The notes beneath the pieces were generated by a model, which worked only from the letters and a program-made list of their open reading frames with translations, was not told the origin of the DNA and made no database searches. This document shows, piece after piece, positions 1-46,354 of a stretch of 46,354 nt of DNA. Origin of the DNA: a virus; the IMG/VR virus record IMGVR_UViG_3300030102_000659, positions 1-46,354 of that record; one strand, 5' to 3'. The stretch's first letter is position 1. Each line of letters starts with the position of its first letter. The translations under genes and the position numbers were made by a program.

Positions 1-1018
1 TAGATTCTGGAATACTAGGTCTGCCTTTTACTTCGAAAAACCATCCCTCGTTTCTACAATACTCGTCTACTTCTTCTAACAAATAATTCGTTCTAGCTAA
101 TACTAACCAATCACCTTTTTCCATATCTACTAATTCTATGTTAGGCTCCCACCTAACTAATCCTTCTTCTTTTCTAGGTGTCCATTCTTTATAAACCCTA
201 GACCTAACTTGACCTATACACTGTTTTGCTACTTCATGAACTGCTGAAGGCACACGATACGATTGTTTTAAAACCATAGCGTTTTTAGAATTTTCTATTA
301 AGTAATCAACGTCAGCACCAGCCCATTTATAAATAGCTTGGTCATCATCTCCTGCAACATATATTCGTTTTGACTTTTCTGCAAGTTTACGTACCACCGC
401 CCACTGTAATGGAGATAAATCTTGTGCTTCGTCTACAAACATGACATCTAATTTAGGTATATCTCCTTCTGTTAAGAATTTTTGTAACATATCTGTATAA
501 TCTACTAAAAGTCTATCTTCTTTAAAAAGTTGTAAACCTCTAGCAAAACGTTCTAATTCAAACCAACCTACTGCATCTTCTACTTCATGCCATTGTTGTT
601 TTAATGGTATGTTTCTCATTCTAGCCAAGTTTTCGATAAACGCTAACCTATCGTCATGGGTCATACCGAATAAATGTCCGTCATCTGACGTAGTTCTACC
701 CGTAAGTTTTATGTTAAGTTTTTCATTAAGGTCTTTTATATCTGAACCACTTACCACACTTTCTCTAGTTAATCCTAGTTGTCTAAACGCTAATGAGTGT
801 AATGTTCTAAAATAAGGTAATTCTTTATTACTTATACTAAACTTATTCATAGCTCTTTCTTTGCCTTCGTTTACAGCTTTCTTAGTAAAAGTAAAAAATC
901 CTATTCTATCTGGACTGGTGCCTTGTTCTAATTCGTCTTCTATAAGACTTAATAGAGTGCTTGTTTTTCCTGTTCCAGGTGGTCCCAGAATAACTTGTGT
1001 GTGGTTAGGTAACGTCAT
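1..1018 (-). CDS. UvrD/Rep-like superfamily 1 DNA helicase (partial, 3' end outside window)
   Basis: Reading the minus strand from the ATG at 1018 gives an open frame of 339 codons that runs off the left edge. Visible SF1 helicase motifs in order: Walker A GPPGTGKTS (residues 12-20), a motif Ia-like FFTFTKKAV, Walker B FVDEAQD followed by SPLQW, motif III GDDDQAIYKWAGAD, and motif IV KQSYRVP. Motifs V and VI are not yet reached, so the C-terminal part is missing. Family members unwind DNA 3'-5' in replication or repair. The start overlaps the stop of the upstream AlkB-like gene in an ATGA, so the two are translationally coupled. Last visible gene of the replication/repair operon. Confidence 0.9.
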   Translation of the reverse strand, partial: MTLPNHTQVILGPPGTGKTSTLLSLIEDELEQGTSPDRIGFFTFTKKAVNEGKERAMNKFSISNKELPYFRTLHSLAFRQLGLTRESVVSGSDIKDLNEKLNIKLTGRTTSDDGHLFGMTHDDRLAFIENLARMRNIPLKQQWHEVEDAVGWFELERFARGLQLFKEDRLLVDYTDMLQKFLTEGDIPKLDVMFVDEAQDLSPLQWAVVRKLAEKSKRIYVAGDDDQAIYKWAGADVDYLIENSKNAMVLKQSYRVPSAVHEVAKQCIGQVRSRVYKEWTPRKEEGLVRWEPNIELVDMEKGDWLVLARTNYLLEEVDEYCRNEGWFFEVKGRPSIPES

Positions 1019-1602
1019 ATTCCTGTCCTGAAAGTTAAGTTAATTCTTTCTCCTGCTTCAACCATATCAGGAACGGCATGGGTAGATTTCATCTGGCTAT
1101 GTCCGTCAAATATTAATACGTCGCCATGTTCTAATATATAAGTATCTTCTTTTACTAAGAAATTTTCTATTTTTGTTTCTATCTCACTAGTATCTGTTTT
1201 TTGTTTTATTTCATTTTGATAATGTCGCCATGTAAATACTCTAGGTGCACCAAAAGATATAGATACTACAAGGTCATCTAACGTTGGAACAGTATCAGAA
1301 TGATGCGGTATGCCTTTACCATCAGTACCATAATAACCACATAAACAAAAAGAAAAGTCAACATTCATACCGTAATCTCTTAACAACATATGTTCTGTTA
1401 AAGTTTTTATTCTAAAGATTAAATGATTACTTGACCAAGGACGACCTTCATACGTTTTACCTGCATACGAAAATATATTTCCGAAACCTGCAGTACGTCT
1501 ACCTAATACTTTATGTCCTTTAAACTCTCGTATAGTTGGTTTATCCCAATCTTTAATAACTGGGTTTTGATTTTTAAAATATCCTTTTTTAAAATTTATC
1601 AT
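1015..1602 (-). CDS. AlkB-like 2-oxoglutarate/Fe(II) dioxygenase
   Basis: 195 residues. The double-stranded beta-helix iron site is visible: H101-S-D103 in GIPHHSDTVP, then SISFGAPRVF, then H175 in the stretch after GDVLIFDG, and R186/R192 in ERINLTFR, the 2-oxoglutarate-binding arginine pattern of AlkB. AlkB enzymes remove alkyl lesions (1-methyladenine, 3-methylcytosine) from DNA or RNA by oxidation. Length is normal for a minimal AlkB domain. Its ATG overlaps the stop of the primase gene by ATGA, and its stop overlaps the helicase start in the same way, so it belongs to a compact replication/repair operon. Substrate (host or phage DNA, or RNA) cannot be told from sequence. Confidence 0.87.
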   Translation of the reverse strand: MINFKKGYFKNQNPVIKDWDKPTIREFKGHKVLGRRTAGFGNIFSYAGKTYEGRPWSSNHLIFRIKTLTEHMLLRDYGMNVDFSFCLCGYYGTDGKGIPHHSDTVPTLDDLVVSISFGAPRVFTWRHYQNEIKQKTDTSEIETKIENFLVKEDTYILEHGDVLIFDGHSQMKSTHAVPDMVEAGERINLTFRTGI

Positions 1603-3122
1603 AATAAATTATCGTTAAAGTCTGGTAAGTCGTGGGGCTCATCCTGTGCTTTAAATTCATCTATATACCATACGTTTACGCCTTTGCCTTTTATGTTAAA
1701 AAAGTGAGGCTCTCCGTGTAGTTGTTTTAATTTAGATGTTAACTTATTTCTTTGGTATTCTTTAAAATTATTTCTATGTAAGTAATCCATTAAATCTAAT
1801 AACCTAAAATATGTTTTACCGTTATCTGTCCAAGGTTTATGTAATAATAACTCATCTCTTTCTCTAGCAGGTCTTTCAGTACAGAAAGCCTCTAACAATT
1901 CCATAAAATGTCCTTCTGTAGAACTTTCTTTAGGAACTTCTACTATAGTAATTGCATCTAGTAATTGTTGTATTATTTGTCTCCAAACATTCTCTTTCAC
2001 TTTAGGTGGTATTTTGTTAAGAGCATCCATACACTTACGTTGAAACCTGTTTTGATTAAGTAAGTCATCTGTTTCTAATTCTAATCTACCACCTTCTACA
2101 TCTAAAAACCATATCGGTGGGTCACTATCTTGTTTTGTAAGGTTACTGAATAAAGGTGTGCCACCGTTAGCACCAATACCAAACTTACGTGTTCTACATA
2201 ATGGACTATTACAATGACTTGCTATAGGTTGGTCATTACATCTGTAAAAATAATCTTTTCTTTGTAATTGTTTACCTACAGTTAAAACTTCTTGTGCACC
2301 TAATGGAGGTTGCATATATTTTATATTTATATCTTCTAATCTTTTTTCCCAATCATCTGGAAATTTCTTTCGTAGAAACACACCTACATTAAATAATCCT
2401 GAATTACGTGAGCCTTTAGGAAAACCTTGTACAACTAGATGTTGTATACACGGTGGTGCTTGGTCTAACCATTCCATAGTTTCTGTTAATGGACTGGCTT
2501 CTAATTTTTCTAAAGCACTAGGACTTAATTCAATATTATTTATATACTCTAAAAACTCTTGTGGACTTAATGCTGCTCCCTCTTTACCGTAAGCATAACG
2601 TGTAGAGTTTTCTCCACCAAAATAAGGCATATTTAACGTGCTACCTCTATCACCTCTTTCTAATAATAATTGTGTTTGTTTAGGAAATATTTCTGCTTGT
2701 CCATAACCGATGGACGCTGCAATCTGTCTTAGTTTTCTTTGTAACATCGAAGCTGCTACAGGCTCTTTTAAAAATATGTATATATGAGCTCCACCACTTT
2801 TACTACGGCAAAGCACTAAAGGAAGCTTTTGTTCAGCAATCTTTATTGCTAAATCTTTTAAATCTAATTGATATTCATCTACGTCTATGGCTCCCCATAC
2901 GCAGTTATTATGTTCATCTATAGGAACTATTCCCACACTTTGATGACCAGACAAATGGTCTTCCCACAACTTTAATAAATCACTATCAGATAGTTCTTTA
3001 GATATCGTTATGTTTTTACCACTTGCCTTTCCATCTTCTCTAGTTTCATTGCTAGCTGTAAAAGTTCCGTATGCTTGACGCAGTCCAGCATAACGCTTAG
3101 CGAACTCCCCTGCTAACGACAT
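1599..3122 (-). CDS. Archaeo-eukaryotic-type primase (TOTE-like AEP)
   Basis: 507 residues. The N-terminal half has the AEP primase pattern: WGAIDVDEY with D80 and D82 as metal ligands, then LCRSKSGGAHIYIF (residues 104-117), the sxH motif with H113, and a downstream basic/acidic strand near 144. A Cys/His cluster follows (C295, H303, C304, C309, in YRCNDQ...HCNSPLC), which looks like the zinc or iron-sulphur element seen after this primase domain. The C-terminal third is not recognised. AEP primases make RNA or DNA primers for replication. The closest family I recall is the primase domain of TOTE conflict systems and related phage proteins. Downstream of the two unknown proteins and upstream of AlkB in the same operon. 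Confidence 0.82.
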   Translation of the reverse strand: MSLAGEFAKRYAGLRQAYGTFTASNETREDGKASGKNITISKELSDSDLLKLWEDHLSGHQSVGIVPIDEHNNCVWGAIDVDEYQLDLKDLAIKIAEQKLPLVLCRSKSGGAHIYIFLKEPVAASMLQRKLRQIAASIGYGQAEIFPKQTQLLLERGDRGSTLNMPYFGGENSTRYAYGKEGAALSPQEFLEYINNIELSPSALEKLEASPLTETMEWLDQAPPCIQHLVVQGFPKGSRNSGLFNVGVFLRKKFPDDWEKRLEDINIKYMQPPLGAQEVLTVGKQLQRKDYFYRCNDQPIASHCNSPLCRTRKFGIGANGGTPLFSNLTKQDSDPPIWFLDVEGGRLELETDDLLNQNRFQRKCMDALNKIPPKVKENVWRQIIQQLLDAITIVEVPKESSTEGHFMELLEAFCTERPARERDELLLHKPWTDNGKTYFRLLDLMDYLHRNNFKEYQRNKLTSKLKQLHGEPHFFNIKGKGVNVWYIDEFKAQDEPHDLPDFNDNLL

Positions 3123-3124
3123 AA

Positions 3125-3898
3125 TTAAATAATCGTGTCGTCAACAACGTCGTTCTGCTGTTCTTGTTTTACATCTACATCACCAGACCTAGCTGCAGAC
3201 ATAAAGTCTTTAGCAACTTGGGCTACATTTAACGGTGTAGCACCTTCTTGGTTAACGCTATAAGCATTCCAACTACCTTTATCGTTAGATTGAGTAGTCG
3301 TTGTAAGTTTATAGGTATATGCGAACATAGGAGCTTCAACGGAGTCTCCTTTAGAATTCTGAACTCTAGCCATTCTTAACATAGTAAGCCATTTCCTAGC
3401 AACTCCTAACTGTGTAGAAGTAAATGCAAGAACTGCTTGTTGTGTAGATTCACCGTCAGAAACAAGTATGAAGAACTGAGCAGTTTCAACTATTTCGTTT
3501 CCATCGCTAGTGTAGTATCTTCTTGTTTCAGGGTCTCTAGTACATTTAGATAGTATAGAAATATCGTGGTTAGCGTTTACTAAACCACCACCTTTTTCTC
3601 TAGGAATCCATTCTATGTACTTTTTATTATAAGCACAAGGAACAATAGATATTCCTTTTTCTCCATCATAAGACTCACCAGTAACCGTGTTGTATAAATC
3701 GCCAGCTTTGGCACCTTCTACATAACTACCGTGTTGTCGTTGTAATTGTGGTGACATAGGTTGTAAAACTCTAATAAAAGGAATTGCGAAATCCTCTGTA
3801 GTAGTATCTTCTAACCCAGTACCGCCTGATAGTAGAGTATCGTCAAAAGTGCTTATAGCGTTTGACGGTGCCTCAACTATTTTATTTTCTTCTGCCAT
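3125..3898 (-). CDS. Conserved phage protein, possibly DNA-binding (replication module)
   Basis: 257 residues, soluble, with an acidic, disordered C-terminus (QEQQNDVVDDTII). The core IPFIRVLQPMSPQLQ, GISIVPCAYNKKYIEW and LAFTSTQLGVARKWL segments look like a compact beta-rich fold. An acidic tail plus its place two bases upstream of the primase gene would fit a single-strand DNA-binding protein, but I cannot show an OB-fold by eye. The start has AAGGA nine bases upstream. Function is an inference from context only. Confidence 0.75.
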   Translation of the reverse strand: MAEENKIVEAPSNAISTFDDTLLSGGTGLEDTTTEDFAIPFIRVLQPMSPQLQRQHGSYVEGAKAGDLYNTVTGESYDGEKGISIVPCAYNKKYIEWIPREKGGGLVNANHDISILSKCTRDPETRRYYTSDGNEIVETAQFFILVSDGESTQQAVLAFTSTQLGVARKWLTMLRMARVQNSKGDSVEAPMFAYTYKLTTTTQSNDKGSWNAYSVNQEGATPLNVAQVAKDFMSAARSGDVDVKQEQQNDVVDDTII

Positions 3899-3902
3899 AA
3901 TA

Positions 3903-4478
3903 TTAATCCTTCTTAATAGTAGCTTTAGTACCTATGTAGATACCAAAGGGCTCGGTTGGTATATCGTTCCCACTAGTAAACTGCTCTTTTACAAAAGCTT
4001 TTAGTGTACTAGGGTGAACACTCTGACGTACTTGTGGTGATAAACCTCTAGCTTGTAATGCCGAAACGGTTTCATCAACGACTAAACTTTCTTCACGTCC
4101 GAACTTTAAAAGAACCTCGTTCTTTATAAGTCCTTCATGACCGTTAGCCGTTAACCACTCGTACGCTTTTTCTTGGTTTGCTTTCGATATATGAGCGTTA
4201 TAAAATTCCGTAATAGAGATATTCTCTCCTGTACTTAATTTTATTTGAGTAAGTCCTGCGGCTTGCATAGCGTCAGGTAACTCTTGCTCCGAAGTCAAAC
4301 GAAGTTCTTCTTTTTTAGCTTTCAAATTAGCCTCTATCTCAGCTACTTCTGTAGCTAATTGAAGTTGTTTGTTCGCTAAAGCAGAAACTATAGAAAGTTC
4401 TCCATCAGAAACATCAGAGTCCCATTTTTGGGCGTCTGTAGTTCCGACGAGTTCTTCAAAAGTTGGTTTCTGATTCAT
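3903..4478 (-). CDS. Unknown coiled-coil protein of the replication operon
   Basis: 191 residues. A charged heptad-like helix (about residues 33-70, KQLQLATEVAEIEANLKAKK) is followed by a globular part with AYEWLTANGHEGLIKNEVLLKFG. No catalytic motif is recognised. Its 5' end overlaps the upstream gene by 23 bases and it lies four bases from the next gene, so it is co-transcribed with the primase. A role in recombination or DNA end handling is possible but unproven. Confidence 0.78.
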   Translation of the reverse strand: MNQKPTFEELVGTTDAQKWDSDVSDGELSIVSALANKQLQLATEVAEIEANLKAKKEELRLTSEQELPDAMQAAGLTQIKLSTGENISITEFYNAHISKANQEKAYEWLTANGHEGLIKNEVLLKFGREESLVVDETVSALQARGLSPQVRQSVHPSTLKAFVKEQFTSGNDIPTEPFGIYIGTKATIKKD

Positions 4479-4797
4479 CTATTTCTCCTTTCTGGTGTAA
4501 ATTGATATCAACGGGGTAGTATAAACCTTCCTGCCTATCCCACTTTAATATACTATATTTACCTCTATTATAAAATGCAGCGATAGAACACGCTACGCCT
4601 ATGGCGGCAGGGTCGCCAATCAAAAGTAAGTAATCCCCTTCTTTGTAGTCCTGTAGGAGTTTCTTCATTCTACGAACAGAAGGAGACGCACTTAACATTA
4701 TTTGTGTATTAGAAGGTAACAAAACTTCAAAATCACCATACTGTCTAGCAGAGGCAATATTTCTTCCTTGTACTTCTTGAACAACATATACTGTCAT
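4456..4797 (-). CDS. Small conserved phage protein, first gene of the replication operon
   Basis: 113 residues, mixed alpha/beta, with LLLIGDPAAIGVACSIAAFYNRGKY in the centre and a short acidic tail. No known domain recognised. It starts behind an AAGGAG Shine-Dalgarno in a leader that recurs before other first genes here (AAGAAAGGAGA). A TTTACT-17-TATTAT promoter lies about 35 bases further upstream, making this the first gene of the left operon that ends in the helicase. Confidence 0.78.
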   Translation of the reverse strand: MTVYVVQEVQGRNIASARQYGDFEVLLPSNTQIMLSASPSVRRMKKLLQDYKEGDYLLLIGDPAAIGVACSIAAFYNRGKYSILKWDRQEGLYYPVDINLHQKGEIDESETNF

Positions 4798-4829
4798 TTG
4801 TTTTCTCCTTTCTTATTTCTAGAAACTAA

Positions 4830-4858
4830 ATAATACTTACGATTAATTACAAAGTAAA
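4830..4858 (-). promoter_or_regulatory. Sigma70-like promoter for the replication operon
   Basis: Minus strand: -35 TTTACT (4858-4853), 17-bp spacer, -10 TATTAT (4835-4830). The same -35 hexamer continues as TTTACTTTG, and the base pattern AGTATTAT at the -10 matches the promoter before the 98-residue gene at 45086. Predicted start is close to 4823, leaving a short leader with AAGGAG before the ATG at 4797. Confidence 0.55.
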
Positions 4859-5015
4859 GTTATTAGTTATATGTTTTTTAAAAAATAAAATTTTTTCTGT
4901 AAAAAATTTTTAAAATTTACTAATATTACTAATAAACTAATACTGACCTTAAGATATTCTAGAGTTTTAGAGACTTTACCAATATTAGATTTTAAATAGT
5001 CAGTATTAAAAACAG

Positions 5016-5044
5016 TATAATTCTATTAGAGGGCACGAGAAAAA
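5016..5044 (+). promoter_or_regulatory. Promoter -10 plus 18-bp duplicated leader element (copy A)
   Basis: TATAAT at 5016-5021 is followed by TAGAGGGCACGAGAAAAA at 5027-5044. The same 18 bases occur on the minus strand at 45807-45790, again just after a -10-like hexamer. If transcription starts about seven bases after the -10, the shared sequence forms the first bases of the mRNA. It drives the only plus-strand gene, 70 bases downstream. Confidence 0.5.
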
Positions 5045-5113
5045 ATTTCGTCTTGAGCTATAAATCTACTAAGTTGTAATATATAATCTTACTTAGAAAT
5101 TAGAAAGATAAAC

Positions 5114-6565
5114 ATGAGTGATATTAAATATAAGTTTAAAACTAAACCATACGCACACCAATTAGAAGCGTTAAAAAAGTCTTGGAATAAAAAAGAATAC
5201 GCCTATTTTATGGAAATGGGAACAGGTAAATCTAAAGTTCTTATTGATAATATAGCTATACTTTATGACAAAGGTGGAATAAATTCTGCGATTATAGTTG
5301 CTCCTAAAGGAGTGTATAGAAACTGGTCAGAAAAAGAAATACCTACTCATATGCCAGACCACGTAGAAACACAAATAGCTGTGTGGAATCCAGCACCTAC
5401 TAAAAAACAAAAAGAAGAATTAATTAAATTATTCACCCCTAGTGATGATTTAAAAATATTAGTAATAAATGTTGAAGCTTTTAGCACTAAAAAAGGAGTA
5501 GCTTTTGTTGAAAGATTTATATTAGGACATTTACCGTTAATAGCTGTAGATGAATCAACCACTATTAAAAATCCAAAAGCACAAAGAACTAAGAATTTAT
5601 TAAAGTTAGCTATTAATACTAAATATAGAAGAATACTTACAGGCTTTCCTGTTACTCAATCACCGTTAGATTTATATAGTCAAAGTAGTTTCTTATCACC
5701 ACATTTGTTAGGTTATGCGTCATATTATTCTTTTCAAAACAGATATGCACAATTAATTAATCGTAAAATGGGGGCTAGGTCTTTTAGACAAGTTGTTGGT
5801 TATCAAAATTTAGATGAACTAAGTAAAAATGTAAATGAGTTCTCTTACAGAGTGCTAAAGAAAGAATGTTTAGATTTACCAGATAAAATATATCAACGTA
5901 GAGAAGTAGAACTAACACCAGAACAAAAGAAAGTTTATAAAGAATTAAAAGACTATGCTATAGCTGAATTAGATTCACACGAAATAGTTAGTGTAACTTC
6001 AATACTAACACAAATATTAAGATTACACCAAGTTGTTTGTGGTTTTGTAAAACACGATAACGGTGAAGAAGTAGAAGTTAAAAGTAATCGTTTGAATGAA
6101 TTAATAGATATTCTACAAGAAGTACAAGGTAAAACTATTATATGGGCTAATTATCAATACGATATAAAAAGAATATTAAAAACATTACAAGAAATAACAG
6201 GAACTGAAAGCGTAGCTACTTATTATGGTGAAACTCCTGATGAAGAACGTCAAGAAATTATACGTAGATTTCAAAACCCTAATTCAGAACTACAGTATTT
6301 AGTTAGTAACACACAAACAGGAGGTTATGGTATTACACTTACTGAAGCAAGTAATGTAATTTACTATAGTAATAATTACGACCTTGAAAAACGTTTACAA
6401 TCTGAAGACCGTGCTCACCGTATAGGTCAAACAAATAAAGTAACTTATATTGATTTAGTTGCTAAAGGCACTGTAGATGAAAAAATCGTAAAAGCTCTTA
6501 GAAATAAACTTGACCTAGCACAAGAAGTATTAGGTGATGAAAAATGGAAAGATTGGATTAACTAA
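5114..6565 (+). CDS. SNF2-family DEAD-like helicase/ATPase
   Basis: 483 residues, a compact two-RecA-domain SF2 protein. Motifs in order: Q-like PYAHQLEAL, Walker A MGTGKS (35-40), Walker B DEST with the SNF2-type extension TIKNPKAQR (146-158), motif III LTGFPVT (175-181), a C-terminal helicase half with SNTQTGGYGITL, and motif VI QSEDRAHRIGQ (429-439), which is diagnostic for SNF2. Such ATPases translocate on double-stranded DNA and remodel protein-DNA complexes; in phages they may help replication, recombination or resist host defence. It is the only plus-strand gene here and overlaps the end of the opposing virion operon tail-to-tail by eight bases, with no visible terminator. Confidence 0.93.
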   Translation: MSDIKYKFKTKPYAHQLEALKKSWNKKEYAYFMEMGTGKSKVLIDNIAILYDKGGINSAIIVAPKGVYRNWSEKEIPTHMPDHVETQIAVWNPAPTKKQKEELIKLFTPSDDLKILVINVEAFSTKKGVAFVERFILGHLPLIAVDESTTIKNPKAQRTKNLLKLAINTKYRRILTGFPVTQSPLDLYSQSSFLSPHLLGYASYYSFQNRYAQLINRKMGARSFRQVVGYQNLDELSKNVNEFSYRVLKKECLDLPDKIYQRREVELTPEQKKVYKELKDYAIAELDSHEIVSVTSILTQILRLHQVVCGFVKHDNGEEVEVKSNRLNELIDILQEVQGKTIIWANYQYDIKRILKTLQEITGTESVATYYGETPDEERQEIIRRFQNPNSELQYLVSNTQTGGYGITLTEASNVIYYSNNYDLEKRLQSEDRAHRIGQTNKVTYIDLVAKGTVDEKIVKALRNKLDLAQEVLGDEKWKDWIN

Positions 6566-7652
6566 CCATTCTAGCTTGTTTTATCGCTTCTCTATATTTT
6601 TGTGCATCAGTCATTAAAGAACCACCACCTGCCATCGCTCTCATAGGAACCATTGGACTACGTTTTGGTAATGAATCTAAAGGGTCAGGGTTAGTTGCAC
6701 TACCTATTTCACCACTTTTAATACCCATTTCGTAAAGCATTTGTGCATCTTCGTCACTTAATGCTTTACCACCTCTCATTATAATATCTATGTATTCTGA
6801 AAGTTTTGGGTTATTTCGAGTATATTCCTTATACAATTCTATGTCTTTTCTAAATAAATTTCCTAATTCTTCTCTTCTACTTATCTGTCTACCTTCTTGA
6901 TTCAGGTACCTCGAATCCTTCACGAAATCTTTTAAACGTTTTTTTGCTGCAGCTGTATTTAAATCGTCCATCACACTAGGATTAGTTGCACTACCTAACT
7001 CACCACTTTCAATATCCATTTTAGAAAGCATAAAAGCTATATCTTCGTCAGATATACCTCTACCTGATTGTCCTGATTGTGATTTATTAATATCATCCAT
7101 AATCATCTGTCGCATTATATCAGCATCAGAAGGTGAGATTGCTTCTTTAATTAAAGAAGCAATCTCATCTTTAAATGCAAGTGATTGACCGTCTTTAGCA
7201 TATAAAGGTCCACCCATGTTTTTGAAACCTATTGTATTCCTAACTTTTTCAGGTAAAGCCCTAAGTCCTGCTCCTTTTTTACCTGCAGGAACTGCTTGTA
7301 ATATACCACCACCATTACTCATCATTTGTGGTTCTTGATTGCCACTAGATATTAACATAGCTTTAGCTGTATCTAAAACATCTACAGCTGCACCTATATC
7401 GCCTTGTGTTCTACCTACTACTGCTTCAGCTAACATCATTGCGTCTTGTTCTACACTCATAGGAGCTTGTCCACCACCCATTTCAGGTTCCATAGGAGGT
7501 TCTTCAGGTGGCATAGGGGCACCCATAGGCATAGGGGGAGGTCCCATTGGTGCTGGTGCTCCACCACCCATTCCTGGAGGGGGTCCCATAGGGGCTCCTT
7601 GTGGTGGTTGCATCATACTTGCAATACCTGTTAATTTTTCATTAGGGTCCAT
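6558..7652 (-). CDS. Virion-type protein with Pro/Met/Gly-rich N-terminus and internal duplication
   Basis: 364 residues, function unknown. Residues 1-66 are low complexity (runs of P, M, G). The C-terminal half carries two copies of one unit: GISDEDIAFMLSKMDIESGE and ALSDEDAQMLYEMGIKSGEI, each followed by GSATNP, about 105 residues apart. Such composition is common in ejection or internal virion proteins of marine short-tailed phages, and it is the last gene of the block of six large proteins of this style. A clear AAGGAG lies before the ATG. A 34-bp perfect DNA palindrome lies inside the coding sequence. Confidence 0.72.
   Translation of the reverse strand: MDPNEKLTGIASMMQPPQGAPMGPPPGMGGGAPAPMGPPPMPMGAPMPPEEPPMEPEMGGGQAPMSVEQDAMMLAEAVVGRTQGDIGAAVDVLDTAKAMLISSGNQEPQMMSNGGGILQAVPAGKKGAGLRALPEKVRNTIGFKNMGGPLYAKDGQSLAFKDEIASLIKEAISPSDADIMRQMIMDDINKSQSGQSGRGISDEDIAFMLSKMDIESGELGSATNPSVMDDLNTAAAKKRLKDFVKDSRYLNQEGRQISRREELGNLFRKDIELYKEYTRNNPKLSEYIDIIMRGGKALSDEDAQMLYEMGIKSGEIGSATNPDPLDSLPKRSPMVPMRAMAGGGSLMTDAQKYREAIKQARMVS
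7134..7167. repeat. 34-bp perfect palindrome inside a coding gene
   Basis: Half-site TGAGATTGCTTCTTTAA (7134-7150) is followed directly by its exact reverse complement (7151-7167), with no loop. It lies in the 364-residue virion-type gene, where it encodes the segment EIASLIKEAIS. No T-run follows it on the minus strand, so it is not a terminator. Confidence 0.9.
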
Positions 7653-7654
7653 AG

Positions 7655-8662
7655 TTATCTCCTTGGTCTAAATGCTCGTTGGAACATCTGTGTTGTCATT
7701 GTATCACCTTGTTCGCTTTGTGGCAACCTCATGATACCTTTATTTAATTTACTATTACTTAAATATTTACCTTGATTAGCGACAGTAATGGGGTTATCGC
7801 TTATATTTAATTCGTCTGGTCTATCTGGTGGTCTATCTGGTATTCTGGGCATTTTTTCTAACTTTATTGGAGGAGGAAACATTCCAGGAGCTCTGCCAAA
7901 ACTTCTAGGATTTATTGCTCTAGTTAAAGGTGTTGCACCACTATCCGTTGCATACGGTGTATACGGATTATTTATTACATTACCCGTGTAATAGTTTATA
8001 GGTCCACTTGGTGGTGGAGGAGGAGGTGGTGGAGGTGGGTCCTTTGGTGGGTCCTTTGGTGGGTCCTTTGGTGGGTCTTCGTCTATTCTGTCATCATAAG
8101 GTGGTTCATATGGCTGTCTTCCAGGAGGTCTATATCCAGGAGGAGGTGTATCTATTGGTGGTTCAAACGGTGGTTCAAACGGTGGTGTAAAAGGTGGTTC
8201 AAACGGTGGTGTAAAAGGTGGGGCGTCTATTGGTATATCTAATGGTGGTTCAAATATATCTATAAAAGGATTATCATCAAACCTTTGTCCTGTTATTGTA
8301 GGAGGAAGGTCTGCTATAAAAGGAGGTCTATTTTCCATAGGTGGTGGCATATTTATCATGTCATCACGAAAATCCGTTCCGCCCATAGGGGGATTGTATA
8401 TATTACTTGTATAGTTAGACGGAACGGAATCGTTAAAAAGTCCTGCTATACCTTGTTCTTTTTCTTTAGCTAATGTATCTTTAAAATCTGCAACATCTGC
8501 TTCGTACTGGTCAGTAGCCATGTTCCTAGAATTATTAGCGTCTTTTCTTAAACTTATTGCTTCTAATACAGGGTCTTCTCTATATTGAAAAGAAGGAGGT
8601 TTGCTTCCTGCTAAACCTCTAATACCCATTCCTCTATCTAAATCAAAATTAAATCTATTCAT
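7655..8662 (-). CDS. Proline-rich virion-type protein
   Basis: 335 residues, about a third proline in the middle. It holds tandem PPFEPPFTPPFEPP units (about residues 145-170), then PKDPPKDPPKDPP and a run of ten prolines (about 200-220). Such extended polyproline segments form stiff linkers. No enzymatic domain is visible. Its start overlaps the stop of the 1221-residue gene (TAATG), so it is translated in coupling with it. Likely structural or ejection-associated by position. Confidence 0.7.
   Translation of the reverse strand: MNRFNFDLDRGMGIRGLAGSKPPSFQYREDPVLEAISLRKDANNSRNMATDQYEADVADFKDTLAKEKEQGIAGLFNDSVPSNYTSNIYNPPMGGTDFRDDMINMPPPMENRPPFIADLPPTITGQRFDDNPFIDIFEPPLDIPIDAPPFTPPFEPPFTPPFEPPFEPPIDTPPPGYRPPGRQPYEPPYDDRIDEDPPKDPPKDPPKDPPPPPPPPPPSGPINYYTGNVINNPYTPYATDSGATPLTRAINPRSFGRAPGMFPPPIKLEKMPRIPDRPPDRPDELNISDNPITVANQGKYLSNSKLNKGIMRLPQSEQGDTMTTQMFQRAFRPRR
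8034..8077 (+). repeat. 12-bp tandem DNA repeat (PKDP-coding)
   Basis: Unit GGTGGGTCCTTT repeats almost perfectly about 3.6 times, and on the minus strand codes for the PKDPPKDP run of the proline-rich protein. The near-perfect copies suggest recent slippage expansion. Confidence 0.8.
8157..8222 (+). repeat. 12-bp tandem DNA repeat (PPFE/PPFT-coding)
   Basis: Units GGTGGTTCAAAC and GGTGGTGTAAAA alternate five to six times, coding on the minus strand for PPFEPPFT repeats. It is a separate expansion from the one at 8034-8077. Confidence 0.8.
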
Positions 8663-11600
8663 TATCGCCTTGCATTTCTTCTTATATCCATTATTTTTTC
8701 TAAAGTTCCAGGAGGCACAGGTAATCCAGCTTCTATTAAATCTATTCTTTTTTCTTCTTTTCTATCAAAATCTAATACATATAAATCTTCTGCGTCATAC
8801 ATATCCATATCATTAGCTAAATCTTGAGAAGCAACACTTCCCCATGAAACTAAAAAACGAATAGAAGCGTCTCTGTTTATTTTATTTTGTGCCATATCCA
8901 TATATTTTTTGAACGCTTTCGGGTCTAACATCATTTCTGCCATTACTGTTCTTTGATTTTCTCCCATTCTTCTTGTAAGAGCAGTCATTCTTCTACCAAA
9001 TTGTGTTAAAGGTGGAATCCAAGTTTTCATTGTATACTGGAAAACAGTTTCAGATTTAGCTAAAGAAGCAGCAACTTGTTCTTCATTGACTACTCCTTTT
9101 TGATTTTTAGAAACCATATCTGCAAATCTTCTAAACTGTTTTGTATATTCATCACCAGCATCAAACAAAAGAGGTTTTATAAAACCTTCAAAAGTTAAAT
9201 CGTCTGTTGTTGAACCTGGAGGTCCAAAACCTTCTGTCACAAGTTTTATAACTTTATCTGCATTAACTGCTCTAACTTCTGTACCCATTCCAGAAGGAAC
9301 ATCTGTAACAGTATTTTTAATCCATTGTAAAGTAGCATTTTTTATATCCGTTTGTAAAAATTGATTATCACCAACAAGATTTATAAGTTGTTTAACGTCA
9401 GCAGCTGCTTGTCCTGATATTTTTTGAGAAGGGGTAGTTTCTAATATACTTTCTACAAAATTATATATACCTGCGGATGAATCATTTGGAGCATATTTAA
9501 CTCGTAAAGCTTCTACAATATTATCATAATATTGTAATTGAGTTACGGCTTCTTCAAAATCTGTAACTGTATTTCCAAATAATCTTTTATAATCGTCTCC
9601 ATAAAGAGTTTTTAAAGTACCTTTATAATCCTGAATGAATTTACGATATTTATTGCCTTTTTGTAGACTTGTTAAGTCAGGGTCTTCAAAAATATTACGA
9701 TTTATCCACGAAAACACACCTTCTTGTAAATCTTTTATTTCATTAGTATTTTTATTTGATTTTAAAACTGTTAAAAAATCATTTAAAGGAGTATTTACAT
9801 CAGCTCTTTTAGTATTAGTTGCTAATAATGTATCTATTACTCTTTCTGGATAAGTTTGTTTTACGTTTCTAAATAATTGAGCATTAGCTAATCTTCTAGT
9901 TTCTTGTGAAACTTTCCAAGCATTTTCTAAATCAACTCCATAATTATTTTCTAATCTCCAATTTTCTAGAGCAGCGTTTTGAGCTTTTGTTAATTTTTTA
10001 TTAGGAACTGACTCGCCTATTGAAGCAAAATATCTTTTTTTAGCTTCTTCAAGAATAGGCTCCATCATTTGTTTTTCTATACCTCGTTCTAAATTTCTAG
10101 CTTTATTAGATAAAATAGGATTACTATCGGCTGTTTCAGAAGCTAATTTATTAAGCCCCATACGATACTGGTCTAATTCTTCAAAAGTAAATTTTATTTG
10201 TTCTTTACCAGCAAAAACTCCGTCTGGTGTTTTACCTTGAAAACGAAATCTCAAATCTCTAGGTATTGAATTAAAAAATTCATCAGCAGCTGCTACTTTG
10301 TTTTTATAACCAAAAACGACATTAGAATCAGACCTTATATTTTTCCATTCACTTGTTGGTTTACGTAAATAACCTGCACCAGTTGTTAAATTAGCATATC
10401 TTTTTTTAACTAAGGTATAATCCTCGTCTGCTTTACTTTTAAATTTTTTTATAATTTCATCTAAATTCTTTTGTGTTCTTATAAATATTGGACTTCCTGA
10501 AGCTTCTGGATTTAAAACATCATCTAATAAAAGAGTTCCTTCTCCTCCTTCAATTTTTGAAACTCTGTCAGCATATTCTCTTCGCATTTGCCCAACTATT
10601 TCTTCCATTTTTGCTTCTATATCTTTTATTCTAACTTTTGCTGTTGATGTAAGTCCTTCACCTACAGTAGCTCCTGTAGCTGTACTACCTGCGTCACTAA
10701 AATAATCAGTCATATAACGTATAAATTGTTCAGCAACTTCTTCATTACCTGCCTGTATTTTAAGAAATTGTTTTTGTATTTTAGGGTCATCTGCGCTTCT
10801 TACAAAAATTTCAAATAAAGTATTAGCCGTGATATCAGGGTCATCTAAAGCAGACACGAGTGTCGGGTTATACATGGTTAATTCATCAGAAGTGTACTCA
10901 GCCAATCTTTTCAAACTTTCTTTTATTTCTTTATTAGTTGCTTGACTAGGTCCGTATGCAAGATTTCTAGGACCTGTAAATTCTCCTGCTTCTTGTCTTC
11001 TTAATGTTTCATATAAATCATCCATTGTTTGATAAAAACTATGTGGAACTTCTTCACCAGTAAATCTTTTCCATACACTAGGAACAAACTTTATTGCACT
11101 AGTTACTGCAGCCGTTCCTCCAAATGCTAAAGCTCCTACAAGAGCAGTTTCTTTCAGAATATCATCAAAAGTACGGTCATGATAACCCTTACCTTTGCCT
11201 GCTGTTAATCTCATAAAATCACCACCAGCAGCACCAGTTGCCGATAAAAAAGACATACCACCTATTTGTAACATTCTTTTTGTAACCATAGGGTCAATAT
11301 AATTCATATCTCTAGACCATTTATTAGCTGCATTTTTTAATCTTGATGTCCTTAGACCCGTTCCCATTTTAGCAAATTTTGTCCCTTTAACAGCTTTGTC
11401 TAAATACTTAGTACCCCCAATAGTAAGAACTATATCTCCTACCATTGCAGGAGCTTCTTTTGCAGCAAACTGTTTAACGTCTTCCCAATCAACAAAAGGA
11501 CTATTAATTATTTTATATTCATCTTCTCCGTCTTTTTTAAATTTAATACCTAATCCAGGATTTCCAGGATTTATGTATTGAAAATCTCCTGATATATCTA

Positions 11601-12327
11601 AACCTAAATCTTTAAATCTTTTCTTTGCATAAAAATCTAAATCTTCTTTAGTCATATTACGTGGCAAGAAAAATAAACCTCTGTTAAAAGCTTCAACTCC
11701 TTCAAAATCTATAACGTTTTCAGGGTCTACTCCCCATAAAGCTATTTCTTTTGCTCTTGCAAACCTTCCCATTCTAGGCTCTTCTCTAAGATTTTTATTA
11801 TAGTCATTAATTTCCATATACATTTGAAGCATTCCAGGAACTGGTCCTTCTCTGTTCTTAATAGCTTCTGCTGTTAAATGTGAGGGAATCTCTAGTCCAG
11901 GTCTATAAATACCTTGTGCTTCTTCTGCTCTAATTGTTTGACCTAATTCGGAAGTATACGCTTCCCAAGCGTCACCTAATTGAGGACGTCTTTCCATCAT
12001 ATTTTCATAAACATTGTAATCTACTACAGGAGCTGTATTATATGGGGCGATTCTTTGAGAATAAATTTTTTTAACAAAACCTTCATTTTTTGTACTAAAC
12101 CCTGTTTCTTCAGGATATACAGAAAAAACATAAGGTTTTATTTCTTCAGAATTATTAGCGATAGCTCTTAATTCATCATCACTTATTACTTGACCATAAG
12201 TTATATTTTCATTTTTAGGTAATGTACGATTTCTAAGCTGTTCTACTTTTTCATCACGTTTAGTAGTATAAGTATTCCAAACCTCTAATGGAATATTTTC
12301 TGGTTTATTAACGTTATCGATAGCCAT
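8662..12327 (-). CDS. Large internal/ejection-type virion protein
   Basis: 1221 residues, the largest gene in the window. Mostly alpha-helical and charged, with one clearly hydrophobic stretch near residues 390-410 (TALVGALAFGGTAAVTSAI) and a neighbouring Gly/Ala-rich segment. I do not recognise a transglycosylase, peptidase or polymerase motif. Size, helical character and place among low-complexity virion genes are like the internal core/ejection proteins of short-tailed phages, which are injected with the DNA. This is inference from context. Confidence 0.7.
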   Translation of the reverse strand: MAIDNVNKPENIPLEVWNTYTTKRDEKVEQLRNRTLPKNENITYGQVISDDELRAIANNSEEIKPYVFSVYPEETGFSTKNEGFVKKIYSQRIAPYNTAPVVDYNVYENMMERRPQLGDAWEAYTSELGQTIRAEEAQGIYRPGLEIPSHLTAEAIKNREGPVPGMLQMYMEINDYNKNLREEPRMGRFARAKEIALWGVDPENVIDFEGVEAFNRGLFFLPRNMTKEDLDFYAKKRFKDLGLDISGDFQYINPGNPGLGIKFKKDGEDEYKIINSPFVDWEDVKQFAAKEAPAMVGDIVLTIGGTKYLDKAVKGTKFAKMGTGLRTSRLKNAANKWSRDMNYIDPMVTKRMLQIGGMSFLSATGAAGGDFMRLTAGKGKGYHDRTFDDILKETALVGALAFGGTAAVTSAIKFVPSVWKRFTGEEVPHSFYQTMDDLYETLRRQEAGEFTGPRNLAYGPSQATNKEIKESLKRLAEYTSDELTMYNPTLVSALDDPDITANTLFEIFVRSADDPKIQKQFLKIQAGNEEVAEQFIRYMTDYFSDAGSTATGATVGEGLTSTAKVRIKDIEAKMEEIVGQMRREYADRVSKIEGGEGTLLLDDVLNPEASGSPIFIRTQKNLDEIIKKFKSKADEDYTLVKKRYANLTTGAGYLRKPTSEWKNIRSDSNVVFGYKNKVAAADEFFNSIPRDLRFRFQGKTPDGVFAGKEQIKFTFEELDQYRMGLNKLASETADSNPILSNKARNLERGIEKQMMEPILEEAKKRYFASIGESVPNKKLTKAQNAALENWRLENNYGVDLENAWKVSQETRRLANAQLFRNVKQTYPERVIDTLLATNTKRADVNTPLNDFLTVLKSNKNTNEIKDLQEGVFSWINRNIFEDPDLTSLQKGNKYRKFIQDYKGTLKTLYGDDYKRLFGNTVTDFEEAVTQLQYYDNIVEALRVKYAPNDSSAGIYNFVESILETTPSQKISGQAAADVKQLINLVGDNQFLQTDIKNATLQWIKNTVTDVPSGMGTEVRAVNADKVIKLVTEGFGPPGSTTDDLTFEGFIKPLLFDAGDEYTKQFRRFADMVSKNQKGVVNEEQVAASLAKSETVFQYTMKTWIPPLTQFGRRMTALTRRMGENQRTVMAEMMLDPKAFKKYMDMAQNKINRDASIRFLVSWGSVASQDLANDMDMYDAEDLYVLDFDRKEEKRIDLIEAGLPVPPGTLEKIMDIRRNARR

Positions 12328-12328
12328 T

Positions 12329-14074
12329 TTAGTCTAAATACTTACTCTCTTGTGCGTCTATATCGGGGTAGTCAGGAGTTGTTATCATTTCAGTTCCTGA
12401 TTCACTTACAGAAGTACCTTCTACAAAAGTATCTCGTGGATAAACCGAAGGTAAAGGACTTTGATGACGATACCATTCTTCTAAAATAGGTACTCCTCTT
12501 ATACTTACAATATCTTTATAACGGTCTTTAAATGGTACTAATTGATAATTAAGATAATCATCCCACATTTCTTGACCTGCTTCATTAAGAGGAGGATTAT
12601 AAAAAGGATATATTATAGAAGCTGCAGATTTATTTTCTTCTGGACTATATTGCCTCATGTCTCTTGCAGAAAGTCTTGTTTGAACATTTATATCTTGACC
12701 ATTTATTAAACTATCTATAAATCGTAATAAATTAGTTTTTTGTACTTTTGCATCATTACTATCTCCACCACCTACAATATCTAAAAAGAAAGCTAAATCT
12801 TTATCAGATAATGTTCTTCCTGTTTGACCTGAAGTAGCTGCTGCCATATACGCTAATTGTAAATAAGAAGCTGTAGTTATAGCTTTATTAGCAGAAGTAG
12901 TTTGAAATAAATCTCTAATATTTTTTCCTGTTACTTCGTTATAAGCAGGAGCTAATTTATCTAACATAGCTTGAACACGTTCTTCTTGTTCTTTTTGAGT
13001 CTCTCCGAACGCTGTAATATCGCCTCCTCCTTCGATAAAATCAGACATATCTTCCCAAATCAATTTTGCGTTAGTTCCTTTACCTGCAAATTTTGTTCCA
13101 CCAGTATCAGATTTACTCCAAAAATTATTTAAATTACCCTTTCCTAAAAGAGTTCCTATGGCTTCGAATTCTACAGCTGCGTTATTTCCAAGATTAACTA
13201 AACTAGCTATAAAAGCGTCAGGGTCTATTCTTTCTCCACTAATAGCAGGGTCTAAATTATTTATAATAAGGTCGTTAGCTACTCTTAATACTTGCATTGT
13301 TGATTGGTCTGTAGTTTTTATCTCATCAGTTATTTCTTTTAAACTAACTAATTGTTTATCTATAAAATCATTAATATTAGTGCCTGCTTGTCCTGGAATA
13401 AATTCTATGTAATTAGCAGGTAATGGAACTAATCCATCAGGAGTATACATATAACGTCTACCGTCTGTTGGATTTAAAATACCGTCTACTAATACTTGCT
13501 CTCCTGTTTTAGCAGCATTTAAATCGAAATAAGTTTTTAATTGATAAGGGTCATCGTTAGTGGCTTTTTGAACATAATCACCTCTAGCAGTCATTTTAGT
13601 AAGTCTATCTTTTTCTTCTGCACTTCTTAAATTAAGATAACTTTTAGCATAAGCAGGAGCTCCTCTACCCATTTGGCTAGCAACACCTATATTTATTATT
13701 TCATCTAAACCAAAACGATTCTTTTCTTCAGGTCTGCCATACAAGTTATAAGCGTCTATTTCTGCTTGTACTTTTTGATTTTGTTTTATATCTTGTAAAT
13801 TTTCAGGATTTAATACTGCTCGGTCATATAAAGATTGAAGATATTCTTCATCACTTCCTTTAGATTGACCAAGACCTAAAGCATCTGTAATTCCTCCAAT
13901 TACGAAAGGAAGTAAAGGAGCTAATTTTTCTTTATCTGTTGGTTCTGGAGCACGTCTAACAGGTGCACGAGTTGTTGGAAACCTCATTTGAGTCGGAGCT
14001 AATTTAACAGGCGTTATACCTGCGATACCGTCTTTACCGCCGAATGTTGGAAATGGAGTAAACTTAGTAGCCAT
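12329..14074 (-). CDS. Unknown virion-type protein
   Basis: 581 residues, soluble, with a proline-rich N-terminus (TTRAPVRRAPEPTDKEK, about 34-50) and a helical body; no membrane segment and no recognised domain. It lies between the 395- and 1221-residue proteins, sharing a single base with the former's stop. Probably part of the same internal or ejection complex. Confidence 0.7.
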   Translation of the reverse strand: MATKFTPFPTFGGKDGIAGITPVKLAPTQMRFPTTRAPVRRAPEPTDKEKLAPLLPFVIGGITDALGLGQSKGSDEEYLQSLYDRAVLNPENLQDIKQNQKVQAEIDAYNLYGRPEEKNRFGLDEIINIGVASQMGRGAPAYAKSYLNLRSAEEKDRLTKMTARGDYVQKATNDDPYQLKTYFDLNAAKTGEQVLVDGILNPTDGRRYMYTPDGLVPLPANYIEFIPGQAGTNINDFIDKQLVSLKEITDEIKTTDQSTMQVLRVANDLIINNLDPAISGERIDPDAFIASLVNLGNNAAVEFEAIGTLLGKGNLNNFWSKSDTGGTKFAGKGTNAKLIWEDMSDFIEGGGDITAFGETQKEQEERVQAMLDKLAPAYNEVTGKNIRDLFQTTSANKAITTASYLQLAYMAAATSGQTGRTLSDKDLAFFLDIVGGGDSNDAKVQKTNLLRFIDSLINGQDINVQTRLSARDMRQYSPEENKSAASIIYPFYNPPLNEAGQEMWDDYLNYQLVPFKDRYKDIVSIRGVPILEEWYRHQSPLPSVYPRDTFVEGTSVSESGTEMITTPDYPDIDAQESKYLD

Positions 14075-15261
14075 TATGCCATCATCGTAGGAAAAAATTG
14101 ATTTTGGAAACTAGGGTTATTATAGCCTCCACCAAAAGATGGATTCATATAACCACTACCTATACCTGTATTATAGTTTGTATTAGGATTGTTTGTATTA
14201 GGATTAGTACCTGCTATTGAATTAGCCACATTAGTTCCCATCAGACCTGTTCCCATAACACCTTGTGGAGTATATACTGAAGCTGAGCCTGGAGCCATAC
14301 TACCTCCCGCATACCCATAACCCCCCGCCATAGGTCCAAGAGAAGCTGTAAGTGCACCAACGTTTTGTAATGTTTGCATAGGTAAGTTGTATTGACCAAC
14401 GAAGTTTTGGTAATTTAAATCCATTAACGATTGTTGTCTACCTCTACCTAGACCACCCATATTCATCATTGATTGAATATCTTGTTGTTGTAGTTGTGGT
14501 AATAATTGTGCCATTTGACCGTATTGACCACCAAAACCACTTAATCCTTGACCACCTTGTAACCCCATACCGAAAATATTTTGTCCTAATTGAGATTGTA
14601 ATCCTGCAAGACCTGCTTGTCTTTGTTGTTGTGATTCAAATGCTTGTTGTGCTCTATTTGCAGCGTCTCGATATCCACCACTACGTATTTGACCTATTTG
14701 TTCCGCTGCACCTCTAGCAACATCACTAGCTAATTCACCACGTGTTAATCTTGACCTTGTACTTCCGAAAGCTCCACCTCTTACAGCTTTATCTCGCATA
14801 CCAATATCACTTTTAGCTAAACCTTCTGTAACGTCTTTCATTACTTGGTCTACTACTTGGTCTTCGAATGGGTTATAAAAACTACCTATACCTCTAGGGT
14901 CAAATCCTCTAGTTGATGCTAAACCTGAAGCTTCTGACCTACCTAATAAATTACGACCTAAATCTTGTCCTACTCTAAGACTAGAACTAGCTTCGTCTAA
15001 TAATCCTGCTTGTCTACCTAAATAAGGTCTATAACTACCGATAGCAGAATCAGCAAGTTGCATACCATATTGTTCTCTAGGGTCAAAATCGGCTACCCTT
15101 TGTCCTGTATAAGTATAAGGACTGGAATCAGCTTGCCCGTAATTTCTAAATTGTTGCCTTAAAAATTGTTGTGCAAAAGGAAATATATCCCCTTGTAAAA
15201 ATTGCCCTATATACGGGGCGGGGGCTTGACTGGAATATTCTTGGTCTTCTCTACTAGCCAT
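14074..15261 (-). CDS. Gln/Gly-rich virion protein, ejection-type
   Basis: 395 residues. The N-terminal half holds YNPFEDQVVDQVMKDVTEGL (about 128-147), a pattern that recurs in internal/DNA-transfer proteins of marine phages, followed by an Arg/Ala helix. The second half is rich in Q, G and N (SQLGQNIFGMGLQGGQGL, then NPNTNNPNTNYNTG) and lacks charge. No enzymatic motif. Its 5' end lies within the 3' end of the upstream gene (8-base overlap). Confidence 0.72.
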   Translation of the reverse strand: MASREDQEYSSQAPAPYIGQFLQGDIFPFAQQFLRQQFRNYGQADSSPYTYTGQRVADFDPREQYGMQLADSAIGSYRPYLGRQAGLLDEASSSLRVGQDLGRNLLGRSEASGLASTRGFDPRGIGSFYNPFEDQVVDQVMKDVTEGLAKSDIGMRDKAVRGGAFGSTRSRLTRGELASDVARGAAEQIGQIRSGGYRDAANRAQQAFESQQQRQAGLAGLQSQLGQNIFGMGLQGGQGLSGFGGQYGQMAQLLPQLQQQDIQSMMNMGGLGRGRQQSLMDLNYQNFVGQYNLPMQTLQNVGALTASLGPMAGGYGYAGGSMAPGSASVYTPQGVMGTGLMGTNVANSIAGTNPNTNNPNTNYNTGIGSGYMNPSFGGGYNNPSFQNQFFPTMMA

Positions 15262-16270
15262 ATCTTCTGTTTCCCATATCGTTAAATTTTTCTAACCTAG
15301 CAATACCCATAGCATGACTGCCGTCTCCTGCTGCGTCTACTGCCGCTTTAGATAACATAAACTCTCCGTTACTTGCCATAACAGGAATTAAATCATCTCT
15401 TGGACCTCCTGGACCATGCATAGCACCGCCGTGAGGCATGAACATAGGTCTATTTAATACTTTACCGTTTTTAGCAAAAGTAACACTTGAACCACCTAAC
15501 GGTGTTATATTTTCTAATTGATTTCTTCTCCGTGCTGCATTACCTGCAGGTAATGTTTTTGTACTAACAAGACTACCTTTTGGTTCTGGCATATCTCTAG
15601 TTGCCGCCATTATAATATCTATAATACCGCCCGTAAGAGCACTAAAAACTTCAGGATTAGCTGCAGCATATTCGTTTATACCTGCCATAGTGTTTTGAAA
15701 TCCAGTAGGAACTTCTTGTAATTCAGGAGTATCTGACATAACTCCAGGAGTATCTGTTTCAAAAGACATACTAAAATCTTGTACTAAATTTGAAGGGTCT
15801 TGTTCTAATTGAGCTACCATTGTATCAGCTAAATCAGGTTCCTCTATATTAGAGAAATCTATAATTTCTGAAGAAGGACGTTCATTCATAAAATCTATAT
15901 CTGGAAAAAGTTCTTTTATTTGTTCTAAACTAATTATCCCACCACCTTGATTTTTTCGTAATACTTTGCCGTAAGCAGCGTTTACTACGCCACCTTCTTC
16001 GTTCATACCTAATTGTTGTAATAACATCGATAATTGTTCTTCATCAGTCATTTCAGGCTCTGCCATATTTTGATATTCGAAATCGCCAAAATCTTGAACT
16101 TCACTGCCTGCTACAGGTGTAAATCCTCCACCCTCTCCAGGCTGTATAGAAGGTGCTGTACCACTACCAATAGGTCCTTTAGGGTCTTTCATTCTATTAG
16201 AAGCAACTTTACCAGCTATAAGATTAGAACCAAGCATAATGCCAAACATTTGTAAAGCAGTAAGAGGCAT
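15254..16270 (-). CDS. Virion-type protein with GPGGPRDD signature
   Basis: 338 residues. The C-terminus carries HGPGGPRDDLIPVMASNGEF followed by MLSKAAVDAAGDG, a short signature seen at the end of many phage structural or tape-like proteins. A hydrophobic N-terminus (LTALQMFGIMLGSNLIAG) may be membrane-active. The centre is acidic and low complexity. Its ATG overlaps the stop of the upstream 35-residue gene (TAATG). First large gene of the internal-protein block. Confidence 0.72.
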   Translation of the reverse strand: MPLTALQMFGIMLGSNLIAGKVASNRMKDPKGPIGSGTAPSIQPGEGGGFTPVAGSEVQDFGDFEYQNMAEPEMTDEEQLSMLLQQLGMNEEGGVVNAAYGKVLRKNQGGGIISLEQIKELFPDIDFMNERPSSEIIDFSNIEEPDLADTMVAQLEQDPSNLVQDFSMSFETDTPGVMSDTPELQEVPTGFQNTMAGINEYAAANPEVFSALTGGIIDIIMAATRDMPEPKGSLVSTKTLPAGNAARRRNQLENITPLGGSSVTFAKNGKVLNRPMFMPHGGAMHGPGGPRDDLIPVMASNGEFMLSKAAVDAAGDGSHAMGIARLEKFNDMGNRRYG

Positions 16271-16377
16271 TAGAATCTACTCCTAGTTTTTATTTTCTTT
16301 CCTTTAGACGTGTATATAACAAAACCAGAACGGCTCTGTGCTTTTTTCTTATATGTAGTTTTATCTACGCCAACCAT
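16270..16377 (-). CDS. 35-residue basic protein
   Basis: Short frame MVGVDKTTYKKKAQSRSGFV... ending TRSRF, about a third Lys/Arg. Support: a good AGGAGA five bases before ATG, and a TAATG overlap with the next gene. It is similar in style to the other tiny basic proteins near 22500. Function unknown, nucleic-acid binding likely by charge. Confidence 0.6.
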   Translation of the reverse strand: MVGVDKTTYKKKAQSRSGFVIYTSKGKKIKTRSRF

Positions 16378-16462
16378 GTTTCTCCTGCGTTATCTTAACG
16401 TTTTTGCGAGTTAAAGCTCACCCCGTAAACTGCAGCACTATGGCTGATATACTGATTATATA
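16378..16462 (-). promoter_or_regulatory. Short spacer between cyclase and virion block; possible promoter/operator
   Basis: 85 bases, the longest gap in this part of the genome. On the minus strand it holds TATAAT (16460-16455) and an inverted repeat GATATA-7-TATATC spanning it (16446 to about 16464). No good -35 is seen. A promoter here would let the virion block be expressed apart from the curli/cyclase cassette. Weak evidence. Confidence 0.3.
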
Positions 16463-18196
16463 TCAAAAAGTATATATTTTTAAAGCTTTTTCTTTACCTT
16501 TTACTTTTATAGGTTTTAATGGTTTTAATGAAATACCACAATATTTCTCAGTTTCTTCACCAATAAGTATGTCAACTTTAGCTTCTTTAGTAGCTGATTC
16601 TAATCTAGCAGCTGTATTTACAGCGTCTCCTATAGCTGAATAATCAAACCTTGTATCGCTACCCATATTGCCAATAACCGCTTCTCCTGTATTTACGCCT
16701 ACGCCTATAGCAACACCTATATCTGCTTTTATTATGTTTTCTTGTATTTCTTTTGCACATTCTACAGCTATTTGTTCATGATGTAGTAAGTCTAACGGTG
16801 CATTAAATATAGCCATCATTGCATCGCCTATATATTTATCCACCATACCTCCGTATTTTTTAACTGCATCAGATTGTATAGTTAATGCTTTATTCATTAT
16901 TTCAGTAACTTGTTCTGGTTCTAATGTTTCAGATAAAGCTGTAAAACCTCTAACGTCTGTGAATAAAAAAGTACATCTTCTTTTTTCTCCGCCTAGTTTT
17001 AATAAATCAGGGTCTTTTTGTAAACGTTTTACTTGTCTAGGGTCAAGATAATGTTCAAACTGTTTCTTTATTTGTTCTCTTAATTTCCATTGTTCTCTAA
17101 ATCTAAGGTAAAAAGCTACGCTACCTGAGATAAACTGGCTTATTAAAGCCCACGTTACGTCTATTAAAAGACCTGCACCTATCGTATAAGCCCCGTATAA
17201 GCCCGTTAATCCCATAGTTAATAAACCTAAGACTACGCCCCAAGTTATTCCTAAATAGCTTATAAACGCCCATACGAGCCCTACAGATACTATAAATATT
17301 AAAAGTTCTAAAGCTAACGCATAATCAGGAACATAAGGACTATTTTGTATAAGTATCGATTCTGCTAACGCTGCTTGTATTTTATGTGGTTCAAGAAGTC
17401 CAACAGGCGTAGCTATTTGTGGCATTACACCATTAGCAGTAACACCTACAAACACAAACTTACCATTAACATTCATTTCTTGTAAATCTGTTTCTTCTGT
17501 TTTTACCCACGATACCCATTTACGACCAAGACTATCGGTTTTAACTGGTGGTATTCCTCTAACAGCTATTTCTTGTACCCCGTTATCGTTAGTTGTAATT
17601 ATATAAGTACGAGCTCCTGTTAAATTTTTTAATACATGAACTCCGAAAGAAGGAGACCAACCGTCAGGCGTTTTTAATAATAGAGGTATTCTTCTAACAA
17701 GTTGGTCTACTTCTGTGGGGGCTATAGCAACTCCTTGTGCTATATCATCATATAAATAAAAGTTTTCTTTAACACCTGTAGACATTAATCCACCGACATC
17801 AGGACCTTTAATTACTGTTCCTGTTGTTTTAGGATAATTTAAACTGCCGTCTTCAAACGTTGCTAAAACACTAGGAGCATAGCCAAGAGACCTTGCAAAA
17901 TCTTCATCTCCCATAAGTCTGTCTGGTTGTGGAAAACTTATCACCCAACCAACACCTAATGCACCTTTGCCTAATATTTCTAATTGTATATCAGCTAATC
18001 TTTTTCTAGGTAAAGGATAACCGCCTTCTCGTTCTACATCTTCTTCTGTTATATTTAGAATCATGAAATTACCACTAGGCTTTTGTTCTTTTACTAAAGC
18101 ATCAAAAGTTTTTAATTTAATTATTTCAGTAGGTGTGCTTTGAAACAATAAAGGTAATGCTAATAAAGGTAATAATATAAATATAAGTTTCTTCAT
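16463..18196 (-). CDS. CHASE2-domain class III adenylate cyclase (membrane receptor)
   Basis: 577 residues. N-terminal signal anchor (4-19), a periplasmic CHASE2-type sensor (about 25-285), three hydrophobic segments (about 292-365), a short linker, then a class III cyclase domain (about 405-577). Catalytic residues are intact: metal aspartates D414 (FLFTDVRGF) and D458 (VDKYIGDAM), adenine-selecting K454 and D518 (RFDYSAIG), and N527/R531 (GDAVNTAARLE) that stabilise the transition state. K454 and D518 predict ATP as substrate, so cAMP as product. Its ATG overlaps the FecR gene stop by ATGA, which joins sensor and cyclase in one unit. CHASE2 cyclases are common next to FecR proteins in bacteria; in a phage it is unusual. 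Confidence 0.93.
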   Translation of the reverse strand: MKKLIFILLPLLALPLLFQSTPTEIIKLKTFDALVKEQKPSGNFMILNITEEDVEREGGYPLPRKRLADIQLEILGKGALGVGWVISFPQPDRLMGDEDFARSLGYAPSVLATFEDGSLNYPKTTGTVIKGPDVGGLMSTGVKENFYLYDDIAQGVAIAPTEVDQLVRRIPLLLKTPDGWSPSFGVHVLKNLTGARTYIITTNDNGVQEIAVRGIPPVKTDSLGRKWVSWVKTEETDLQEMNVNGKFVFVGVTANGVMPQIATPVGLLEPHKIQAALAESILIQNSPYVPDYALALELLIFIVSVGLVWAFISYLGITWGVVLGLLTMGLTGLYGAYTIGAGLLIDVTWALISQFISGSVAFYLRFREQWKLREQIKKQFEHYLDPRQVKRLQKDPDLLKLGGEKRRCTFLFTDVRGFTALSETLEPEQVTEIMNKALTIQSDAVKKYGGMVDKYIGDAMMAIFNAPLDLLHHEQIAVECAKEIQENIIKADIGVAIGVGVNTGEAVIGNMGSDTRFDYSAIGDAVNTAARLESATKEAKVDILIGEETEKYCGISLKPLKPIKVKGKEKALKIYTF

Positions 18197-19308
18197 CCGC
18201 TACTTTGGTTAATCGTTATAACAGAGTCTCCTCCACCATTGATTTTTATTATATTAGATACTCCGTCTTGTATCAAAATTACTGTATAACCGTTTCCTGA
18301 ATTTAAATCTAATTGCACAGACTCACTTACTTTCCTACGTAAACTTATAACCTGTCCTGTTACTATTGTAGTTATCTGTGTATCTGGGTCTTGACCTATT
18401 AAAGTACCAGAAACATTCACACCTGTAGCTAACGCTAATTGGTCTTCTTCTTTTTCTATAGCAAGAGCGTCTAGTACATTTAATAAATCTTCAAGAAAAT
18501 TTACATCAAGATAATTTATATCTAATTCTGTAAACTCTAAACTATTGTCTTCTAAAAAATCTTCTGCTAAATAATCTATATCTAAATCATTAAAATCTAA
18601 TAAGTTTACTGTTTTAGCTGTAGCTGTTTCTTCTTGCGTAATATTTTCTTCTTTAGGTGGCGTAACTATTAACATATTATCTATAATATCTAAAGTTAAA
18701 TCTAATATGACAGGTTTACTAGGTGTGCTTTCCCAAACAGAAACAGTTGTAGCTTGATAAGGTTTATTTAATAAAACACTTCCTGTTGCTGTAACTACCT
18801 CTATTTCGCCACTAGATAACCCAAAAGGGTCAGGCAGTAAAATAATAAGACTACGTCCTAACTCATCTACCGTTGCTGTAAAATCTGTGCCACGAATAGC
18901 AATGTTTGCAGTAGGTGTTTTTAACCGTATATTTTGTTTATCTATACGGTTTAGATTGCCTGTAATAAACCTAGCTGTACCTAAACCAAAAGTAAGAGCC
19001 ATTTTAGATTTAGACGGGTCAGGGTCGTATATATACTCATCAATGAGTAGTTGTGAATGTTCAGTAAGTTTTACAGTAGAAGAATCAAGAAAAGTAATAG
19101 CCATACGACCATTAGTAGTTACAGCTTCGTCGTTACTTTGTATAGCAAATTTTAAATTAGCGTCGTAAGGTTTATCTCTTACAATCTGTGCTGAACCATT
19201 TAGTTCAGATATATCTCCTATATCAACAGCTTGTGCTTGTGCCTTGGTCGTTTTGAATAACGCACACAGTACCACTATTGCCGATAGATATAATCTTAAG
19301 CCAGTCAT
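18193..19308 (-). CDS. Secreted FecR-domain protein with acidic repeats and curlin-like tail
   Basis: 371 residues. Signal peptide (about 1-25, ending near AQA), then a FecR domain (about 30-150) with its typical TPTANIAIRGTDFTA motif (131-145). Residues 237-278 are two ~20-residue acidic repeats (DFNDLDIDYLAEDFLEDNS, EFTELDINYLDVNFLEDLL). The C-terminus (338-371) has a Q-x-G-x-x-N pattern (QDGVSN) and GGDSVITINQSS, like the repeats of the neighbouring curlin-like protein. FecR domains sense or transmit periplasmic signals. Probably exported to periplasm or surface, partner of the CHASE2 cyclase or of the fibre. Its 5' 86 bases lie inside the curlin-like gene in another frame; no clear Shine-Dalgarno is seen. 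Confidence 0.85.
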   Translation of the reverse strand: MTGLRLYLSAIVVLCALFKTTKAQAQAVDIGDISELNGSAQIVRDKPYDANLKFAIQSNDEAVTTNGRMAITFLDSSTVKLTEHSQLLIDEYIYDPDPSKSKMALTFGLGTARFITGNLNRIDKQNIRLKTPTANIAIRGTDFTATVDELGRSLIILLPDPFGLSSGEIEVVTATGSVLLNKPYQATTVSVWESTPSKPVILDLTLDIIDNMLIVTPPKEENITQEETATAKTVNLLDFNDLDIDYLAEDFLEDNSLEFTELDINYLDVNFLEDLLNVLDALAIEKEEDQLALATGVNVSGTLIGQDPDTQITTIVTGQVISLRRKVSESVQLDLNSGNGYTVILIQDGVSNIIKINGGGDSVITINQSSG

Positions 19309-19927
19309 TATCTAATGTACTCGATTGTGTAATATTAAATGTTCTGCTGTTTCCTGTTTGGTCTAAATAAAAATAACCACCAGCATAACCAGAACCTGTA
19401 AAGTTTACAGTATTACTATCACCGTCAACATCAACATAATTAGTAGCACCGTCATAATTTATATCAAAATCAAAAGTGTTACCGTCACCTTGTATAATCC
19501 AATCTAAATCTAACGTAGCAGCAAGAGCACTAGTGCCGTGGTCAAGAGTAAAAGTATTTGTACTTCCTGTTACGTCTACATTATAGTTTGAACTATCTAT
19601 ACCGTAGGTGTTTGTTGGGTCGCCTTGAATAGTAAACGTATTACTATCTCCATCAAATTCAAAAAAGCCTGTTATAGAATCTCCTAAAATATCACCAAGA
19701 AATTTGTTTGTATCACCTAACTGGTTAATATCAAGAGTTAACGAAACACCGTCTAAATCTAAAGCAGTTAAACTACCTGCCGCAGAATTTAAACCACCTA
19801 TTATATTTCCAGAACCAAGCTGTTCTAAATCTATATTAGCTGTTGCACCGCTTTGGTCTACATGTATTTCATTATCAGCTGCAAAAATAAATCCTGCAGT
19901 TAAAAATAAACTAATCAGTACTTTCAT
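19223..19927 (-). CDS. Curlin-like (CsgA/CsgB-type) secreted repeat protein
   Basis: 234 residues from the ATG at 19927, chosen because GGGAGG lies seven bases upstream and it gives a clean signal peptide (MKVLISLFLTAGFIFAA); an in-frame ATG nine codons earlier has no such site. After cleavage the whole protein is built of beta-strand units with spaced N, Q, G: NEIHVDQSGATAN, LTLDINQLGDTN, FEFDGDSNTFTIQGD, WIIQGDGNTFDF, VDVDGDSNTVNF, YLDQTGNSRTFNITQ. This is the strand-turn pattern of curlin amyloid, though more Asp-rich and more divergent than E. coli CsgA. Two cysteines close the C-terminus. Lies directly after csgG and is the likely export cargo. Confidence 0.8.
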   Translation of the reverse strand: MKVLISLFLTAGFIFAADNEIHVDQSGATANIDLEQLGSGNIIGGLNSAAGSLTALDLDGVSLTLDINQLGDTNKFLGDILGDSITGFFEFDGDSNTFTIQGDPTNTYGIDSSNYNVDVTGSTNTFTLDHGTSALAATLDLDWIIQGDGNTFDFDINYDGATNYVDVDGDSNTVNFTGSGYAGGYFYLDQTGNSRTFNITQSSTLDNDWLKIISIGNSGTVCVIQNDQGTSTSC

Positions 19928-20732
19928 TTTTTTCCTCCCAAAAACCTTTATCATACCCTATTTTGACTATTTGCAAAACAGCCTCCTCTATAGCTCTTTG
20001 TAATGCTAATGTTGTAGGCTCATTTTCTGCATCACCCATTTCTATTTCTACAAGCTCCGTACCTGCTTCTATAAACTTAAATACGTCCTGTGATTGACCA
20101 TAACTGTATATTTGTTTACTAACTAAAACATCTATTAAAACTTCTCCCGTAGCTACAGAAACCATACGTAAAGCCAAAGTAACTTCATCTACTCTATATT
20201 GTTTACTACTACCGATACCCAAATATCTTGCACCAATACCACCACTTTTAGTATTTGTATCATATCCAATAACAGCTCCTTCCATTAATACACCTGCAAA
20301 TAATAAAGGCATTATAGGTTTAGGACCGTCTGTTTCTTCATTTTGTTCTCTAGCAGAACGTATAAGCTGTCTTTCTTTTGTAAGATTATCTAAACCAACT
20401 CTTTCAGCTACTCTAAAAAACTTACCATTAGAAGTATTTTTTAATGAACGTATTAATAAATGACTAGGTTGTTGTGTGATAGCTGTGCTAAAAAGTGCAA
20501 ACTGACTATTGCTTTTACGTTGTCCTGTTTGGTCTGTAAAACTATTAGGATAAACTGCTACCACTATGGGTACTTTAGGTTGTGCTACATTTAGTAATTC
20601 TTCGGATTGTATTTCTAAAACAGAAGGTAAATTTTTACCGTTTTCTAAATTAATAGTAACAGGGTTTAGACTACAACTAGAAAGAAAAATCACCAATAGG
20701 TAACTGTATCTCAGTAATGTTTCCATCTGCAT
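19911..20732 (-). CDS. csgG: CsgG, curli outer-membrane secretion lipoprotein
   Basis: 273 residues (E. coli CsgG 277). Lipoprotein signal with lipobox LSSC, lipidated C20. Family blocks align throughout: IVVAVYPNSFTDQTGQ, the FSTAI segment, SLKNTSNGKFFRVAERVGLDNL, KERQLIRSARE, LFAGVLMEGAVIGYDTNTKSG, GIGARYLGIGSSKQYRVDEVTLALR, VSVATGEVL, SKQIYSYG. CsgG forms a nonameric outer-membrane pore that exports curlin. The constriction loop corresponding to E. coli Y51/N55/F56 reads SNSQFALFSTA: F is kept, the other two seem changed. Starts inside csgF (56-base overlap) with GGTGA eight bases upstream, and its end overlaps the curlin-like gene by 17 bases. Confidence 0.95.
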   Translation of the reverse strand: MQMETLLRYSYLLVIFLSSCSLNPVTINLENGKNLPSVLEIQSEELLNVAQPKVPIVVAVYPNSFTDQTGQRKSNSQFALFSTAITQQPSHLLIRSLKNTSNGKFFRVAERVGLDNLTKERQLIRSAREQNEETDGPKPIMPLLFAGVLMEGAVIGYDTNTKSGGIGARYLGIGSSKQYRVDEVTLALRMVSVATGEVLIDVLVSKQIYSYGQSQDVFKFIEAGTELVEIEMGDAENEPTTLALQRAIEEAVLQIVKIGYDKGFWEEKNESTD

Positions 20733-21162
20733 CAGTAATCACCAAAGTTATAATTCCATCTTTAATACTATATTTAATAGTGTTACCCTCTAAAGTTAAA
20801 GTTCCTTCAGTGCTTGGGGTTTCACCAAATAAGTTCTCTACAAGCTGTCTTGATAACTGTGCATAAATACGTGATTCAAGGTTACGTATAAATCTAGCAA
20901 GTGTAGTGTTTTCTTTATCTCTTTCAATTTGTTCTTGTAAAGCTTTTATTTCTTCTTTAATACTCATTTTACGATTAAACTCTTGGTTTTCAATCGTAAG
21001 ATAATGTGACGAGGTGTTTATACCACTAAAGCTAGGGTTTTTAAATTCATGTGTAATAGTATCAGCCCATAAAGGATTAGTTAAAATTGCAAGAAAAAAG
21101 AAAATACCAAGTAATGCTGCTATACGATATATCCAAATATTTTCAGTTTTTTCTTTATCCAT
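20677..21162 (-). CDS. csgF: CsgF-like curli assembly factor
   Basis: 161 residues. A signal peptide with a long charged N-region (MDKEKTENIWIYR) and hydrophobic core ends at PLWA, directly followed by DTITHEFKNPSFSG, which matches the mature CsgF start (TMTFQFRNPNFGG in E. coli) that plugs into the CsgG pore. A central coiled segment (KEEIKALQEQIERDKE) and a C-terminal beta part (YSIKDGIITLVITDADGNIT) also fit CsgF. CsgF sits at the mouth of CsgG and helps anchor and nucleate fibres. Gene order csgF-csgG here is the reverse of the E. coli csgEFG cluster only in that csgE is absent. Overlaps csgG by 56 bases. Confidence 0.9.
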   Translation of the reverse strand: MDKEKTENIWIYRIAALLGIFFFLAILTNPLWADTITHEFKNPSFSGINTSSHYLTIENQEFNRKMSIKEEIKALQEQIERDKENTTLARFIRNLESRIYAQLSRQLVENLFGETPSTEGTLTLEGNTIKYSIKDGIITLVITDADGNITEIQLPIGDFSF

Positions 21163-21164
21163 GT

Positions 21165-21347
21165 TTAATGTAAAACTCTATTTTCTTCTAAATCGTGTTC
21201 TACTCTCATAACTATTTCTATTAGACCAACTATTTCTACCCCATACACAACAGCTTCCATTTCAGCTTCTTCAAAAGAATTAGCATAAATATAAGGTCCT
21301 GAATATATTTTACCGTCATGTTTAAATTCTGTTGCATATACTTTCAT
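21165..21347 (-). CDS. Small unknown phage protein
   Basis: 60 residues from the ATG at 21347 (AGGAAAG seven bases upstream; a TTG two codons earlier would leave only one base of spacing). Sequence MKVYATEFKHDGKIYSGPY... is acidic, single-domain, no membrane segment. Ends two bases before csgF, so it is the upstream partner of the curli cassette. Function unknown. Confidence 0.65.
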   Translation of the reverse strand: MKVYATEFKHDGKIYSGPYIYANSFEEAEMEAVVYGVEIVGLIEIVMRVEHDLEENRVLH

Positions 21348-21349
21348 AA

Positions 21350-21700
21350 TCAATCTTTCCTTTGGTCATCCCTATTAGCTTTAGCTATTTTGCTACTATC
21401 TATTAAATTAGGTACTCCTAGTATAGTCTTAATTAAAGTGTCTTGCCTAATTATTTCATTATCTAAACTTCGCACTCTATCTATTAATGCTACCAAAATA
21501 CCATGTTGTGCGTCTAATTTAGTACCTAATCTTTCTTCTATAGCGTTTATTTGACCTGCTACTTTTTCGTCAACAACATCTAGTTTTTGTTCCATTCCGT
21601 CAACAATACGTATTACTAATTTATATATAAACCAACCAAGACCTATGGCTGCTGCTATAGGAAAACCAACTTCTTGTATAAGGGTTACAGCTTGTTCCAC
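21350..21700 (-). CDS. Membrane-anchored coiled-coil protein, holin- or spanin-like
   Basis: 116 residues. One N-terminal membrane segment (about 11-31, VGFPIAAAIGLGWFIYKLVI) is followed by a long charged helix with heptads (about 35-90). This topology occurs in phage small membrane proteins of lysis modules and in inner-membrane spanin subunits, but no family can be fixed by eye. Its start overlaps the thermonuclease-like gene stop by one base. Confidence 0.68.
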   Translation of the reverse strand: MEQAVTLIQEVGFPIAAAIGLGWFIYKLVIRIVDGMEQKLDVVDEKVAGQINAIEERLGTKLDAQHGILVALIDRVRSLDNEIIRQDTLIKTILGVPNLIDSSKIAKANRDDQRKD

Positions 21701-22080
21701 TAATAATCACCCCAGACTTTAGTTTTCTTTCCTCCGTCATATTTTACAGCATGACCTTCTTTAATTAAAACATCGCATATATCTCTGCCGTCTTCTGCGT
21801 AGGGTATGCCTAAGATACGACCGTATTTACCTTTACCTAAAGATTTAACTTGTATTTTACCAATACATAATTCTTTTAACCTTGCTTTTGCAGCAAGTCC
21901 TAGTTTCTTTTCTGCTAAATCTCTAGTTCTAGATTCTGGTGTATCTATGCCTGCGAGCCTAACACGTTGTTTATGTAGTTTTACATCGAAACCTAAATCT
22001 AAAGTGCAGTCAAATGTATCTCCATCAACTATACGTTCTAGCGTTGCGTTGTATACGAATGAGTCTGGTGCTTTAGCCAT
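21700..22080 (-). CDS. Staphylococcal-nuclease-like (thermonuclease) protein
   Basis: 126 residues. The OB-fold nuclease signature is visible: ERIVDGDTFDCTLDLGFDV with D19/D21, RVRLAGIDTPES with R41 and E49, and GKYGR with R88, matching the Asp, Arg, Glu, Arg active site of SNase. Such enzymes cleave DNA and RNA with calcium. No signal peptide is seen (MAKAPDSFVYN), so it should act in the cytoplasm or be packaged. It lies among tiny basic proteins and lysozyme. Could degrade host nucleic acid late in infection. Confidence 0.85.
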   Translation of the reverse strand: MAKAPDSFVYNATLERIVDGDTFDCTLDLGFDVKLHKQRVRLAGIDTPESRTRDLAEKKLGLAAKARLKELCIGKIQVKSLGKGKYGRILGIPYAEDGRDICDVLIKEGHAVKYDGGKKTKVWGDY

Positions 22081-22350
22081 TTAACATTTCCACCTTCTAC
22101 GAGCTGCTTTACCTCTTTCACCTTTCCAACCCTTAGACCTAGCACAAAAAGACTTTCTTCTTTTTGCTGCTTTACTACCTTTTTTTACTTTGCCTGTTAC
22201 AGCAGTTTTTAATTTTGAACCAGGATTAGCTTTTCTATAGGCTCTAACACCTTTAGCAGTCATTCCAGCACCTTTTTTAGTAGGTCTGTAATTAGCTCCT
22301 TTACCTTTAGTAGTACGCCTTATAGATTTTTCTTTACGTTTTTTAGGCAT
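22081..22350 (-). CDS. Highly basic small phage protein
   Basis: 89 residues, about 40% Lys/Arg, with the conserved stretch KTAVTGKVKKGSKAAKRRKS followed by FCARSKGWKGERGKAARRRWKC. I have seen this pattern in many marine phage genomes as a protein of unknown function. Two C-terminal cysteines might bind metal. Nucleic-acid binding is likely from charge. Confidence 0.75.
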   Translation of the reverse strand: MPKKRKEKSIRRTTKGKGANYRPTKKGAGMTAKGVRAYRKANPGSKLKTAVTGKVKKGSKAAKRRKSFCARSKGWKGERGKAARRRWKC

Positions 22351-22556
22351 TATTTTTTCTTACTTTTCTTCTTAGGTTTCTTAGCTGTTTTAGCAGAACG
22401 TTTAAAAGCAGCGGCTGTTGGTGCACCTTTAGCACCTTTTTTACGCATTTTTCTGCCTTCTTTACGTTTTTTATTTATGTTATAGTAAAGACCTTTTTTA
22501 GCTCGTCTACCGTCTTTAGTTGTATGATATTTACTGCTTGATTTTTTTCTAGGCAT
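22350..22556 (-). CDS. Highly basic small phage protein
   Basis: 68 residues, ending in a Lys tail (KKPKKKSKKK) with an Ala-rich centre (GAKGAPTAAAFKRSAKTA). Histone H1-like composition; probably binds nucleic acid. Shares one base with the next gene, so they are coupled. Confidence 0.7.
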   Translation of the reverse strand: MPRKKSSSKYHTTKDGRRAKKGLYYNINKKRKEGRKMRKKGAKGAPTAAAFKRSAKTAKKPKKKSKKK

Positions 22557-22564
22557 ATTTACCC

Positions 22565-22663
22565 CTATTTTTTCTTTTTCTTCATTATTTTCTTTTTATA
22601 AGCTTTAGCTGCTGCTTTTCCTTTTTTAGTATATGAAAATTTTTTATTTCCTACTTTTGGCAT
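22565..22663 (-). CDS. 32-residue basic protein
   Basis: Frame MPKVGNKKFSYTKKGKAAAK... ending in a Lys run. AAGGAG six bases before ATG gives strong support. The MPKVG-K-F-YT-KGK pattern is one I know from many phage genomes beside lysis or structural genes. Function unknown. Confidence 0.72.
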   Translation of the reverse strand: MPKVGNKKFSYTKKGKAAAKAYKKKIMKKKKK

Positions 22664-22664
22664 A

Positions 22665-23108
22665 TTATTCTCCTTTTAATACTCTATTTTTTAATCTAAC
22701 AGCACGTGGACCTACTTGTGTAGCCCAACGACTGTCTAACATTTCAACTGCAGCAGTTTCCCAATTATGTTCCTCTAATGCAGCTAAAAACTTTTTAAAC
22801 TTTAATAATCGCGTAATACCTAAATTAAAACACATATTCGCCAATACCCTTTGTATATCTTCTGGTAGATGAATCCACCATTTAAGATTTCTATCTAGTT
22901 CGGTAGTAACAATCGCTATGTCTTTTTCAAAACATTCTTTTATTCTATCTTCAGATACTGGTGTATCTACTTCTTGACCATATTCTGGGTCTGTTTTTAA
23001 AATTAAATGACCTATACCAAATGTTGGATAACCTAAATGGTCTAAATATATTTTTTCTACTAAACCTTCATCAAAAGTAAGTTCTTCTCTAAGTTTATCT
23101 ATATTCAT
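22665..23108 (-). CDS. T4-type lysozyme (GH24 endolysin)
   Basis: 147 residues from the ATG at 23108, which overlaps the upstream stop (ATGA); the frame is open 39 codons further but that extension overlaps the upstream gene and is low complexity. The T4 lysozyme pattern is clear: FDEGLVEKIYLDHLGYPTFG then IGHL, with catalytic E14, D23 and T29 (T4: E11, D20, T26), and SRWATQVGPRAVRL near the end. It hydrolyses peptidoglycan. No signal peptide, so a holin is needed; candidates are the small membrane proteins here or near 42000. Confidence 0.92.
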   Translation of the reverse strand: MNIDKLREELTFDEGLVEKIYLDHLGYPTFGIGHLILKTDPEYGQEVDTPVSEDRIKECFEKDIAIVTTELDRNLKWWIHLPEDIQRVLANMCFNLGITRLLKFKKFLAALEEHNWETAAVEMLDSRWATQVGPRAVRLKNRVLKGE

Positions 23109-23431
23109 CTTATTGGTACTATCGTCGCTCCGTTTGTTTGTATTGTTACTTTGCCCAGAGTTGTTGTTCCCTGAACTCCATTTTCTTCTCCACTGTATAA
23201 GTCTATCCATTCTACACCACTCCATAATTGTAACTGGTCTGTACTCAAATTATAAATTATATCGCCTTTATTAAATTTATTTAAATTTCTTTGTGTTTCA
23301 TTTACTGTAAGTGTAGCGTCAACATCTTTTGAATTTAAAGATAGTTCTAACACTCTAACCAGTCTATTGAAAAGTGCAGGGTCTACAGGTCCTATAGCTT
23401 CAGGCAGTTTTGTTTGTAATAATTTAGCCAT
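23105..23431 (-). CDS. Unknown small tail-associated protein
   Basis: 108 residues, beta-rich, with NKFNKGDIIYNLSTDQLQLW then SGVEWIDLYSG, a pattern like the short repeat units in tail-fibre or receptor-binding proteins. Directly follows the 628-residue structural gene (shares one base) and overlaps the lysozyme start. Probably virion-associated. Confidence 0.68.
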   Translation of the reverse strand: MAKLLQTKLPEAIGPVDPALFNRLVRVLELSLNSKDVDATLTVNETQRNLNKFNKGDIIYNLSTDQLQLWSGVEWIDLYSGEENGVQGTTTLGKVTIQTNGATIVPIR

Positions 23432-25317
23432 TATCGTTTTCCATCAGGTTTTATGTCAAACCTAGTCGCACCTAATCTAAAACCCATACCTAAATCATTA
23501 AGATTATCATCATTAGATTGAACTCTTAACACTAGTTGTCTTCCACGTAACCTAGTATCTAATTTAGTTGTATTAGAAAAACAAGAAGCTGTAGTTACTG
23601 TAGTTAAATCTTCTCCAGGAAAGTTTCTTCTTTTTAAAACAAAATCTAATTTTTGTCCTGAACTTCCTGTTGAACCTGTTCCTGTAAAATTAACGTCGGG
23701 TATTATTCTACTTACTGCTTGAAAATTTTCACCAGCAGGGTCTAAATCGAAATCACTTGATTCTATAAACACGTTTTGCATAGCAGAACCGTCATCGTCG
23801 TTACCTACTTCATGATTATATAAATAACTTGTATTCGAAGAAGTGTACGAAGCTATAGGGGTATCAAAAACTCCTTCGTCTAACCAAGCTTCTCTCGATA
23901 ACTGTCCTATTGACCATGCATTTTCGTTATAATTAAAAACGACATATCTATCTATAGAAGTAGTAGAAGATGAACAATAAAACCAACCTACTTCATTAAA
24001 AGCTTTATTTATAAAAGCAAATATTTGAAAACTTTGAGTTTCATTTATATCACTAAATACGTAATTTTTTACAGAACATGGAACATTCTGAACTTGTCCT
24101 GAATAATTATAAAAACCTTTTTTATCCATCCAGAAAACTCCTTTAGGAGTATTAATAGCAGCATTAGGACCAACTAATCCTATACCTTCATTTACTAAAT
24201 TAATTCCAAAAGTAAACGGTTGCCCTATAAACTGCATGCTATATAACGCAGTATCTGTCCAAATTAATGTTTCTTGCCTAGCTCTTATTCCTCCAATAAT
24301 TGAAGAGCCTGCTGATAATCGCATAGAGCCTGCAGTGTTAGTAGATTTAGGTTCCCATTCCTCTGCTCTTTCTTGGTCGCTAAAAGCAACTAACATTGGG
24401 TCTATCACGCCACTTCGACTTTCACCCTCTATAGGGTCTGCTCCTAAACAAATAACGTGTCTATCAATATCACTTACTAAAACTTGTAATGCTACAGTAG
24501 GAGCTAAATTTGCATTAGTTAAAGAAGATAAAGGAATAGCTCTAGTAGAAGTACCACTACTTGCGTCCCAATAATAAACACCACCGTTTCTTACATTAAT
24601 TACTAAATCTTCACCAAAATTATCGTGTGAATAAAGTCTTAATTGATTCGTTACAGATAAAGAAGAAGCTGAGCCAAAAGTTCCTGCTCCCCATGTATCT
24701 AAACCCCAACCAGTAGACGGCACATAAACATCTAAACCCACGTTAATTTGATATGCTCCGTCTACAGCAGAACCACCGTTACCACTATCACTAGAATTAG
24801 CTGTAACAGTATTACCGTCAGTATCTTTAGCAACAAAAGTATATGTATTAGAATCAGGCACAGAAACTATTTGATATTCTTGGTTAAGTACAGCAGCAGT
24901 TACATTGCCGCCTAAACTTACAGCCTCACTAAATGTAACAAAATCGTTTTTTACGGCACCATGATTACTGTCGGTAGCTGTTATAGTTGAACTACCATTA
25001 GTTGCTGCGAATGTAATACTATTAGTTGAAGATTTTCTTATAGGAGTAATATCGTAATAATTATCTCCTTCTAACACGTAATATTTTTGTGTAGCTCCTA
25101 TACCTATATATTTTATACCGTTTAAAGCAGTCCAACCTAGTAAAGCTCTAGCTTTAGATATAAAAGTATTAGAAGTTCTTTTTACCCAACCACCTATTTT
25201 TTCAGGAACACCTTTACGGAAACGAACTAAATTACTATCAAACCAACCACCTTCGTTTGTATAAGAAGTTGTTTCTTTATCTATTCCTGGTTTGAATAAA
25301 AATTTTTGTAAAGGCAC
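23431..25317 (-). CDS. Virion protein, possible DNA-stabilisation/tail-hub (P22 gp10-like)
   Basis: 628 residues, almost all beta structure, no membrane segment. N-terminus FKPGIDKETTSYTNEGGWFD then SNLVRFRKGVPEKIGGW resembles a group of marine-phage structural proteins with the P22 packaged-DNA stabilisation (gp10) style; it contains many strand-turn units (for example the DSNHGAVKNDFVTF stretch, an Ig-like insert around 115-190). Similarity is from memory and not proven. Position after the fibre and before lysozyme fits tail assembly. Confidence 0.72.
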   Translation of the reverse strand: MPLQKFLFKPGIDKETTSYTNEGGWFDSNLVRFRKGVPEKIGGWVKRTSNTFISKARALLGWTALNGIKYIGIGATQKYYVLEGDNYYDITPIRKSSTNSITFAATNGSSTITATDSNHGAVKNDFVTFSEAVSLGGNVTAAVLNQEYQIVSVPDSNTYTFVAKDTDGNTVTANSSDSGNGGSAVDGAYQINVGLDVYVPSTGWGLDTWGAGTFGSASSLSVTNQLRLYSHDNFGEDLVINVRNGGVYYWDASSGTSTRAIPLSSLTNANLAPTVALQVLVSDIDRHVICLGADPIEGESRSGVIDPMLVAFSDQERAEEWEPKSTNTAGSMRLSAGSSIIGGIRARQETLIWTDTALYSMQFIGQPFTFGINLVNEGIGLVGPNAAINTPKGVFWMDKKGFYNYSGQVQNVPCSVKNYVFSDINETQSFQIFAFINKAFNEVGWFYCSSSTTSIDRYVVFNYNENAWSIGQLSREAWLDEGVFDTPIASYTSSNTSYLYNHEVGNDDDGSAMQNVFIESSDFDLDPAGENFQAVSRIIPDVNFTGTGSTGSSGQKLDFVLKRRNFPGEDLTTVTTASCFSNTTKLDTRLRGRQLVLRVQSNDDNLNDLGMGFRLGATRFDIKPDGKR

Positions 25318-25326
25318 GTCTATCTC

Positions 25327-25509
25327 CTATATAAAACTAGCGAAAACTATAGACCCTAGTATAAAAGGATAAACTCCCCATAACAACATTTCTAATCTTT
25401 TAAATTTAGCAGAACCTTCGTCTAATCTTTTTTCTATATATTCATAACGAATAGCACATTCTCTTTCATGTGCATTAAGTTCTGCTAATGCATCCTTTAC
25501 GGTAGGCAT
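25327..25509 (-). CDS. Small C-terminally membrane-anchored protein
   Basis: 60 residues. A charged helix (ALAELNAHERECAIRYEYIE) precedes a C-terminal membrane segment (about 42-60, LLWGVYPFILGSIVFASFI). AAGGA eight bases before ATG. Topology is like small hemolysin XhlA-type or holin-associated proteins. Starts in a TAATG with the preceding gene's stop, so the pair is coupled. Confidence 0.68.
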   Translation of the reverse strand: MPTVKDALAELNAHERECAIRYEYIEKRLDEGSAKFKRLEMLLWGVYPFILGSIVFASFI

Positions 25510-25670
25510 TACTTTTCCTTGGCTTTACCTATATTTAAAGCACACCAATCAATAACGTTATAAATTGGTTTTAACCAATGATTATCTTTAGGTGTTGGTG
25601 TAATCGCGGCTACAACAGAAGCTATAGAAATTATAGCTGTAACCCACATAATTATATTTAACCACATCAT
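25509..25670 (-). CDS. 53-residue small membrane protein, holin-like
   Basis: Frame MMWLNIIMWVTAIISIASVV..., one N-terminal membrane segment (about 3-24) then a PTPKDN turn and an amphipathic tail. AGGAGG nine bases before ATG supports it. I recognise its style from small phage membrane proteins of unknown or holin function. The next protein's start overlaps its stop. Confidence 0.7.
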   Translation of the reverse strand: MMWLNIIMWVTAIISIASVVAAITPTPKDNHWLKPIYNVIDWCALNIGKAKEK

Positions 25671-25671
25671 T

Positions 25672-25896
25672 TTATTTTTCCTCCTTTAAAATTTGTTCGG
25701 ATTCTTCTTTAGTTGAAGCTATAAAATTATTTTGAAAAACATTCAAAGCAGCGTCTACTTGGTCTAAATCAAACAACATCTGCTCTCTTTTTTGTCTTAA
25801 ATTAGTTATTTGGTTAGCAAGATATTTTTGTTTATCAGTCATTTCTGATTCTAATATTTCTTTATCTCCTACCATAGCTTTATTTTCTTCTGTCAT
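25672..25896 (-). CDS. Small coiled-coil phage protein
   Basis: 74 residues, nearly all helical and charged (QITNLRQKREQMLFDLDQVD). Function unknown. Lies between the fibre-adjacent 91-residue gene and the small membrane protein; ends one base before the latter's ATG. Confidence 0.68.
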   Translation of the reverse strand: MTEENKAMVGDKEILESEMTDKQKYLANQITNLRQKREQMLFDLDQVDAALNVFQNNFIASTKEESEQILKEEK

Positions 25897-25908
25897 TTTT
25901 ATTTCCTG

Positions 25909-26184
25909 TTAATTAGCTGCTATATATGCTTTACCTGTAGTAATAGCATTTGTGCAATCAGTTTTTTTACTACTTGATGAGGCTTTTACATTAGGTGTTT
26001 CATCATCACTATCAACAGGTGCGTATTCTAAAATAAGTTCTAAATGGTCTACATTTCTTTGTACCATTTCGTTTATTTCAGCTTGTGTCATGCCTACAAC
26101 ATCCCAAGTTCCAGCTTTAACCCCATCAATTAAATTAACGCTGTCCATAGCTATATTAAGACATTCTGTTACTGTTTGTGCCAT
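25909..26184 (-). CDS. Unknown small protein downstream of tail fibre
   Basis: 91 residues, with a helical N-terminal part (MTQAEINEMVQRNVDHLELI) and a Ser/Lys linker (KASSSSKKTD). Directly follows the tail fibre gene. Might be a fibre-assembly factor by position, but no motif supports it. Confidence 0.66.
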   Translation of the reverse strand: MAQTVTECLNIAMDSVNLIDGVKAGTWDVVGMTQAEINEMVQRNVDHLELILEYAPVDSDDETPNVKASSSSKKTDCTNAITTGKAYIAAN

Positions 26185-26185
26185 A

Positions 26186-28822
26186 TTATTCTCCTTCGTT
26201 TAATTTAGCTTTTAATTCTTCTACTTGTGCAGAAAGTTCTTTTACTGCGTTTACAAGATACCATGTCATGTTATCTGGGTTTACAGTTTTTACTCCTGTT
26301 GATTGTGTTTCAACCATATCTGGTAAAACTGTTTCTATTTCTTGTGCTATTACACCGAGTTGTATTCCTTCTTTATTTACTACTGCTGATTTAGTATTTT
26401 CAAAATCAGTTATTTCATCTTCAGTTCTATATTCAAAGTTTCTAACTTGTATTTCATTTATAGCATCAAGACCTATGTTATTATCTACTATATTCTTTTT
26501 AATTCTTCTGTCAGAAGTTGTTGCCCAAGCTGATGAGTTATTACCTTGATATAAACTACCACTTGATGGAGGATTTATAAATCCTGTATTATCTCCTTTA
26601 CCAACTGAATTAGCTCCTAAAACTAATTCACTATGACCACCAGCACTTGTTTCAGCATCAAAACCTAATAATACACTATTACTTGAACCTGATATACCAG
26701 AACCAGCACCATAACCTATAACAGTATTATTACTACCTGTTGTCATATTGGCACAAGTATTACTACCTATAACAACATTATAATTACCTGTAGTTGAGTT
26801 CATAGCTGCTCTATAACCTAAGAAAACAGCATGAGAACCAGTAGTTAAATCTTCAGCAGCTTCATAACCCATAATACTATTTGAATCACCAGTAGTACAT
26901 GAAAGTAAAGAATTAGTACCAACAGAAGTATTACCACCACCTGATGTTGTTAATCCACTCATAGCTCCATAGCCTAAAGCTGTATTACTACCACTTGTTG
27001 TACAGGCATCTAGAGAATAATTACCAACTGCCGTATTTGAAGCACCAGTAGTGTTATTTTGCAAAGCACTTCTGCCAACAGCAGTATTGTTTGATGCTGT
27101 AGTATTAGCAATTAAAGAATATAAACCAACTGCTGTATTAGCAGCACCAGTTGTATTAACATTTAAAGCAAAAGCACCAACTGCTGTGTTTTCATCTGCT
27201 GTAGTATTCTCAGAAAGAGCATCGTGTCCAATAGCAACATTATTTTGTCCAGTTGTATTGGCATCAAGACTAGCATATCCTACTGCCACATTTTGTCTGC
27301 CTGTAGTATTTGCATACATAGAAACATAACCAATAGCTGTATTGGAATTTGCTGTTGTATTTGCTTGTAAAGCATAAGCACCTAAACCTGTATTATAAGT
27401 ACCTGTACTATTTGTTAATAAAGCATAATGACCAACTGCTGTGTTATTATCTGCTGTTGTATTATTAGCTAATGCTGCTCTACCTAATCCTGTATTATTA
27501 TCTCCAGTTGTATTTGCATTTAAAGACCCTTTACCAACTGCAGTATTTGGTCCACCTGTAGTATTAGCTGCAAGAGAATCATATCCAACTGAAACATTGT
27601 TATTAGAAGTAGTGTTAGCTGCTAATGCATTTGTTCCTATCCCAACATTTCCAGCACCAGTAGTATTTAAATCAAGAGCATGATAACCAACAGCAGTATT
27701 ATTAGATGCTGTGGTATTTGCAGATAAAGCTCCTTTTCCTATTGCTGTATTTTCTGCTCCAGTTGTATTTAATGTGAGAGCAACAAGACCTACAGCAGTA
27801 TTATTGTCTGCTGTTGTGTTGGCTTCTAATGCTTTTTGTCCTACTGCTACATTTTGTTCTCCAGTCGTATTACCTGATAATGAGTCATGTCCAACAGCAA
27901 CATTATTTTGACCTGTAGTATTCGCATCTAGTGAACCTGCACCAACTGCTACATTTTGTCCTCCTGTGGTATTAGTAGATAAAGCTGCTTTACCAACTGC
28001 TGTATTGCTACTTGCTGTAGTATTAGCATACAAAGCTGTATAACCAACAGCTGTATTATCACTTCCAGTTGTATTAAGTTCAACACATCCCGAGCCTACT
28101 GCTATATTGTTTGAGCCAGTTGTAAGTTTAGTTAAAGCTCTACGACCAACAGCTGTGTTATCATCTCCAGATGTTAAATCATCAAATGCTTCATAACCAA
28201 AGCCTGTATTTCTAAGGGCAGAACTAATAGTTCCTGTGCCACCATCATTACTTATTAATATACTTTCAGTTTCTATTGCATTTATACCTACGCCATTAAC
28301 AGTACCACCAGTTAAAGCTCCCGTAACTGCTGCGTCTCCGCCTATACTTACATCATCTGTAACTGTTAAATCATCTTGTACTTTTAAATCTACAGTGCTA
28401 AGACTAGCAAAAGCATCTACTATTGCTGCACCTGAACCTGCACCATCAGAATAAACTACTTTTACGTCTCCTGCTGGTATAGTTACATTAGCGCCACTAC
28501 CTTGCGATATAATAATATTTTGTGAACCTGATGTGGCATTTTCTATAAACCACATTTTTGATACTGTGTTTGGTCCAATAGTAATAGTACAAGCACTATC
28601 AAGAGCACCTGTATATTTTAAATATAGCGAACGTCCAGGGTCAGTAGAACCGTCTGCTATTGTGGTTGCATGTGTGTCTGCGTTTGAAGTTATAGCTTCT
28701 GTACCGTAACTAAATGCTTCTGCAATAAGTTCTAAATTAGTATTAGTACTTGTTCCCCAAGTTCCAGATTCGTCACCTGTAGCTATTTCTTTTAACCTTA
28801 AATCATTTACGTATGTTGCCAT
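26186..28822 (-). CDS. Tail fibre/spike with 17-residue repeats and S74 chaperone domain
   Basis: 878 residues. N-terminal part (1-220) with phage fibre-like beta segments, including KVVYSDGAGSGAAIVDAF and TVDLKVQDDLTV. Residues ~222-720 are about 29 tandem units of 17 residues, pattern NTAVGxxALxxNTTGxx, a left-handed trimeric beta-roll as in YadA-like adhesins. The last 109 residues (from S770, TTSDRRIKKNI, then GVIAQEIETVLPDMV) form an intramolecular chaperone of the endosialidase S74 type, which trims itself off after trimer folding; Ser770 in SDRR is the expected nucleophile. Starts with GGAGG. It likely binds the host surface. Confidence 0.9.
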   Translation of the reverse strand: MATYVNDLRLKEIATGDESGTWGTSTNTNLELIAEAFSYGTEAITSNADTHATTIADGSTDPGRSLYLKYTGALDSACTITIGPNTVSKMWFIENATSGSQNIIISQGSGANVTIPAGDVKVVYSDGAGSGAAIVDAFASLSTVDLKVQDDLTVTDDVSIGGDAAVTGALTGGTVNGVGINAIETESILISNDGGTGTISSALRNTGFGYEAFDDLTSGDDNTAVGRRALTKLTTGSNNIAVGSGCVELNTTGSDNTAVGYTALYANTTASSNTAVGKAALSTNTTGGQNVAVGAGSLDANTTGQNNVAVGHDSLSGNTTGEQNVAVGQKALEANTTADNNTAVGLVALTLNTTGAENTAIGKGALSANTTASNNTAVGYHALDLNTTGAGNVGIGTNALAANTTSNNNVSVGYDSLAANTTGGPNTAVGKGSLNANTTGDNNTGLGRAALANNTTADNNTAVGHYALLTNSTGTYNTGLGAYALQANTTANSNTAIGYVSMYANTTGRQNVAVGYASLDANTTGQNNVAIGHDALSENTTADENTAVGAFALNVNTTGAANTAVGLYSLIANTTASNNTAVGRSALQNNTTGASNTAVGNYSLDACTTSGSNTALGYGAMSGLTTSGGGNTSVGTNSLLSCTTGDSNSIMGYEAAEDLTTGSHAVFLGYRAAMNSTTGNYNVVIGSNTCANMTTGSNNTVIGYGAGSGISGSSNSVLLGFDAETSAGGHSELVLGANSVGKGDNTGFINPPSSGSLYQGNNSSAWATTSDRRIKKNIVDNNIGLDAINEIQVRNFEYRTEDEITDFENTKSAVVNKEGIQLGVIAQEIETVLPDMVETQSTGVKTVNPDNMTWYLVNAVKELSAQVEELKAKLNEGE
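26660..28160 (-). repeat. 51-bp (17-residue) repeat array in the tail fibre
   Basis: About 29 copies of a 51-bp unit coding NTAVGxxALxxNTTGxx; variation concentrates at four or five positions, while N, G, A/L and NTTG are fixed. Some units carry serine/cysteine instead of the consensus towards the C-terminal end. Confidence 0.88.
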
Positions 28823-28866
28823 TTATTCCTCCACTTATTTGATTGTACACTATATTTTTCAAAACT

Positions 28867-29625
28867 TTAAGCAACTTCTTTCCAATCAGGACTTTGTGTG
28901 TCTGTAATATTACTATAATTTGGTGTTTGTGTGGTAGAAATATTAGAATAATTTGCAGTTTGAGCATCATCTACTAATCCCCATACATTAACTATATTAG
29001 CCACACCTGTTGCACTTACTCCTGTAAGTATTATTACAGCTTTTGATATTACTGTTTCGTTACCAAGTGCAGTAGTCCCTTCGTTGCCTGTAACACTTAT
29101 ATTATTATCTGAAGTAACACTAACTGAGCCTAATCCAGATGTTGCTGTATTTCCTGTTACTGCTGTATTAGCTCCTGCTGTAACTGATTCATCTCCTAAT
29201 GTTCCTGCTGAAGCGGAACCAGAAACACCTGTTACTGCTGCACCTGCAGTAATAGCATTTCCTAATGCAGATGTACCGACATTTCCTGACGCAGAAACAT
29301 CTGCTCCTGCAGTCACAGTTTCGTCACCTAAAGCAGAAGTACCTACATTACCTGAAACAGAAGTGCTGGCTGTTGCTACAACAGTTTCGTCACCAAGTGC
29401 TGAAGTTGCATTAACACCAGTAACACTAATTAACGCCTTTGCGACAACAGTTTCGTCACCAAGTGCTGAAGTTCCTGCGACTCCTGTAGTGACTACTACA
29501 GCTTTAGCTATTACTGTTTCATCGCCAAGTGCAGACGTTGCACTAAGTCCTGTTACAGAGACGGATACAGAAATTCCTCCCCATACATCGGAGCCCCAAG
29601 CACCACGTCCCCAACCTACGGACAT
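28867..29625 (-). CDS. Repetitive structural protein
   Basis: 252 residues. A tryptophan/glycine-rich start (MSVGWGRGAWGSDVWGG) precedes about seven units of ~21 residues with core TSALGDETV and VTGVxxT; the C-terminus has tandem NYSNI units and PDWKEVA. Such beta-repeat proteins with this start are common in marine phages and are usually virion-associated. Lies between the fibre and the conserved 143-residue structural gene. Confidence 0.75.
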   Translation of the reverse strand: MSVGWGRGAWGSDVWGGISVSVSVTGLSATSALGDETVIAKAVVVTTGVAGTSALGDETVVAKALISVTGVNATSALGDETVVATASTSVSGNVGTSALGDETVTAGADVSASGNVGTSALGNAITAGAAVTGVSGSASAGTLGDESVTAGANTAVTGNTATSGLGSVSVTSDNNISVTGNEGTTALGNETVISKAVIILTGVSATGVANIVNVWGLVDDAQTANYSNISTTQTPNYSNITDTQSPDWKEVA

Positions 29626-29629
29626 TTAT

Positions 29630-30061
29630 TTAAGCTATTCTTATAATAGCGTTTGATGCATCTGCTGTAGGAAATTGTATTGTAAAATCTCCATTAGTCG
29701 AGGTTTTATCTCCACCAAAAGCAAGAATACAAACAGCAGGGTCTCCAGACGCACTGTCGTTAAATATCATTGCTCCATTAGCAGTTATAGTAGCAGAACT
29801 AAATGTTAAATCTGCAAAATCAGTTAAAGCAGTTGTACCCGATGTAGAAGGGTCAACTCTTGTTAAAGTTCCTCCTTTTGCCGAATAGTTCGTGCCACTA
29901 ACTTCATTTGAAGTTGTGTATGCAGTGGTTGCCGCACCTAAAGAAGCACTACTTGTATATAAAGCTAATTGAAAAGTGCTACCACCACTATTTTTAAAAT
30001 TATGAACACCTTCCAATAGTTCTTGTTTGAAAGATGTGCACATTGCTTGGGTTATTGCCAT
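29630..30061 (-). CDS. Conserved phage structural protein
   Basis: 143 residues starting MAITQAMCTSFKQELLEGVH, with FQLALYTSSASLGAATTAYT and NYSAKGGTLTRVDP, ending in a run of short strands. This composition is typical of small tail or decoration proteins in marine phages. No enzymatic motif. Shares one base with the preceding gene's stop. Confidence 0.75.
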   Translation of the reverse strand: MAITQAMCTSFKQELLEGVHNFKNSGGSTFQLALYTSSASLGAATTAYTTSNEVSGTNYSAKGGTLTRVDPSTSGTTALTDFADLTFSSATITANGAMIFNDSASGDPAVCILAFGGDKTSTNGDFTIQFPTADASNAIIRIA

Positions 30062-30351
30062 TACAGCCTCCTTATGATTTCAGCCATATCTTTATGACCT
30101 TGTTTTTCTAATAAACCTGCTACTGTTGACCTATCGCTAACAATAGCTTGTTTCATATATAACAAAACGACTTGTGTCATATTATCTTTAAACGCTTGTG
30201 CTTGTGCTTTGACCATAGGGTCTGCGTTATCGCTAATACTGATAAGTCTTTCCATTATTCTTTCTGTCCAATATTCTGGACTTAAACCTTTATTTTTTGT
30301 TGTTTGAACATTTACATCACCTATTGTAGGTACTACTTCTACACTAAACAC
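30061..30351 (-). CDS. Unknown small phage protein
   Basis: 96 residues; helical with KAQAQAFKDNMTQVVLLYMK. Often seen next to adaptor genes in phages of this kind by my recollection. Overlaps the upstream adaptor-like gene by eight bases. Function unknown. Confidence 0.66.
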   Translation of the reverse strand: MFSVEVVPTIGDVNVQTTKNKGLSPEYWTERIMERLISISDNADPMVKAQAQAFKDNMTQVVLLYMKQAIVSDRSTVAGLLEKQGHKDMAEIIRRL

Positions 30352-31012
30352 TATCTACTCCTTTTGACATTATTTTTATTTGGTCATTTCTAGCTTCATC
30401 TCTAACGTTTTTAAATTCCCCTAATAATTTTAATGTAGCTAAAGCTTCTTGAAATTTACTTTCATATAACCCTATGGTATTTGGGTCATGTTTTAAAAAC
30501 ACAGCTCCTTCTACTAATGAACCATACAACATAGCATTAGGGGCATTTTCAGAAAGCCAACTTTGATTACTGTCTCCTACTGTTGTTAATGAATTAGGTC
30601 TGTAATTATAATGAAGTTCTACAGAATAATTACTATCAGGAGTCGGTGCTACTATAAATGTATTATCATCAAACTGTGCATAGTAAAGGGGTTTGCCTGT
30701 TGTTGCTGCTGCTGGGGTGTAATCTCTTATAAAAGAAACTTGTTTTAATAATAAATAAGAATAAAGATTACTTCCATCTATAACAGCTAAACTATACGGA
30801 GATAAAAAATCATCAGGTGTTGATAGATACGTATTGTTTTGCGTCATAGTACCTCCCACATTTTTTCTAAAAACAGGTAGTTCTACTGATTTTAATATAC
30901 GTTCTTCTGTTGTTTGAATGAACGTATCTAAAGTATTTGTAAATGTTGTTTCTGTGCTATCTAAATAATTTTGTATTGCGGTTTTTAGCCCACTATATGT
31001 AAATCCTGCCAT
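30344..31012 (-). CDS. Head-tail adaptor/tail-completion-type protein
   Basis: 222 residues. N-terminal TYSGLKTAIQNYLDSTETTF with later FIQTTEERILKSVELPVFRK, then a beta region (PLYYAQFDDNTFIVAPTPDS) and a helical C-terminus. This organisation fits the phage adaptor family that seals the portal. Similarity from family style, no residue-level proof. Next to another adaptor-like gene at 31353. Confidence 0.7.
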   Translation of the reverse strand: MAGFTYSGLKTAIQNYLDSTETTFTNTLDTFIQTTEERILKSVELPVFRKNVGGTMTQNNTYLSTPDDFLSPYSLAVIDGSNLYSYLLLKQVSFIRDYTPAAATTGKPLYYAQFDDNTFIVAPTPDSNYSVELHYNYRPNSLTTVGDSNQSWLSENAPNAMLYGSLVEGAVFLKHDPNTIGLYESKFQEALATLKLLGEFKNVRDEARNDQIKIMSKGVDSV

Positions 31013-31353
31013 TATGTTATACTCACTGTTACGTTTCCAACCTCACCATTGGTTTCTATACCTTCTAGTTTACTACCAATAGGGTCGCTTTGAAAAGTCA
31101 TACCGCTGGCAGATTGATTTGTTGTTTTTACTAAACCTAGTTGTGCTTGCGGTAAAGTTACTTCTGGTCTTGGTTTCCAAAGAGCTTCAGCATCAGCTCC
31201 TACACTTATTGGGTCTAATTGTGGATGTTTAGGCTCATAACATTCGTCACAAACTCTATTTCCATCCCAAGTCATTTTAGATGTTTTATATGGAAAAGCC
31301 CAACCGCAAGTATCACAAACAAACTTAGCGTATTTACCCGAAGCGTAGCTCAT
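31012..31353 (-). CDS. Zinc-ribbon structural protein
   Basis: 113 residues. Two CxxC knuckles: C13/C16 (FVCDTCGW) and C35/C38 (RVCDECYEPKHP), typical of a zinc ribbon, followed by a non-conserved tail. Small virion proteins with this arrangement occur beside head-tail adaptor genes in marine phages. Shares single-base overlaps with both neighbours. Confidence 0.74.
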   Translation of the reverse strand: MSYASGKYAKFVCDTCGWAFPYKTSKMTWDGNRVCDECYEPKHPQLDPISVGADAEALWKPRPEVTLPQAQLGLVKTTNQSASGMTFQSDPIGSKLEGIETNGEVGNVTVSIT

Positions 31354-32024
31354 TATATATACTCGTGTTTAGGTACTATTTTTAACGGAGACCTATCCTC
31401 ATCGTATCTGAGAGCATTTAATAAATCTTGTTCATATTGTTGTTTTATAATCGGTAATTTTTGTGTATTCTTTTTTAAACACAAATAGTAAGCTAATCCT
31501 GAAACTAAACATGGCATAAACCTACTAGGAATATCTATATCTTGTATTGCAGCGTCTGCGTCTTCTATTCTACGCCAAACATAGTAAATGAGTTTGTCCG
31601 TTGAGTTCTCTGGTGTTGGATAAAGATGTATTACAGGTGTTTTTAATCGTTCTAACCAATATTCAGTTGGTCTAGCTTTTGTTGATTTATTAGGTATACC
31701 TATAAATTCATTTCTATCTATTCTATCTATTGAATGGTCAGTAACTACGCTATTTACAGTTTTTTGTATATAAGCGTCTAAGATGTCAATATCGAAAGCA
31801 TTAATAGTGTATTCACTAGTTCCTTCTGTTAAAGTAAGTTCTACTTTATTTATTTCCCACATCTGTATGCCTCTGTTTGACCAGTCAGCAAACATAATAT
31901 TTAAAGAACGTCTTGCAGTTATTGCATCATAAGACGTACGAGCTTCCAAACCTGCAAGTTCGTACGCCTCTTCGATTGCGGTCGCTACATCTAAACTAAA
32001 TGCACGAGTTCCTGAGGTTGCCAT
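31353..32024 (-). CDS. Head-tail adaptor, P22 gp4-like
   Basis: 223 residues starting with FSLDVATAIEEAYELAGLEA, then RRSLNIMFADWSNRGIQMWE and a C-terminal helical region, features shared with the phage tail-accessory gp4 family that attaches to the portal. A beta part in the middle (TPVIHLYPTPENSTDKLIYY). Position after capsid genes supports it. Confidence 0.75.
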   Translation of the reverse strand: MATSGTRAFSLDVATAIEEAYELAGLEARTSYDAITARRSLNIMFADWSNRGIQMWEINKVELTLTEGTSEYTINAFDIDILDAYIQKTVNSVVTDHSIDRIDRNEFIGIPNKSTKARPTEYWLERLKTPVIHLYPTPENSTDKLIYYVWRRIEDADAAIQDIDIPSRFMPCLVSGLAYYLCLKKNTQKLPIIKQQYEQDLLNALRYDEDRSPLKIVPKHEYI

Positions 32025-32025
32025 A

Positions 32026-32352
32026 TTAGTTGTAATATACTACAAAGAAGTCGCAATTAGCTAATACTACATAAGCCCCAGTTTTAAACCTCACACCGTC
32101 ATTAGGTATATAGTGGTCAAAACTCTCATTAGCTGCTGAACCAAATTTAAAATGTATTAACAGTTTTGTACTTGAAGCACTTGTACCGTCATATATTTTA
32201 ATTTCTGCGTCTGCATCACTTGATTGTGCTTGTACTGATTGAATTCTTATAGGTCCTAAATTAGTTGCAGTGCCTGCATTATCACCAATAAAACCTTGAA
32301 GTTGTCCAGTTGCAGTTAAAGCTTTAGATGCTTTTACATCTGATGAACTCAT
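32026..32352 (-). CDS. Small structural protein
   Basis: 108 residues, beta-rich, starting MSSSDVKASKALTATGQLQG with a conserved-looking end YVVLANCDFFVVYYN. Resembles small tail or decoration proteins of marine phages by style. Lies two bases from the adaptor gene. Confidence 0.68.
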   Translation of the reverse strand: MSSSDVKASKALTATGQLQGFIGDNAGTATNLGPIRIQSVQAQSSDADAEIKIYDGTSASSTKLLIHFKFGSAANESFDHYIPNDGVRFKTGAYVVLANCDFFVVYYN

Positions 32353-32364
32353 AGTAGCCTCCTA

Positions 32365-32871
32365 TTATGCGTCAGCAAATGGTGTAACTATAGTACCAGA
32401 CCCTAATATTATGCCTTCTACAGCGTATTTTGCTGATGCCATAGCAGTAACTTTTACAATACTACCTGCTAGTCCGCCTTTAGTAGAACCATTCATAGTA
32501 ATTACATCGTTAGATGCACCAGATATAAATGTTTTACCTGTACTGTCATCTTTACCTGTATAAAGACCACCTACGAACTTATCAGTTCCATCAGTTAAAA
32601 TATCCATGTCTGTTGCTGCTGTTTCAACTACGAAAAAGAAAGACGCACCTAAATTATTTGTTTGATTAGGGTCATCGTCTCTTCCTGGAGCAGTTGCTAC
32701 AATACTAGGTAAAGTAAATTTACCGTCTGCATCATTACAAGTTAATATTTTTCCTGCATGCGCTGCTACTGTTAATGTAGTATCTGCTGTTAAACTAACT
32801 ACGTTTGCATTACCTGCTGATATAAATCCCGCTAATGATTGTACGGGACCTGAAAAGGTTGATTTTGCCAT
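32365..32871 (-). CDS. Unknown structural protein
   Basis: 168 residues, beta-strand-rich, no cysteine-rich or enzymatic motif (FTLPSIVATAPGRDD, FFFVVETAATDMDILTDG). Composition like capsid decoration or tail proteins. First gene behind the MCP terminator, with AAGGAG before ATG. Confidence 0.7.
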   Translation of the reverse strand: MAKSTFSGPVQSLAGFISAGNANVVSLTADTTLTVAAHAGKILTCNDADGKFTLPSIVATAPGRDDDPNQTNNLGASFFFVVETAATDMDILTDGTDKFVGGLYTGKDDSTGKTFISGASNDVITMNGSTKGGLAGSIVKVTAMASAKYAVEGIILGSGTIVTPFADA

Positions 32872-32974
32872 ACTAAGTCTCCTTAATAAATTCTATCGTC
32901 TTGGCTTGTCTGCTAGGGCAGTCGATAGATAATTAATATATTCCCTAGAACTGTCCTCATGATATACCATAAAT

Positions 32975-33006
32975 TGTAAAAAAGAAAGGGGACCGAAGCC
33001 CCCTTA
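32975..33006 (-). terminator. Rho-independent terminator after the major capsid gene
   Basis: Minus strand: an 8-bp stem (AAGGGGGC/GUCCCCUU, one G-U pair) capped by a UUCG tetraloop, followed by TTCTTTTTT. The stem spans 32986-33005. It separates capsid from tail genes, so transcription past here depends on read-through or other promoters. Confidence 0.88.
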
Positions 33007-33024
33007 AATTTTCACGAAAGTGAA

Positions 33025-33933
33025 TTATGCTCCAGGTGAACCAAAGATACCTCTCCAGTCACTCCAACCAAAGCTGTAACGTTCTCTAGCTTTGTATCTT
33101 ACATTACCAGTTTCGAAGTCTCCTTCCATACTAGTTGATACAGGAGTTCTAACGAAGTGTTTAAGTCCGTTAGGAACGTCAGTTTTGAGGAAGAAAGCAT
33201 CAGTATCTGTAAGATAATGATTTACTACATAACCTTCAGAAACCATACCCATGTTTCTGATTGCGTTAATATCATTATCGGAAGTACCAACTCTTCCAGG
33301 AGTTTCCATTAGCCTATCTGCTACAAATTGTAATGCAGGCGGAATAATTAATTTTTTCGCTTGTGCATTAATTTTTAATCCTCTTTCATCTTTAAATCCT
33401 GAAATATCAATTAATGATTGTTCAAGAGAAGTTTCATTGAGGTCTGCAGACGTAGATAGTTCATTAGCTAAATCAATGTTTCCTACAGTAGGATGGTCTG
33501 TAGCACAAAGCTCTTTTCCATCACCACCAACATATGAAGAACTAAACGCATTGTTTAATACGTTAGCTGCTTTCACTTGTTTAGTTTGTTGCATTGACCT
33601 TGCTAAAGCTCTTGTGTATCTTGAAGAAAGTGTATCGTAGAGGTTATCTTCGATAGCTTCTTCAGTTAACGCAAATGCTAATGCTATGGTTTCATGTGTG
33701 AAACGTGATGTCCAAGCTTCTTGAGCAGTATCATAAATGACAGCAGCTCCCTCGCCTTTAATCGGTGCTTCACCAAACCCACTTAACATTACTTCTTCCT
33801 CGAACGCTCTTTCAGAACTCTCGGTGTCGAAGATGTCTTCGTGCTCATTATTGTATCTCTCATACTCTAATCCAAAGAGAGCATGGAGTCCAGGTACTAG
33901 TTCTTTGACTAGTTGTGCTCTGTTAATCGCCAT
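33025..33933 (-). CDS. Major capsid protein (HK97-fold type)
   Basis: 302 residues, soluble, no signal. N-terminal MAINRAQLVKELVPGLHALF, a middle with FTHETIALAFALTEEAIEDN and a compact end (ERYSFGWSDWRGIFGSPGA), which fits the Mu-like/marine podovirus capsid group. Supports: right after a decoration protein and scaffold-like gene, strong AAGGAG, and its own strong terminator, as expected for the most abundant virion protein. The fold assignment is from memory. Confidence 0.83.
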   Translation of the reverse strand: MAINRAQLVKELVPGLHALFGLEYERYNNEHEDIFDTESSERAFEEEVMLSGFGEAPIKGEGAAVIYDTAQEAWTSRFTHETIALAFALTEEAIEDNLYDTLSSRYTRALARSMQQTKQVKAANVLNNAFSSSYVGGDGKELCATDHPTVGNIDLANELSTSADLNETSLEQSLIDISGFKDERGLKINAQAKKLIIPPALQFVADRLMETPGRVGTSDNDINAIRNMGMVSEGYVVNHYLTDTDAFFLKTDVPNGLKHFVRTPVSTSMEGDFETGNVRYKARERYSFGWSDWRGIFGSPGA

Positions 33934-33950
33934 TATCTATTCTCCTTAGA

Positions 33951-34490
33951 TTATACAGCAAAGGTGTTAGTTGGGAATGTGAATAATCCTCTTGCATACT
34001 GTCCAATCGAATTGCTTGGAGTAGATGAGAATCCTACACATAACGCCACACCACTTGATGTTGTTGCAGTCACACCCTCTTTTGACCTACCATTGAGCGA
34101 AGAACCCGCAGTTGTAGAAAGAGTGTATTTGTTACCGATGAAGCTTACTGCAGGTGTTCCTGCTGTAAATTGTGCTTCGTATACAATTCCAGGGTCATTG
34201 TAAACGAGAGCTTCTGCATCGGCACTTCCTTGTGTCGCCGTAGAGGCAGTCCAAACTTTTGAAAAAGTTGGAGTACCGTCTGAGGCATTATAGAATACCC
34301 CGTAAAAAACACCTACAGGTGTATCAGTCGCTCCTGCTTGTTGAACGTAACCACTTGAAAGAGTAACTACATCACCACTATAAATAGCAGTTCCGTAACC
34401 ACTAGCGATTCTCATTTTTGCAGGACGAATAACACCACCATAGATGTGATACGCTGGGGTAAATCCATCTGGTTTATTAGTATTAGCCAT
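33951..34490 (-). CDS. Capsid decoration-type protein
   Basis: 179 residues, nearly all beta, no cysteine pairs (one C), ending in FTFPTNTFAV. Composition (YSGDVVTLSSGYVQQAGATD) is typical of head decoration/stabilisation proteins found just before the major capsid gene. AGGAGA before ATG. Confidence 0.74.
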   Translation of the reverse strand: MANTNKPDGFTPAYHIYGGVIRPAKMRIASGYGTAIYSGDVVTLSSGYVQQAGATDTPVGVFYGVFYNASDGTPTFSKVWTASTATQGSADAEALVYNDPGIVYEAQFTAGTPAVSFIGNKYTLSTTAGSSLNGRSKEGVTATTSSGVALCVGFSSTPSNSIGQYARGLFTFPTNTFAV

Positions 34491-34523
34491 GATTATCTCC
34501 TAAGTCTAAATACATTGTTATTA

Positions 34524-35024
34524 TTAAGTTCCTTTATCAGTAGGTTTACTACCGAACGCAACTTTAGAACTCCTTTGGATATCACTATCTTTAATAGGCA
34601 TTCTAGCATCGCTTTCTCGCATATAGTTGTGGTCTACTCCGTCCATAGCTGATTTTGCTTGGTCTTGAAAATAAGCTGTACGCTCACTTGCGGTTTCGAC
34701 TGGTACTTTAGCGAGGATTAAACCTCCAACCCCAATAACTCCTTTATTCGCTCCGTTATCTATAGTAGGTGCTTCGAAATCAGGATAATCTTCTGCTCTC
34801 ACAGGCTCATATCCCTCTCTAATACGTTTAGACATATTAGATTTATCATCTTGTCCTCTAGTAGCTTCACGAATCCACCTGAATTGATATCCAGGAGGTG
34901 GTTCTGGTGCGTCTAACATTGACGGGGGTTTCCAAGGCGTTCTGCGTGTTTGAGTTTCACGTGTCTCTGCAGACCTAGAGTTTCTGTCTGTTACGACTTC
35001 TGGATTTTTAATATCATCTGTCAT
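34524..35024 (-). CDS. Unknown virion-associated protein
   Basis: 166 residues from the ATG at 35024, which has AAGGAG seven bases upstream; an in-frame ATG at 35051 has none. PPPGYQFRWIREATRGQDDK in the middle is a pattern that recurs in marine phages. Arg/Pro-rich N-terminus, no membrane segment. Between scaffold and decoration genes. Confidence 0.7.
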   Translation of the reverse strand: MTDDIKNPEVVTDRNSRSAETRETQTRRTPWKPPSMLDAPEPPPGYQFRWIREATRGQDDKSNMSKRIREGYEPVRAEDYPDFEAPTIDNGANKGVIGVGGLILAKVPVETASERTAYFQDQAKSAMDGVDHNYMRESDARMPIKDSDIQRSSKVAFGSKPTDKGT

Positions 35025-35025
35025 T

Positions 35026-35901
35026 TTATACTCCTTCAATATGCTTAGCATATTCTTCTAGTGGCACATTAAGTCTTTTAGCTATTGCTACTTGACTTGG
35101 TGTCAACTTAATTTTGCGTGATGACTTCTTACCACCAGCACCTCTGCTGGAGGCAGCAACCTGTTGCACGGGGGCAGATTGCTCTTGCGAAAACTTGTGT
35201 GGAAAATTATCTTGCATTTGTCTATCAACTTCAGCGTAATAGTCATCAGAAGAAGGGTCATAACCACTTTCAACTAATTGTTTATGTATTCCGAATGCTG
35301 CAAACGTCATTGCTTGGTCATCTCCAAACCATTTATTTTTCTCAGCCCACTCTTCTGCCTTAGGGTCAGGTTTTGCAGCCTGAGGTTGCAGTGTAGGTTG
35401 GTAATCTTCTTTTGGAACTTCTTGAGAAGCATTCTTTTCTCTAACTGCTTGTTGTGCAGCTAACCTTCTAAGGTTTTCTGCTTCAGCACTAGCTCTAGAA
35501 AGTTTCTCTGTTGCATCCGCAATAGCAGCACCATCTCCTACGTCTTGAGCCTCTTTTAATAAAATTTTGGCTCCTGCTATTTCTGATTGTACCCTATTGT
35601 CGTACTCTTTGAAAAGGGAAGAATCAGAATTCTTTAATTTTTCTTTTAGCTGACTATTACTGGCATTAATGCTTTGAGCATAATTTACAGCTTCATCTCG
35701 CTGTCTTTCTGCTTCTCGCATTTTATAAGTTAGTTTATCAATACGTTTTTGTACTGAATCACTAATTTGGTCTAATTCGTCTTTATCTTCGACGACAGGT
35801 GCTGTTTCTTCTTTTATAGAATCATCAACATCTGCTTCATGAATATCGACTTCCCCTTCTGGAAGTTCTAATTCTATTTTTTCTGCTTCATTATTTTGCA
35901 T
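35026..35901 (-). CDS. Scaffolding-like protein
   Basis: 291 residues. Acidic N-terminus (ELELPEGEVDIHEADVDD), a long charged coiled coil (about 45-150), Q/P-rich linker, and a basic C-terminal KKSSRKIKLTPSQVAIAKRL, the layout of phage scaffolding proteins that bind the capsid by their basic end. Placed between portal-side genes and the major capsid gene, as expected. No protease domain is seen. Confidence 0.8.
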   Translation of the reverse strand: MQNNEAEKIELELPEGEVDIHEADVDDSIKEETAPVVEDKDELDQISDSVQKRIDKLTYKMREAERQRDEAVNYAQSINASNSQLKEKLKNSDSSLFKEYDNRVQSEIAGAKILLKEAQDVGDGAAIADATEKLSRASAEAENLRRLAAQQAVREKNASQEVPKEDYQPTLQPQAAKPDPKAEEWAEKNKWFGDDQAMTFAAFGIHKQLVESGYDPSSDDYYAEVDRQMQDNFPHKFSQEQSAPVQQVAASSRGAGGKKSSRKIKLTPSQVAIAKRLNVPLEEYAKHIEGV

Positions 35902-35916
35902 AATTTCTCCTGTTAA

Positions 35917-36351
35917 TTATGATATTACTGCTTCAGGGTCATCAACAACAGCAAGTATTTCATCATCATTTAAAAGTCGCATATCGCCACCTTCTATTTG
36001 AAAACGAGCACCTGCATATCTGCCGAAGATTACCCAATCACCTTTTTTACACCAAGGACCTTCTGGAAACTTAATAGTGTCCGCATAGGCGTCTGGACCT
36101 AAAGCAACTACATGACCTACAACAGTAGCTAAACGTTCTTTGTCGATAGTTTGTCTAGCAAGTTGTATACCACCTTTAGTTGTAGTAGGCAGTGTAAAAG
36201 GTAAAATTAAGATACGATACCCCGTAGGACGTGGTAACTTATCTGCATGAGATTCGTAGTTTTCTGGTGTAATTTCGTTTTCTGATAATTCTTCTTTTAA
36301 CGTATCACTACCAAAATTATCTACTCTGTTTGGAATAACTTTGTTATTCAT
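35917..36351 (-). CDS. GroES-like co-chaperonin
   Basis: 144 residues. The Cpn10 pattern is visible from residue 39: LPRPTGYRILILPFTLPTTT, a mobile loop ending KGGIQLARQT, VVGHVVALGPDAY, GPWCKKGDWVIFGRYAGARF, then GGDMRLLNDDEILAVVDDPE. An N-terminal extension of about 38 residues is additional. GroES-like proteins cap GroEL; phages use their own (such as T4 gp31) to fold capsid proteins. Its place four genes before the scaffold and capsid genes fits this. Overlaps the upstream gene by four bases. Confidence 0.87.
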   Translation of the reverse strand: MNNKVIPNRVDNFGSDTLKEELSENEITPENYESHADKLPRPTGYRILILPFTLPTTTKGGIQLARQTIDKERLATVVGHVVALGPDAYADTIKFPEGPWCKKGDWVIFGRYAGARFQIEGGDMRLLNDDEILAVVDDPEAVIS

Positions 36352-36542
36352 TGTGCATCCTCCATATTAGAATGTAAAGATTGAATTTCTTGTTCTGCTA
36401 AATTCAATCCTGCTATTTCACCGACTATCCTTTGGTATTGTTCAAAATTCTCAATACTTCCAGAAGCCAATGTTTGCGTGAGAGCTTCTTTTCTCTCACG
36501 GTATTTACGAAGCAAATGCTCCGTAGCTAAGATATAGTCCAT
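36348..36542 (-). CDS. Small helical phage protein
   Basis: 64 residues, with REKK-like YRERKEALTQTLASGSIENF then EQYQRIVGEIAGLNLAEQEI. I recall this pattern from many phage genomes near portal genes; function unknown. It ends inside the GroES-like gene start. Confidence 0.72.
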   Translation of the reverse strand: MDYILATEHLLRKYRERKEALTQTLASGSIENFEQYQRIVGEIAGLNLAEQEIQSLHSNMEDAQ

Positions 36543-36737
36543 TTATTTAATGTATCTATACCAAAGAAGTCCTTTAGTCTGTCCATAAGCTGCTTTTACT
36601 TTAGCTTTTTCAGACGTATCTAAGCACTCACCTTCTTTAACAGACTCTGTTCTAGTTGTGTTAACCATTTTAGGCTCACTAGGTGCAGGTCTACTAACTT
36701 TTTTAGACGGTGCTGGATATTCTTTATTTCTATGCAT
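36543..36737 (-). CDS. Unknown small basic protein
   Basis: 64 residues, no domain, with Pro/Lys-rich start and a basic middle; ends in LLWYRYIK. Shares its ATG with the stop of the portal gene. Confidence 0.62.
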   Translation of the reverse strand: MHRNKEYPAPSKKVSRPAPSEPKMVNTTRTESVKEGECLDTSEKAKVKAAYGQTKGLLWYRYIK

Positions 36738-39172
36738 TATTTTTCTCCATTTTTATTTCTACTATCCCGAACAGTTTTAACTAATTCAGTAAAGTTTTTA
36801 TCAGCATCAGCTTTAGACTTTTGCTCTAATTCTTGTAAATCAATAGCAGCTTTAGTATCTTCTTTCTTAGCATCAGCTTCTATTTTCTCACGTTTAATTT
36901 GTGCGTCTAGTTCAGCTTTTGTAAGCTGTACTTCTTTATCACGTATGTCTTCTTGTTCTTTTTGCATTAGTTGTTCTTTTTCTAATTGCAACTGTTGTTG
37001 GAACATTTCCATTTGTGGGTCTCTTTGTGCCATTGCTTGTGCTTGTGCCATTGCTTGTGCTTGACCTGTAACTTGTTGTGTTGCTTGTGCTGCCATCATA
37101 GCTATTTGGTTCATAACTTCAGGTGGCATTTGACCGTCTTCCACAGGAGGTAAAGGCTGACCCATAGCTTGTTCTATTTGTTGTTTATATAACATAGACT
37201 GATGTTCTTGTATATTAGCTGTTATTATCTGAGCTACAGGAGGGTTTGATTGTACCATAGGGTTTTGTAAAAACGCACTATGACTTGCAATATATGCCTC
37301 ATGGTTTTGAAAATCAAAAGCTTTTATTGGGTCTCCTGTTAAAGCAGCTTGTTGTTCACTGATTGGGTCTCGTGGGGGTACTTCAGCTTCTGGAGGTAAT
37401 AATGCATCAATATCTTTAATATTCAAAGCTATATACATTTTCTTATAAGATTCTCTTAAATCATGTAATTCTGGTGCTGCTTGTGCCATTTGTAATTGTG
37501 TTTGTGCTAACGTAATACGTTGCGTCATACTGAAGATATTAGGGTCACTAACAGGAATAACATCTACAGAATTATCGAAATCTTCTTTAAATACGTTTTC
37601 AGAAGCTCCTTGTACTTGATAAGGGTATTGTTGCGGTAAAAATTCACCAAATACTCTTTTTAAAATTTTAAATTCACATCTTTGTGCATAATGCAATCTT
37701 TTATGAATAGCGGACATAATTCTTTGTCCTTTTTCCATCAATGCTACTGTAGTACCTACAGGTGCTTCAGAATTACCATCTGCTGTTGGATTTTCTACTG
37801 TAGCTGCAAATCTTTTACCAGATTCAACTAATGCTCCTAGTAAAGTAGATAATGTCGCACTTGGCTCTTTATATGGCAAAGGAAGGAAAGCGTCTTGCAA
37901 TCTACCACCAGGAGCATCAACATCTCGCCATTCTCCAGGCTGTAAGGGGTCATCATGACGTTGAATGTTTAATCCTCGTGATTTAAAACCTGCTGGAAGG
38001 TTAGAAAGTGTTCCTGCGTCTATTAATTGACGCAAAATTGCCGTAACTGACTTTGTTAAGCCCCCCATCATGTGAATTAAGCCAAAACCGTAAAATCCAA
38101 GTCCTGGAAGAAACTTATAATGAGTAAAATGCTCGATTTTCTTCTTCATCGGGTCATTTTCGTCATAATTTGGTCTAATTGACAAAATTTTGTTGTTATC
38201 TTTACAAATAGTTACGATATAAGGCAAAGCTACACCTGTTTCTTCTCCATTTTCGTCTAAATCTTGATATCCTTCTAAATCTAGGTCAACATGCATCTCT
38301 AAAAGCGTGTATTCTTCATCAGATATGGTTCTACTTAACCCTTGTAACTCATCTAGCTTCTCATCAACGTCTGTTTCCTGTTCTACACTTCCTGGAGACA
38401 TCATTTCGACGTCTTTATAGAATCCTGAAATCTGTAATTTACGTAATTCGTTCTCATTCATATGAATTACGTGAGTAATACGTGGGGAAGTTAATAAATC
38501 TACTGCGTAATACGGAACAACTAAATCTTCTGACTTAACAAACCTTGCTACTGCCCGTCCAACGGCAGGGTCGTAATAAATTTTCTTAAATGCTGAACCA
38601 GATAACGGAAGATAAAATAATAATTGGTCCATTTCTGGGTCATATTCTTCCATTTTGTAAGTTATCTGATAATTCATAAAGTTTTTAACTCTATTTGCTT
38701 TTTCCATTTTAGCATTATCACTTATACCCAAAACTTCTGTATCAACAGGTCCTCCTGCTGGTAACATTTCTTTATATGCTTGTGCTTGAAACTGCGTTAC
38801 AGCTTCTGCGAGTATCGGATGATGCACACCTGACGCTCCAATAAAAGGTTGAGAACGAGAATCAGCATTTATTCCTAATAAATCTAATCCTTCGGTATAA
38901 GTTTGAAACCAATCGTTACGAGAATCTAAATCATCTTCAAAACTACCAATTAATTCATTAGCTATTGTGTTTAATTCACGTTCATCTAAAGTTTCTGCTA
39001 AATTTTCTCCAAACTTTGAAGTAGTTTGTTCAGGCATTTCACTGCCTCGAATAATTGAGCCGTCAGGTTGTACAAATAATTCTGTTTCTTCCTCTACCTG
39101 AGGCATAATTTCAAGTTCTATAGCTTCTTCCTGCATAGGAACAGCTGATAAAGGTTGTTTTTCTATTGCCAT
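36737..39172 (-). CDS. Portal protein
   Basis: 811 residues. Central portal signatures: QPFIGASGVHHPILAEAVTQ, the MNYQITYKMEEYDPEMDQLL segment, and the GYGF-like block YKFLPGLGFYGFGLIHMMGG with SVTAILRQLIDAGTLSNLPA. The C-terminal third is helical, Q/K-rich (QAMAQAQAMAQRDPQMEMFQ and EKEQLMQKEQEDIRDKEV), a long barrel typical of short-tailed phage portals such as P22. Twelve copies form the DNA gate for packaging and injection. Immediately follows terminase and precedes the scaffold block, the usual order. Confidence 0.92.
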   Translation of the reverse strand: MAIEKQPLSAVPMQEEAIELEIMPQVEEETELFVQPDGSIIRGSEMPEQTTSKFGENLAETLDERELNTIANELIGSFEDDLDSRNDWFQTYTEGLDLLGINADSRSQPFIGASGVHHPILAEAVTQFQAQAYKEMLPAGGPVDTEVLGISDNAKMEKANRVKNFMNYQITYKMEEYDPEMDQLLFYLPLSGSAFKKIYYDPAVGRAVARFVKSEDLVVPYYAVDLLTSPRITHVIHMNENELRKLQISGFYKDVEMMSPGSVEQETDVDEKLDELQGLSRTISDEEYTLLEMHVDLDLEGYQDLDENGEETGVALPYIVTICKDNNKILSIRPNYDENDPMKKKIEHFTHYKFLPGLGFYGFGLIHMMGGLTKSVTAILRQLIDAGTLSNLPAGFKSRGLNIQRHDDPLQPGEWRDVDAPGGRLQDAFLPLPYKEPSATLSTLLGALVESGKRFAATVENPTADGNSEAPVGTTVALMEKGQRIMSAIHKRLHYAQRCEFKILKRVFGEFLPQQYPYQVQGASENVFKEDFDNSVDVIPVSDPNIFSMTQRITLAQTQLQMAQAAPELHDLRESYKKMYIALNIKDIDALLPPEAEVPPRDPISEQQAALTGDPIKAFDFQNHEAYIASHSAFLQNPMVQSNPPVAQIITANIQEHQSMLYKQQIEQAMGQPLPPVEDGQMPPEVMNQIAMMAAQATQQVTGQAQAMAQAQAMAQRDPQMEMFQQQLQLEKEQLMQKEQEDIRDKEVQLTKAELDAQIKREKIEADAKKEDTKAAIDLQELEQKSKADADKNFTELVKTVRDSRNKNGEK

Positions 39173-39197
39173 ATTTTCAAATCATAACCTATTTTTA

Positions 39198-40721
39198 TTA
39201 ATAATAAACCCTTTCCCCCACAAATGGTGTTTCTTCTTCAAAATAATCAGAACTTAATTGTAAAAAACCACCTTCTCTAAACCTAGCTAATGCTAAAGTT
39301 GTAGCATCAACAAGGTCATCGTTTTCACCTGCTGGAAAATCTGAAACTTCTTCCATAAGTTCTTCACCAAAACGATTATCAGGCACCCAAACACGTCCAT
39401 CTTGAAAAATTGGAGATACAGAATTTAATCTTGCAATCTTATCTTGACCTTTTCCTGGACTAAAAGTGTTTACAGGTATACCCATACGTCTTAATTCTTG
39501 TACTAACGGAATACCACTAGCTTTTGCTTCAATAATTACAGTATCTGGTTCCCAATAATCATATAAACGTAACGCTTCTTGTTTTAATTCAGGAAAATCA
39601 AAACGTTCTTTTATACAATCTATTAAAATTAAATGTGCTTCGTTACCTGCGTACATTTCATCACCGATTTTACCCTCAGGGTACCAAACTCCCCAAGTTG
39701 TAATAGCTGTAAAGTCAGCTCTTTCGGATTTTAAAAACGCTGTATCGTATGATTGAATTATATAATCGCATTTAGGTGGTTTATTTTCTTCCCAAACCAT
39801 AAACCAATCTTTAGGAATAATAGAAATACCTTCCCCTGTAGGTCTTTGCATGTATTGTGCAGCCCATTTAGATGGACTTACCGAAGCTTTTATACTTTCA
39901 AGTTCTTCTAATTTCCAAAATTCTTTCCAAAGGGGACCTCCACTAGGTAAAATTGCAGGAAATTCTATAACTTCCCACTGGTCAGCTCCTTCATCTTGTG
40001 CCATTTTCTTAATTAACCTGCCCGTTAGGTCTTTTTTATTCCAACGGGTCATAACTATTACGATTGCACCTCCAGGTTGTAACCTTTGACGAGGTCCTGC
40101 CATAAACCATTCGTAAGCTTCATCCATCGCTTTATCAGACATAGCGTCTTGTTCGGAGTGTGGGTCATCGATAATAAATAAATCAGCTCCTCTACCTGCT
40201 AAAGCACCACCAATACCTGCTGCATAATATTCACCGCCTTTATTTGTTAACCATTTACCCGCAGAACGGCTATCAGCTTTTAGTTCTGTTTCAGGAAATA
40301 ATTCTTTATATTCCTCACCGTCAATTAAATCCCTAACTTTTCTACCAAAATTAACTGCAAGGTCAGCAGTGTGGGTTGCTTCTATAATTTTTAATTTAGG
40401 GTTTTTACCTAAAAGGTAAGCAGGAAACAAATGTGAAGCAAATTCAGACTTTGTATGTCTAGGCGGCATATTAATAATTAAACGTTTTAGTTTACCTGTA
40501 GCTATATCATCAAAAGCTTTTGCCATTTTTACATGGTGGTCGCCGTTAATAAATTCTTTCCATATAGATTTAACAAAATCCATGAAAGTGCTGGTAGCTT
40601 TTTCTTGAAACTCGCGTTTTTCTAATTCTTCAAGTAAAACAGTAAACTCTTTAGCTTCTGCTTTATTTAAATGTTTTAGGTCTATTTCTCTTAAAGCTTT
40701 TAATCTATCTTTATTGTTCAC
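39198..40721 (-). CDS. terL: Terminase large subunit
   Basis: 507 residues. ATPase: Walker A-like PPRHTKS (86-92), Walker B LFIIDDPHSE (181-190), motif III VIVMTRWNKKDLTGRL (221-236). Nuclease domain with D326 (YIIQSYDTAF), IIEAKASG (393-400 region) and DDLVDATTLALARF near the end. Typical length. Cuts and pumps DNA into the prohead through the portal. Its start overlaps the upstream ART-like gene by eleven bases. Confidence 0.95.
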   Translation of the reverse strand: MNNKDRLKALREIDLKHLNKAEAKEFTVLLEELEKREFQEKATSTFMDFVKSIWKEFINGDHHVKMAKAFDDIATGKLKRLIINMPPRHTKSEFASHLFPAYLLGKNPKLKIIEATHTADLAVNFGRKVRDLIDGEEYKELFPETELKADSRSAGKWLTNKGGEYYAAGIGGALAGRGADLFIIDDPHSEQDAMSDKAMDEAYEWFMAGPRQRLQPGGAIVIVMTRWNKKDLTGRLIKKMAQDEGADQWEVIEFPAILPSGGPLWKEFWKLEELESIKASVSPSKWAAQYMQRPTGEGISIIPKDWFMVWEENKPPKCDYIIQSYDTAFLKSERADFTAITTWGVWYPEGKIGDEMYAGNEAHLILIDCIKERFDFPELKQEALRLYDYWEPDTVIIEAKASGIPLVQELRRMGIPVNTFSPGKGQDKIARLNSVSPIFQDGRVWVPDNRFGEELMEEVSDFPAGENDDLVDATTLALARFREGGFLQLSSDYFEEETPFVGERVYY

Positions 40722-41826
40722 TTAGTAGTTGTCTTATAAAATCATCTAAATCTTCGTAAGCTATTTCGTCTATAATATCTAAATTTTCAGGGTTTAAAGA
40801 TACTATTGTTTCTGCTTCTCCTCTCATGTCTCTTCTAGGAAAACGTAAAGCGTCATAACCTTCTTTAGTAAAAATATCTGCTAAATCTTTATCAATGTGC
40901 ATAGGAGTTTTACTGCTCAGGAACTTGTCACCACGTAAAATTTGATTTATATCTAAATCTAATTTACCAGTTCCGCCCCTACTAGGACGCCCACGATATA
41001 GTTCTAAATCAGTTAATTTTCTTAATATATCTTCAGGCATATCATCTATATCTAGCTCTTTACTAAAATTAGGTGTTAATACATAACCAGAGCCTGGACC
41101 ACCTTTGCTTGGTAATCCTTCTATATATCTTGCAAATCTAGGGTCTGTTGGGTTTACTAAAGTATAAATACCTCCTGTTGACCCTTTTTCTGGAAGTTTT
41201 AAATTTTCTATACCTTTAGTTTGACTGCCATGAAATAATATATTTCCTTTTTTATATTCTTTAGCTATTAAATTATTTAATTTCTTTTCATCTTTTTGCC
41301 AACTTTTTCTATGCTTTTCTGCGGCATTATAAGCAGCTGTTGTTTCTCCGCCTGAACTAGCGTTCCGTAATTCACGTTGTTCGTCAAATTTACCTTTTTT
41401 AATTTTTTGTTGTAATTTCATTGCTTGACGTGCGACAGCTGACCCTGGAACAAAAGGTATCATACTCGCCCCCATCATTATTCCACCCGCTAGAGGATTA
41501 CCCTCATTTATCATAAACTGACCTTCACGTATACCTTGAACATCACCAAATCCTGGAATAAACTCAGATATTAAAGTTAAATCTTTTGCGAACTTATTTG
41601 CGTAATAAGGGTCATCTTCGCCTAATCTCATCAGCATACTGGCTATTCCCTCACGTTGTTTATCCAACGGTGATAGTTTATAAGGTCCTATTGTTCCAAG
41701 TCTTGGATTATCAAGAGTATAATTACCAAGAATTTCTTGTGATTTAATAGCAGGGGGGTTATCCAATCTAGGAAAGTCTCTGTAATCAATATTCATTAAT
41801 ACGTCTGATACGGAAGGTTCTGCCAT
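40711..41826 (-). CDS. Possible pretoxin-like/ADP-ribosyltransferase-fold protein
   Basis: 371 residues. N-terminal half has a glycine/hydrophobic stretch (83-130: LISEFIPGFGDVQGIREGQF then GGIMMGASMIPFVPG), like pretoxin segments that precede toxin domains. The C-terminal half (195-355) has a pattern of the ADP-ribosyltransferase fold: LFHG with H199, GGIYTLVNPTDPRFARYI (218-235), SGYVLTPNF, and GYDALRFPR followed by GEAETIVSLNPENL with E337/E339. This is an inference: the order H-Y-E matches, but catalysis is unproven. Transcribed from its own TATACT promoter six bases before ATG, without a Shine-Dalgarno. Overlaps terL by eleven bases. Confidence 0.6.
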   Translation of the reverse strand: MAEPSVSDVLMNIDYRDFPRLDNPPAIKSQEILGNYTLDNPRLGTIGPYKLSPLDKQREGIASMLMRLGEDDPYYANKFAKDLTLISEFIPGFGDVQGIREGQFMINEGNPLAGGIMMGASMIPFVPGSAVARQAMKLQQKIKKGKFDEQRELRNASSGGETTAAYNAAEKHRKSWQKDEKKLNNLIAKEYKKGNILFHGSQTKGIENLKLPEKGSTGGIYTLVNPTDPRFARYIEGLPSKGGPGSGYVLTPNFSKELDIDDMPEDILRKLTDLELYRGRPSRGGTGKLDLDINQILRGDKFLSSKTPMHIDKDLADIFTKEGYDALRFPRRDMRGEAETIVSLNPENLDIIDEIAYEDLDDFIRQLLSEQ

Positions 41827-41832
41827 TTACAA

Positions 41833-41862
41833 AGTATATGTTAAAAAGAAACCTTTTGTAAA
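41833..41862 (-). promoter_or_regulatory. Promoter with TATACT six bases before ATG (ART-like gene)
   Basis: Minus strand: -35 TTTACA (41862-41857), 18-bp spacer, -10 TATACT (41838-41833), then TTGTAA and ATG. Predicted start of transcription falls on or next to the ATG, so a leaderless mRNA. No Shine-Dalgarno is seen. Same arrangement as at 43114-43141 and 43640-43667. Confidence 0.5.
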
Positions 41863-41883
41863 TATAAAATAAAAGTAAAGTAG

Positions 41884-42003
41884 TTAATCTTTAGAATGGT
41901 TTTCTTGGTTCGCCGCTGATTTTTTCTTATCTTTAAATATCTTATCGAAGTTAACGTTGAACTTATCACGGTCAACGGGTCGTGGTTTGCTGCCTTTACC
42001 CAT
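41884..42003 (-). CDS. 39-residue small phage protein (MGKGSKPRP type)
   Basis: Frame MGKGSKPRPVDRDKFNVNFD then KIFKDKKKS... I recognise the MGKGSKPRP-F-N-F-D-IF pattern as a small protein present in many phages, function unknown. Its start overlaps the stop of the holin-like gene by eight bases. Followed by the promoter of the ART-like gene. Confidence 0.75.
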   Translation of the reverse strand: MGKGSKPRPVDRDKFNVNFDKIFKDKKKSAANQENHSKD

Positions 42004-42466
42004 CCTTGTTAGAAGCACCAAAGTAAAAGCTAATTATTGCTGAAGCTAAACCACCTAAATAACCAAGTACCAAATTTATTAACGCTTCCGAATTTTGTTC
42101 AGGGGGTTGTATGGTAACTAAAAAGATATAACCTAAAAATCCTGCTACCATTGCAATACCAATAATACGTGCGGTCCAATCTTTACTAAACGTTTTACGT
42201 GCGTCTTGTTTTTCTTGTGCTTCTAATTTAAAGACATCAACGTTAAGTTCTTTCATTTTAACTTCGAAATCTTTTTCTGCTTTTTTAATCTGTAATAATT
42301 GTTCGGGAGTAGCGTTTTGCATAGCTTGTTCTATAGTAGCAGGGTTATTATCTACCCCTAATACTTTAGCTATGACCCCGCTCGCCATGCCGCCCATAGG
42401 ACCTGTTAAAGCTGAGCCTAATGTTGGTGCAACAGCACCTACTATATTTTTTAATAATCCTTTCAT
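41996..42466 (-). CDS. Holin-like membrane protein (3TM/GTA-type)
   Basis: 156 residues. Glycine-rich amphipathic N-terminus (MKGLLKNIVGAVAPTLGSAL then GPMGGMASGVIAKVLGV), a charged helix, then two strong membrane segments (about 98-119 and 129-151), separated by PPEQNSEA. This matches the arrangement of the phage holin superfamily with a WTAR motif before the first segment (DWTARIIGIAMVAGFLGY). Would form the pore for lysozyme release. It is far from the lysozyme gene (about 19 kb). Confidence 0.75.
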   Translation of the reverse strand: MKGLLKNIVGAVAPTLGSALTGPMGGMASGVIAKVLGVDNNPATIEQAMQNATPEQLLQIKKAEKDFEVKMKELNVDVFKLEAQEKQDARKTFSKDWTARIIGIAMVAGFLGYIFLVTIQPPEQNSEALINLVLGYLGGLASAIISFYFGASNKDG

Positions 42467-42477
42467 ATTAATTTCCT

Positions 42478-43107
42478 CTATGAACTACCTTTAGGTGGTT
42501 TCATTGCTAATAATTGATGATATGTTTCTGGTAAATACTTTGAACTTAATTTATATTTTTCGTTATAGTTTGATATTTTACCTAAAAGACTCATACCTAC
42601 AGGTGATAATACTTTATTAAAAACTACATCATTAGAAAAATCTAATTCATCAGTATCAGTTTTACTCATTATATCTCTAAAACTACTATATTCGCGTTCT
42701 AATTCTTTTATAGTTAAATTTTTATCACTTTCTGCGTCGTAACTGTCGGTAAATAATCCTGAAGGTGTTTTATCGTATTTAGGTTTTCCAAATAAACTTG
42801 TTTCATAAATATAATCAGGAGAAAGTTTTTTACGGTTTATATTTTTTAGTTCTGTTAAAAAATCATTAAAAGAAACGTAATCTTCGTTTCGGGAATCAGC
42901 TCTTGGACTTTTATTATAAATATATTCTGCTTTTTTATATGGAGGTAAGTTTGCTAAATAAGTATCATACATATCGGGAGTATAAGTACCAGCTTCTTGC
43001 TCAGCAAGAATATCTTGAATAGTCATAGGTTTTTCTGGCTGATACGCATTAAGGGGTGGAATAAGGTTTTCGTTGAAGTTTTCTAATAAATCTACTATGC
43101 CAGCCAT
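42478..43107 (-). CDS. MAGI-type paralog 1, unknown
   Basis: 209 residues, soluble, acidic/polar, starting MAGIVDLLEN. It shares with the 161-residue neighbour: the start MAGI-DL, a PPLNAYQPEKP-like N-terminal motif, RKKLSPDYIY and the GLFTDSYDAESDK segment plus the EREYSSF helix. No known domain. Transcribed from a promoter with TATACT six bases before ATG and no ribosome binding site. Confidence 0.65.
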   Translation of the reverse strand: MAGIVDLLENFNENLIPPLNAYQPEKPMTIQDILAEQEAGTYTPDMYDTYLANLPPYKKAEYIYNKSPRADSRNEDYVSFNDFLTELKNINRKKLSPDYIYETSLFGKPKYDKTPSGLFTDSYDAESDKNLTIKELEREYSSFRDIMSKTDTDELDFSNDVVFNKVLSPVGMSLLGKISNYNEKYKLSSKYLPETYHQLLAMKPPKGSS

Positions 43108-43113
43108 AGCAAA

Positions 43114-43141
43114 AGTATAATCGAAAAAAATTTTTTCGCAA
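43114..43141 (-). promoter_or_regulatory. Promoter with TATACT six bases before ATG (MAGI paralog 1)
   Basis: Minus strand: -35 TTGCGA (43141-43136), 16-bp spacer, -10 TATACT (43119-43114), then TTTGCT and ATG. The spacer is an A/T palindrome (CGAAAAAAATTTTTTCG on the plus strand). Nearly identical to the promoter at 43640-43667, which shows the promoter was duplicated with the gene. Confidence 0.55.
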
Positions 43142-43147
43142 AATTTT

Positions 43148-43633
43148 TTAAGTTTTCAATGAATACCTGTTCATAACGAAATCTTTGAAAGAACTAGGTA
43201 ACGCTTGGTGTTGTTCTTTATATGCACCGATTGCTGGTATCATATCTTCTGCAAAAGGAGAAAGTGTTCCTGAGCCAAATACACTATCTAGGTTTTTTGG
43301 GTTTCCTATAATTTTGATAAAGTCTGAAAATTCTTTTTCTATAGCTTCAGGGTTTACTTCAAAATCCACATTAGCGTCGTAACCGTCGCCGAAGAAACTA
43401 TATGGATTTTTCTTATAATCTTTGTTATAAATATAATCTGGAGAGAATTTACGTCTGTCTGCTGTTCTTATCGCTTGTATAGCATCAAAACGGTCATCTT
43501 CGTTTAGTTCCGATAATAATTGATTAATTCTATTTGGCTCTTGCTTTGGTGGTTTATACATATTAAGAGGACCAGCAAAATCAGTTCCAGGATTTTGAAC
43601 ATCAAATATTGGTAAGTCTATGATTCCTGCCAT
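43148..43633 (-). CDS. MAGI-type paralog 2, unknown
   Basis: 161 residues, starting MAGIIDLPIF, shorter than its paralog downstream. Shared blocks: GPLNMYKPPKQ, RRKFSPDYIYNKDYKKNPYS, FFGDGYDANVD, IEKEFSDF. Upstream 40 bases match those of paralog 1. No homology to a known family is visible to me. A 40-base gap separates it from paralog 1. Confidence 0.65.
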   Translation of the reverse strand: MAGIIDLPIFDVQNPGTDFAGPLNMYKPPKQEPNRINQLLSELNEDDRFDAIQAIRTADRRKFSPDYIYNKDYKKNPYSFFGDGYDANVDFEVNPEAIEKEFSDFIKIIGNPKNLDSVFGSGTLSPFAEDMIPAIGAYKEQHQALPSSFKDFVMNRYSLKT

Positions 43634-43639
43634 GTAGAA

Positions 43640-43667
43640 AGTATATTCGATAAAATTTTTTTCGCAA
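43640..43667 (-). promoter_or_regulatory. Promoter with TATACT six bases before ATG (MAGI paralog 2)
   Basis: Minus strand: -35 TTGCGA (43667-43662), 16-bp spacer, -10 TATACT (43645-43640), then TTCTAC and ATG. Upstream the TTTTGCGAAAAAA stretch is repeated at 43130s. No Shine-Dalgarno, so leaderless translation is likely. Confidence 0.55.
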
Positions 43668-43880
43668 AATTTTTTTACTAGGGACTTATTTGTAAAGTAG
43701 TTGCAATTGAGAGCCTGAAACTAAAGGGCGGGCGGGTGGGACCCTAGCGGTAGCCTGTAGGGGGGTATAGGGGCTATTTTAAAGCCCTGTAAGACTAGGG
43801 TAATAGATAGATAAGGGTTAAGGTTAGGTTAGTTATTTAAGTTAGCTAGGCTAGGCTACTTGATCGATTTGGTTAAGCAT

Positions 43881-43910
43881 AAAAAAAGGCTACTTGAATA
43901 AGTAGCCTTT
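43881..43910 (-). terminator. Rho-independent terminator after the 153-residue gene
   Basis: Minus strand: 11-bp perfect stem AAAGGCTACTT/AAGTAGCCTTT with loop ATTC (four bases), followed by a run of seven T. It ends the transcript of the gene that stops at 43930. Confidence 0.9.
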
Positions 43911-43929
43911 AGCTAGGGATAGCTAGGTA

Positions 43930-44391
43930 TTAACTATTAAAAGACAATGCGTCATTTAATGTAGTTAAATCAAGGTTAGTAGTTCTAACTAAATTTTTAG
44001 TAGCCCCACTACTACCATTCCAATAATGATTAAAACATTCAGGAACAGATTGTTTATAACCGCACTTATCTTCATCTTCCCATGCATTGCAGAAGTCTTG
44101 ATAAGTAATAATACCTGTAGGTGATTTGCTACACTCTTGAGCTATAATTCTCATTAAGTGTCTAACCTGTTTACTACCCGCAGATTTTCTTACAGTAGTA
44201 AAACTATCCTTATTATTAATACTAATAGTATCAATGCCACCATTGCCACCTGTAGCTGTGTCAGACTTCATCTCATCTAACTCAGCTTTAGTAAATATAG
44301 CCTTTCTTTTATCTGTATTAATAATAGCTTGTTTAACTTCAGTATCAGTTAATTTGATACCACCTTTTTTATTATTATCTTTATTAGACAT
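43930..44391 (-). CDS. Unknown soluble phage protein
   Basis: 153 residues, polar, with a disordered Asn/Lys-rich N-terminus (MSNKDNNKKGGIKLTDTEVK). Later VRHLMRIIAQECSKSP and DFCNAWEDEDKCGYKQS, including four cysteines. No family recognised. It stands alone between a terminator and a non-coding gap, with a TATAAT box about 75 bases upstream, so it is an independent transcript. Confidence 0.68.
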   Translation of the reverse strand: MSNKDNNKKGGIKLTDTEVKQAIINTDKRKAIFTKAELDEMKSDTATGGNGGIDTISINNKDSFTTVRKSAGSKQVRHLMRIIAQECSKSPTGIITYQDFCNAWEDEDKCGYKQSVPECFNHYWNGSSGATKNLVRTTNLDLTTLNDALSFNS

Positions 44392-44699
44392 AATATTTTT
44401 TCCTTCGCAGGTTAGGTTAGTTAGGTATAAGTGATAACCTGCTTAATCAACTTATATTGTTAATATTATACTAATATATAAGGATTGCAATACCTTAATT
44501 AAAATAAGTAGTACTTTTTTTAATTAGGTTATTTAGGTTATTTAAGGGTAGTTAGGCTATTTGATCTGGCTAGGTTAGTTAACTTATATAAGTTAGTGTT
44601 AATGTTAGGAGCGACGGACGGAGCGAAAGACGGACGGATAGAGTAGAGATAGAGAGGGGGAGTAGAGAAGGAGTAGAGAGAAGGGGCGAGTGAGTGATT

Positions 44700-44745
44700 G
44701 ATAGAGTGATAGAGTAGAGCGAGCGATAGAGTGATAGAGTAGAGC
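44700..44745 (+). repeat. Two exact 21-bp copies in a purine-rich block
   Basis: GATAGAGTGATAGAGTAGAG plus one base (C) occurs at 44700-44720 and again at 44725-44745, separated by GAGC. It lies in the noncoding GA-rich block and may be slippage-derived. Confidence 0.85.
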
Positions 44746-44747
44746 AC

Positions 44748-44774
44748 AAAAAAAGGCGACCGAAGTCGCCCTTT
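44748..44774 (-). terminator. Rho-independent terminator after the 98-residue gene
   Basis: Minus strand: stem GGCGAC/GTCGCC (plus flanking A-T pairs) with a UUCG loop, followed by seven T. Lies 16 bases after the stop at 44790. Confidence 0.9.
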
Positions 44775-44789
44775 GGAATCAATCAGTTA

Positions 44790-45086
44790 TTAGCTAACTG
44801 TTATGTATCCATCAGTTATAAGTTTTTTCTTATAATGAGACCATACTCTAGTAATCGCTTGGTCGGATATCCCTCCAGCTTTCACCCAAGCACTTTCAGT
44901 CGAACCATCAGTCCCAACTAACTCACCAACTGTAAGTTTGTGGTCCTTGGCGGCTAGTAAAGCCTCGATAATGATTCCAGCTTGTGGTGCAATATCTTCT
45001 TTCGGTGTAGCCACTAAAGTGATTACTTGGTTATAGTTATTAGAACCTCTTTGGGCTCCAGCTTTGTAGTTTTTATCTATTGTCAT
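44790..45086 (-). CDS. Unknown small phage protein
   Basis: 98 residues with HKLTVGELVGTDGSTESAWV and ITRVWSHYKKKLITDGYITV. The C-terminal helix-strand layout hints at a winged-helix DNA-binding fold, but this is only a guess. AAGGAG leader, own promoter (45135-45163) and own terminator, so it is a separate transcription unit. Confidence 0.66.
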   Translation of the reverse strand: MTIDKNYKAGAQRGSNNYNQVITLVATPKEDIAPQAGIIIEALLAAKDHKLTVGELVGTDGSTESAWVKAGGISDQAITRVWSHYKKKLITDGYITVS

Positions 45087-45134
45087 AATATTTCTCCTTT
45101 CTAATAGTGGGAACTACCCCGTTAATATAAATAT

Positions 45135-45163
45135 ATTATACTCGGGATTGGTACCAAAGTAAA
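45135..45163 (-). promoter_or_regulatory. Sigma70-like promoter (98-residue gene)
   Basis: Minus strand: -35 TTTACT (45163-45158), 17-bp spacer, -10 TATAAT (45140-45135). The -35 extends as TTTACTTTGG, like the promoter at 4858 (TTTACTTTG). Predicted start is near 45128, about 42 bases before the ATG. Confidence 0.65.
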
Positions 45164-45194
45164 TGAGTAAAAAGAACAAGAGAAAGTCCCTCCG

Positions 45195-45728
45195 TCAATC
45201 TTTCGCTGTAAAGTCTCCCTCTATGACATTTGACTCCGTCGCTCTTTTCTTTATCAACTGTTCTAATCGTACTAGTATGTCATCTTTAGACATCATATCA
45301 ATCTTTGCAGTCAATATTTCGCGTCTATCGATGTAGAGACCACCTGCTTTCCCTCGATGGACCTCCGCTGTGATGGCTGCGGATATCTGTCCTTGGTCTT
45401 TCGCCTCTTCTCTGAGGTCGTGTAGAGTAGATAAATGATTCTCTAGCGAAACTGCGTCCTTTTCTGAGGCTGCGATTTCCAAGTCGATGAGGTAGTTTCG
45501 AACAACTGGGTTATGATTGAGTAATACGCTACCCTGTGTCTTCGCACCCTTCCTATCCTTTGTATAGCCTGCTTTTATCGCGGCTTCGGTTGCTGTTTGC
45601 CCTTTGAAATACTCTTTACAAAATCTCTTTTGTTTTGAGTTGAGTGGTTGCCAAATCTTACCCTTATCATCTATGAAACCTTTACCGTCTTCAGTTGGCA
45701 TGAGTGAAGTATATGTGAGCTGTTTCAT
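45195..45728 (-). CDS. terS: Terminase small subunit
   Basis: 177 residues. The N-terminal helix-turn-helix block (31-80) reads SKQKRFCKEYFKGQTATEAA then IKAGYT and HNPVVRNYL, the classical terminase small-subunit pattern. The C-terminal part is helical and mixed (LSTLHDLREEAKDQGQISAA). It recognises the packaging site and stimulates terL. GAGGAG before ATG. Sits about 4.5 kb upstream of terL, with seven unrelated genes between, which is unusual. Confidence 0.87.
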   Translation of the reverse strand: MKQLTYTSLMPTEDGKGFIDDKGKIWQPLNSKQKRFCKEYFKGQTATEAAIKAGYTKDRKGAKTQGSVLLNHNPVVRNYLIDLEIAASEKDAVSLENHLSTLHDLREEAKDQGQISAAITAEVHRGKAGGLYIDRREILTAKIDMMSKDDILVRLEQLIKKRATESNVIEGDFTAKD

Positions 45729-45789
45729 CTTATCTCCTCGTGTAGCAAATGATATTACTATATTATTATAAAATAATCTATTTTAATAG

Positions 45790-45817
45790 TTTTTCTCGTG
45801 CCCTCTAGAGAATCTTA
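45790..45817 (-). promoter_or_regulatory. Promoter -10 plus 18-bp duplicated leader element (copy B)
   Basis: TAAGAT at 45817-45812 is followed by the identical 18 bases TAGAGGGCACGAGAAAAA (45807-45790). The same order, with TATAAT, precedes the SNF2 gene. The element begins about 79 bases before the terS ATG. Confidence 0.5.
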
Positions 45818-45997
45818 CCATAGTTTCTAATAGATTAATAGAATTCTATTAGTTTTGAGAAACCAAAGAATAGAGTAACCAAGAGGCTCACAGACCCATT
45901 CTATTAGTTTATTAGAGATATTAGTAGTTTTAGAGATTTTTTTACAAAAACTTTTTTATTTTACAGAACTACAATACACATAGATTTAATAGAGCAT

Positions 45998-46033
45998 AAA
46001 AAACCCCCGAGCCGCGGACAACGGCACGAGGGC
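45998..46033 (-). terminator. Rho-independent terminator after the 87-residue gene
   Basis: Minus strand: GC-rich stem CCCUCGUGCCG/CGGCUCGGGGG with one U-U mismatch and one G-U pair, short loop, then TTTTTT. Stops the transcript of the gene ending at 46053 before the terS promoter region. Confidence 0.85.
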
Positions 46034-46052
46034 ATTTAGTAGATAGTGTTAA

Positions 46053-46316
46053 TTATCTAAGCAATCCCATACGCTCCTGCTCTATAGTGTCTTCAGTCCA
46101 CAGAATTCCATCAAACTCACTGCTAACATATCCTTGTGTTCCATCGTCAAATGTTAGTAGCTCAGCGGGTAGGTTGAATGTAAACTCATCGTCTATACAT
46201 TTAGTCCCACGTTTTACTAATTCTATCTTAGTAACCTTCCTTGGCTCAGTATTTTCATACCCACAGTTCCATTCTTGTCCTATGTAGACGTGTCGTCCTT
46301 TATACGTATCATTCAT
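46053..46316 (-). CDS. Unknown small phage protein
   Basis: 87 residues, beta-rich, with YIGQEWNCGYENTEPRKVTK and DDGTQGYVSSEFDGILW. AAAGGAG in its leader. Followed by a strong terminator, so it is the last gene of a transcript from outside the window. Function unknown. Confidence 0.68.
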   Translation of the reverse strand: MNDTYKGRHVYIGQEWNCGYENTEPRKVTKIELVKRGTKCIDDEFTFNLPAELLTFDDGTQGYVSSEFDGILWTEDTIEQERMGLLR

Positions 46317-46354
46317 AATTTCTCTCCTTTCTTTCGAAAATTAATATTTTTTAA

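Follow-up and report, generated by a model that had tools for sequence, protein, structure and literature searches.

Late promoters of phage T4 use gp55 together with an TATAAATA box, and those of the P2 type use the host RNA polymerase and carry an activator site near -55. The Ogr-activated late promoters of P2 depend on a small phage DNA-binding activator, and few copies of a short site stand before separate late operons that include the terminase genes (PMC3931495). T4 UvsW, a superfamily 2 helicase, has a late promoter and is encoded apart from the early replication genes (PMC3016281). Among marine phages, those of the HTVC023P type are described as widespread pelagiphages; the one studied by transcriptomics has no RNA polymerase of its own and includes early genes of unknown function (PMC12753301, PMC9599517). 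For HTVC027P, dependence on the host RNA polymerase has been reported (PMC12753301). Our search of the literature found no promoter motif described for pelagiphages.

Here we analyze a two-box module that is present twice in an uncultured phage genome and its relatives, before the gene for the small terminase subunit (terS) and before an SNF2-family helicase gene, and that appears to be undescribed in the literature searched. Like the P2 sites, it occurs in few copies before separate late operons including a terminase gene; however, the Ogr sites have the form TGT-N12-ACA, and the consensus of the first box of the module (box A, GAGGGCAYRRGRAA) lacks such spaced triplets. The SNF2 gene resembles T4 uvsW in encoding a superfamily 2 helicase, in its putative late promoter, and in its position apart from the early replication genes; removal of R-loops by the SNF2 protein, as by UvsW, would be only an analogy. 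With T7-type promoters, the module shares a short conserved AGAGGG-containing box before late genes. Unlike these, it consists of two boxes 30-31 bp apart, and a T7-type promoter was rejected because a single-subunit RNA polymerase (PF00940) was found in none of 12 related records, in a search that recovered the T7 positive control.

An inverted repeat before SNF2 and terS

The window, that is, the whole stretch of 46,354 nucleotides analyzed here (IMG/VR record IMGVR_UViG_3300030102_000659), contains the exact 18-mer TAGAGGGCACGAGAAAAA at 5027-5044 on the plus strand (consensus TAGAGGGCAYRRGRAAA) and, as the reverse complement, at 45790-45807 on the minus strand. With up to three mismatches allowed, these two copies are the only matches in the window, compared to 0.02 expected from shuffles, in agreement with the inverted identity reported in the original prediction. 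The first copy precedes the SNF2-family helicase gene (5114..6565, plus strand; 483 aa), the lone large gene on this strand, and the second one precedes terS, the first gene of the late operon (45195..45728, minus strand). A 24-base block that had been noticed farther upstream, 4919-4942 versus 45902-45925, is identical at 22 of the 24 positions also in our recomputation, and extends to 61-nt AT-rich arms (4882..4942 on the plus strand and 45902-45962) that are 80% complementary and enclose the block; the distances of 108 and 118 bases given between the block and the 18-mer are both right. A lone 18-bp repeat in a single AT-rich 46-kb sequence is weak evidence, so the relatives were tested.

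In gene content, namely, curli secretion and DNA hypermodification, both the window and its relatives are similar to pelagiphages of the HTVC023P type, for which a curli secretion cluster of the CsgG/CsgF kind has already been described (PMC9599517). In the window, the late operon carries CHASE2/guanylate-cyclase, FecR, CsgG and CsgF genes (16463-21162, minus strand). Genes for a methyltransferase, a 5-hmdU kinase helical domain, and a thymidylate synthase-like protein (L187:9474-12493), which suggest hypermodified thymine, are found in relatives bearing the repeated element and are absent from the four nearest named phages. In an 878-aa gene of the window (26186-28822, minus strand), a 51-nt unit is repeated in tandem about 18 times, and another gene region contains a near-perfect inverted repeat with 28-nt arms and zero gap (7123-7178). 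The record is a fragment without the early region, which is present in L174, a contig with an identical TerS. The two copies of the module flank the early genes and face outward on opposite strands, into the late genes from both ends. The possibility that the physical genome ends lie near SNF2 was rejected, given that the deposited isolate records simply start at the first codon of the neighboring gene.

Conservation and geometry of the two boxes

Relatives were collected by searches with the SNF2 and TerS proteins, 80 loci each. Box A, defined as at least 14 of the 16 positions of TAGAGGGCAYRRGRAA, is present in 93 of 95 regions upstream of terS and in 58 of 74 upstream of SNF2. When 2.9 million viral contigs were searched for the exact 18-mer, all 16 retrieved copies were located 79-87 nt upstream of terS or SNF2, on the same strand as the gene, and the orientation of box A relative to these genes is always sense. 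In 31 large related contigs, box A occurs about twice per genome, typically once on each strand, with the two copies on opposite strands; additional matches with two mismatches are rare, and some diverged clades or fragments have just one box A. Thus, the relatives carry the element before the same two genes, as anticipated in the original prediction, and it is nearly confined to these upstream positions rather than found at random genome sites. In this sequence comparison, chance is rejected as the explanation of the repeat: the repeat represents two copies of one conserved module.

The distribution of box A is not uniform. The box is absent from the four nearest named phages (HTVC027P, HTVC023P, 023Pt_psg01, and DSL-LC04), so the element marks an uncultured clade; a blastn search with the terS module against the phage collection produced no match. 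In one clade, box A was lost before SNF2 and kept before terS, so it is not essential at the SNF2 site there. At the SNF2 loci of this clade (L031, L034, L035, L042-L045, L047-L049, L076, and L079), CTACTAAACGGACTARAAG or a similar sequence replaces box A; those members whose terS region was read kept box A before terS and retain the TAATA array.

The second component of the module, box B (TTGTAATA), was missed in the original reading. It is a -10-like sequence at a rigid distance from box A: in the window, box B of the SNF2 copy (5074..5081, plus strand) begins 47 nt downstream of the box A start, leaving a 31-nt gap, and box B of the terS copy (45753..45760, minus strand), which reads TAGTAATA in the window and TTGTAATA in most relatives, also starts 47 nt after the box A start. 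Among the aligned leaders, the distance from the start of box A is 46-47 nt in 22 of 28 SNF2 regions and in 26 of 30 terS regions, across intervening sequence that is unrelated between regions and with a distance from box A to the ATG that varies from 66 to 96. We then scanned the viral collection with GAGGGCAYRRGRAA-N18-46-TTGTAATA, leaving the gap free between 18 and 46. There were at least 112 matches; among the matches listed, the gap is 30 or 31 in 109 of 112, and 110 of 112 lie directly before terS (77) or SNF2 (33), the two that have neither assignment showing gaps of 41 and 44.

With a probability that we put slightly above even, the module is an activator-dependent promoter used with the host RNA polymerase, and its two copies co-regulate the packaging/late operon along with the SNF2 helicase. 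Box A would be the site for a sequence-specific factor, 30-31 bp upstream of box B; taking box B as the -10 puts box A at about -60 to -47, where, given the rigid spacing, the bound factor could touch the host polymerase sitting on box B. The upstream (C/G)TAATA arrays might provide added sites for the same or another protein. A single signal would then initiate transcription of the packaging/late operon from terS onward and of the SNF2 helicase gene on the opposite strand. The same two-part sequence before both genes suggests that a phage regulator still to be described probably switches them on jointly. Of the features of an activator-dependent sigma-70 promoter, the fixed distance is present, and a -35 is missing at terS, with a TTGGGC-like hexamer at SNF2. 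Against this reading, only 12-16 nt separate box B from the ATG in some terS clades, where the leader would be very short with box B as the -10. Assignment of the module as a promoter, as activated, and as late, along with the start sites and timing at both copies, is what we infer from these patterns.

Hexamers, TAATA arrays, and the competing readings

In the original prediction, both copies of the 18-mer were preceded by a -10-like hexamer. This is the case in the window, with TATAAT before the SNF2 copy and TAAGAT (45812..45817, minus strand) before the terS copy, where it lies inside GGTAAGAT; in the relatives, the observation stands for terS only, with GGTAAGAT conserved 3-4 nt upstream of box A. 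No conserved -10 was detected upstream of box A before SNF2, where the best fixed position shows 4 of 6 matches in 43% of the regions, about the same value as at other AT-rich offsets. A -35-like hexamer shows the reverse pattern: at the SNF2 copy only, the window contains TTGAGC (5053..5058, plus strand), 18 nt before TAATAT, and most relatives have TTGGGC/TTGGNC 17-19 nt before box B, and no conserved -35 was found before terS in the box A/box B frame. A TTTACT-N17-TATTAT sequence that could serve as the promoter of the divergent early operon (4830..4858, minus strand) is a consensus match only, scoring below the shuffle mean, and is not part of the shared module.

The -10-like hexamer conserved before box A at terS is compatible with transcription starting inside box A, so that this sequence would be the RNA 5' end, which counts against the activator-dependent promoter. 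Under this alternative, which we consider unlikely, the same 16-18 nt at the 5' ends of both mRNAs would be recognized, as RNA, by a factor of the phage or the host, for stability, antitermination, or translation. The conserved GGTAAGAT 3-4 nt before TAGAGGG at terS would place a start at AGAGGG well, the SNF2 copy of the window has TATAAT, and box A is always sense; however, the -10 is not conserved at SNF2, RNAalifold predicted no consensus structure in either the terS or the SNF2 leader set, and a rigid spacing of 30-31 nt to TTGTAATA, with unrelated sequence in between, is more readily explained at the DNA level. Thus, of the two mechanisms originally suggested, an RNA leader tag fits less well, and a DNA-binding factor is preferred, because of the rigid box B spacing, the TAATA sites in both orientations, and the lack of both a consensus RNA fold and a conserved -10 before the SNF2 copy. 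The underlying suggestion, co-regulation of SNF2 and the packaging operon via shared blocks, gains support from the conservation of box A at both genes.

A short leader peptide, for which AGAGGGC-ATG-AGA-AAA would supply the ribosome site and the start codon in a small frame upstream, seems highly improbable. Indeed, 67 of 93 terS copies and 32 of 58 SNF2 copies of box A have the ATG at this position, but the remaining copies, including both in the window, have ACG, ACA, or ATA in an otherwise intact box.

The two intergenic regions are also rich in (C/G)TAATA sites, CTAATA being their most enriched hexamer. There are, on average, 7.5-7.9 such sites per 350-nt region, compared to 1.3 expected, in both orientations. 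Upstream of box A, they form triple arrays that keep equal internal spacing, at about -117/-108/-100 relative to box A at terS and -106/-97/-89 at SNF2; in the window, the array comprises CTAATA at 4920, 4929, and 4937 (4919..4942, plus strand) and at 45902, 45910, and 45919 (45902..45925, minus strand). A density of 8 TAATA sites per 250 bp is reached in the SNF2 copy of the window and, in the 40 kb read of genome G001, in both copies; the terS copy of the window, with 6 per 250 bp, is level with two other places. A palindrome, TAATAGAATTCTATTA, is built from TAATA/TATTA sites in the terS copy (45836..45851, minus strand).

The location of box A directly after the -10-like box of terS, a usual place of an operator, together with the palindromic TAATAGAATTCTATTA, would suit binding of a phage repressor to box A and the TAATA sites, keeping terS and SNF2 silent until late. 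We regard such repression as distinctly unlikely, given that a rigid distance from box B points to positive contact, not occlusion, and that activation fits better with the lack of a conserved -35 before terS in the box A/box B frame. The TAATA sites, lying beside an AT-rich tract, could also be iterons used by an initiator or by the terminase at a replication origin or packaging-initiation site. The AT-rich arms and the location of the copies beside terS and the early replication genes accord with this possibility, and T4 origins, too, contain promoters (PMC3016281). Nevertheless, we find it quite improbable: the cumulative GC skew tracks gene direction and does not turn at the terS copy, the box A/box B geometry is tied to the two downstream genes, and it would be strange to find another packaging site at a distance of 40 kb.

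As to the activator-dependent promoter, the terS module is separated from the gene before it by an intrinsic terminator, a hairpin (46003..46033, minus strand; -21.2 kcal/mol, z -4.0) that ends in a run of T residues. Such a hairpin is found 249-294 nt upstream of terS in 20 of the 24 relative regions examined, so terS probably needs its own promoter.

Joint change of the copies and a candidate regulator

In 21 genomes with both copies, the two boxes A differ by 1.76 positions on average within a genome, compared to 2.50 when pairs are shuffled between genomes (p=0.0007, in a permutation test that ignores phylogeny). Diverged clades altered both copies alike, to AGGCCA in G039, AGGACA in G041, and GAGAGGG in G015 and G016. 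The matched change, as read from these sequences, could be caused by a shared factor or by gene conversion. The similarity of the two copies across the whole region is also higher on average within than between genomes; in this comparison, a copy is often matched better by one from another genome than by its own partner, so we relied on the box A permutation test instead.

The early genes of G001 encode a 121-aa protein (L187:15012-15377) with a helix-turn-helix (HTH) that resembles Mor and sigma region 4. Each of the 26 tested genomes with the early region has this protein; the four named relatives lacking the element do not have it. The methyltransferase, 5-hmdU kinase domain, and thymidylate synthase genes show a similar pattern of presence and absence, so the HTH protein is only a candidate, and as such, we infer, for the factor on box A. 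The HTH of the candidate scores against the Pfam Mor family (PF08765), that of the Mor/C activators which act at middle and late promoters of phage Mu: of seven candidate proteins, one is above the curated cut-off (26.5 versus 24.9 bits) and the others score below it, and a fold search of PDB with the predicted structure, which is helical with good confidence in the core, gave no significant match. A sigma-70 factor with regions 2 and 4 was rejected for this protein, there being only weak region-4 similarity in 121 aa. Distant HTH homologs were likewise discarded as a test of co-evolution, their terS/SNF2 neighbors being too remote or absent.

The candidate differs from the P2 regulator Ogr in its sigma-region-4/Mor-like HTH, and no Ogr/Delta C4 zinc finger (CX2CX22CX4C) was reported among the G001 early proteins scanned with Pfam. 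Separately, a 68-aa protein with a DksA/TraR-like C4 zinc finger is encoded upstream of the terS module (L188:1647-1853) in 20 of 26 terS loci; its Pfam score is below the cut-off and it is not universal, and it could also affect promoter use.

A more specific proposal, which we advance tentatively and consider rather unlikely as a whole, is that the sigma-region-4/Mor-like protein, unrelated to known late regulators, redirects the host polymerase to a new class of two-box promoter that is present exactly twice, facing outward from the early genes, as a switch from replication to packaging. If so, packaging and the UvsW-like SNF2 helicase would come on together in widespread SAR11-type phages. 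The module, shared by a large set of uncultured phages of the ocean, bears on how phages of the HTVC023P type switch to late genes. It links packaging and a helicase in one regulatory unit and, with its exactly defined DNA target, its rigid geometry, and a candidate protein that can be named, makes the question of the late switch directly testable.
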